36,523 nucleotides of DNA from Phycisphaerae bacterium (GCA_030429365.1 JAUIEW010000019.1:1-36523); one strand, 5' to 3'; numbered from the stretch's first letter, positions 1-36,523 are shown. A program made the numbers and translations. The notes: generated by a model from the sequence alone, not told the origin.

Positions 1-1031
1 TGAGACTCCGCGTAGGCATGTTTTACTTGGCCGAAGATTTCTGCTTCGCCAGTGATTTGGGAGCGAAGGCCAGCCGACACCTCGATCAAGTGCTGGACGT
101 CACCCCGGTTCAGGCGAAAGCCAACCGGCATGGCAAGATCCAAGCCGATGTCGCGCCCACGAAATCTGGAAATACAATTTCCGTTTCGGGCTCTCTCGTC
201 GGTGGGATCAAGGCCCGCCAAGTGCTTATTGGCGCGAAGTTCGTGGAGATCACGCGCATGCCGATCGCACTCCCAATCGACGCCCCGGTTAACGACGCGA
301 TCAAAGCTTTCACGACGCTACCGCCTGGCGGCTTGTCGTTTCTGGATGAGGGCGACTACATGGATCTTCCGGACCTCAATGATCTTGAGGGTGGAATCCT
401 GACGGATACTGAAATCACGCCCGATCTCGAATCGATCCGGGCGGCATTTATCGATGAGGCAATCAAGGCTGCGATCCTCGGCTTGGTGAACGACGATTCA
501 GATGGAGTCATTGTCGGCGCCCCCGACGTCGAAGTCTTCAGCGAGCAACGAACGACGTTCATCCATCGCAACGAGTTCAGCGACTCCACCGATCTTGAGG
601 GGCCATTTGGCGACGCGCTGAACACAACGGACCCGCAGGTCGCAACGATTCAATCGGGGTTCGTGCTCGACTTCACGCCGACCGTGAAGGATGACGGAAC
701 AATCGAATTGAAGATTTATCCGGGATCGCGTGGCATCGTTTTCGCAAGGAGCGAGACAGAGCAAATCGACAACCAGGAGTTCTTCATTGAGATGCCCATA
801 TTTCAACTGTCAACCGTTCAGACGACGGTCTCAGTGCCAGATGGCGGCACTGTGTTGCTTGGTGGCATCAAGAGATTGTCAGAAGCAACCAACGAACGGG
901 GCGTACCCGTGCTCTCGAAGGTCCCGTACATCAACCGCCTGTTCAAGAACAATGCAACAATCAGAGATTCCCAATCCCTCATGCTCATGGTGACGCCGCG
1001 CATCATCATTCAGGAAGAAGAGGCACGGTAG
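1..1031 (+). CDS. Secretin (type II/III secretion or type IV pilus superfamily), C-terminal part; 5' end outside window
   Basis: The reading frame is open to the left edge (codons start at base 3, no stop before the ATG at 18), so this is probably the C-terminal part of a longer gene. Numbering from the ATG at 18, residues 73-82 (VLIGAKFVEI) resemble the strand that opens the secretin domain. Later come FTPTVKDDGTIELKI, VPDGGTVLLGGI (273-284), VPVLSKVPYINRLFKN (296-311) and LMLMVTPRIII, which are the hallmarks of the outer-membrane pore domain. Secretins form multimeric outer-membrane channels for type II secretion, type IV pili or type III secretion; which system cannot be told here. Between the first strand and the core there is an acidic insert of about 120 residues. 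A PilZ gene lies next to it on the other strand. Confidence 0.9.
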   Translation, partial: RLRVGMFYLAEDFCFASDLGAKASRHLDQVLDVTPVQAKANRHGKIQADVAPTKSGNTISVSGSLVGGIKARQVLIGAKFVEITRMPIALPIDAPVNDAIKAFTTLPPGGLSFLDEGDYMDLPDLNDLEGGILTDTEITPDLESIRAAFIDEAIKAAILGLVNDDSDGVIVGAPDVEVFSEQRTTFIHRNEFSDSTDLEGPFGDALNTTDPQVATIQSGFVLDFTPTVKDDGTIELKIYPGSRGIVFARSETEQIDNQEFFIEMPIFQLSTVQTTVSVPDGGTVLLGGIKRLSEATNERGVPVLSKVPYINRLFKNNATIRDSQSLMLMVTPRIIIQEEEAR

Positions 1032-1109
1032 GTGCGCCACCTTCGTGCGCGCACTGGTTCTCCGGTAAGATCGATCGTGAATCGGTGCTTGGTCCAGTTC
1101 GACCGGTTG

Positions 1110-1451
1110 CTAGAACACGAAGTCAAGCTGCAGACCGACAGCATTCTTCCCGATCGACTGCGTGCAATGGGCGACGCGACAGGGAACCCACGGATCGCGA
1201 CTGTCCCGCCTGATCATGACAGTGCTGTGCTCCTTCAATCGCGTGCGCGTGGTGATGCCAATTCCTCCGGTGCCGATGTCGCGACAGTTCACGTACACCG
1301 TCTCACCGTCCACGAGCAGTTCCATTTGCTGGAACCATGCGAAACGCTTGTTGGATCGTTTGGCGTCATAAACATCGGCTTGCCCGATGATGGCGGCTTC
1401 CTTGATCCATTCGGCAACAATAGACTTGGGGTCGACTGACTGGGTGGCCAT
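1110..1451 (-). CDS. PilZ-domain protein (probable c-di-GMP sensor)
   Basis: This is a 113-residue protein. The start was set at the internal ATG at 1451 because GGAG lies 7 bases upstream; a longer frame to 1562 adds an arginine/serine-rich stretch unlike a protein N-terminus. PilZ domains bind cyclic di-GMP through RxxxR and (D/N)xSxxG. Here RSNKR is at 32-36 and DIGTGG at 58-63, with Gly in place of the usual Ser, followed by the strand pattern ending GLQLDFVF. The size equals a lone PilZ domain, so it probably acts by binding a partner. It converges on the secretin gene, and c-di-GMP control of pili or secretion is a reasonable but unproven link. Ligand binding should be tested because of the Ser to Gly change. 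Confidence 0.8.
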   Translation of the reverse strand: MATQSVDPKSIVAEWIKEAAIIGQADVYDAKRSNKRFAWFQQMELLVDGETVYVNCRDIGTGGIGITTRTRLKEHSTVMIRRDSRDPWVPCRVAHCTQSIGKNAVGLQLDFVF

Positions 1452-1729
1452 GCTTACTCCTGTCGAAAACTTACGACGTGTGCTTCTTGTGCTACGCGAC
1501 CGGCCCGGCGACTGTCGTTCGTCGACAATGGACATCGAACAAGCTGATGCCGCCCACACCACTATTCAATATCCATCGTGAGAATGGGCGTAACGGTTGA
1601 ATAAATGCGTCTAATTCCCCAATTCCAGTTTCCCCATGCGGTTCTCGGGCACGGGAATGCGAGCCGGATGGCCATTTCGATCACGCCTCGTGTCAATTGA
1701 GACATGACGATGCCGGCTGCAATTTCGAT

Positions 1730-2623
1730 CTACTTGAGGATTGAAGTGAGCGCGCTGTCGATTTTGGGCTGATCAAACTCAAACCCGGAGCGCACCAGTT
1801 TCTCGGGCACCACACGAATGCTCGAAAGCAGCAGCGCGTCGGCCATCTCGCCAAACGCCAGTCGTGCGGCAAACGCCGGCATCGGAAAAATGGTCGGCCG
1901 CCCAAGTGCACGTCCCAGCGCCTTGGTAAACGTGCGATTCGTGACCGGCTCAGGTGAGACTGCGTTTACCGGACCAACCATTGATTCGGTTTTGATTGCA
2001 TAAACGATGGAGCGAACCACATCGTTGAGGGTGATCCAACTCATGAATTGCTTGCCATTTCCAATGACGCCCCCCGCGCCCAACTTGAACGGCGTCAACA
2101 TCTTGGCGAGCGCCCCGCCTTCGCGTCCCAGCACGACGCCGATGCGCAGATGAACCACGCGGATGCCGGCATCACGGGCGGGTTGAGCTGCCGCCTCCCA
2201 TTCGCGACACACCGTCGGAAGAAACCCCTCGCCATTGGCGCTGTCTTCGTTTAGCTCGGCATCGCCCGAATCACCGTAGTACCCGACCGCCGACGCGCAC
2301 ACGATCACCGAAGGCTTGTGCTCCAAGTTGGCCAGCGCTTCGCAAAGCAGTCGCGTCCCGTTCACCCGGCTGTCACGAATTGAACGTTTAAGCTTATCGG
2401 TCCATCGACCCGCCGCGATGTTCTCACCGGCCAGGTGGACGACGGCGTCCCAAGGCCCTCCTCGCGATAGATCAATGAGTCCGCCGGCAGGGTCCCAAAT
2501 GGGCTCGGTGGTCTGAGTTGATTTGCCGCGACGCAGCGGTGTCACGTTGTGACCTTCGGCGCCCAGTTGATTGGTCAATTCGGCACCGACCATTCCGCTG
2601 GCGCCTGAGACGAGTACGTTCAT
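1730..2623 (-). CDS. TIGR01777-family NAD(P)-dependent epimerase (YfcH/SDR39U1-like)
   Basis: This 297-residue protein starts at the ATG at 2623, which has AGGAG about 7 bases upstream. The Rossmann nucleotide loop GASGMVG is at residues 7-13. VHLAGENIAAGRW and the SAVGYYGDSG signature are typical of the TIGR01777 branch of extended SDRs, as is a C-terminal DUF1731-like segment (FAARLAFGEMADALLLSSIRV region). The physiological substrate of this family is not firmly known. Length is normal for the family. It is transcribed away from the small gene at 2863, so the 240 bp between them should hold both promoters. Confidence 0.9.
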   Translation of the reverse strand: MNVLVSGASGMVGAELTNQLGAEGHNVTPLRRGKSTQTTEPIWDPAGGLIDLSRGGPWDAVVHLAGENIAAGRWTDKLKRSIRDSRVNGTRLLCEALANLEHKPSVIVCASAVGYYGDSGDAELNEDSANGEGFLPTVCREWEAAAQPARDAGIRVVHLRIGVVLGREGGALAKMLTPFKLGAGGVIGNGKQFMSWITLNDVVRSIVYAIKTESMVGPVNAVSPEPVTNRTFTKALGRALGRPTIFPMPAFAARLAFGEMADALLLSSIRVVPEKLVRSGFEFDQPKIDSALTSILK

Positions 2624-2862
2624 GCTGCTACTCCTGATGCTGCAATCGAATCGCATCTGCAATCTTGCGCGTTATCGGGCTGACGAATGCAGGCGATGAA
2701 TTCGCTACCGGAAATTCCCAATTGGCTCGTTGCTCGGATCGTATTGTAAGCTTGAACAAAATCCACCAGAAAGCCAACGGGCAGGTGCAAGCTTGATCTG
2801 ACAATCCACCATGCACCGTTTTTCATCATTTTCAACATCATCGATTGTTTCGGAGCCATGCC

Positions 2863-3165
2863 ATGCAAGAATCCGATGTTCAGCAGCGACAGCAGTCGTC
2901 CGGTTATTTTGAGACAAGTTCGGGTGAACTACCCGTTGCAAAAATGACCAAGCGCGACTGGATTGCGGCGATGTGTTTGCAGGGAATCCTCGCAAATAAG
3001 AACACCACCAAGACCACCATGTGGTCAACGGCGCAAAGCGCCGTCATGTATGCCGACCAGTTGCTTGCTGCCTTGGACTCGGAGTTACCCGCGGGTGTAC
3101 CAATGGTTCAGCCGCCTGCATTCGCGGGTTTGAGTGTACCGGTTGTTGCCAGAACTTCAGATTGA
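2863..3165 (+). CDS. Small hypothetical protein (TKRDWIAAMCLQGILAN type)
   Basis: This is a 100-residue soluble protein. The ATG at 2863 is preceded by GGAG at a 7-base spacing, which decides the start over an in-frame TTG at 2845. The middle (TKRDWIAAMCLQGILANKN, then AVMYADQLLAALDSEL) resembles small proteins of unknown function found in phages and bacterial chromosomes that carry a (T/S)xRDxFAAxxLQGLLA helix followed by a YAxxxADxLLxxL helix. That resemblance is from memory and gives no function. The flanking low-complexity ends (QQRQQSS; a proline-rich C-terminus) are probably disordered. Confidence 0.6.
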   Translation: MQESDVQQRQQSSGYFETSSGELPVAKMTKRDWIAAMCLQGILANKNTTKTTMWSTAQSAVMYADQLLAALDSELPAGVPMVQPPAFAGLSVPVVARTSD

Positions 3166-3202
3166 CCCAGAACTTCGGATTAACGTCACGGGTAAAAGCC
3201 AA

Positions 3203-3235
3203 AGGACCGAACCCACGCGCAGTCGGTTCGGTCCT
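3203..3235 (-). terminator. Probable terminator of the 3317-4021 gene
   Basis: A perfect 11-bp inverted repeat (AGGACCGAACC / GGTTCGGTCCT) encloses an 11-base loop. On the minus strand it is followed by TTGGCTTTT, which suits termination of the leftward gene ending at 3317. On the plus strand no T-run follows, so termination of the rightward gene ending at 3165 would be weaker. Confidence 0.7.
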
Positions 3236-3316
3236 GGACTCGTATTTGACGTTCTTCGAACTCGCAAGACAGCTTTTGACCGCGCTTTGCGCTTGTCCGA
3301 TTCGCGATGCGCAGGA

Positions 3317-4021
3317 TTACGTGTGCACGGCGATGTTGTTGCCCTGCTGGGCATGCCCGCCTGTCGACTGGGAGTAGTTGTGCTCAACAATTTTCATGTC
3401 GCGCACACACGCATTTGAGTCGGGATCGGGCACCCCGGTCTGGCGAAGCAACGTCGTCACTTCGGCAATACCGCGCTGGATGGTCTCAAGCGCATCTTGC
3501 TGATTGCCCATCGTGAACCGCCGATTGCTCTGGGCAATCCACTTTTGTGCGGTCAGGATCGGCACAACTTCCTGACGGGCTGCAGACAACTGCTGCGATG
3601 GATGCCGATGACGGGCGAATGCAATGATCGCCAGACAGTGTTGCGCGTCTTCGCTGGCCGTCCGGTAAAGAATCGATGCCGATTCCGTATCGCCGCGCGA
3701 CGCCGCCTCCACAGCCCCAAGGGCAGCGGCTTTTCGACGCTGCTGGAATTGCGTAAATTCCCGGTCCAATTCCATCCATTCCTGCGGTGAAATCGGATTG
3801 CCATTGGGCACGTCCGAATCGGTGTCGAACCTCGACGAAAGATACTGCAGCGAAGAATCCCGACCACCAGGACGCACGCCATCGGGTCGGCCCACCAGCA
3901 TCACCTGTACAACAGACAGCGATTCCTGGTATTGCAGCATCGAGCGACCATCGTTGGTGCGGAACAAGCGAACACGATTGCGGCTCGTTGTTGGTTGGAC
4001 ATTTGTTTGTTCGTGCAGCAT
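3317..4021 (-). CDS. Hypothetical protein, helical, cytoplasmic
   Basis: This is a 234-residue protein that I do not recognise. It has no signal peptide or membrane helix. The N-terminal third (about 15-70) is polar. Residues about 85-205 are alanine/glutamine-rich and predicted helical (EFTQFQQRRKAAALGAVEAA, then HRHPSQQLSAARQEVVPILTAQKW and QQDALETIQRGIAEV), like a coiled or TPR-like bundle. The ATG at 4021 has GAGGG about 10 bases upstream; an internal Met (MLQYQESL) is an alternative start. Codon use resembles neighbouring genes. A strong hairpin terminator lies 80 bp past the stop, which supports a real transcription unit. The function is unknown. Confidence 0.6.
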   Translation of the reverse strand: MLHEQTNVQPTTSRNRVRLFRTNDGRSMLQYQESLSVVQVMLVGRPDGVRPGGRDSSLQYLSSRFDTDSDVPNGNPISPQEWMELDREFTQFQQRRKAAALGAVEAASRGDTESASILYRTASEDAQHCLAIIAFARHRHPSQQLSAARQEVVPILTAQKWIAQSNRRFTMGNQQDALETIQRGIAEVTTLLRQTGVPDPDSNACVRDMKIVEHNYSQSTGGHAQQGNNIAVHT

Positions 4022-4312
4022 CTCTGTTTACCCTCACCGAAGCGCGAAACTTAGCGCCGAAAACATTCGTTACTGTCTGTCTATCGGGCACTTTGACGCC
4101 TCTGTTTACGCTGCGCACGCGCAAAAAGTGACTTTGATCTCGATTGACACCGAAATAGCTGCACATTCCGACGTACTTTTCGAGAGTAACAACAAGCAAA
4201 TGACGCCGCGCAAACAACCAATTGCGCCGTATTCTCGGTGATGGGAGGCAGTTTTATCGGCGGTGGAAAACCTGATTGAACTGATCGGTGAAGGCGGGGG
4301 CAGGGTAAGTCC

Positions 4313-4353
4313 AAAAAAAACCGGCCAGCAATCCGTGATTGGCTGACCGGTTT
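4313..4353 (-). terminator. Rho-independent terminator of rpmI-rplT
   Basis: On the minus strand AAACCGGTCAGCCAATC pairs with GATTGCTGGCCGGTTT (one G-T pair, one bulged C) around an ACG loop and runs straight into eight T residues. It lies about 55 bp after the rplT stop. The rest of the gene-free stretch 4022-4408 holds the presumed promoter of the leftward gene at 4021; I see nothing else definite there. Confidence 0.92.
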
Positions 4354-4408
4354 GATTCTCTAAATTTCCAGCACTTTGGCTGATTCTTGAACAGGCGCTG
4401 CAATTTTC

Positions 4409-4777
4409 TTAGGCGGCGATTTTTGCAGCGTGTTCCTTGGCGATTTCGACAAGCTTGTCGAAGGCGGCAGGATCATCGATGGCCAACTCGCTGAGCATCT
4501 TGCGATTGACGATCACCTTCGCCTCGGCGAGACCAAACATGAATCGGCTGTACGCGATGTCGCGCATCTTGCATGCAGCCGAAATGCGCGTGATCCACAG
4601 TGAGCGGAATTCGCGCTTGCGACGCTTGCGGTCACGATACGCCGAAACACCGGCACGCGTGACGGCCGTCACTGCGGTGCGGAAAAGCTTGCTGCGTCCA
4701 CCGCGATAACCGCGGGCTGCACGAAGTACTCTGTGTTTTCTGCGATGGCGGGCAGCGCCGCTTCTTGCTCTAGGCAT
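4409..4777 (-). CDS. rplT: 50S ribosomal protein L20
   Basis: This is a 122-residue basic protein of normal length. It has the L20 N-terminus (MPRARSGAARHRRKHRVLRAARGY), the central FRTAVTAVTRAGVSAYRDRKRRKR-type helix, the LWITRISAACK segment and the C-terminal NRKMLSELAIDDPAAF. L20 binds 23S rRNA early in 50S assembly and in several bacteria represses its own operon. AGGTG lies 5 bases before the ATG. It follows rpmI by about 110 bp and ends in a strong terminator. The usual infC partner is not upstream in this window. Confidence 0.98.
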   Translation of the reverse strand: MPRARSGAARHRRKHRVLRAARGYRGGRSKLFRTAVTAVTRAGVSAYRDRKRRKREFRSLWITRISAACKMRDIAYSRFMFGLAEAKVIVNRKMLSELAIDDPAAFDKLVEIAKEHAAKIAA

Positions 4778-4840
4778 GGTTCACCTATTCTCCAACAACC
4801 GGACCCACAAGGATCCAAATCTCTTAATATGCTGACCAAG

Positions 4841-4870
4841 ACCGGCCATGATCTCCGTGGAGAAACCGGT
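4841..4870 (-). other. Stem-loop in the rpmI-rplT intergenic mRNA
   Basis: In the 109 bp between rpmI and rplT, ACCGG at 4841-4845 pairs with CCGGT at 4866-4870. Inside it TCTC pairs with GAGA around a short loop. It lies in the transcribed leader of rplT. L20 autoregulation through leader RNA is known in other bacteria; whether this hairpin takes part is only a guess. Confidence 0.35.
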
Positions 4871-4886
4871 TTGATCGGCGATGGTT

Positions 4887-5081
4887 CTACTTGATCAGGT
4901 CGATCACCCGCTTGACGTCACCTTTGGCCAGGTACGCCGGCTTGTGCAGTTTGCGCTTGCGATCGCCCGATTTTGAGCTCATCAGGTGGCCACCAAACGA
5001 ACGGCGGTAACGAACTTTGCCCGACGCAGTCACTTTAAGCCGCTTGCGAGCACCCTTATGCGACTTCATCTTGTTGCGCAT
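4887..5081 (-). CDS. rpmI: 50S ribosomal protein L35
   Basis: This is a 64-residue protein of normal size. It begins MRNKMKSHKGARKR, continues VTASGKVRYRRSFGGHL with a basic middle (KSGDRKRKLHKPAYL) and ends GDVKRVIDLIK, as expected for L35 of the large ribosomal subunit. The ATG at 5081 was chosen because GGAGG lies 7 bases upstream; the longer frame from 5111 adds a non-conserved decapeptide. It forms an operon with rplT. Bases 5082-5293 upstream should contain the promoter. Confidence 0.97.
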   Translation of the reverse strand: MRNKMKSHKGARKRLKVTASGKVRYRRSFGGHLMSSKSGDRKRKLHKPAYLAKGDVKRVIDLIK

Positions 5082-5293
5082 CGGTACGCCTCCACAGACT
5101 GAAAAACCCATATTCGCTCTGAAACATTCGAGCCGGGCATTCTAACAACTGAAAAACGCACAGCAACCCCAGCAGAAGCCTGCAATGTCGAGCCAATGAC
5201 CGCCTGGGAGCCTGTGAATAAACCTGGAGCGGAATGATGCCCGGAGCCCGATTCCGCTGCCATGGGGCCGATTTGTTGCGTTAACGCAATGTA

Positions 5294-5836
5294 TCAGCCG
5301 TTTTCAGCCGGGCCAGCCAGCAGCTGTTGACGGCGTTTCTGGGCGGCTTGCGCCTCTGGGACACTCAGCCAGACGGCCTCGACCTTCCCGGAATCGTACA
5401 TCACGCAGGCATAACCATCCTGCCCGGGCAGAATCAGACCTCTCCGGGGTCCCGCGATCAGCAGGAACGGTTGTTCCGCCAGTTCAAGGCGGCTTACTTC
5501 AGCCGGTTGAGGATATGGCACGAAAGGACTGGCTTGCTCTAATTCTTGCCCGGCGGGCAACTTCTGCGGCAAGAACTTTCGTTCGTCGAGGATCTTTTGC
5601 AGACTGCCCTGGATCTCGCGGGCCCATCGCATGCCGGCCTCACGATTCTGCACGTCCCGCTGGCGCACGACGATGAGACAAAATACGACGGCAGACACGA
5701 ACAGGAATACCAGCGTCATCCGAAGGTTGCGGCCAATTCGCCGTGGCTGGCGTGGTTGATCGTTGTGCGCAAGCGGCGACGCCGTTGACGCTGCATCGGA
5801 TTGCGGCCCATCGCGATGATCTGAATTCGCCGTCAT
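5294..5836 (-). CDS. Hypothetical single-pass membrane protein
   Basis: This is a 180-residue protein that I do not recognise. A polar N-terminus (about 1-38) is followed by one hydrophobic helix (TLVFLFVSAVVFCLIVV, about 41-57). Then comes a helical stretch (QNREAGMRWAREIQGSLQKIL), a proline-rich linker and a globular segment LLIAGPRRGLILPGQDGYACVMYDSGKVEAVWL. The C-terminal domain would lie outside the cytoplasm if the N-terminus is inside. The ribosome site is weak (GGGGTAAATGGCGAC before the ATG). It is upstream of rpmI in the same direction, about 210 bp away. Confidence 0.6.
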   Translation of the reverse strand: MTANSDHRDGPQSDAASTASPLAHNDQPRQPRRIGRNLRMTLVFLFVSAVVFCLIVVRQRDVQNREAGMRWAREIQGSLQKILDERKFLPQKLPAGQELEQASPFVPYPQPAEVSRLELAEQPFLLIAGPRRGLILPGQDGYACVMYDSGKVEAVWLSVPEAQAAQKRRQQLLAGPAENG

Positions 5837-6074
5837 GTCGCCATTTACCCCGGTAAGATCACTCCCCGTAGCGCGTGAACGCTGCGGCCATGCACCAACT
5901 TAGTCAGTTCACCGATGGCGAGATGGCAAGAACTGTGATGCATGTTCGCAAGAATGCCCCATATCCCCCAACCTGAAACCGGGAATCTTGCGATTGCTTA
6001 AGAAGATACTGCGCTGGCAGAACTTAACTGAAGACCATGGACCAACGTCCGATCCCCAAGAAAATCAGTCTATC

Positions 6075-6096
6075 AGACCGAGAGACCTGTCGGTCT
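6075..6096 (-). terminator. Weak hairpin at the end of the FHA gene
   Basis: AGACCG (6075-6080) and CGGTCT (6091-6096) can pair around a 10-base loop that overlaps the stop codon of the FHA gene. On the minus strand GATAGACTGATTTTCTT follows, a poor T-run. A terminator role is possible but weakly supported. Confidence 0.35.
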
Positions 6097-6586
6097 AGAG
6101 ATCGTCGTCGTCAAATGGATCGATCGCCGTTTGATCAGCACTGGACGCCAAGGCCTCCAAGGCGCTGATCGGATCGAGTTCGTCCTCGATCGCCGCCTCG
6201 CCGGGCAGCGGTTCCATCGCGGGTTCAGATGAACCACCCGAAGCGTCATGTCGCTTCAGCTTGGTCTTGACCGGTCTGAGTTCGGTCGGCTCGCCATCGA
6301 TCTGTAGCGTAAACACAACCGGCCCAATCACGACATGATCACCGGCGTTTAGTGCCGATTGCTTAACCCGTTTGTTGTTGACGAAAGTACCGTTTGAACT
6401 GCCCAGATCTTTGACGGTGACTTCCTCGTCTTCGATTTTGAATTCTGCATGACGGCGCGACACCTCCGTCACCGGGATGCGAATGTCGCAATCGTTCTTG
6501 CGCCCGACGCAGGTGGTTTCCGGGTTTAGTGGAAAGTCGCGCCGTTCGCCGTTGGAACGAAACATGACCAGTTTGGCGTCGATCAT
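6095..6586 (-). CDS. FHA-domain protein (phosphothreonine-binding)
   Basis: This is a 163-residue protein. Residues about 1-97 form a complete forkhead-associated domain: VGRKNDCDIRIP (27-38), SRRHAEF (43-49) and the SSNGTFVNNKRV core (63-74). The conserved Gly28, Arg29, Ser43, Arg44, His46 and Asn65 are present. FHA domains bind phosphothreonine peptides and so link to Ser/Thr kinases. The C-terminal 65 residues are acidic and low-complexity (ending DPFDDDDL) and probably disordered. GAGG is 7 bases before the ATG. No Ser/Thr kinase or phosphatase is next to it, so the partner must be elsewhere. Confidence 0.93.
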   Translation of the reverse strand: MIDAKLVMFRSNGERRDFPLNPETTCVGRKNDCDIRIPVTEVSRRHAEFKIEDEEVTVKDLGSSNGTFVNNKRVKQSALNAGDHVVIGPVVFTLQIDGEPTELRPVKTKLKRHDASGGSSEPAMEPLPGEAAIEDELDPISALEALASSADQTAIDPFDDDDL

Positions 6587-6875
6587 GTGGGGTCCTCGAT
6601 ATTATCCTGTTATCAGAGACGACCTACTCTGGTTGCTCTGGGCGGTATCAGTTGCCGGGCTGCCGCGTCCAATGGGCTCCAGCACGCCCAAACAGATGAC
6701 ACACATCGTTGCGCCATCGACTCGCGAAACCAGACCGTTGAAACATCGGCTTCGGAAACCTAGCCCTTGACCCTTCAAATCGACTATAACCCATTGCAGC
6801 GCAAGGTGCAATCGACTTCACAGGCCGCCGGATTTCGACATCCCGGACGCAAGGCCACAGGCGAATTGGACGCGG

Positions 6876-8090
6876 ATGAACAGATCGATTTCAGAAGATA
6901 GTCTGGGCCTTTATCTGCATTGGCCCTTCTGCGAATCCAAGTGTGGATATTGCGACTTCTATTCAGTGCCGCTGAAAGGTCGCGACGTCGAACCGCTACT
7001 AAAGGCCTTCGCCACAGACCTTCAGCTTCGGATCGCGGAATGTGATACCTCCATCGACACGATTTTCTGGGGTGGCGGAACGCCAACAACGCTCGACCAC
7101 GAGAATCTCGCCGCCGCCCTGGGCTGCATTCGCGATGCGACCCGCGATCACGACATCTGCGAGTTTACGATCGAAGCCAACCCCGCCACCGTCGACGACG
7201 CGAAAGCCCGTGTGCTCGTCGAACATGGCGTCACGCGACTGTCACTCGGCGCGCAATCGTTTCATCAAAACGAACTCGACGCTCTCGAACGCCTTCACGT
7301 GCCCAGCGACGTTCCCGAAGCCATTCGCATCATTCGCAGCGCCGGCATTACCAACTACAACATCGATCTGATCTTCGGCGTCGGCGGTCAAACCTTGGAC
7401 AGTTGGAAAGAATCGCTCGCCCGCGCCGTCGATCTCGATCCGCCCCACCTGGCCTGTTATGGTCTCACCTACGAACATGGCACGTCGTTGACCAAACAAC
7501 TCAAGCTCGGAGCCATTCAAGCCTGCGACGAACAACTGGAAGCCGACATGTTCCTCGCTTGCAAAGACTTTCTCGAAAGCTGCGGTTACGAACATTACGA
7601 ACTGTCCAACTACGCCAAGCCCGGACACCAATGCCTGCACAATCTGATCTATTGGAGAAACGGTTCGTACCAAGCCGTCGGACCGTCAGCCGCAGGATGC
7701 CTTCGCGATGTTCGATTCAAGAATGTCTGCGACGTGAACGAATACATCCGATCGATCAACGAACACGGTCACGCGATCGCCGAGCGCGAGACAATCTCCA
7801 ACACCGAACGCGCCCTCGAATTCCTGATGATGCGCATGCGACTTGTTGACGGGTTGGATCTGGGCGCGTTTCAAACAGGAACGGGCATCAACCTGTTGAA
7901 GAATTGCCGCGATTGCGTCGCGCGTCTGACCCAAGCCGGTCTGATCGAATGCGACGCCGCCAAACTGCGCATGACGCGCCGGGGGCTGTTGATGGCCGAC
8001 ACGGTCATCCGCGAACTGGCGTCGGAATTGGACCCGCCGTCGGGTATGTCGCTCAACGTGATTACCAGCCGTCCCAGCACCGAATCTTGA
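6876..8090 (+). CDS. hemW: Radical SAM protein HemW (heme chaperone; formerly HemN-like oxidase)
   Basis: This is a 404-residue protein of typical length. The radical-SAM cluster motif is C19xxxC23xxC26 (FCESKCGYCDFYS), followed by IFWGGGTPTTL (63-73), IEANPATV, GVTRLSLGAQSF and the INYNIDLIFGVGGQT-like segment. The C-terminal HemW region carries a winged-helix-like LTQAGLIECDAAKLRMTRRGLLMAD. The HemW branch rather than HemN is indicated by the CDFYS context. Known members bind heme and insert it into target proteins rather than oxidise coproporphyrinogen. The start has only a poor ribosome site (GGACGCGG). It is divergent from the FHA gene. Confidence 0.93.
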   Translation: MNRSISEDSLGLYLHWPFCESKCGYCDFYSVPLKGRDVEPLLKAFATDLQLRIAECDTSIDTIFWGGGTPTTLDHENLAAALGCIRDATRDHDICEFTIEANPATVDDAKARVLVEHGVTRLSLGAQSFHQNELDALERLHVPSDVPEAIRIIRSAGITNYNIDLIFGVGGQTLDSWKESLARAVDLDPPHLACYGLTYEHGTSLTKQLKLGAIQACDEQLEADMFLACKDFLESCGYEHYELSNYAKPGHQCLHNLIYWRNGSYQAVGPSAAGCLRDVRFKNVCDVNEYIRSINEHGHAIAERETISNTERALEFLMMRMRLVDGLDLGAFQTGTGINLLKNCRDCVARLTQAGLIECDAAKLRMTRRGLLMADTVIRELASELDPPSGMSLNVITSRPSTES

Positions 8091-8278
8091 ACCGCGACCG
8101 AATCTGCGGCGTAATTGTCATTGGAAGATGTGCAATCTAAAATGTCGACTTTGCGGGAGCGATCGCCATTTGGATTACCGCGACAACCCAAAGATTTACT
8201 CGGATTGATTTGCTGTTCACGTATCATTCGTTGATACGGCGGCTTCAGTCGATTGCGAAACGGAGTTAAACGTTCGTC

Positions 8279-9403
8279 ATGCTATTTCAGCCGCCCATCG
8301 CCCCGAGTTATTCCAAGCTTTCGCCCGAAGAAATCGCGGAGCAAATCCGCGAGCACAAGCGCAACTTCGGCGACCGACTCGTCATCCTCGGGCACCACTA
8401 TCAGCAGGACGATGTCCTCGAATTCGCCGACTTCACCGGCGACAGCCTCAAACTCTCGCAGATCGCGGCCAAGCAAAATGCGGCTGAGTTCGTGGTGTTT
8501 TGCGGCGTGCACTTCATGGCTGAGTCGGCTGACATCCTCACTGACGACTCGGTGAAAGTGATTCTGCCCGATCTGTCGGCTGGCTGCTCCATGGCAGACA
8601 TGGCCGCCCTCGACCAACTCGAAGACGCATGGGCGTTTCTCGCCGAATCAACCGACGCGAAAATCACCCCCATCACCTACGTCAACTCCGCGGCTAGCAT
8701 CAAGGCGTTTTGCGGGATGCACGACGGCGCATGTTGCACGAGCAGCAATGCGGCGATGGTGCTCGAATGGGCGTTCAAACAAGGCGATAAAGTCATCTTC
8801 CTGCCCGATCAACACCTCGGGCGCAACACGGCTTACGCGATGGGCATCCCGCTCGACGACATGGTGGTCTACGATCCGAAAGAACCCGACGGCGGATTAT
8901 CAGCGGAGCAGGCCGGCGCCGCGAAAGTGATTTTGTGGAAGGGACATTGCAGCGTGCACCAGTTGTTCAATGCCGCGCAGTGCGATGCCATCCGCGCCAA
9001 CGAACCCGATCGCAAAATCCTCGTCCATCCCGAATGCAGTTGGGAAGTCGTCCAGAAAGCCGACCTGGCTGGCAGCACCGAATTCATCATCAACACGATC
9101 GAGCAAGCGCCGAAGGGCAGCAAGTGGGCGATCGGTACCGAAGTGCATCTCGTCAACCGCCTGACCAACACGCACACCGACAAGGACGTGCGTTCGCTCG
9201 CGACGATCCAATGCTTGTGCACGACGATGTATCGCATCAGTCCGACGCAGCTTTTGTGGAGCCTCGACGAACTGGCTGACGGCAGGGTCTCCAATCAGAT
9301 CAGCGTACACGCCGAGGTCAAACGCTGGGCCAACGTCGCGCTCGAACGAATGCTCACCAATGTGTCATCTACCCCCAAGGCGATCTCGGGCCACATCGAA
9401 TAA
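8279..9403 (+). CDS. nadA: Quinolinate synthase
   Basis: This is a 374-residue enzyme that condenses iminoaspartate with dihydroxyacetone phosphate to quinolinate in de novo NAD synthesis, using a [4Fe-4S] cluster. Visible motifs are GHHYQQDDV (39-46), GDSLKLS, FCGVHFMAE, GCSMADM (Cys103), GHCSVHQLF (Cys224), HPECSWEV and QCLCTTMYRI (Cys312, Cys314). The spacing of Cys103, Cys224 and Cys314 matches the long Bacillus-type enzymes, so these are the probable cluster ligands. GGAG is 13 bases before the ATG, rather far. nadB and nadC are not in the window. About 190 bp separates it from hemW. Confidence 0.97.
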   Translation: MLFQPPIAPSYSKLSPEEIAEQIREHKRNFGDRLVILGHHYQQDDVLEFADFTGDSLKLSQIAAKQNAAEFVVFCGVHFMAESADILTDDSVKVILPDLSAGCSMADMAALDQLEDAWAFLAESTDAKITPITYVNSAASIKAFCGMHDGACCTSSNAAMVLEWAFKQGDKVIFLPDQHLGRNTAYAMGIPLDDMVVYDPKEPDGGLSAEQAGAAKVILWKGHCSVHQLFNAAQCDAIRANEPDRKILVHPECSWEVVQKADLAGSTEFIINTIEQAPKGSKWAIGTEVHLVNRLTNTHTDKDVRSLATIQCLCTTMYRISPTQLLWSLDELADGRVSNQISVHAEVKRWANVALERMLTNVSSTPKAISGHIE

Positions 9404-9501
9404 GCCACGCAAATGAAGAACGCGCAATACTCACTGCGTCGCTCCCACACCCGCTGCGGGAAAACGCTCGCGACATTTCCGTTGATGGCTATAATGCCGC
9501 G

Positions 9502-10041
9502 ATGGAAACCGACATTGATCGAATTCTGATTACCGACCGCGAACTGGCTCAGCGCGTCAAGGAACTGGCTTCCCAGATTGCTGCGTGTTATCCCGACGAG
9601 GATACGGGGCTGATTCTCGTACCCATTTTGTCGGGTTCGATCATTTTCCTGGCGGATCTAATTCGCCACATGCCGATAAAAATGAAGCTGGGGATGATGA
9701 CTGTGTCCAGCTATTCCGGCGCGACCACCGAATCGCAAGGTCCCAAGCTGGAGATGGACCTCGAAGAAGACATCCACGATCAGCATGTGCTGGTGGTCGA
9801 TGACATCCTCGATACGGGCAAGACGCTTCGCTTCGTTCGCAGCAAATTGAGCGAGCGAAACCCAAGATCGATTCGGACGGCTGTCCTGCTGCGTAAACCG
9901 GAAAAAGCACCGCCCGACGTGACAGCCGACTTCGTCGGGTTTGAAATTGCGGATGAATTTGTCGTAGGGTATGGCCTCGACTATGACGACCACTATCGAA
10001 ATTTCCCGCACATTGCCGTCCTCAAACCGGATTGCTATTGA
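9502..10041 (+). CDS. hpt: Hypoxanthine(-guanine) phosphoribosyltransferase
   Basis: This is a 179-residue type I phosphoribosyltransferase that salvages hypoxanthine and/or guanine with PRPP. The PRPP-binding signature VLVVDDILDTGKT is at 96-108. The first loop LVPILSGSIIFLADL (39-53), the flexible-loop MTVSSYSGATTESQG and the C-terminal FVVGYGLDYDDHYRNFPHIAVL with its purine-contacting region are all in order. The LSGS loop replaces the more usual LKGA/LKGS. No clear Shine-Dalgarno sequence is seen. The last 71 bp overlap the predicted start of the PH-domain gene, suggesting coupled translation. Confidence 0.95.
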   Translation: METDIDRILITDRELAQRVKELASQIAACYPDEDTGLILVPILSGSIIFLADLIRHMPIKMKLGMMTVSSYSGATTESQGPKLEMDLEEDIHDQHVLVVDDILDTGKTLRFVRSKLSERNPRSIRTAVLLRKPEKAPPDVTADFVGFEIADEFVVGYGLDYDDHYRNFPHIAVLKPDCY

Positions 10042-10633
10042 GCACGCGCCGCCCCGGGTTGTCGCCGATGCGCGCCGATTCAGCGCTGCGGCTGTCAAGA
10101 CACCGGCAGTCTCCTCCGACGAATCCCTCTCCATCGCCGAGCAAATCATCGACGGCGGTGAAACGGTGTTGCTGGCCATCAAGCCTTCGCTGTGGTTCGT
10201 TTTGTTTGATTCCGCGCGATGGATCTTTCTCGGCGGTACGCTGCTTTTGATTTCGATCTTTTCGTCGTTTCAGGTCGCGGGTATCTCGCGGCAGACGATC
10301 GGGCAGATCGGTGCGGCGATCATCATCATCCGTACGGGCATGGCCTTCTTGCGGTGGGTGTCGCGATTTTACATTCTAACGAACCGCCGGGTCATGCGCG
10401 TCCGCGGCGTGTTCAAAGTTGACATCCTCTCGTGCCCGCTGCTTTCAATCCGCCGAACCGAAATCACCATCGGTCCGCATGAAAGAATGACACGACTTGG
10501 CACTATCCTGTTCGCATCCGACGAAGTCCCCTGCGACGACTTCCACTGGTTCCAGATCAACAAGGTCGAGGAAGTCCACGAACGCATCCGCCGAGCCATC
10601 AACCGCGCGTCAGACGAACAACCGCACATCTGA
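9971..10633 (+). CDS. Membrane protein with bacterial PH (bPH_2/DUF304-like) domain
   Basis: This is up to 220 residues. Two hydrophobic helices (WFVLFDSARWIFLGGTLLLI and GQIGAAIIIIRTGMAFL) precede the segment FYILTNRRVMRVRGVFKVDILSCPLLSIRRTEI, which has the YxLTNRRV(x)R(x)G pattern of bacterial PH-domain membrane proteins. It ends with FHWFQINKVEEVHERIRRAI. The family has no settled function. The start is uncertain: the ATGs at 9971 and 9983 both lie inside hpt, and no other good start occurs before the conserved region. It ends 14 bp before a REP-like inverted repeat. Confidence 0.75.
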   Translation: MASTMTTTIEISRTLPSSNRIAIEHAPPRVVADARRFSAAAVKTPAVSSDESLSIAEQIIDGGETVLLAIKPSLWFVLFDSARWIFLGGTLLLISIFSSFQVAGISRQTIGQIGAAIIIIRTGMAFLRWVSRFYILTNRRVMRVRGVFKVDILSCPLLSIRRTEITIGPHERMTRLGTILFASDEVPCDDFHWFQINKVEEVHERIRRAINRASDEQPHI

Positions 10634-10647
10634 GATATATGCATCGC

Positions 10648-10711
10648 GTAGGGTGGGCCGTGCCCACCAGTCGTTATGCACACAAACTGCGGTGGGCACG
10701 GCTCACCCTAC
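10648..10711. repeat. REP-like long inverted repeat (GTAGGGT...ACC arms)
   Basis: Two 21-base arms (10648-10668 and 10691-10711), identical on folding except one G-T pair, flank a 22-base spacer. Each arm begins GTAGGGT and ends CCACC. The arrangement resembles repetitive extragenic palindromes that lie after genes in many bacteria. It sits between the PH-domain gene and trpS. A second element with the same arm length and ends is at 33912-34001. Confidence 0.75.
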
Positions 10712-10784
10712 CCGCATTCCCGCCGCATATTGCAAATAACCGCTTGCTTGGTAGGTTACCGACTTCATTTTTCGGGAGGCGAAC

Positions 10785-11762
10785 ATGCGTGTACTGTCCG
10801 GCATACAATCCAGCGGAAAGCTCCATCTGGGCAATTATCTCGGAGCACTCAAGCAGCACATCGAGCTGCAGGAAGAAAACGAGTGCTTCTACTTCATCGC
10901 CAATTACCACGCGATGACCACCGTCCACGATGCCGACCTCGCCCGCCAACTCACCCGCGACGTCGCCCTCGATTACCTCGCGCTCGGTCTCGATCCAGCG
11001 AAAGCCGCTCTCTACCGCCAGACGGACCTGCCCGAAGTCTGCGAATTGCAGTGGATTCTAAGCTGCGTCACCGGCAAGGGTCTGCTCGAGCGTGCCGTCA
11101 GCTACAAAGACAAACTCGCCAAGGGCCTGCAATCGTCGATGGGGTTGTTTTGCTACCCGGTGCTTCAGGCGGCTGACATCTTGATCGTGGAATCGGACAT
11201 CGTCCCCGTCGGCAAGGATCAGGTGCAGCACATCGAGATGACCGCGGACATGGCCGGTTACTTCAACGGTGCATTCGGCAATGGCGAGGAGATTTTGAAA
11301 GCGCCCGAAGCGCGCCTCAACCAGGCGTTCACCGTTCCCGGTATCGACGGACAGAAAATGTCCAAGAGCTATGGCAACGCCATCGAACTGTTCGACACGC
11401 CGAAGAACAGCAAGAAGCGCATCATGGGCATCGTCACCGACAGCACGCCGGTCGAAGACCCGAAAGATCCGACGACGTGCAACGTGTTCGCGATCCTCAG
11501 CCTGATGGTCGAACCCGACGAACTCGCCGAATGGGAAAAGCGCTATCGCGCCGGCGGCATGGGTTATGGCGACGTCAAAAAGAGACTGGCTGAGCGCTTC
11601 GAAGAAACTTTCGGCCCCGCCCGCGAACGACGCGCCGAACTCGAAAAGGACGAAGCCTACGTCGAAGGCGTCCTCGTCGAAGGCGCCAAGAAAGCACGGG
11701 CTATCGCCGAACCGCTGATGGCCAAGATCCGCGACGCCTGCGGACTGCAAACCGCGAAATAG
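10785..11762 (+). CDS. trpS: Tryptophanyl-tRNA synthetase
   Basis: This 325-residue class I synthetase charges tRNA-Trp. The HIGH-type motif appears as GIQSSGKLHLGNYLGA (6-21), and the KMSKS loop as DGQKMSKSYGN near residue 190. AVSYKDKLAKG, LQAADILI, GKDQVQHIEM and the PEARL-like motif are also present. Length is normal. GGGAGG lies 6 bases before the ATG. It is preceded by the inverted repeat at 10648-10711 and is likely transcribed from its own promoter in that 150-bp gap. Confidence 0.98.
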   Translation: MRVLSGIQSSGKLHLGNYLGALKQHIELQEENECFYFIANYHAMTTVHDADLARQLTRDVALDYLALGLDPAKAALYRQTDLPEVCELQWILSCVTGKGLLERAVSYKDKLAKGLQSSMGLFCYPVLQAADILIVESDIVPVGKDQVQHIEMTADMAGYFNGAFGNGEEILKAPEARLNQAFTVPGIDGQKMSKSYGNAIELFDTPKNSKKRIMGIVTDSTPVEDPKDPTTCNVFAILSLMVEPDELAEWEKRYRAGGMGYGDVKKRLAERFEETFGPARERRAELEKDEAYVEGVLVEGAKKARAIAEPLMAKIRDACGLQTAK

Positions 11763-11918
11763 TAGTAATAGTCAGATAGGGGCTGGATTCCGCAGCGCGG
11801 CGATGGCATCATGGTAGGTACTGACGCCCGCGGCTGACGCTCCTATCACAATTCAATTCGCGCCGTCGCTCGGGCTGTCGAATGGGTTTCCAAATCTTTC
11901 GACACGAAGGGCCAAGCC

Positions 11919-12461
11919 ATGCTCGATCCACGTTCGCCCGATTTCAAACCGGTCATCGAAACCGCAGACGATGCTGCCGCCTCAAGAGAATCCAAAGAAT
12001 GGACGCCGCAGCGCGGTTTGATCAACGGCATGATCGCGTGCCTCATCGCAGCCGCCGTCATGACCACCGGATGGACCGCCCTGACGTGCAAGGCGCCGAC
12101 CGGATTGCTCTTTCACGTCTGCGACGACCCCAAAGCCACATTCTTCCTCGCGATTATCGGCATCATGATCGGATTTGTGATGACGTGGATCTTGTTCACG
12201 TGCATGCACAAGGCGTCGGGAATGGTGAGCCTGCATTGCACGATCGGCGTAGTGATCGTCGCGCTATTGATGATCCTCGCCCGCCAGATTGCCATCGCCA
12301 GCTTGGGCGTCACGGTCGCCGGCCTTGAGGTCTCCGGCTGGGAGTGGATGGGCATGCGCAGAATCGTCATTTCAAACATCGGCGTGTGGATCGGCGTCGG
12401 CGGTGCGGCATACTTCTTTAACGAAGGCGACTCGTTTATCGAGTTATTCTCCACGTCCTGA
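11919..12461 (+). CDS. Hypothetical four-helix inner-membrane protein
   Basis: This is a 180-residue protein that I do not recognise. After a soluble N-terminus of about 33 residues there are four hydrophobic segments: GLINGMIACLIAAAVMTTGW, ATFFLAIIGIMIGFVMTWILF, CTIGVVIVALLMILARQIAI and IVISNIGVWIGVGGAAYFF. GAAGG lies about 8 bases before the ATG. The stop overlaps the end of the convergent DUF6265-like gene by 18 bp. Confidence 0.65.
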   Translation: MLDPRSPDFKPVIETADDAAASRESKEWTPQRGLINGMIACLIAAAVMTTGWTALTCKAPTGLLFHVCDDPKATFFLAIIGIMIGFVMTWILFTCMHKASGMVSLHCTIGVVIVALLMILARQIAIASLGVTVAGLEVSGWEWMGMRRIVISNIGVWIGVGGAAYFFNEGDSFIELFSTS

Positions 12462-13004
12462 CGATCCGCCAACAACGAGCGACAGCGTCATCGTTTGATT
12501 CACTTCTTTCTCGCGCATCGTGCCGATGACCTGAATCACCAGCTCGTCCGGCTTGGTGCGTTCGTAGATGATCGTGTTGGGAAAATCGTGTTCGGGGTTG
12601 GCGAAGACGACGCGTTTCTTAGCCGCATCGAATTCGGTGAGCTTGAACGTCGTGCTGCTCTTCTTGCCGAATGGGTATGGCGTCAAGACGACTTCGCCCT
12701 CGATGGTCATGAAGTGTTCAAACTCGATCATCACCACGCGATCGCCGCGAAACTCCTTGCTCGAACTCAGGATCATGCCGCCTTCCGGCGTCGTGTATGC
12801 CGACTCCCACCGGCCACCGGGAAATGTTCCGATCCAGTTGCCCGCGAGAAAGCCCAACTGCTCGATGGCAACGTCGGGCGTCGAAGCCGCCGTCTTGGAC
12901 TTGGCGTCGGCATCTCCCTTGGGCTCGTCGGCGGCCAACCGATTCAACCCGCTGCCCATCAAGACGCCCAATGCCAGCACTGCGGTCCATGTCGATTTGT
13001 TCAT
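12444..13004 (-). CDS. Exported DUF6265-like protein
   Basis: This is a 186-residue protein with a cleavable-type signal sequence (AVLALGVLMGSGLNRLAADE; a site near Ala-25 is plausible). The mature part has the pattern LGFLAGNWIGTFPGGRWESAY, then GGMILSSSKEFRG, FEHFMTIEGEVVLTPYP and VFANPEHDFPNTIIYER. I associate this with DUF6265, a beta-barrel-like family of unknown function, possibly binding a small hydrophobic ligand. AAGGA is 9 bases before the ATG. It converges with the membrane gene at 11919 and overlaps it by 18 bp. Confidence 0.75.
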   Translation of the reverse strand: MNKSTWTAVLALGVLMGSGLNRLAADEPKGDADAKSKTAASTPDVAIEQLGFLAGNWIGTFPGGRWESAYTTPEGGMILSSSKEFRGDRVVMIEFEHFMTIEGEVVLTPYPFGKKSSTTFKLTEFDAAKKRVVFANPEHDFPNTIIYERTKPDELVIQVIGTMREKEVNQTMTLSLVVGGSSGRGE

Positions 13005-13209
13005 TGCGTTGATTCCTTGTTGGGGATCGATTCCAGATGCCGATTTTAACCTTGACCACCGGCGGACGCACGGACGCCAACTGGCGATGCCGTTCTGACC
13101 GATCGCCGCTCGCGACCCTGTAAGGGCTGAAAATGCCCGGAATCCGCGTCCATCCGCCTCAAGACGCCCCCGTTTCCTTCCGATAAAAAATGAGTTGGCG
13201 CTCGCTTGT

Positions 13210-13226
13210 CACGATCGTGGATCGTG
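13210..13226. promoter_or_regulatory. Dyad upstream of fliM
   Basis: CACGATC-GTG-GATCGTG is a perfect 7-bp inverted repeat about 55 bp before the fliM start. It could be an operator or a leader hairpin. There is no direct evidence for either. Confidence 0.3.
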
Positions 13227-13280
13227 AAGCGGGAGACGGCCCGACACACTCGGATTGTACAGTTTATCCGGAGAGGTTGG

Positions 13281-14336
13281 ATGGCTGACGTTCTTGATCA
13301 AAATGAAGTCGATGCCCTGTTGGCCGCCGTCGATACCGGCAGCGCCGAGGTCACCGAAGCGGCTCAGTCGGCAACATCCTCGCGCAAGGCCTCGAAAGGG
13401 CCGCAAAAGGAATCGCGCACCTACGACTTCAAGCGCCCTGAGCGCGTCAGCAAGGATCAGATGCGCTCGCTGGAGAGTCTGCACGACAGTTTCTCACGAA
13501 ACCTCGGTGCGTCGCTTTCAAGTTTTCTGCGCACGATCGTCGAAGTCCGCGTCTCGACCATCGAACAATTGACCTACAGCGAGTTCATCCACTCGCTTCC
13601 CAACCCGACAAACTTCAACCTGCTTTCATGCGAGCCGCTTGAAGGGCAGATGTGTTTGGAAATCAGCCCGCTGATCATCTACCCGATCATTGACCGATTG
13701 CTTGGGGGATCGAGTAACGAAATCTTCGTCCCGCAGCGCCCGCTCACGTCAATTGAATTGCGATTGATCCAGAAGATGACCGACCGGGCGCTGACCGAGT
13801 TGACGGAAGTCTGGTCCAACCTGATCGAAGTGCGGTTTGGTTTGAGCGAGACGGAAAGCAACCCGCACCTTGTGCAGATCGTCGCACCAAACGAAGTTGT
13901 GGTCGTGATCGGATTCGAACTTCGCATGGGGCCACGCGCCGGAACGATGAGCCTCTGCATTCCGTTTAATGTCATCGAACCGGCGATGTCAAAACTCGCG
14001 ACGCAGGGATGGCTCTCTTACCGCCGAGCCGCCAACCTCGAAGCCCAGACCGACGCCATCATGGACCGGATCGACTCGGCGAAGATCGAAATCTGTGCCG
14101 ACCTGGCCGAAACCACCATGACCGTCGAGGAATTGCTCGCCCTCCAACCCGGCGACATCATTCAGACCACCAAGCCGTCCAAGGAAGAACTGCTCATCCG
14201 CGTCGAAGGCAAGAACAAGTTCGCCGCACTCGTGGGCAGGCATCGCCAAAACCGAGCCGTCAAAATCACCCGGGCCATCAAACCCGGCGACCCGCTCGAA
14301 CGCCCCGTCGGCGAAGTCACCCTAGAACCCACGTAA
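13281..14336 (+). CDS. fliM: Flagellar motor switch protein FliM
   Basis: This is a 351-residue protein. The start at 13281 gives the conserved N-terminal CheY-P-binding peptide LDQNEVDALLAAV (5-17) and has GGAGAGG just upstream; an in-frame extension to 13206 is unlikely. The middle FliM domain follows (RMRSLESLHDSF-type helix, SSFLRTIVEVRVSTIEQLTYSEFI, LIIYPIIDRLLGG, LTELTEVWSNLI). The C-terminal SpoA/FliN-like domain contains TMTVEELLALQPGDIIQTTKPS. FliM forms the C-ring with FliG and FliN and sets the direction of rotation. No other flagellar or chemotaxis structural gene is nearby. The 224 bp after it up to the tRNA contain only a small hairpin. Confidence 0.96.
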   Translation: MADVLDQNEVDALLAAVDTGSAEVTEAAQSATSSRKASKGPQKESRTYDFKRPERVSKDQMRSLESLHDSFSRNLGASLSSFLRTIVEVRVSTIEQLTYSEFIHSLPNPTNFNLLSCEPLEGQMCLEISPLIIYPIIDRLLGGSSNEIFVPQRPLTSIELRLIQKMTDRALTELTEVWSNLIEVRFGLSETESNPHLVQIVAPNEVVVVIGFELRMGPRAGTMSLCIPFNVIEPAMSKLATQGWLSYRRAANLEAQTDAIMDRIDSAKIEICADLAETTMTVEELLALQPGDIIQTTKPSKEELLIRVEGKNKFAALVGRHRQNRAVKITRAIKPGDPLERPVGEVTLEPT

Positions 14337-14388
14337 CGATCAGCCGCACCCAAGTCGCAGATCCCCAGTTCGCAGAAACACAGGGTGC

Positions 14389-14411
14389 CACTGGCCGCTC
14401 GCCAGCCAGTG
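14389..14411. repeat. Small hairpin, possible repeat element
   Basis: CACTGGC (14389-14395) pairs with GCCAGTG (14405-14411) around a 9-base loop, between fliM and the tRNA. It has no T-run, so it is either a weak terminator of fliM or a single REP-type hairpin. Confidence 0.4.
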
Positions 14412-14560
14412 TTCGTCGTGACCACAAGCTGCCAGAGAATTGATCGGTCGTGACCGCCTCCCGCTCATCCGCAGAAGCCGCAAGCAAATTCCGCACCCGC
14501 ACATCTTGACGGTTCGCAAGCCCTGAGCGAGCATAGACCCCCGCACCACAAACGTGCAAA

Positions 14561-14634
14561 GTCCCCGTAGTTCAATCGGATAGAACGCCGGTTTCCGGAG
14601 CCGGAGGTTACAGGTTCGAGTCCTGTCGGGGATA
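14561..14634 (+). tRNA. tRNA-Arg (anticodon CCG)
   Basis: A full cloverleaf folds. The acceptor is GTCCCCG/CGGGGAT with discriminator A (first pair G-T). The D stem is GTTC/GAAC. The anticodon stem is CCGGT/GCCGG with loop TTCCGGA. The T stem is ACAGG/CCTGT with loop TTCGAGT. The anticodon is CCG, reading CGG. CCA is not encoded. The 3' 27 bases overlap, on the other strand, the end of the zinc-ribbon gene at 14608. Confidence 0.95.
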
Positions 14635-15060
14635 TGGGTTGGGCTGTTCACCCGCCACTTCCATCCCACATTCGGGACAGACGCCGCTGACATTACCGGT
14701 TAGATTGTAGCCGCAATCATTGCATTTGCCTGCTTCAGGTCGGCGACACTGGCCGCACAACTCGACAATGCGCACGATCGTATACCATTGCACTCCACCC
14801 AAAAGCAGCGCCGTCAGGAACGGGAGGGTGACAAAGCGAAATTGCACGCCCAAATCCAATGGTAGGAGCCATCCATCAAGCGGGAAGTAAAACCAAGCCA
14901 TGGGAAAATCGATCAGAAGGAAGATAAGCCACAAATCGGACGTGCCGGCTCCAAACTTCCCCCAGCTTTGGATGACAATCAGTAACACAAGGATGGCCAG
15001 CAAGGAGTGGATCGCGACAACCCAACGCGCAACACTGCGTCTTGAAGTTTCACGAGCCAC
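14608..15060 (-). CDS. Zinc-ribbon-tailed membrane protein
   Basis: This is a 150-residue protein. Hydrophobic segments are at about 12-30 ([20 protein letters not shown]), 42-60 ([19 protein letters not shown]) and 72-90 ([14 protein letters not shown]), followed by a cytoplasmic-type ribbon [20 protein letters not shown]. An extra CGQC lies just before it. CX2C-X11-CX2C suggests one structural zinc. The function of this family is unknown. The last residues ([10 protein letters not shown]) are encoded by DNA antisense to the 3' part of the tRNA-Arg gene, so the original C-terminus may have been replaced. It is first of four leftward ribbon genes between here and 16.7 kb. Confidence 0.7.
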
Positions 15061-15090
15061 AACAGCGCCTCCGCTCCATCGGCGTGCCTG

Positions 15091-15543
15091 CTAGGGGTTC
15101 ACGTTCGTTCCGCACTCCGGACAAACACCGCTGGCATTGCCGGTGAGGTTGTAGCCACAATTCTGACAACCGCTCTCAAGACGGCGGTCCAGCCGCCATG
15201 CGAATACTGTGGCGATCAATGTTGGAAGAAGAATCATCCAAATCGGCACAAGGAAGCCGTGAAGAAAACCACCATGTTTCGCATTCACGAGCCACCAATT
15301 CACGGATTCATTTCGTGAAATGATCCAACGTGCGCGGGTTCGGCACTTGCCCTGCACCATTGACTTTCTTGGGTAATCATTTCGCCAACCGCCCACCATG
15401 CCGCCGCAAGCTGTTGCTCCCCAACCATTTCCCCTGTAGACGATGTCGATACAAAGAGTCACACACCATGTGGCAATCAGCAGCGCGACCGACAAAAGGC
15501 CCACCCACTTAAGAATGCGTCGTCTTGGTATTCTCCGTTTCAT
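15091..15543 (-). CDS. Zinc-ribbon-tailed membrane protein (MKRRIP type, copy 1)
   Basis: This is a 150-residue protein. A basic start MKRRIPRRRILKWVGL leads into helix 1 (about 12-33). A non-hydrophobic middle of about 60 residues follows, then helix 2 (GFLVPIWMILLPTLIATVFAW), a short arginine stretch and the ribbon [20 protein letters not shown] at the C-terminus. The N-terminus and the upstream 29 bases are nearly identical to the gene at 16247, so the two are paralogues. The loop between the helices would be outside the cytoplasm and is the part that differs. No function is known. Confidence 0.7.
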   Translation of the reverse strand: MKRRIPRRRILKWVGLLSVALLIATWCVTLCIDIVYRGNGWGATACGGMVGGWRNDYPRKSMVQGKCRTRARWIISRNESVNWWLVNAKHGGFLHGFLVPIWMILLPTLIATVFAWRLDRRLESGCQNCGYNLTGNASGVCPECGTNVNP

Positions 15544-15564
15544 ACCGCCCCATTATCCACCGCT
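15536..15564 (-). repeat. Shared 5' sequence of the MKRRIP gene pair (copy 1)
   Basis: These 29 bases span the start codon and upstream region and are identical to 16692-16720. They include a GGATAAT run and GGGGCGGT just before the ATG, which may serve as promoter and ribosome-binding sequence. It marks duplication of the gene together with its control region. Confidence 0.75.
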
Positions 15565-15658
15565 CCGCACGATCGCCAAGGCTTTCGCTCGGAACGGTTC
15601 TCATAGGCTTATCCATGCTTCGATGTCGGACTGTAGCTCGCGGTCGATCTCGTGCGCG

Positions 15659-16174
15659 TCACTTTGGTTCGGCCTTTCTTGTTGCCGTGCCGCATTCGGG
15701 GCACCTGCCGCTTTGATTTCCTCGTAAGGAATAACCGCATTCGATGCACTGCCTCCGGTCGCGGCGGCGCTCTCGGGTCATCGACTTTAGGCTTGAGAAG
15801 ACCGAAAGCGCGACAAGGACTGAGACAAAAAGAATCGGAAGCGCCGACAGCATCCAGTCCATGGCGAAGATCAACCCCAGCGCTGCCAACAGAACGGTGA
15901 ACACAACCACAAGCCCCACGCCCCGGCGAATCGGCGATGTCAATTCGCGAATGCGTTCGACGCTTGCGGCTTCATGTTCGCCGATGATCTGCTTGGCCCG
16001 AGCCGCCTGTGCATCATCGACCGCGAGTTCGACAAAATAGTACACCTTGGTGCCCGGTCCGGGCGACATGTCCGGATCGCCCACAAACGTCGACGCGATC
16101 CCGTGATGGCTTAGAAGGTCTCGGATCGCAAATAGATCGGGTCGGCTTCGTGCTTTGTAAATGATCGTCTGCAT
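15659..16174 (-). CDS. DUF2007-like domain, two helices and zinc ribbon
   Basis: This is a 171-residue protein starting at the ATG at 16174 (GAGAG 5 bases upstream). Residues 1-70 (MQTIIYKARSRPDLFAIRDLL, GIASTFVGDPD, YFVELAVDDAQAARAKQII) resemble DUF2007, a small ferredoxin-like domain annotated as a putative signal transducer. Two membrane helices follow (RRGVGLVVVFTVLLAALGLIF and LSALPILFVSVLVALSVF), then a basic linker and the ribbon CIECGYSLRGNQSGRCPECG. This is the same tail as its neighbours attached to a different N-terminal domain, so the tail behaves as a module. Confidence 0.75.
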   Translation of the reverse strand: MQTIIYKARSRPDLFAIRDLLSHHGIASTFVGDPDMSPGPGTKVYYFVELAVDDAQAARAKQIIGEHEAASVERIRELTSPIRRGVGLVVVFTVLLAALGLIFAMDWMLSALPILFVSVLVALSVFSSLKSMTRERRRDRRQCIECGYSLRGNQSGRCPECGTATRKAEPK

Positions 16175-16246
16175 CGACACTCTCAGTTGGAATTCAAGAT
16201 CGCCGGAAACCCCTTAGATCATTGTGATAGCTCACCCAAGAATTCC

Positions 16247-16699
16247 TCACTCAACCGATTCCAAGACAGAACTTTCAATCACGGCTCCGCATTCCGGGCA
16301 AACGCCGCTGACATTGCCGGTCAGATCGTAGCCGCAGTGCTTGCAGCCAGTCTTGGGGCGGCGATCCGCACGGCATAGCCAGAACGTCGCGATTACAATC
16401 ATTAGAAATGGATACAGCAGTGGTATGGTCAGGCTGTATTCCGTCCCGGCGGTTAAATAGACCGGCCAATACATCTTGCGAAATGCTCCCGGTTCAAGCC
16501 GGTGATACCACCACGTTGTGGGAAGTCGGTTTGTACCGTTGTACACGTTGACATAACCGCACTTGACCAGAACGCGGGTGGAAGTTCCTTGATAACCAAA
16601 CCCGTGATAAAGCGTGGTGATCCAGAACGGAACAAACGCGAAGCTCAACGTCAGCCCCACCCACTTGAGTATGCGCCGCTTTGGGATTCGCCGTTTCAT
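16247..16699 (-). CDS. Zinc-ribbon-tailed membrane protein (MKRRIP type, copy 2)
   Basis: This is a 150-residue protein, a paralogue of the gene at 15091. It has MKRRIPKRRILKWVGL at the start, helix 1 (LTLSFAFVPFWITTLYHG), a diverged middle of about 65 residues, helix 2 (LTIPLLYPFLMIVIATFWL) and the ribbon [20 protein letters not shown], then a short acidic tail VIESSVLESVE. The same length, ends and upstream sequence indicate duplication followed by change in the loop. The DUF2007-like gene lies between the pair. Function unknown. Confidence 0.7.
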   Translation of the reverse strand: MKRRIPKRRILKWVGLTLSFAFVPFWITTLYHGFGYQGTSTRVLVKCGYVNVYNGTNRLPTTWWYHRLEPGAFRKMYWPVYLTAGTEYSLTIPLLYPFLMIVIATFWLCRADRRPKTGCKHCGYDLTGNVSGVCPECGAVIESSVLESVE

Positions 16700-16720
16700 A
16701 CCGCCCCATTATCCACCGCT
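16692..16720 (-). repeat. Shared 5' sequence of the MKRRIP gene pair (copy 2)
   Basis: This is identical to 15536-15564; similarity continues a few bases further upstream with mismatches. Confidence 0.75.
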
Positions 16721-17088
16721 GTGCACAATCGCCAACTTTCCGCATTTGGCAGGCGTGCTGCCGCGGTAAGAGCCGTCGGGCTCTTGGGTTATCGGGACCT
16801 TGCCGCGATTTCGTTTTGTAATCCTTCGACGACTCGATACACTGACAGGTTGGCGGAATCGGCGAACGCGGCGGCCTGCATGGCCGGCGATTCGAACCGG
16901 AACGTCGGTCCCAGGCCGAGACACCGCCGCACTTCTTCAATTCCACCAAGACATTGCAACGTCGCACATACCGTCCACTTTCGCAGCGCTGTGGTTGGTG
17001 CGGCCCCCGACCATGCATGACGCCTTGACGCTCGGACCGATCAACTGCTCCGCTGCTCTGACTTGCTCGCAAGAAAGGAGCGTGCGTC
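16721..17088. other. Gene-free stretch with nested hairpins
   Basis: These 368 bp between divergent genes hold no convincing ORF. AAGAGCC-GTCG-GGCTCTT is a perfect hairpin at 16768-16785. Around it CGCGGTAAG (16762-16770) can alternatively pair with CTTGCCGCG (16799-16807). A tRNA-like stretch at 16845-16915 does not fold properly. The promoter and AAAGGAG ribosome site of the YbaK-like gene are at the right end. Confidence 0.5.
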
Positions 17089-17544
17089 ATGGAAGTCGAA
17101 ACATTTCTTACGGACAACAATGTCAAGTACGAGGTGCATACCCACGTGAAGACGTTCACGTCACAGGGCTTGGCCAGCGTCGAACACATCAGCGGACATG
17201 CCGTCGCCAAACCGGTCGTCGTCAGAGGGTCCGGCGGTTTTAGCATGTGCGTGATACCCGCGCCCAAACACCTCGACCTCCATCGGGCGGCCAAAGTGCT
17301 GGGCGAACCAGAAGCGCGGCTTGCCACGGAATCGGAGATGGCCGCCATCTTCCAAGACTGTGAACTGGGCGCGGAACCGCCAATCGGAGCACTTTATGGA
17401 TTGCGGACCGTGATCGACGAACAGCTGCGCGGCAGTAAGCACCTGACCATACAAGCCGGGTCGCACACCAAATCGATCAAGCTATCCGGTGCGGATTTCG
17501 AGCGTGTTTGCAACGGACAGTTCGCCAGGATCGCGAACAGCTAG
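17089..17544 (+). CDS. YbaK/EbsC-family aminoacyl-tRNA deacylase
   Basis: This is a 151-residue single-domain protein. YbaK-type domains hydrolyse mischarged tRNAs in trans. The signature region GHAVAKPVVVRG (36-47) contains the conserved lysine (Lys41), followed by MCVIPAPKHLDLHRAAKVLG, the FQDCELGAEPPIGALYGLRTVIDE segment and GSHTKSIKLSGADFERV. It resembles the bacterial YbaK/ProX branch, but the exact substrate cannot be read from the sequence. AAAGGAG lies 8 bases before the ATG. It is a stand-alone unit between the ribbon cluster and the acidic lipoprotein. Confidence 0.88.
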   Translation: MEVETFLTDNNVKYEVHTHVKTFTSQGLASVEHISGHAVAKPVVVRGSGGFSMCVIPAPKHLDLHRAAKVLGEPEARLATESEMAAIFQDCELGAEPPIGALYGLRTVIDEQLRGSKHLTIQAGSHTKSIKLSGADFERVCNGQFARIANS

Positions 17545-17718
17545 CACGCGTGCGGACACTGAAACATTACACCGCTGCTGGCGATCTGTCCCGGTGGCAA
17601 ATTGGCGAACGCATGGCATCAGTCGCTTGTTGTCGACAAAACCGCGCGATCACGGATGAGCGCGTAACCAGCGGCGAATCAAGACTGAGTGGCCAGGCGA
17701 TCGCAGGAGGTTTTTGAA

Positions 17719-18999
17719 ATGCGTCGTAACCGAAGCGTCGTCTTGGGCGTCGCTTGCGTTTTTGTGGTCGGCTGGCTCGCGGCTTGTTCGATCAACGTCA
17801 CGACCGACGACGGCGGCACGACCTTGGCGTTTTCCATCGCTGGTGTCACCGTATCGATCTCATTGGGAAGCGATGGAAGTTTCGACATCGTGGCGGACGG
17901 CCCGCCAGTGCAGAAAACCGTTGGCGTGAAACTCTTCGATGAAACGCCGGACGATCAACCGGTGGGAGCCACCCTGATTCTCCCGGCTTCCGGCGTCACG
18001 TTCATCCCCGAAGGATCAACCGCAAAGCGAAGCGCAAAGACCCGGCAAGAAGCCCCAGAATTGCTCTGTTTGATGGACGTCTACATGGCCGACACGAGCG
18101 TGGCCAATCCGTGCGAAGATGGCGTCTATGTCGGCACGTACGAAATCATGCGCTTCGCCGACAGGACGATATTCATCAATGAAAGTGAACAACGTATCGC
18201 GGACTCGCTAATGGGCTCCGTCCGCGCCGGACTGTTTAACCTTTGTATGAAGGTCACGGGGAAGAGGACCGGCCGCGTCATCATCGATGAATTGCAGGTT
18301 CGTTTCGACGACGCGATCATTGGTGGCAATACTGGCGGCAACACCGATGGGAATACAGACAACGACGACGGTTCCTCATCCGACGGAAACTCCGACGATA
18401 ACTCAGGCGACAATCCCGACGACGGCGATACGTCCGGCGGCACGGATGACAATCCCGACGATAATGCGAATGGCGGCGACGATGGCAATGGCGGCGACAT
18501 CGACGACATGGATGGCAGTGGCGATGATTCGAATCCCGTCAACCCGCTCGATCCTGACGGCGACGGCAACTTCGACGCTCAGGTGTGCGACGATCACACA
18601 TCGGTTGAGATATCAGCCGAAGTTCCGCCGCGATTCAGCGGTAGTGAAGGGAACGTCGCGTGCCTGTCGAAAATCCACTTCAAGAATGTGGGTTCGCACG
18701 GTATCACCATCTGGTGGCACGTTCACAAGGAGGTTCCATCCACCGGCAACGTGACGGAAGACGGTTGGTATGCGATCGGACTGGATCCCGGTACTGAGGT
18801 CGACAGTATCGAAAGCGCTTGGCTTTATTCGGAGCAGAACGACTCGCTGCTACACGTGGTGACCGATCAGGTGATGGTAACGCGATACGACAACGAGTAC
18901 GCCGACGGTTGCCGATGGCTGAGCAACGCCATCAGAGAAGACGCATCCAGCCTCGACCTCACCAAGATCGACGTCACAGACCTCAATCCGTGCGAATAG
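17719..18999 (+). CDS. Acidic-repeat lipoprotein, function unknown
   Basis: This is a 426-residue protein. The ATG at 17719 was chosen because AGGAGG lies 8 bases upstream. The signal VVLGVACVFVVGWLAAC carries a lipobox with Cys23. Residues about 24-200 look globular (TTDDGGTTLAFSIAGVTVSISLG, then LMDVYMADTSVANPCEDG). About 205-285 is a stretch of Asn, Gly and Asp repeats (GGNTDGNTDNDDG, NPDDNANGGDDGN) ending in DPDGDGNFD, which looks like a calcium-binding loop. The C-terminal domain (about 290-426) has several Cys (CDDH, ACLSK, DGCRW, NPCE) that may form disulfides. A surface or outer-membrane location is inferred. No family is recognised. Confidence 0.75.
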   Translation: MRRNRSVVLGVACVFVVGWLAACSINVTTDDGGTTLAFSIAGVTVSISLGSDGSFDIVADGPPVQKTVGVKLFDETPDDQPVGATLILPASGVTFIPEGSTAKRSAKTRQEAPELLCLMDVYMADTSVANPCEDGVYVGTYEIMRFADRTIFINESEQRIADSLMGSVRAGLFNLCMKVTGKRTGRVIIDELQVRFDDAIIGGNTGGNTDGNTDNDDGSSSDGNSDDNSGDNPDDGDTSGGTDDNPDDNANGGDDGNGGDIDDMDGSGDDSNPVNPLDPDGDGNFDAQVCDDHTSVEISAEVPPRFSGSEGNVACLSKIHFKNVGSHGITIWWHVHKEVPSTGNVTEDGWYAIGLDPGTEVDSIESAWLYSEQNDSLLHVVTDQVMVTRYDNEYADGCRWLSNAIREDASSLDLTKIDVTDLNPCE

Positions 19000-19031
19000 A
19001 CGACGATCGAAGAGTGTAAGAGCAGACGAAA

Positions 19032-19064
19032 GTGGCGGTCATCGCAGACCCGTATGACCGCCAC
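19032..19064. terminator. Strong hairpin after the lipoprotein gene
   Basis: GTGGCGGTCAT and ATGACCGCCAC form a perfect 11-bp stem with an 11-base loop, 32 bp after the stop at 18999. No T-run follows on the plus strand (AAAATCC) and only TTTCGTCT on the minus strand, so it may end transcription poorly or protect the RNA end. Confidence 0.55.
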
Positions 19065-19091
19065 AAAATCCATCGACGACAATCAGGAGCG

Positions 19092-19118
19092 GGCGGCCCG
19101 CGAACACGTTGGGCCGCC
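19092..19118. other. Second hairpin after the lipoprotein gene
   Basis: GGCGGCCC and GGGCCGCC form a perfect 8-bp stem, again with an 11-base loop, 27 bp after the previous hairpin. Together they make a double stem-loop between the lipoprotein gene and the ribbon remnant. Confidence 0.45.
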
Positions 19119-19193
19119 AACGACCTGTCATGCAGATCTGATGCGAAATCTCGAGTGCGAGTTGGGTAATCGTTGCGAAGTGCGTCACTGTAT

Positions 19194-19400
19194 CTAAGTG
19201 CGCATTTGCTCGCACGCCGCACCGCATTCCGGACAAGTGCCACTGACGTTGCCCGTCAAATTGTAACCGCCCTGCTTGCATGCAGGTGGGTTATGTTTGG
19301 CGTTGAAGAAACGCCAGCCGACCCGGGCGATCCAATTCCACTGCAATTCACCGAGCAGGAAGACGACAACCCAAATACACGTTCGCTGACTCGCTTCCAC
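19194..19400 (-). pseudogene. Decayed zinc-ribbon ORF
   Basis: This is a 68-residue frame. A weakly hydrophobic N-terminus (CIWVVVFLLGELQWNWIARVGW) is followed by the ribbon [20 protein letters not shown]. The second of the four expected cysteines is Gly (a single TGC to GGC change), so zinc binding should be impaired. It is less than half the length of its relatives, lacks their first helix and has no clear ribosome site. It is best read as a truncated remnant, although a short translated protein cannot be excluded. Confidence 0.5.
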
Positions 19401-19459
19401 GTCGGGCCCTCAGTTCCAAATAGCGCGATCGGGTTGGCTATTCAATTGTACTAACCATC

Positions 19460-19479
19460 ACGCTACAATCGTGTAGCGT
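19460..19479. promoter_or_regulatory. Perfect 8-bp dyad before the 19509 gene
   Basis: ACGCTACA-ATCG-TGTAGCGT lies 29 bp before the ATG at 19509. The perfect symmetry and position fit an operator for a dimeric repressor or a leader hairpin. No regulator gene adjoins it. Confidence 0.45.
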
Positions 19480-19508
19480 AGAAACTGCATTCAACCGACC
19501 CCAATTCG

Positions 19509-20234
19509 ATGAACTGGTTCAAGCGACATCTTGCACAGGCTATTGAGAATGTAGCCGATCGTCTCTATCGAATTGAAGACAAACATTGTAAATACTTCTG
19601 CTCCTTCAAGTATGGGGTTCCCGAACTCCACCCGTACCACCCCCACGCGCTTGCGGGCTCCTGCGATCACTTTCTGCAACTCGGTGGTTTTTCGATCATC
19701 AAGGACAAAATCTCGGGCCCACCGGTCAGATTCACAAAGGTGTACAGAGACAGCAAAGGACGCAAGGTGACAACCAAGTGGTGTTTTGAACTTGGCTTCG
19801 GGATTTCAAGCAACAGCGTTCCCGTTGATCGCATCGTTGAAGGAGCGACCCGAAGTTGGGGATGCGTAGCCGAGAGCACAAAACGCAAATGGCAGGACGC
19901 CCAGAAAGTGCCCGTTGCCCCAAACAACTACATCGGCATGGATCGTTTTGACAGACGCAGATCTGCACGCTGGCTTAAGATGTCTATCATTCCATGGTGG
20001 GAATTGACCAAATACGCTTTCACTCCAATGCTGCTCTTTGTTGGAGTTTATTTTGGACTCGAAATTATCGGGAGGGCTTTGGGTGTTGGTCTATTTACCG
20101 AAAACGTATGTTTCGGGTCAGCCTTCGTGGCAATGTTTGTTTTCTCTTGTCTACGAGCACGGAAGGAATCGCAGCGTCACGAGAGATTCAAAGAATTTGC
20201 GGACTCACTTGTCGAGGCATCCAACAATTCATGA
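19509..20234 (+). CDS. Hypothetical membrane protein
   Basis: This is a 241-residue protein that I do not recognise. The first about 165 residues are soluble and basic, with several His/Cys (DKHCKYFCSFKYG, ELHPYHPHALAGSCDHF). Two membrane helices follow: YAFTPMLLFVGVYFGLEIIG and VCFGSAFVAMFVFSCL. It ends in a charged, helical tail (RKESQRHERFKEFADSLVEA). It is AT-richer than the housekeeping genes nearby, which may point to later acquisition. The only upstream signal is the dyad at 19460. It converges with the alpha/beta hydrolase gene; a small CGGTG/CACCG hairpin lies between them at 20242-20256. Confidence 0.6.
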   Translation: MNWFKRHLAQAIENVADRLYRIEDKHCKYFCSFKYGVPELHPYHPHALAGSCDHFLQLGGFSIIKDKISGPPVRFTKVYRDSKGRKVTTKWCFELGFGISSNSVPVDRIVEGATRSWGCVAESTKRKWQDAQKVPVAPNNYIGMDRFDRRRSARWLKMSIIPWWELTKYAFTPMLLFVGVYFGLEIIGRALGVGLFTENVCFGSAFVAMFVFSCLRARKESQRHERFKEFADSLVEASNNS

Positions 20235-20289
20235 GTCCCAGCGGTGAACACCACCGAAGCCTCCTCCCGCTCGAACGGCACCCGCGTAT

Positions 20290-21549
20290 TTACTTGTCTT
20301 TGGCGTCAATCGCGTCAAGAAATGCGAGCATCTTGATTTCGTAGTTCGGTGAATCGATGCCGATGGTTCCGCAGTGACCGGCGCCTGGGATGGATCGCCA
20401 CGTTTTGGGTTGGTTGGCGGATTCGTAGACGGCTCGACCCTGTGCGATGGGGATCAGTTTGTCTTCTTCGCCGTGGACGAACATGACGGGGCAGTTCACT
20501 TGCTTGATCGCTTCGGTGATATCGAGTCCGAACAGATTCACGCCGGATTCTGCGCACGCGAAAACGGTGGCCGTGTACGGTGTGACCTGGCGATAGATCG
20601 GCGGCGCGCCGGATGGCAGCACCTTGGCCATATCCATCGCGCTGGCGAACACCGCGTCAATGTGCAACCCTTCAATGCGCTCGTCGTCGGCAGCGGCTAA
20701 CACCAGCGACGCAGCTCCCATGCTCCAGCCGACACCGAACACATGCTTTGACTTGTCCGGATGCTCGCGTTTCAAGAAATCGACGCCGCTAACGATGTCC
20801 CATTTTTCTTTCGGTCCATAGCTGACCGTATACCCGCCGCTAGCACCGTGGCCGCGAAAGTCCGACATCAACACCGAATACCCGCCGTCGTGCAGCGCGA
20901 GGGCGAAGTCGAGCATGTCGGTCCGGTCGGCCCCCATGCCATGACAGAGAACCACGGCCCGGTCCGAGTCTTTGCCAGGAATGAACCACCCGGCAAGACG
21001 AACCCCATCGCGCGAGGGATAGGAGACGTCCTCATACGCCAGTCGCAACTGGGTCGGCGTGCGATCTCCCGACCGCTTGGGTACGTGCGTTTGAAGGAAC
21101 GAAAGTAGATAGGCGTACACCACGAACGAATAGACAATGATGCCCAACGTGCGAAGCGTGATCCGTTTCCATCGCCCGTCCTCGGACTCGTTGAAGAGTT
21201 TCTTAAGGGCGGCGCCCACTGGTACATATAGCCACATTGACACGACCACGATCGCCACCAATGCATAGGCGCAAATCGTCCGCCCAAACGATCCGAATGA
21301 GGGACTTGGCCAAACGACATCTCCGATGGCAACGAACAACACAATCGCGAGCCCGGTCACGATAAGAATGATGCGCCTGCGGAATTCCAGCTTGTCGCAC
21401 GATTGAAACGAAAACGCCCGTATCAGAAAAACCACAGGCGCCGCCAGGTAGAACTGTTCCGACCAACTCAGGTGACAAAGCGCGCCAACCACCAGCGTCA
21501 GCGCGACAACCAAGAGGTAGGCAGATACGAATCGTTTCCGAACGGTCAT
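20290..21549 (-). CDS. Membrane-anchored alpha/beta hydrolase
   Basis: This is a 419-residue protein starting at 21549 (GGAG 6 bases upstream); an upstream extension to 21606 is less likely. About five hydrophobic segments fill residues 8-152. A C-terminal alpha/beta hydrolase domain follows, with LCHGMGADRTDML (201-213; oxyanion region), SDFRGHGASGG, the nucleophile elbow GWSMG (Ser277), the acid in HGEEDKLIP (Asp363) and GAGHCGT (His392). The complete triad implies an active esterase, peptidase or thioesterase of the BEM46/YqiA-like type; the substrate is unknown. The catalytic domain probably faces the cytoplasm or periplasm depending on helix count. Confidence 0.85.
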   Translation of the reverse strand: MTVRKRFVSAYLLVVALTLVVGALCHLSWSEQFYLAAPVVFLIRAFSFQSCDKLEFRRRIILIVTGLAIVLFVAIGDVVWPSPSFGSFGRTICAYALVAIVVVSMWLYVPVGAALKKLFNESEDGRWKRITLRTLGIIVYSFVVYAYLLSFLQTHVPKRSGDRTPTQLRLAYEDVSYPSRDGVRLAGWFIPGKDSDRAVVLCHGMGADRTDMLDFALALHDGGYSVLMSDFRGHGASGGYTVSYGPKEKWDIVSGVDFLKREHPDKSKHVFGVGWSMGAASLVLAAADDERIEGLHIDAVFASAMDMAKVLPSGAPPIYRQVTPYTATVFACAESGVNLFGLDITEAIKQVNCPVMFVHGEEDKLIPIAQGRAVYESANQPKTWRSIPGAGHCGTIGIDSPNYEIKMLAFLDAIDAKDK

Positions 21550-22131
21550 TGTCCTCTCCGCGGACCTTGCATGCGTGGGGGGCGACGTGAATGCCACGCA
21601 TGTCATCCTAGCACGGTCAATCCGTTGCGCGACTGTTTGTTATTGTCGAAAATCGTCCCAATATTTTGCACCGCGGCTCTTTGAGTGAATTAGTCCCATG
21701 GAACCAACCCTCATTGGCCATGTTGGCTTGGGCAATTGCGCGCAGTTTTTTCTGCGCGGTGAGCGCCCCAACTGGGATCGATTGGGCCGTTTTGTTTCGT
21801 CTGATTTGTTTGATGGGCCGAATCGCTTTGCGGCGTTGTTGATGACGTGCTCCCATGCGCTAACACGCAAATTCCCCATTTCAATAATAGTTCGGTTCTT
21901 TGCCACGTCACGACAAATTGTAGCCATCAACGCACCACGCAACCGCGACGCGCTGTAACACAATGAGCCAACCGCCCCGTCAGCCGATCGTTGAACCAGG
22001 CATTGAGGCATTCCGCGAATGTGCAGGATTCACCCGGATTTGCCGTTAGATGGTTGCCGTTCAACGACCCGTGGAATCGGCATTGATCGCGCCGACGGGC
22101 GCTCACACGATCTCGTCAAAGGTGGCATTGT
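21550..22131. other. Gene-free stretch of about 580 bp
   Basis: Several short frames exist on both strands but none has a ribosome site or recognisable protein. CGCGCAG-TTTTTT-CTGCGCG (21739-21758) is a perfect 7-bp hairpin. The right end holds the promoter region of the double-receiver gene, with AAAGGTGG before its ATG. It may be remnant sequence or hold an undetected RNA. Confidence 0.4.
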
Positions 22132-23010
22132 ATGAAAACCAAACGAATTCTGATTGCTGATGACGACCGCGGTATTCTGCTCGCACTGAGCCGCCGCTGT
22201 GAGGGTCTCGGGTTGAATGTCGAGCAGGTCACCGACGGACTTGCCGCGATGGCGAGCATTTGCAAAGACCCGCCGGACTTGGCCATCCTCGATATCAACA
22301 TGCCGGCAGCGGACGGGCTAGCGGTTTTTGAGAAGTTGACCACCGACCCAAGCATGCCCCCGCTGCCCGTGGTCTTCCTAACAGGCGACCGTGATGCCGA
22401 CACCATCAAACAGTGCGAGGCGATGGGCGCGTACCACGTTGAAAAAGGGGCAAGTGCCTGGCCGCAACTTGAGCCGATTCTCATGGAATTACTGAATCTT
22501 GAGACAAAGGCTGCGCGAGTTCCGCCAAACAATCTCACGCTGAATTACGCCAGAAACAAAGGTGCCTCTGTGGCTGCGCCAAGAATTCTCGTCATCGATG
22601 ATGATGCTGACATTTCCAAAGCCATCATGGTTCGACTCAGGCCATACGGCATCGAGACGTTGCGGGCGTTTGGCGGGATGCAAGGGTATTGGATGGCCCT
22701 GAAAGAAAGGCCCCACGTCATCGTCTCAGATTTCTACATGCCGGACTGTTGCGGCAATTATGTTCTGGGACGACTCAAGAGGCATGCAATCACCAAGGAT
22801 ATCCCGGTCATCATTCTCACTGGACGATCAGAGGGCGGCGCCAAGGACTATTCACTGCAGCGAGAAATGGTGGGACTTGGAGCATCCGAGTTTCTAGCCA
22901 AGCCGCTCGACATCCACGCCCTCCTGGCTGCGTTGCGGACACACATGAGCATTCCAGAGATTGCTGCCAACGTAAGGCCGCAACTCTCCGGGCAGTTCGC
23001 ATCGCGCTAG
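22132..23010 (+). CDS. Double-receiver response regulator (REC-REC)
   Basis: This is a 292-residue protein. REC1 (about 4-125) has ADDD, the phospho-acceptor in AILDINMP, Thr in FLTGD and Lys in HVEKGA (Pro after Lys lost). REC2 (about 150-275) has VIDDD, VSDFYMP, ILTGR and FLAKPLD. Both acidic pockets, acceptor Asp and Lys are intact, so both can probably be phosphorylated. There is no output domain; a linker of about 25 residues joins them. AAAGGTGG is 7 bases before the ATG. It faces a leftward run of three single-receiver genes, which suggests a joint signalling unit. Confidence 0.92.
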   Translation: MKTKRILIADDDRGILLALSRRCEGLGLNVEQVTDGLAAMASICKDPPDLAILDINMPAADGLAVFEKLTTDPSMPPLPVVFLTGDRDADTIKQCEAMGAYHVEKGASAWPQLEPILMELLNLETKAARVPPNNLTLNYARNKGASVAAPRILVIDDDADISKAIMVRLRPYGIETLRAFGGMQGYWMALKERPHVIVSDFYMPDCCGNYVLGRLKRHAITKDIPVIILTGRSEGGAKDYSLQREMVGLGASEFLAKPLDIHALLAALRTHMSIPEIAANVRPQLSGQFASR

Positions 23011-23086
23011 CGACACGTGCGCGAATTCCTGCACGTCCGATTGTTGACCGCATCATGTGCAACTCTGTAGAACGACACCGCAACTC

Positions 23087-23467
23087 CTAAGTGCCTGCGC
23101 TTTGAAGTTCCAGAATTGATTTGATCGACACGACCAGATCGTTCGAATCGAAAGGCTTGGTCAAGAACGCAACCGCCCCCTGTTCGAACGCGATTCGACG
23201 ATTGTCGGCACAGTCCCGCCCGCTGAGATAAACCACGGGAATATCTCTCGCCCGCGATGAGAATTGCAGGCAGTGATGAAATTCCAAGCCCGTGTAGCCG
23301 GGCATATCGACATCTAGAATGATCAAATCGGGCAAACACTGCACGACCGACGACGAAGCATCGTGGGCGCAATTCTGCACCACGACATCAAAGCCGGCAG
23401 ACTGCAACCTGACGGCGATGGCTTTCGTCAACGCCTTGTCATCATCGACAACGAGAATCTTGCTCAT
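23087..23467 (-). CDS. Single-domain response regulator (CheY-like)
   Basis: This is a 126-residue stand-alone receiver. The acidic pair is in VVDDDK, the acceptor Asp in LIILDVDMPG, Ser in VYLSGR and Lys in FLTKPFD, all conserved. It is last of three leftward receivers, 39 bp after the gene at 23507. With no output domain it would act as a phosphate carrier or by binding a partner. Confidence 0.92.
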   Translation of the reverse strand: MSKILVVDDDKALTKAIAVRLQSAGFDVVVQNCAHDASSSVVQCLPDLIILDVDMPGYTGLEFHHCLQFSSRARDIPVVYLSGRDCADNRRIAFEQGAVAFLTKPFDSNDLVVSIKSILELQSAGT

Positions 23468-23506
23468 GGTCTCAAGATTACCTGCGTACCAGAGAAATAG
23501 ACGGCG

Positions 23507-23893
23507 TTAAGCACAGACGGCCTGTCGCCCCTCAGCGACCATTTGCGATTCAAGGATTTCGCGGAGGCTTTCCGACTCGAGCGGTTTGCGCAGGTACGAC
23601 ACGTTGCTCAAATCGTCGAGCATCCCGCCGAAGTTGCTCTTGTCATAGCCGGTGAGCATGATGATCGGGGCATCTGTTTCCTGCCTGATCATGTAAGCGA
23701 TTTCACGGCCATCCCCCGATGGCATCTGATGGTCCAGTATCAACGCATCGACCTGCGCCGTCGTCGCCTGGGCAATCACGCCAAGTCCGTCGGACGATTC
23801 CACGACATCATAGCCCCACTCTTTGAGTCGCTTTCGCAACGAACGACGGAGCTGCCGGTCATCGTCGGCGATCAAGATTCTCTTCTTTTTCAT
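23507..23893 (-). CDS. Single-domain response regulator
   Basis: This is a 128-residue receiver (134 if the ATG at 23911 is used). The ADDD pair, acceptor in LILDHQMPSGDG, Thr in MLTGYD and Lys in YLRKPLE are all present. GGGGG is 11 bases before the chosen ATG at 23893, whereas the ATG at 23911 has no ribosome site. It lies a few tens of bases after the gene at 23920 and is probably in the same operon. Confidence 0.9.
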   Translation of the reverse strand: MKKKRILIADDDRQLRRSLRKRLKEWGYDVVESSDGLGVIAQATTAQVDALILDHQMPSGDGREIAYMIRQETDAPIIMLTGYDKSNFGGMLDDLSNVSYLRKPLESESLREILESQMVAEGRQAVCA

Positions 23894-23919
23894 TGTGCGC
23901 AAATCCCCCATGAAACCGG

Positions 23920-24291
23920 CTATGCGTCTGCCCCGCCCACCGTCGCCATCAGTTCGCCAATGTCATACGGCTTGCGAAAGTAACCGTCCGCATCACTGAC
24001 GCCAACGCAGCGCTCCACGTATTCAACACTTGGGGTGTCTGCTCCCGAAAGGAAGAAAATCTTGGTCCGTCGTTCGGGATCGGACGCCCTCATCTGTCGG
24101 CAAACTTCAAAGCCGCTCATGTCTGGCATTGAAGCATCCAATAAAATGATGTTCGGTTTATTGGAGTTAAACTGATCGATCGCTGCTTGTCCGCTTGCAG
24201 CTTCCAACGTTTCATAATTTGAACTGCTGAATCGAGTGCGTAATGCTGTACGTGTTGCGCGGTCATCGTCCACAATAAGTATCTTCTGCAT
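23920..24291 (-). CDS. Single-domain response regulator
   Basis: This is a 123-residue receiver and the first of the leftward trio. VDDDR, acceptor in IILLDASMPDMSG, Ser in FFLSGAD and Lys in YFRKPYD are conserved. A run of six G (GGGGGGAAATC) before the ATG is a strong ribosome site. It is divergent from the histidine kinase gene. Confidence 0.92.
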   Translation of the reverse strand: MQKILIVDDDRATRTALRTRFSSSNYETLEAASGQAAIDQFNSNKPNIILLDASMPDMSGFEVCRQMRASDPERRTKIFFLSGADTPSVEYVERCVGVSDADGYFRKPYDIGELMATVGGADA

Positions 24292-24590
24292 GATTTCCCC
24301 CCTCGGTCCATTGCTTTACATCTACATAATCTTCACCATGCGTCAGCGAACAAGTTTTCGCCGGGTACATCGTACAATACACGTGCAACACTATTTGAAC
24401 GGTCTCAATGAACCGTGAAGAGGCTCGCCGCGAAAGAGCCGAAAAAGACTGTGGCTCGGTACCAAGCTGGGCGGATAAGCACATCTTGGACCGGCGATGA
24501 AATTCGTTTTGTTTTCCTCGATGCAATGTAACTTTCGTTCAACGTCGCAGACAAGTTTGTAACTCGCACGTCGACAGGAGAACGCCAACC
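24292..24590. promoter_or_regulatory. Divergent intergenic region of the receiver trio and the kinase
   Basis: These 299 bp separate two divergent units and should hold both promoters. ACGGT/ACCGT can form a short hairpin near 24400. No gene is seen. AGGAG lies about 10 bases before the kinase ATG. Confidence 0.4.
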
Positions 24591-26168
24591 ATGTCTTATG
24601 ACCACTTCAAGGTCCTGGCTATCGAAGACGACTCGGGCGACGCAGAACTACTGCGCCGGCACCTTGAATCGATTTCCACGTTCGACACGACCTTCATCCA
24701 TGCAACCACCCCCCAGGCTGCCAAAGACGTGTTGTCCAAAGACACTGTCGATGTCATCTTCCTGGATCAAATGCTTGGGGCTGACACCGGTATGCACCTG
24801 CTCAGCCAATTGCGCGATTCCGGCGAATTGCGTCCCATCATTGCCATGACGGGACAAGGCGACGAGTACATGGCCCGCGATTCGATTCGAAACGGGGCGG
24901 ACGACTATTTGGTCAAAGGTGACCTCGCCCCTGAACTGTTGCGACGCTCCATCGAAAACGCGATCGGTGGGTTCAAGCGAAGGCAACTGGAGCAGATCAA
25001 TGCCAAACTTGCAAAAGACTTGAAGCAGAAGAACGAGTCACTCAAACTGAAAAACCGCCGACTCGCAGAGTTATACGACACGGCCCACGAGTTCGTTGAC
25101 AATGTGTCGCACGAATTTCGCACGCCACTGACTGTGATCAAGGAATTCACTTCAATTCTATACGACGGTTTGGCCGGAGACGTCTCAGCAGAGCAACAGG
25201 AGTATCTGGCCACCGTCTTGGATCGCGTCGATGACCTGGCCACCATGGTCGACGACATGCTCGACATCAGCAAACTGGAAGCCGGGCTTCTTGGTATTGC
25301 TCGCAAAGTCTGTACCGTCCGGGAAGTCTTCGATCGCGTCCAGAAGACACTGGAGCGCAAAGCCGCATCAAACCAAGTTCACCTAGCGACCAACATCGCG
25401 GAGTTGCTTCCTTCAATTTACTGCGACCCCGAAAAGATCGGGCGGGTCATCATCAACCTCGCAATCAACGCAATCAAGTTTTCCGATGAGGGTGGCAAAG
25501 TTACGCTCTGGGCCGACAAGGACTCGGAGTTGGACACCATCAGAATCGGTATATCCGACAACGGCCCGGGCATTGACCCAGACAAGGTTTCAGAAATCTT
25601 CGACCGTTTCCAGCAAGCCGGTGGAGAGATCCGATCAAGCACGAAGGGGTTCGGCCTGGGTTTGAATATCGCTCGTGAGCTTGTGCGCCTGAATTTCGGC
25701 GACATCGATGTGTCCAGTGAGCTTGGCGAAGGCAGCACGTTCTCATTTACGGTCCCTGTGTATGACCCACAGCTCCTCATCCGACGGTACCTCGAGCGCA
25801 TTCAATCATTCTGTGAAAACGCGCAATACGTCTCATTGTTTGTGGTCAAAGTCGCCGCGACGACCGATACCCTGGCGTTGGAAGATGCTGAGCGATTCCT
25901 GCAACATCAGATTCGACGAAGTGACTTTGTCATTTCATCCCCCTCGGGCGGCTGGATTGTCGTCGCTGCCAGCAATCAGGCGGAGTTGGGCGCGTTGATG
26001 AGCCGCATCGAAAGCGCCCGCAACGAAGCCAATCGAAATCGTCCGGGGTCGCAGCTCCCCCAACTAACATTCATGATGCGCGGAAATTGGTTGATTCACG
26101 AAGATAGCCAAGAGTTCGTCGAGGCATTTGAGAGTGAAGTAAACGAATTGGGGCTAACCTATGCCTGA
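24591..26168 (+). CDS. Hybrid histidine kinase: REC-coil-HisKA-HATPase-degenerate GGDEF
   Basis: This is a 525-residue soluble protein. A receiver is at about 7-122 (acceptor Asp59 in IFLDQML, Thr in MTGQGDE, Lys in YLVKGD). A coiled coil follows (about 128-165, LKQKNESLKLKNRRL). HisKA has His174 in NVSHEFRTPL. HATPase_c shows N-box INLAINAIKFS, G1 DNGPGID and G2 GFGLGLNIA. The last about 125 residues (VSLFVVKVAATTD, FLQHQIRRSDFVISSPSGGWIVVA, ALMSRIESARNEANR) look like a GGDEF fold in which GGDEF has become SGGWI, so cyclase activity is unlikely. With no membrane segment, the input must come through the receiver or a partner. It overlaps the next receiver gene by 8 bp. Confidence 0.9.
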   Translation: MSYDHFKVLAIEDDSGDAELLRRHLESISTFDTTFIHATTPQAAKDVLSKDTVDVIFLDQMLGADTGMHLLSQLRDSGELRPIIAMTGQGDEYMARDSIRNGADDYLVKGDLAPELLRRSIENAIGGFKRRQLEQINAKLAKDLKQKNESLKLKNRRLAELYDTAHEFVDNVSHEFRTPLTVIKEFTSILYDGLAGDVSAEQQEYLATVLDRVDDLATMVDDMLDISKLEAGLLGIARKVCTVREVFDRVQKTLERKAASNQVHLATNIAELLPSIYCDPEKIGRVIINLAINAIKFSDEGGKVTLWADKDSELDTIRIGISDNGPGIDPDKVSEIFDRFQQAGGEIRSSTKGFGLGLNIARELVRLNFGDIDVSSELGEGSTFSFTVPVYDPQLLIRRYLERIQSFCENAQYVSLFVVKVAATTDTLALEDAERFLQHQIRRSDFVISSPSGGWIVVAASNQAELGALMSRIESARNEANRNRPGSQLPQLTFMMRGNWLIHEDSQEFVEAFESEVNELGLTYA

Positions 26169-26541
26169 TCGACGACGGTTGCTTGTTATCGATGACGACC
26201 GAAAAATCGCCCAAGCAGTCGCCGTTCGCCTGAAAGCAGCTGGCTACGATGTGCGAATCGCCCACGATGGCGATGCCGGTCTTACCGCGGTTGCAGAGCA
26301 ACTGCCCGACGCGATTGTCCTTGACCTTCGGATGCCAATTCGCGATGGGCTATCTGTGCTGCACGCGTTGCGTGCACAAGAAGAAACGGCGGACGTTCCG
26401 GTCGTGGTTCTGTCGGCCAGCGCTGTTGACAAGAACAGCGCGCTGCACGCTGGCGCCCAGTACTTCCTACCCAAGCCCCACGATTCCAAACTGCTGTTGG
26501 CCTCAATCGAATCTGCACTTGGCAACCATGTCGCGCCATGA
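26161..26541 (+). CDS. Single-domain response regulator, coupled to the kinase
   Basis: This is a 126-residue receiver. VIDDDR, acceptor in AIVLDLRMPIRDG, Ser in VVLSAS and Lys in YFLPKPHD are intact. Its ATG lies inside the last codons of the kinase gene (8-bp overlap), so translation is probably coupled, which makes it the best candidate partner of that kinase. Confidence 0.92.
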   Translation: MPDRRRLLVIDDDRKIAQAVAVRLKAAGYDVRIAHDGDAGLTAVAEQLPDAIVLDLRMPIRDGLSVLHALRAQEETADVPVVVLSASAVDKNSALHAGAQYFLPKPHDSKLLLASIESALGNHVAP

Positions 26542-26611
26542 ATCCGCGCACCCGGCGACCTCAGACTCACCAATCTAAAAGGCCATCATTTTGAAACTGA
26601 CGACCGACCTG

Positions 26612-27349
26612 TTATTCAAAGCCGTCTTCACTTGAGGCGGCGACGAGTTCTTCCTGCATGGGATGCGGCCCAAGCCATCGAACCTCTCCGGTGTCCAGAT
26701 TGTAGATCGCTCCCTCGATTCGTGTCTGCTGCTCGCAAATCGCACCCCGAATCGAATTGCTATGTGCAATCAGATCCTCAATACTCCGCCAGACGTTGGC
26801 TTCGATCGAAGCATTCAGAAGCGCACCGCCTTCAAGCTCGGGATGCTCAAGGCGAACCTTCTGGATTGGCTCGTCGATGTGCGCTAGCAGGCGGGTAATG
26901 CTCCCATGCTCTGGGCTGTGGTTGACAGCCGCTGTCACTGCGCCGCACTCCGTGTGACCCAACACAACAACGAGCGGCACGTGAAGATGCGCGACCGCAT
27001 AGTCAACAGAACCCGTCTCATCCGTCATGCAGACGTTGCCAGCCACTCGAATCACAAAAATGTCGCCTATCCCCGCCCCCATCAACTCTTCCACCGGAAC
27101 GCGCGAATCGCTGCACGCGACAACTGCGGCATAGGGATGCTGTCCATGGATCGCCGTATCGTGGCGGCGGGCCGCATCAAGATGCGGATACGTTCTGGTA
27201 CCGCGTACGAATCGCTCGTTGCCTTCCTCCAAAGCTTTGAGCGGCTGTTCGTACGGATCAATTCCGGAAAAGTGATCGGTCTGTGAACAGCCAGCCACGA
27301 CAATCAACAAAGTGATAAATGCGGTTGAATGAAGATGATTTAGTTTCAT
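26612..27349 (-). CDS. Beta-class carbonic anhydrase, lipoprotein
   Basis: This is a 245-residue protein. The N-terminus LITLLIVVAGC-type signal (FITLLIVVAGC, lipobox Cys21) predicts export and lipid anchoring. The enzyme domain has the zinc ligands Cys79 (in ACSDSR), His132 and Cys135 (in GHTECGA) and the Asp81-Arg83 dyad, so catalysis of CO2 hydration is expected. Most beta-carbonic anhydrases are cytoplasmic; an exported one would act on CO2/bicarbonate in the periplasm. The ribosome site is modest (AGG 9 bases upstream). It converges with the receiver gene at 26161. Confidence 0.92.
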   Translation of the reverse strand: MKLNHLHSTAFITLLIVVAGCSQTDHFSGIDPYEQPLKALEEGNERFVRGTRTYPHLDAARRHDTAIHGQHPYAAVVACSDSRVPVEELMGAGIGDIFVIRVAGNVCMTDETGSVDYAVAHLHVPLVVVLGHTECGAVTAAVNHSPEHGSITRLLAHIDEPIQKVRLEHPELEGGALLNASIEANVWRSIEDLIAHSNSIRGAICEQQTRIEGAIYNLDTGEVRWLGPHPMQEELVAASSEDGFE

Positions 27350-27627
27350 TGTACTAACCTGCAGAGATGTACCTCGTCATTGATTTGAACGCGAATGCGA
27401 AAGTCCAACCGAGCGATCCTATACGAATGTGGCAGCCGCACAAGTGATATCGAACCGGTTGATGAACACCATTTAGTGCGTGATTTGGCGCATGAACGCA
27501 TCCTTCAGTCAGTTGTTCAATTGACGTGAATGAAGCAGAAAATCGCCGATGATATCGCACGAAGACCGCCACAGATGTTGCACGCATTTGGGGTTGCGTG
27601 ATATGACGACCAGTCGCGAACGATTGA

Positions 27628-29004
27628 TTATTGCGTTCGTTGCTTTTTCGCTTGGGTTGGTTGGCGCGTCGGCTGTTGCGCGCAGGCAAGATCGTGCTGC
27701 TTGAGAAGCGGCGCAGTGTGCGCGGCGATGGCTTGGGCAATGGCTTCGTTGCCCACCGCATTCGGATGACCATCGATCGTCATCGGGTAAGGCTGCCGTC
27801 CTGATTGCACAAAGTCCCGCAATGAATGCCCGACGTTAACGTGCTCGATGCCGCGCTCGTTTAGGAACGCCGCGATCCTTTCCAGCGCTGTCGATTCGTC
27901 GGCCATTAGTCGCCTCATGCCCGGGTACTCGTGGCGTGTTTCTATGACCGCGTCAAAGACCCACTCTTTGGTTGGAATGATGGCAACGACGAACTCGACA
28001 TGGCGAGCCTTGCAGCGTGCTGAGATGCGTGAAACGGCTTCCAACGTGATCTTGAGACCAGCGTCGATCCGCTCGTCGGTCATATCGATCAGCGCGCTCC
28101 GATATGCGGGTGTCAGAATGGTCCGTTGGTGATCAACCTCCAAAGCGCTGGTTTTCGGATGACGCTTCGACCACTTGACGTTGCGAGCCCATTTCTGATC
28201 GGACTCTGTACCGCCTCCAAGCGCCCCTTGGATACGGTCGCCGACCGAATTCTTGATCGCCCGCGCGAGACCGTAAAGCTTGCAATGGTCGGACAACACA
28301 TTTCGACACTGGCCCAAAAGACCACAGGACTTTCGGGTTGTCCGTTCGTCGGTGCGCTCGGTTAGTTGGCTTCGAATCTTTGCATTCCACATGTCCTCGC
28401 GTTCGATCGCATCGACGCCTTCCGGAAAGACGCTCGACTCCAGGTCGTAACATGCCTGTCGAAGTACCACCGAGCGGTAGGCATCGGCGATGTCATTGCC
28501 CATGTACAAACCGAGGACAATGACCTTCGGGTTCTTGCGAAGCGCGGCATCCATGACCATCAGGTACTCTGCCGGCCCCCATCCGGAAATCCCCATGTTG
28601 TACGTGGAATGCCCGGTGTCACGCTCGTGCAAAACGGGCCACGACTGCTCGTGCGTGCTATGTGTCTGCGAGTCGCCAATCGCCACAACGTCTGCATGCT
28701 CCAGCACGGTAGCGTTGCGAAATCCAAGACGATCGTGTCCGGGGTATTCCGGATTACCGCGCACGCCCAGGATCACGTCTGGAATCAACATCGCCGGCGC
28801 TTCGGAATCGAGTCTGGCTTGGAGGTGCTCGGGCAGCAGCGCATACCGAATGGAGGGAACACACATGGAAGCGAGTTGAAGTTGTGCTTCGCACACCGTG
28901 AGCGCCAACATCACCGCCATGGCCCGGAAGAACCAGCGGCGGCGACGCACTTTCGGTGGCGCGGCAACGACATCTTCACGCCGTCTCGCGACATCTTGAT
29001 CCAT
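27628..29004 (-). CDS. SGNH-hydrolase-like membrane protein, probable glycan O-acetylation partner
   Basis: This is a 458-residue protein from the ATG at 29004, chosen because it places a basic stretch and one helix (WFFRAMAVMLALTVCEAQL, 24-42) at the N-terminus. The frame is open to 29181 and the ribosome site is weak, so the start is uncertain. The periplasmic part has the SGNH blocks VVAIGDSQTH (Ser112), GISGWGPAEYL, LYMGND and a C-terminal DGHPNAVG (Asp/His pair). Such proteins often act with MBOAT acyltransferases to acetylate surface polysaccharides, and an MBOAT gene is directly upstream in the same direction. The tail is Gln/Thr/Lys-rich and probably disordered. Confidence 0.8.
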   Translation of the reverse strand: MDQDVARRREDVVAAPPKVRRRRWFFRAMAVMLALTVCEAQLQLASMCVPSIRYALLPEHLQARLDSEAPAMLIPDVILGVRGNPEYPGHDRLGFRNATVLEHADVVAIGDSQTHSTHEQSWPVLHERDTGHSTYNMGISGWGPAEYLMVMDAALRKNPKVIVLGLYMGNDIADAYRSVVLRQACYDLESSVFPEGVDAIEREDMWNAKIRSQLTERTDERTTRKSCGLLGQCRNVLSDHCKLYGLARAIKNSVGDRIQGALGGGTESDQKWARNVKWSKRHPKTSALEVDHQRTILTPAYRSALIDMTDERIDAGLKITLEAVSRISARCKARHVEFVVAIIPTKEWVFDAVIETRHEYPGMRRLMADESTALERIAAFLNERGIEHVNVGHSLRDFVQSGRQPYPMTIDGHPNAVGNEAIAQAIAAHTAPLLKQHDLACAQQPTRQPTQAKKQRTQ

Positions 29005-29149
29005 GCACAGTGCGTTTGCGGTCGTCAAAAAGCACCCCTTAAGTACGGGTCCGGATAAAGTAAGACTCTCCTGTTTATCGGACAGATTCCCGTGTCTTCC
29101 AGCCAACCATCGTTGTTGAACATGTCGAGCCAAACACGACAACTTCCGC

Positions 29150-30589
29150 CTAAAACATGAAGTAAAGAAACGGCGTCTCATTCATGAACGTCGTCAGTGT
29201 GCAGACAACCACGGTTCCCATGGCCACGCCGACGACCGGCTGGCGAAACTTCGGAAGCTCTTCACTGTTTGGCGCACCGAAGGTCAGGACCGTGACAAAC
29301 AGCAGGAACGCTATTCCGTGCATTCCCGAGAATTGCTCATAAATCCCGGGAAAGCTGATCCCCAGCGTCGTCGACACGTACGAAAACGGTTCCACGCCAT
29401 GCAGTCCGAACATGCCAGAAAGCACCGATGCTGCCCCCTCAAGCGAATGCGCCCTGAAGAACACCCAGCCGACCATCACACTCGTAAACGTCACGCCGAT
29501 CGCCAGCGTTCGATTCAACTGAACATGCGTCAGCCGCTTCCAGGTCGCGTGTGTCATCAGCAGTGCGCCGTGAAACACGCCCCAGACGACGAAATTCCAC
29601 GCGGCACCGTGCCATAGACCGCCCAGAAACATGGTGATGCCGAGATTGCGCAGCGTCTTGGCTGTACCGCGGCGCGAACCGCCCAACGGGATGTACAAAT
29701 AGTCGCGAAGCCAATGCGAAAGGGTGATGTGCCAGCGATTCCAGAATTCGGAAATGCTCGCCGACTTGTACGGCGAATTGAAATTGATCGGGAAGGTGAA
29801 ACCCATCATCAGTCCCAGCCCGCGGGCCATGTCGCTGTACGCGGAGAAGTCGAAGTAGATCTGAAACGTGTAGCAAAGCGTTCCGACCCACGCGGTGATC
29901 ATCTGCGGCGACGACTCGGAATCAAACGCCAGTGCGGCTACGGGGGCGAGCACATCCGCGATCCAGATCTTCTTGACCAGTCCGATCACGAACAGCCACG
30001 CGCCATCGCAAATCTGCTCGTGATTGGTTTTCTGATGACGAAGCGTTGCGAGCTGGTTTTCGATGTCGCGATAGCGAACGATCGGGCCTGCAACCAACTG
30101 CGGAAACATCGACACGTATGCGGTAAAGAGAAGCAGGTCGCCCGTCGGTTTGCACTGACCGCGGTAAATGTCGATCGAATAGCTCATCGACTGAAATGTG
30201 TAGAACGAAATCCCCAAGGGCAGCACGACGTTCAGCACCGGCAGCGAAGCGTCCACTCCAATGACGGCCAGCAGGTCGGCGCACGATTGCGTGAAGAACC
30301 CGTAGTACTTGAAGAACCCCAGCGAACCGAGGTTGCCCGCGATGGAGCAGATCAGCCAGCGCTTGCGCGCAACGGGCGAGTTGGAATCCGCGATCTTTCG
30401 CCCGCAATGGTAGTCCAGAAGCGTCGAAGCCAGCATCAGCGCGACGAAGCGGTAGTCAAGCCAGCCGTAAAACACGTAACTCATCGCCGTGAGAAACGCG
30501 AGCTTCGCACGGTACGAACGAATCAGGTACCACCCGCAGAGCATGAGCGGAAGGAACGCGAGAACAAAGATGTAGCTCGGAAAAATCAA
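29150..30589 (-). CDS. MBOAT-family O-acyltransferase (AlgI-like)
   Basis: This is a 479-residue polytopic protein of AlgI length. The start is a TTG at 30589: it overlaps the stop of the upstream gene (TTGA), has AGAGG 10 bases upstream and gives the family N-terminus MIFPSYIFVLAFLPL. Visible blocks are YVFYGWLDYRFV, LPLGISFYTFQSMSYSIDIYRG, FPQLVAGPIVRY, the ARGLGLMMGF segment and FLGGLWHGAAWNFVVWG, containing the catalytic-type His. AlgI-like proteins move acetyl groups across the inner membrane to a periplasmic acetyltransferase acting on an exopolysaccharide. The flanking SGNH-like genes would supply that second step. Confidence 0.95.
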   Translation of the reverse strand: MIFPSYIFVLAFLPLMLCGWYLIRSYRAKLAFLTAMSYVFYGWLDYRFVALMLASTLLDYHCGRKIADSNSPVARKRWLICSIAGNLGSLGFFKYYGFFTQSCADLLAVIGVDASLPVLNVVLPLGISFYTFQSMSYSIDIYRGQCKPTGDLLLFTAYVSMFPQLVAGPIVRYRDIENQLATLRHQKTNHEQICDGAWLFVIGLVKKIWIADVLAPVAALAFDSESSPQMITAWVGTLCYTFQIYFDFSAYSDMARGLGLMMGFTFPINFNSPYKSASISEFWNRWHITLSHWLRDYLYIPLGGSRRGTAKTLRNLGITMFLGGLWHGAAWNFVVWGVFHGALLMTHATWKRLTHVQLNRTLAIGVTFTSVMVGWVFFRAHSLEGAASVLSGMFGLHGVEPFSYVSTTLGISFPGIYEQFSGMHGIAFLLFVTVLTFGAPNSEELPKFRQPVVGVAMGTVVVCTLTTFMNETPFLYFMF

Positions 30590-31698
30590 TTCAGGTGAAC
30601 CTCTGCCGCGACGCGCTCAAGGATCACGTCGCAATTGCGGGTGGCTGGATGCATCGGATCGAAGAATCCGTCCGGGTCGCCGCCCAACGTCGTGATGTCG
30701 GAGGCATCGATGATTCCCGAAACCACCGGATAGTCCCGGCGAAACTGATTCAGCATCGTCTTGAGTTCTTCCAAGTGCTGGGGATGTCGCGTCTTGACCA
30801 TGAGTTGCTGATAAAGCAGTGGATGAACAGGATTGATCACGAACACGACCTGGATGTTTTCGCGCTGGCAGATATCGAGCGTCTCGACCATGTAGTCGAT
30901 CTTGGTCTGATCCATGCGCTCGAAGTTGTACATGGGAAACTGATCCACGAACCGCACGCTCGATTGGCTCGATTCACGAATCGATCGGCTGATGTCTTCC
31001 GTGATGGAATAAGCGCCACTCTCGACCGCGTCAAAGACTTCGTTTCCTTCCCAGAAGTATCGCACGCGCGTGCCGTCGGTTTCAAACCACTCCGACGCTT
31101 CCAATGGCGGCGCTTCGGTGCGTTCGTAGCGATCGTCCCAGAACAGTTTCCACGACAGCGCGAGTTGCTGACCCGACAGCGAATCGATGAAGTTCGCCCA
31201 CGTCCGCTTCGTCCAACCGACACCCGGAAGGTGCTGCGACAGTTGCGGCGCGTTGAGCAATCGGCGACGAATCCCCGGGAAAACAGGGTGTTCGTTCATC
31301 GCCGGGGCAAAACTCCACGTGTCGATCCCGACGATGACGAGTTTCGGTTTGTGGTGAAGGTCGTCAACGAAGTGGTGCGTGATGCAGAGGAAGTCCTCGG
31401 CCCGCCCCCAGAAGACGCCGAAGTTGAACGCGCTTTTTCCCATCAACTGGCTGATGGTCGCCGGTCGAAACCGCATCGTGTTCGACGAACCCATCACCAC
31501 GATCTCGGGAAGGTCACCCGGCGCGAGCCCATCGATGTAATCCGCCTTCGCGAGCCTGGCGTTGTAGAGGCGATGAAAACCGGTCTTGCCAAAATCGCCC
31601 CACGGATTGACGTACACCGAAAACGCAAACAAAACCAAGACGCCGAACACAAACGTCCCGCACACGCTCACCAAGAACGCACGCGGCGACGGCGTCAT
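30586..31698 (-). CDS. SGNH-like membrane protein, MBOAT partner
   Basis: This is about 370 residues from the ATG at 31698; the frame is open to an ATG at 31833 that adds 45 poorly structured residues. An N-terminal helix (FLVSVCGTFVFGVLVLFAFSVYV) anchors it. The rest looks periplasmic: EIVVMGSSNTMRF (Gly-Ser-Ser block, 65-77), FNFGVFWGRAEDFL, LVIVGIDTWSF, then VVFVINPVHPLLYQQL and FFDPMHPATRN (Asp/His block) near the end. This order resembles the catalytically related AlgX/AlgJ-type and DUF1574-like proteins. It overlaps the MBOAT start by 4 bp, so the two are probably cotranslated. Confidence 0.75.
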   Translation of the reverse strand: MTPSPRAFLVSVCGTFVFGVLVLFAFSVYVNPWGDFGKTGFHRLYNARLAKADYIDGLAPGDLPEIVVMGSSNTMRFRPATISQLMGKSAFNFGVFWGRAEDFLCITHHFVDDLHHKPKLVIVGIDTWSFAPAMNEHPVFPGIRRRLLNAPQLSQHLPGVGWTKRTWANFIDSLSGQQLALSWKLFWDDRYERTEAPPLEASEWFETDGTRVRYFWEGNEVFDAVESGAYSITEDISRSIRESSQSSVRFVDQFPMYNFERMDQTKIDYMVETLDICQRENIQVVFVINPVHPLLYQQLMVKTRHPQHLEELKTMLNQFRRDYPVVSGIIDASDITTLGGDPDGFFDPMHPATRNCDVILERVAAEVHLN

Positions 31699-32134
31699 GA
31701 CCACCGCAACAAGCCAGCGTACAACGCGCGACCGGGACTCCGGACAAGCCGCATCCACAAGTCCGCCGCACACCTGCCCATCGATTGAGTTGACCGACGC
31801 CACCTGACAACGTGGCGCGCAGGGAGCATCCATTGCGCTTCATCCGCAGAGTCGATTCGACATTGGTTCCGATAACAATCAATCGGCATTTCCACGTTGC
31901 GAAATGACTGCATCCATAGGGGTCAACGCATCAAACGCCTACTGTGCACTAGACCAGCCGTCCAATTCAATCAAACGGTTTGCGTCAACTCTCATTGAAC
32001 CGAAATGAATGAACCGAAACCTCCCCGTCATACCTTCAGGTCCCCTCCAAGACTTCCGAAAGTGCCGATAACGGGCGTCGTCTAATACGCAGACGACCCG
32101 AATTCGAATACCGGGAAAACGGATTTTCCTTTCA
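31699..32134. promoter_or_regulatory. Divergent promoter region between the two glycan operons
   Basis: About 300-436 bp, depending on the start of the leftward gene, separate the O-acetylation unit from the nucleotidyltransferase operon. No RNA or clear dyad was recognised. Confidence 0.4.
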
Positions 32135-32929
32135 ATGAACGACTGCGTCGTCATCCTCGCGGGTGGGCAGGGAAGCCGCCTTCGACCATACACCACCGTC
32201 CTGCCCAAACCGCTCATGCCGGTGGGCGATGTGCCCATCCTCGAAGTGCTCGTCAAGCAGCTTCGCGCGCTCGGGTTGAAACGCCTCATCTTCGCAACGA
32301 ACTATCGCGACGGATTGCTGCGCTCCTATTTCGGGACGGGGCAAACGCTTGGCGTGGACATCACCTACTGCAAAGAGAATCGGCCCATGGGTACGGTGGG
32401 CCCGTTGCATCTCGTCGCTGACGAACTGCCGCAATCGTTTCTGGTGATGAATGGCGATATCCTCACCGACCTGAACTACCGCACGCTGCTCGAAAACCAC
32501 AAGCAGTCGGGCCAACTCTTGACGCTCGGTACCTACGAACGCCGCCTGCAAATCGGCGACGGCGTACTCGACATCGACGGTGCCGGCTGCGTCTCGGCGT
32601 TTCGCGAAAAGCCCACGATTCCGCTGACGATTTCGCTCGGCGCGTATGCCATGGACCGCGCCATTCTCGACCTCATCCCCGAAGGCTTGCCCTTTGGCAT
32701 GGATGAGCTGGTTCTGTCGATGCTCGAGCGTAATCTGCCGGTCAACACCTACCGCCACAACGGCATGTGGCTGGACATCGGCACGCCCGGCGACCTGGAA
32801 AAAGCCAACGAACTCTTCTCGTCCAAACGAAAGTCGTTTCTCGGCATCGACCCAGCCACACTGCTTGCGCCCAACGACACACCGCAATCAACCGCGTCGG
32901 CTAACCCAACAGAAGGAGTCTGCGTATGA
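32135..32929 (+). CDS. Sugar-1-phosphate nucleotidyltransferase
   Basis: This is a 264-residue protein with the NTP-transferase fold. The nucleotide loop ILAGGQGSRLRPYTTVLPKP covers about 7-26, LVMNGDIL holds a metal-binding Asp, FREKPTIPLTISLGAYAMD follows, and MWLDIGTPGDLEKANEL closes the domain. It activates a sugar phosphate to an NDP-sugar; mannose-1-P or GlcNAc-1-P guanylyl- and glucose-1-P thymidylyltransferases share these motifs, so the sugar is undetermined. The stop overlaps the next ATG (ATGA), indicating coupling to the dehydratase gene. Confidence 0.9.
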   Translation: MNDCVVILAGGQGSRLRPYTTVLPKPLMPVGDVPILEVLVKQLRALGLKRLIFATNYRDGLLRSYFGTGQTLGVDITYCKENRPMGTVGPLHLVADELPQSFLVMNGDILTDLNYRTLLENHKQSGQLLTLGTYERRLQIGDGVLDIDGAGCVSAFREKPTIPLTISLGAYAMDRAILDLIPEGLPFGMDELVLSMLERNLPVNTYRHNGMWLDIGTPGDLEKANELFSSKRKSFLGIDPATLLAPNDTPQSTASANPTEGVCV

Positions 32930-33915
32930 AGCTCGCGGGCAAACGTGTACTCATCACCGGCGGCACCGGATTCATTGGCTCGCACCTTGCCGAGTTGCTC
33001 GTCAAGAACGGCTCGCATGTCCGCGTGTTGGCCAACTACAAGAGCATGCCCAGTTGTGGCAACCTCGATTACGTCGATCCATACATTCGCGACGAAATCG
33101 AAATCGTCTGGGGTGACGTGACCGATCGCGACTCGGTGATGAATGTCGTCGACGGCGTGTCCGTCGTCTTTCACCTGTCGGCTCTGATCGGTATTCCGTA
33201 TTCATACATCGCGCCGCTGTCGTACGTGCAGACCAACATCAACGGGACGCTCAACATTTTGCAGGCGTGTCGCCAACTCAATATCGAACGCCTCGTCCAC
33301 ACGTCCACGTCGGAAACGTTCGGCTCGGCGCAGTACACCCCGATGGACGAGAAGCACCCGCTCGTCGGACAGTCGCCCTACTCAGCCACCAAGCTTGGCG
33401 CCGACAAACTGACGGAGAGCTTTGCTTGCAGTTTCGATTTGCCCGTCGTCACGGTTCGGCCGTTCAACGTCTTTGGCCCGCGTCAGTCCGATCGCGCCAT
33501 CATCCCGACGATCATCGCCCAGCGCATCGCCAGTGACGCCCCGGTTCGCATCGGCGACCCTTCGCCGCGCCGCGACTTCACCTTCGTCACCGACACCGCA
33601 CGCGGATTCATCGCTGCGGCCCAGTGCGACGAGGCCATTGGGCGAACGTTCAACATCGGTAACGGCAAGTCGATCTCCATCGGCGAACTGGCTGAGACGA
33701 TTTGCGAACTGACCGGCGGCGGTACGTATGTCAGCGAATCGCAGCGCATCCGCCCGAAGAAAAGCGAAGTCAACGAACTACGTTGCGACAGCACGTTGGC
33801 CCGCACCGTCCTTGGATGGTCGCCCGAAGTGTCGCTGACCGACGGGCTTGTCGAAACCATCGAGTTCATGCGCAGCCATACCGAGATGTACGCGCCGCTG
33901 GAGTATCGCGTGTAG
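32926..33915 (+). CDS. NAD-dependent sugar-nucleotide 4,6-dehydratase (LegB-like extended SDR)
   Basis: This is a 329-residue extended SDR. TGGTGFIGSHL (11-21) is the nucleotide loop, HTSTSETFG (125-133) includes the dehydratase-type Thr/Ser-Glu pair, and Tyr152 and Lys156 lie in PYSATKLGADK. RPFNVFGPRQSDRAIIPTII and RRDFTFVTDTARGF follow. The blocks NYKSMPSCGNLDYVD, LIGIPYSYIAPLSYVQTNINGTLNILQA and GQSPYSATK closely recall LegB, which makes a 4-keto-6-deoxy-GlcNAc nucleotide for legionaminic acid in some bacteria. The rest of a legionaminate pathway is not present here. AAGGAG precedes the ATG. The TAG stop lies inside a REP-like element. Confidence 0.88.
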   Translation: MKLAGKRVLITGGTGFIGSHLAELLVKNGSHVRVLANYKSMPSCGNLDYVDPYIRDEIEIVWGDVTDRDSVMNVVDGVSVVFHLSALIGIPYSYIAPLSYVQTNINGTLNILQACRQLNIERLVHTSTSETFGSAQYTPMDEKHPLVGQSPYSATKLGADKLTESFACSFDLPVVTVRPFNVFGPRQSDRAIIPTIIAQRIASDAPVRIGDPSPRRDFTFVTDTARGFIAAAQCDEAIGRTFNIGNGKSISIGELAETICELTGGGTYVSESQRIRPKKSEVNELRCDSTLARTVLGWSPEVSLTDGLVETIEFMRSHTEMYAPLEYRV

Positions 33916-34001
33916 GGTCCGCTGTGCGGACCACTGCGCGTATCTTGCGCTGTAACGACGAATGCCCATTGAAGACTGAAGGTCCGCTCAGCGGACCCTA
34001 C
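33912..34001. repeat. REP-like long inverted repeat, second copy type
   Basis: Arms of 21 bases at 33912-33932 and 33981-34001 are complementary except one mismatch, with a 48-base spacer. The arms begin GTAGGGT and end ACC like those at 10648-10711, but the middle differs (CCGCTGTGCGG). The leading GTAG supplies the stop codon of the dehydratase gene. The right arm ends 3 bases before the GGAG ribosome site of the glycosyltransferase gene, so folding could affect its translation. Confidence 0.75.
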
Positions 34002-34015
34002 ATTGGAGCTTACCC

Positions 34016-35032
34016 GTGCCCACAGTTTCCGTCGTCGTACCCACATACAAGCGCGTCAAGTACCTGGGCCGCATGATCGATTCGGTCGTCGCACAGACCT
34101 ACACCGATTGGGAATTGATCATCGTTGACGGCGAATCCAACGACGGGACAGCCGAACTGGTCGAAAGCTACCGCAAACTCCTCGGCGACCAACTCGTTTT
34201 CATCGAACAGAAGAACGCCGGATGCTGCATCGCCCGAAACACCGGCATCGATGCGGCCCGCGGTGAGTTCGTCGCCCTGCTCGATTCGGATGACGAGTTT
34301 CTGCCGAACAAACTCAAGCGGCAAATGGAGCTGTTCGAGCTTGAACCATCGCTCGGGTTCGTCTTCGGCGACTATTCCTACCTCGATCTCGAAGGCAACT
34401 TTCAACGCAGCATGTTCGACACGAAATCGAAGATCGCGCGGACCGTTCCGTCCCGGGAAGTCGCGCCGAACCTTCACGTCTGCGCGCCGAACTTCTTTTC
34501 GTATCTCCTGAAGGAATACTTCGTCGCCACGATCGTGGGCGTGGTGCGTCGCGATGTGCTTGCCGATGACATTCGCTTTCTCGAACACGATCTGTACGGC
34601 TGCGAATGGCTGTTCTACCTCGAAATCGCCAACCGCTGTCGCACGGGGTTCGTCGACGAGCCGCTGTGCCTGCACCACTACGTCGATGGCAGCCTGTCGC
34701 GCACATCGAAGACGCGCAACACGATCTACCATCGCCGTCTGCTCAAGACCATGCTCGACCGCTTCCCCAAGCTAACCCTCCCGCAAACGCAGGAAGTTCG
34801 CCGCCAATTGGCTGAGACGTGTCGCCAACTCGGTTACGAAAGTTTCAAAGCCGCCGAGTACGGTCCGGCGATGGGATATTTTCGTGAGGCCATGCAAGCC
34901 CGCCCCAGCGCCGCGTCCGCCGTCCACTGGGCCCAATCGCTCCTGCGCCGTGCGGCCACCCTGAACCGCCCCGGCCACGAACCCATGCTCCGCAACGACG
35001 CCTACCGCAACCCAACCTGCATGAGCACGTAG
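34016..35032 (+). CDS. Family 2 glycosyltransferase
   Basis: This is a 338-residue protein starting at a GTG (34016), chosen because GGAG lies 7 bases upstream and the frame begins with the GT2 strand VSVVVPTYKRVKYL. WELIIVDGESNDGT, NAGCCIARNTGIDAARGEFVALLDSDDEF (DxD at 90-92) and a GCEWLFYLEIANR acceptor-site block are present. The last about 80 residues are helical and TPR-like (LAETCRQLGYESFKAAEYGPAMGYFREAM). It probably adds a sugar to a cell-surface glycan using a product of the two genes upstream. No membrane helix is seen. The stop codon is part of a GTAGG hairpin element. Confidence 0.92.
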   Translation: MPTVSVVVPTYKRVKYLGRMIDSVVAQTYTDWELIIVDGESNDGTAELVESYRKLLGDQLVFIEQKNAGCCIARNTGIDAARGEFVALLDSDDEFLPNKLKRQMELFELEPSLGFVFGDYSYLDLEGNFQRSMFDTKSKIARTVPSREVAPNLHVCAPNFFSYLLKEYFVATIVGVVRRDVLADDIRFLEHDLYGCEWLFYLEIANRCRTGFVDEPLCLHHYVDGSLSRTSKTRNTIYHRRLLKTMLDRFPKLTLPQTQEVRRQLAETCRQLGYESFKAAEYGPAMGYFREAMQARPSAASAVHWAQSLLRRAATLNRPGHEPMLRNDAYRNPTCMST

Positions 35033-35051
35033 GTCGGGTCATCGACCCGAC
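35029..35051. repeat. GTAGG-headed hairpin element
   Basis: GTCGGGTC (35033-35040) pairs with GACCCGAC (35044-35051) around ATC. Including the preceding GTAG, it starts at the stop codon of the glycosyltransferase gene. There is no T-run in either direction at the proper side, so an ordinary terminator is unlikely; it fits a short REP-type repeat between convergent genes. Confidence 0.55.
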
Positions 35052-35058
35052 AAAAAGT

Positions 35059-35505
35059 TCAACCCGCACCAGGCAATGCCGTCGTTCCGCATTCCGGACA
35101 AGCACCGCTTTCGTTGCCGGTCAGGTCGTACCCACATTGTTGGCAATGCCCTTCGCCGAATCTGCGCAACCGCCATAGGAGGAACGCAAGAATCGCAAAC
35201 GCAAGCAACGGTATCCACGGATGAACTAACACGCGTCCCAGAAACCGAATGCGAATACCGTCTGGAACAAAACTACGCCCGTGCGTAACAATTGGAAAGT
35301 CGACTAGTCTCGCCTCGCAATAAGGTCCGCAATCGCAAGTGATAACGTCACGGGCATCGTCATACGCGCCCCAGACACCATTGCACCAGTATGCATCAAA
35401 GACATCACCACTGATCCAGATGATTCCTGAAATCAGCGCAAGCGCGGAGATCGGCCACGGCGCTATCGCCCGGATTCGCGTCCAAAACCGCTTGTCAATC
35501 TTCAT
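35059..35505 (-). CDS. Zinc-ribbon-tailed membrane protein
   Basis: This is a 148-residue protein from the ATG at 35505, which lies inside the end of the upstream gene (11-bp overlap). Helix 1 (about 12-33, APWPISALALISGIIWISG), a loop of about 65 residues with four Cys (YWCNG, ITCDCGPYCEA), helix 2 (HPWIPLLAFAILAFLLW) and the ribbon CQQCGYDLTGNESGACPECG follow in order. The layout matches the genes near 15-16.7 kb. If the loop is periplasmic, its Cys may form disulfides. Function unknown. Confidence 0.7.
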   Translation of the reverse strand: MKIDKRFWTRIRAIAPWPISALALISGIIWISGDVFDAYWCNGVWGAYDDARDVITCDCGPYCEARLVDFPIVTHGRSFVPDGIRIRFLGRVLVHPWIPLLAFAILAFLLWRLRRFGEGHCQQCGYDLTGNESGACPECGTTALPGAG

Positions 35506-36226
35506 AGGTATACCAAGAGTCGGCGACCTCAATCCTCATGTAACCTGTCGGGTGATTCGGCATTGGATCGTATTCGAATCCCACAGGATCGATGATGCTT
35601 GAACCTGTCATGAATCCAATCGTCGTTCGCGCCGCCGGTCCCGAATACGTGGTTCGGCTTACGTCTTTGACGTGATACAAACCGACCCATTGCCCGCGAC
35701 AAGACACACCGGCTTGGTAGTTCTTGACCGCGGCCTCGAATGCCGACTGACTCAGGCGAAAGCGCAGTAAGAGCGGCCAGGGATAGACCCAAGACGAGAT
35801 CACCAACGTCGCGCAAATCGGCACCACCGACCAACGCCACCGGTTGCGTCGCTTGCGAATATCCAATGCGGCCCGTTCGCGATCGTACCAAGTCATGAGT
35901 GCCCGCAAGGCATACGAAAACAGCAGCCCAAACCAAATCGGAGCACCAACGAAGGCAGCCATGCAAATACTGCCGGTTCCCCACTGTGCCGGACCGCTGG
36001 CGTTCAAGAGGCCATAAAATGAAAGCGATGCGAAGATGAAACACTGCAACTTCGACGGAGGTCTGGCATGCTTTCGCCAACCGATTCGTTTGTCCGACGT
36101 AAGAAACGTCGAGGCGTCTGACGGATTAAACCACCGCCCACACTCAGGGCACCGCTGCGTTGGCAGATTGACAAGCAGATACCCGCAGCCGATGCACATC
36201 ATCTGTTTTTCGGTGGTCTCAGTCAT
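35495..36226 (-). CDS. Membrane protein with N-terminal zinc ribbon
   Basis: This is a 243-residue protein. A ribbon opens it (CIGCGYLLVNLPTQRCPECGR, residues 11-31; same CX2C-X11-CX2C spacing as the tail type but without the LTGN signature). Membrane segments follow at about 62-76, 83-108 and 136-152 (LQCFIFASLSFYGLLNAS, ICMAAFVGAPIWFGLLFSYAL, VVPICATLVISSWVYPW), then a soluble C-terminal part of about 85 residues. The RCPECGRWFNPSD form is common in planctomycete proteins. It overlaps the gene before it by 4 bp and the gene after it by 11 bp. Confidence 0.75.
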   Translation of the reverse strand: MTETTEKQMMCIGCGYLLVNLPTQRCPECGRWFNPSDASTFLTSDKRIGWRKHARPPSKLQCFIFASLSFYGLLNASGPAQWGTGSICMAAFVGAPIWFGLLFSYALRALMTWYDRERAALDIRKRRNRWRWSVVPICATLVISSWVYPWPLLLRFRLSQSAFEAAVKNYQAGVSCRGQWVGLYHVKDVSRTTYSGPAARTTIGFMTGSSIIDPVGFEYDPMPNHPTGYMRIEVADSWYTYED

Positions 36227-36438
36227 GGCCTCAGCGCCAAATGATCAAAGGTCGTCCCGCATTCCGGACAAACCCCGCTTTCGTTGCCGGTCATGTCATA
36301 GCGACATTTCCAGCACTTGCCCGGGAACAATCGACTGGTCCGCCACAACCAGATCGTGACGAGAAGCGTCGGCAGAAAGAGTATCCAAAACGGGATCTTG
36401 GTGTAGCCGCTGCCGACGGGCTTGTTGTTCACGCTCAA
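36223..36438 (-). CDS. Short zinc-ribbon membrane protein overlapping ftsZ
   Basis: This is up to 71 residues, starting at a TTG (36438) or GTG (36432) with no ribosome site. An in-frame stop lies at 36451-36453. One helix ([18 protein letters not shown]) precedes the ribbon [20 protein letters not shown]. It equals the second half of the MKRRIP-type proteins (helix 2 plus ribbon) and lacks their first half. Bases 36296-36438 are also read in the ftsZ frame. Because this frame has paralogues in the window, it is the older reading of that DNA. The stop overlaps the next start as ATGA. Confidence 0.6.
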
Positions 36439-36523
36439 AACCGGTGGCGATCACCGTCAAACGGATTGTTTCGCCCAAGCTTTCATCAATCACCGCACCA
36501 AAGATCATATTGGCTTCAGGATG
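36296..36523 (-). CDS. ftsZ: FtsZ, C-terminal fragment with aberrant tail; 5' part outside window
   Basis: From the right edge the minus strand reads [18 protein letters not shown] then [16 protein letters not shown], which matches the last strand-helix-strand of the FtsZ globular domain (compare NMIFGSVINENLKDE and TVIATGF in Bacillus). After GFEREQQ the frame continues only about 40 residues ([22 protein letters not shown] and on) to a stop at 36296. No D-x-x-(I/L)-P-x-F-L-type C-terminal peptide, which tethers FtsZ to FtsA/ZipA-like partners, is found. The same bases encode the membrane helix and zinc ribbon of the overlapping gene. So the natural tail appears replaced or frameshifted. Confidence 0.85.

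Follow-up and report, generated by a model that had tools for sequence, protein, structure and literature searches.

A cluster of six adjacent genes occupies positions 22132–26541 of a 36,523-nucleotide stretch of DNA (the window) from a Phycisphaerae bacterium. Pfam matches and alignment show that this island encodes seven receiver (REC) domains and one histidine kinase, here called the hub kinase, with three of the RECs encoded leftward and four rightward. The first-pass annotation, made from the sequence alone, had counted six adjacent genes with seven receivers, three of them leftward, and a single kinase, and these counts are borne out.

Gene A (22132–23010, plus strand) codes for a REC-REC protein of 292 residues, with the domains A1 and A2 seen as two PF00072 stretches (E 1.4e-35). 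Three single-REC genes follow on the minus strand: gene B (23087–23467, 126 residues, PF00072 E 5.5e-21), gene C (23507–23911, 134 residues, E 2.7e-20) and gene D (23920–24291, 123 residues, E 8.1e-24), spaced by 8 bp between D and C and by 39 bp between C and B. A divergent intergenic region of 299 bp (24292–24590) separates gene D from the gene of the hub kinase (24591–26168, plus strand), a 525-residue protein for which Pfam and full-length relatives indicate a REC-HisKA-HATPase_c architecture followed by a C-terminal domain. Gene F (26161–26541, plus strand), encoding a single REC of 126 residues (PF00072 E 2.3e-22), begins within the kinase gene, its ATG and the kinase stop giving an overlap of 8 bp. 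A scan for promoters and terminators gave results at or below shuffle expectation and was thus uninformative.

The acidic cluster, the phospho-acceptor Asp, the Thr/Ser and the Lys are kept in all seven island RECs in the alignment, which confirms the earlier statement that every receiver has an intact acidic pair, acceptor Asp and Lys. The six genes have no Pfam match above cut-off to an HPt or to any DNA-binding or catalytic output, and NCBIfam gives the island proteins generic REC and kinase names alone, below cut-off. The absence of output described in the first-pass annotation thus stands at the level of Pfam matches, but it does not extend to the C-terminus of the kinase, which is a degenerate GGDEF domain as described below.

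The host genome, a metagenome-assembled genome (MAG), comprises 455 contigs that add up to 5.23 Mb, and its REC matches number 65. Since even scatter of these matches would place only ~0.05 in 4.4 kb, the seven RECs found there far exceed expectation, and chance clustering is ruled out by the 27 related loci compared below.

The hub kinase comprises a REC domain (residues 8–110), a HisKA domain (residues 167–232) and a HATPase_c domain (residues 279–390), all three recognized by Pfam, and a degenerate GGDEF domain at about residues 393–525. The phospho-acceptor His174 (codon at 25110–25112, plus strand) lies within the motif SHEFRTPL and is invariant in the kinase-family alignment, in which the boxes of the ATP site are also present.

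Pfam assigns no domain to residues 393–525, the ~130 residues at the C-terminus. A 29-member profile of this region, compared with PDB sequences, matched the diguanylate cyclase 9p6j with an E-value of 6.6e-4, and the Pfam families GGDEF and GGDEF_2 each gave weak matches to 7 of the 29 members. The AF2 model of the domain has a pLDDT of 90.5, and its top Foldseek matches are GGDEF domains and PelD (E 5e-4 and 9e-4). The top VIA matches have Z values of 9.5 and 9.4 over ~120 residues with an rmsd of 4.0–4.4; these values are middling taken alone, yet the VIA list consists almost entirely of GGDEF domains. When the domain was compared by hhalign with the cyclases of neighbouring loci and of the host genome, the P-value was 6e-4, with a probability of only 28%. 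Profile match, model, fold search and hhalign place the domain at 25767–26165 (plus strand).

The hhalign register sets the sequence RRSD (25914–25925, plus strand) against the RxxD of the inhibitory site (I-site), a Trp against the GGEEF Phe, and an Arg in a helix (26004–26006, plus strand) against the cyclase Arg; the HMMER alignment to 9p6j gives an identical register. This helix Arg thus corresponds to the third residue of the cyclase I-site, the Arg that completes the site in PleD. The catalytic GG(D/E)EF motif is replaced by SGGW (25944–25955, plus strand), with Trp in place of Phe and without the catalytic acidic residues. It is found in none of the 29 members, of which 26 keep the Trp while the positions ahead of it drift freely. 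Among the I-site positions, the Arg is kept in 23 members, the Asp in 27 and the helix Arg in 26; the whole RxxD is present in 21 of 29 and RxxD together with the helix Arg in 19, while eight lack the Arg or the Asp of RxxD.

Judged by profiles and by the predicted structure, the ~130 C-terminal residues of the hub kinase are a degenerate GGDEF domain, in which the GGDEF fold appears preserved, the active site (A-site) lost and the I-site residues kept in most relatives. This domain may let c-di-GMP tune the routing of phosphate. It counts against such a gate that structural causes, too, make the RxxD Asp and the helix Arg frequent in GGDEF folds. Enzymes making and breaking c-di-GMP are encoded in the host genome, which yields 13 strong GGDEF and three EAL matches.

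The hub kinase has relatives that are 35–66% identical across the full length, from REC and HisKA through HATPase to the C-terminus; in a set of 80 relatives, about a fifth have such a full-length kinase. At E ≤ 1e-100, relatives were found in 8 of 392 genomes sampled across the phylum, the host genome counted. They occur in Phycisphaerae, which hold the closest ones, in Pirellulales, in Planctomycetes bacterium K23_9 and in Adhaeretor mobilis, and also in two MAGs labelled Pseudomonadota, where misbinning is possible. The genomes of Adhaeretor mobilis HG15A2 and Planctomycetes bacterium K23_9, both of which carry the cluster, are complete.

Neighbourhoods were compared at 27 related loci with a full-length kinase relative, not all of them independent, as a few share a genome or a genus. 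Together with the island, these loci have a mean of 6.3 RECs within 7 kb, the REC of the kinase included. The F REC is present at 26 of the 27 loci and the REC-REC protein, whole or in part (A1 or A2), at 23, and F is fused to the C-terminus of the kinase at two (L049 and L051). At 17 loci the cluster includes an Rcp-type REC, usually adjoining a sensor kinase; the sensor kinases that were scanned have PAS, HAMP or MASE3 domains. The island shows the features that define the family, namely a kinase relative, an F REC and a REC-REC protein, and lacks the linked sensor kinase and Rcp-type REC, which are not strictly required for membership. The synteny of the 27 loci, together with the REC classes, shows that the set is conserved in related genomes.

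An intact REC-GGEEF diguanylate cyclase, which is a genuine enzymatic output, is encoded near the kinase or fused to it at 8 of the 27 loci. It is a neighbour at six (L047, L049, L050, L062, L063 and L068, with L062 and L063 belonging to one genus), while at L058 and L059 it is fused upstream of the kinase, giving the order REC-GGEEF-REC-HK-C-terminus. As sensor kinases with Rcp and REC-GGEEF proteins occur at relatives, a strict description as receivers without output fails for the family. Kinases and REC proteins set aside, every gene family is confined to three or fewer of the 27 loci, so that having no conserved HPt or transcription factor characterizes the family and not the island alone. 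For the same reason the carbonic anhydrase and MBOAT/AlgX genes downstream of the island were rejected as its output.

A tree of 177 REC domains from the related loci and the island, whose deep forks are weak because it rests on only 129 columns, groups every island REC with counterparts from other loci. Classes A1 and A2 contain 29 and 24 rows, respectively. Class B has four rows (support 100/72) and is oriented away from the kinase elsewhere too, class C has six rows (support 100/99), all from genes that point away from the kinase, and class D has four rows (support 100/99).

The RECs of the Rcp, hub-kinase and cyclase group have in common the α1 consensus DDxxDxxLxRR. The α1 helices of A2, B and F are alike to a degree equalled by only 0.3–1.6% of REC pairs in the host genome, whereas those of C and D differ from them by eye. 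The host-genome set used comprised about 51 RECs outside the window that were long enough, with one contig counted twice. Among the RECs extracted, gene B is the nearest relative of F in this genome, at 41% identity; the likeness of the α1 helices is in part overall likeness of this kind.

In the closest relative, L039, whose kinase is 66% identical to the hub kinase, a sensor kinase and an Rcp-type REC lie between D and the hub kinase, and gene A is on the side opposite to that in the island. A tblastn search of 24292–24590, the corresponding gap in the island, found no remnants of a sensor kinase or Rcp. Two other contigs of the genome carry genes of this kind. C152, a contig of 3.5 kb, encodes a sensor kinase and then a REC whose score is 165 bits against the cluster's Rcp class and 65 against the next class, and the contig ends just past this Rcp. 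C287 encodes a kinase and then a REC-GGEEF protein (RGDDVVGRFGGEEF), whose REC is the nearest to that of the hub kinase among the RECs extracted (45% identity, E 4e-34, the next being 9e-14). By sequence comparison, the pairs on C152 and C287, both at contig ends, are likely counterparts of the module parts absent from the island.

The reading that best fits these data, with a probability of about 45%, is that the island forms the centre of a phosphorelay conserved among planctomycetes, in which the hub kinase would be set by its own REC and by c-di-GMP and would phosphorylate the stand-alone RECs, both the wiring and the binding being predictions. Synteny, the REC classes, the fusions, the nearby cyclases, the GGDEF identity of the C-terminus with its retained I-site, the counterparts on C152 and C287, the c-di-GMP enzymes of the genome, the similar α1 helices of A2, B and F and the precedent of SgmT speak for it. 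The 19 of 27 loci that have no nearby cyclase gene and the eight members with an incomplete RxxD speak against it. An upstream sensor kinase, here encoded elsewhere, would charge the RECs of the Rcp, hub-kinase and diguanylate-cyclase group, and the charged cyclase would produce c-di-GMP. The hub kinase would sense the state of its own REC and, via the I-site of the dead GGDEF domain, c-di-GMP, and according to these two inputs would charge or drain its partner RECs. An HExxT motif in HisKA kinases is compatible with phosphatase as well as kinase activity, and the HExxT of the hub kinase would permit both. Phosphate would pass to F first and probably also to A2 and B, which are proposed as targets because their α1 helices are alike; C and D may be served by a different kinase. 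The stand-alone RECs could then act by binding target proteins, or they could compete as sinks. A more specific form of the scheme is tentative and on balance doubtful: that one upstream kinase controls both a dedicated diguanylate cyclase regulator and a hub kinase gated by c-di-GMP, with the c-di-GMP from the cyclase branch deciding whether the hub charges or drains the bank of receivers.

It is also conceivable, though unlikely, that the cluster is a phosphate-sink or timer network, in which F is the real output, the other RECs drain phosphate and the degenerate GGDEF domain has a role in structure or dimerisation. All the RECs look phosphorylatable and carry no effector domains, 19 of the 27 related loci have no cyclase gene nearby, and phosphate sinks are well documented in other systems (LovR, PMC5964349; model, PMC4214558). 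However, B, C and D are distinct classes found at some loci only, while F and A are present nearly always, which suggests separate roles, and the C-terminal domain has retained its I-site residues while its catalytic motif drifts. The arrangement of one kinase with several sinks proposed in the first-pass annotation does fit the content of the island and the conserved set, but the island is an incomplete version of a larger module, for which a pure timer or buffer is one possibility among several.

That two or more unrelated subsystems adjoin each other, the kinase with F (and possibly A) on one side and a leftward operon of B, C and D serving orphan kinases on the other, is rather improbable. 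B, C and D are indeed on the opposite strand and are found at few loci, and C and D have the deviating α1 helices mentioned above; yet each of the three recurs next to the same kinase at some other loci, and the closeness of B to F crosses the supposed divide. An assembly fault that detached the C152 sensor kinase and Rcp from a true position upstream of the hub kinase, as the gene order in L039 and the end of C152 right past Rcp might indicate, is very improbable indeed, as no stretch longer than 13 bases is common to the window and the ends of C152, the 299-bp gap holds no remnant, and the side taken by gene A shows that the locus was rearranged anyway.

On the favoured reading of a conserved phosphorelay, what seemed a heap of receivers without output is a module that recurs across genomes, built around a hub kinase whose GGDEF-type domain escapes Pfam and joined by partner RECs of named classes. 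Should the link to c-di-GMP be true, the level of a second messenger would set the flow of phosphate into a multi-receiver network in Planctomycetota, and the c-di-GMP gate, as predicted from sequence, is clearly testable. The parts are of known kinds; their combination and recurrence were not found described in the literature, and no such cluster was found described for Planctomycetes in a search that mostly covered journals outside subscription.

In a classical hybrid phosphorelay, phosphate moves from an HK-REC protein through an HPt to an effector, whereas no HPt was found by Pfam in the six genes of the island. The REC-GGEEF proteins found on C287 and, in relatives, close to the kinase belong to the same type as PleD and WspR. 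Gene A shares the REC-REC head of PleD but lacks the GGDEF domain, and the GGDEF-like domain of the hub kinase is without the catalytic motif of PleD and WspR.

EpsW from Myxococcus xanthus, a stand-alone REC that binds an exopolysaccharide-synthesis enzyme when phosphorylated, illustrates one way in which F, B, C or D might work (PMC12802240). The island proteins fall far below the NCBIfam cut-offs for this system, gene B scoring 49.5 against 200 bits for EpsW and the hub kinase 114.8 against 900 bits for EpsF. The kinases of the MrrA and LovK-LovR systems of Caulobacter are of the HWE type. In these systems single-domain RECs serve as hubs and phosphate sinks between kinases, but the genes are dispersed and the output is a stress response, whereas the island is one conserved cluster (PMC5964349).

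A precedent for wiring from one kinase to the REC of another is the CheA3-CheS3-CheY3 system of Rhodospirillum centenum, in which one kinase phosphorylates the REC of a hybrid kinase, and only this second kinase passes phosphate to a single-domain REC (PMC3868531). Its kinases are of the chemosensory type, its gene content differs from that of the island, and its published abstract describes no degenerate GGDEF domain.

A close parallel to the hub kinase itself is SgmT from M. xanthus, the product of an orphan gene with the architecture GAF-kinase-REC-GGDEF, while the hub kinase, REC-HisKA-HATPase-GGDEF, has its REC at the N-terminus and no GAF domain (PMC3509222). The partner of SgmT, DigR, is a DNA-binding regulator, whereas those of the hub kinase would be the clustered stand-alone RECs. 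Both proteins combine a kinase with a GGDEF domain that has a degenerate A-site and an RxxD I-site, a condition that in SgmT and PopA goes with c-di-GMP binding (PMC3509222) and for the hub kinase predicts the same.

Immediately past the single-receiver gene F lies a carbonic anhydrase gene (26612-27349, minus strand; PF00484, E 6.6e-39), whose product has a lipoprotein-like N-terminus. The receiver island is adjoined by a region for polysaccharide synthesis and O-acetylation (27628-31833, minus strand, and 32926-35032, plus strand), which encodes an AlgX-like SGNH protein, an MBOAT acyltransferase, a 415-aa protein that matches no Pfam family, an enzyme resembling GDP-mannose dehydratase and a family 2 glycosyltransferase; these genes are not kept next to the hub kinase at the related loci. 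A 436-aa protein encoded elsewhere in the window (17689-18999, plus strand), also without a Pfam match, has a signal-like start and a long stretch rich in Asp, Gly, Asn and Ser.

Among the related loci, numbered in their own coordinates, L043 (5-3200), from a MAG labelled Proteobacteria and possibly a misbinned planctomycete contig, carries a tandem pair of kinases, both with the C-terminal domain of the hub-kinase type. In Pirellulales, REC-GGDEF proteins with CBS domains at their C-terminus are found close to the kinase-receiver cluster (L047, 110-7051; L049, 11134-12516). Natural fusions with the order REC-GGEEF-REC-HisKA-HATPase-degenerate GGDEF occur at L058 (10104-12662) and L059 (8893-11514), where a single kinase combines an intact cyclase with a dead GGDEF domain.
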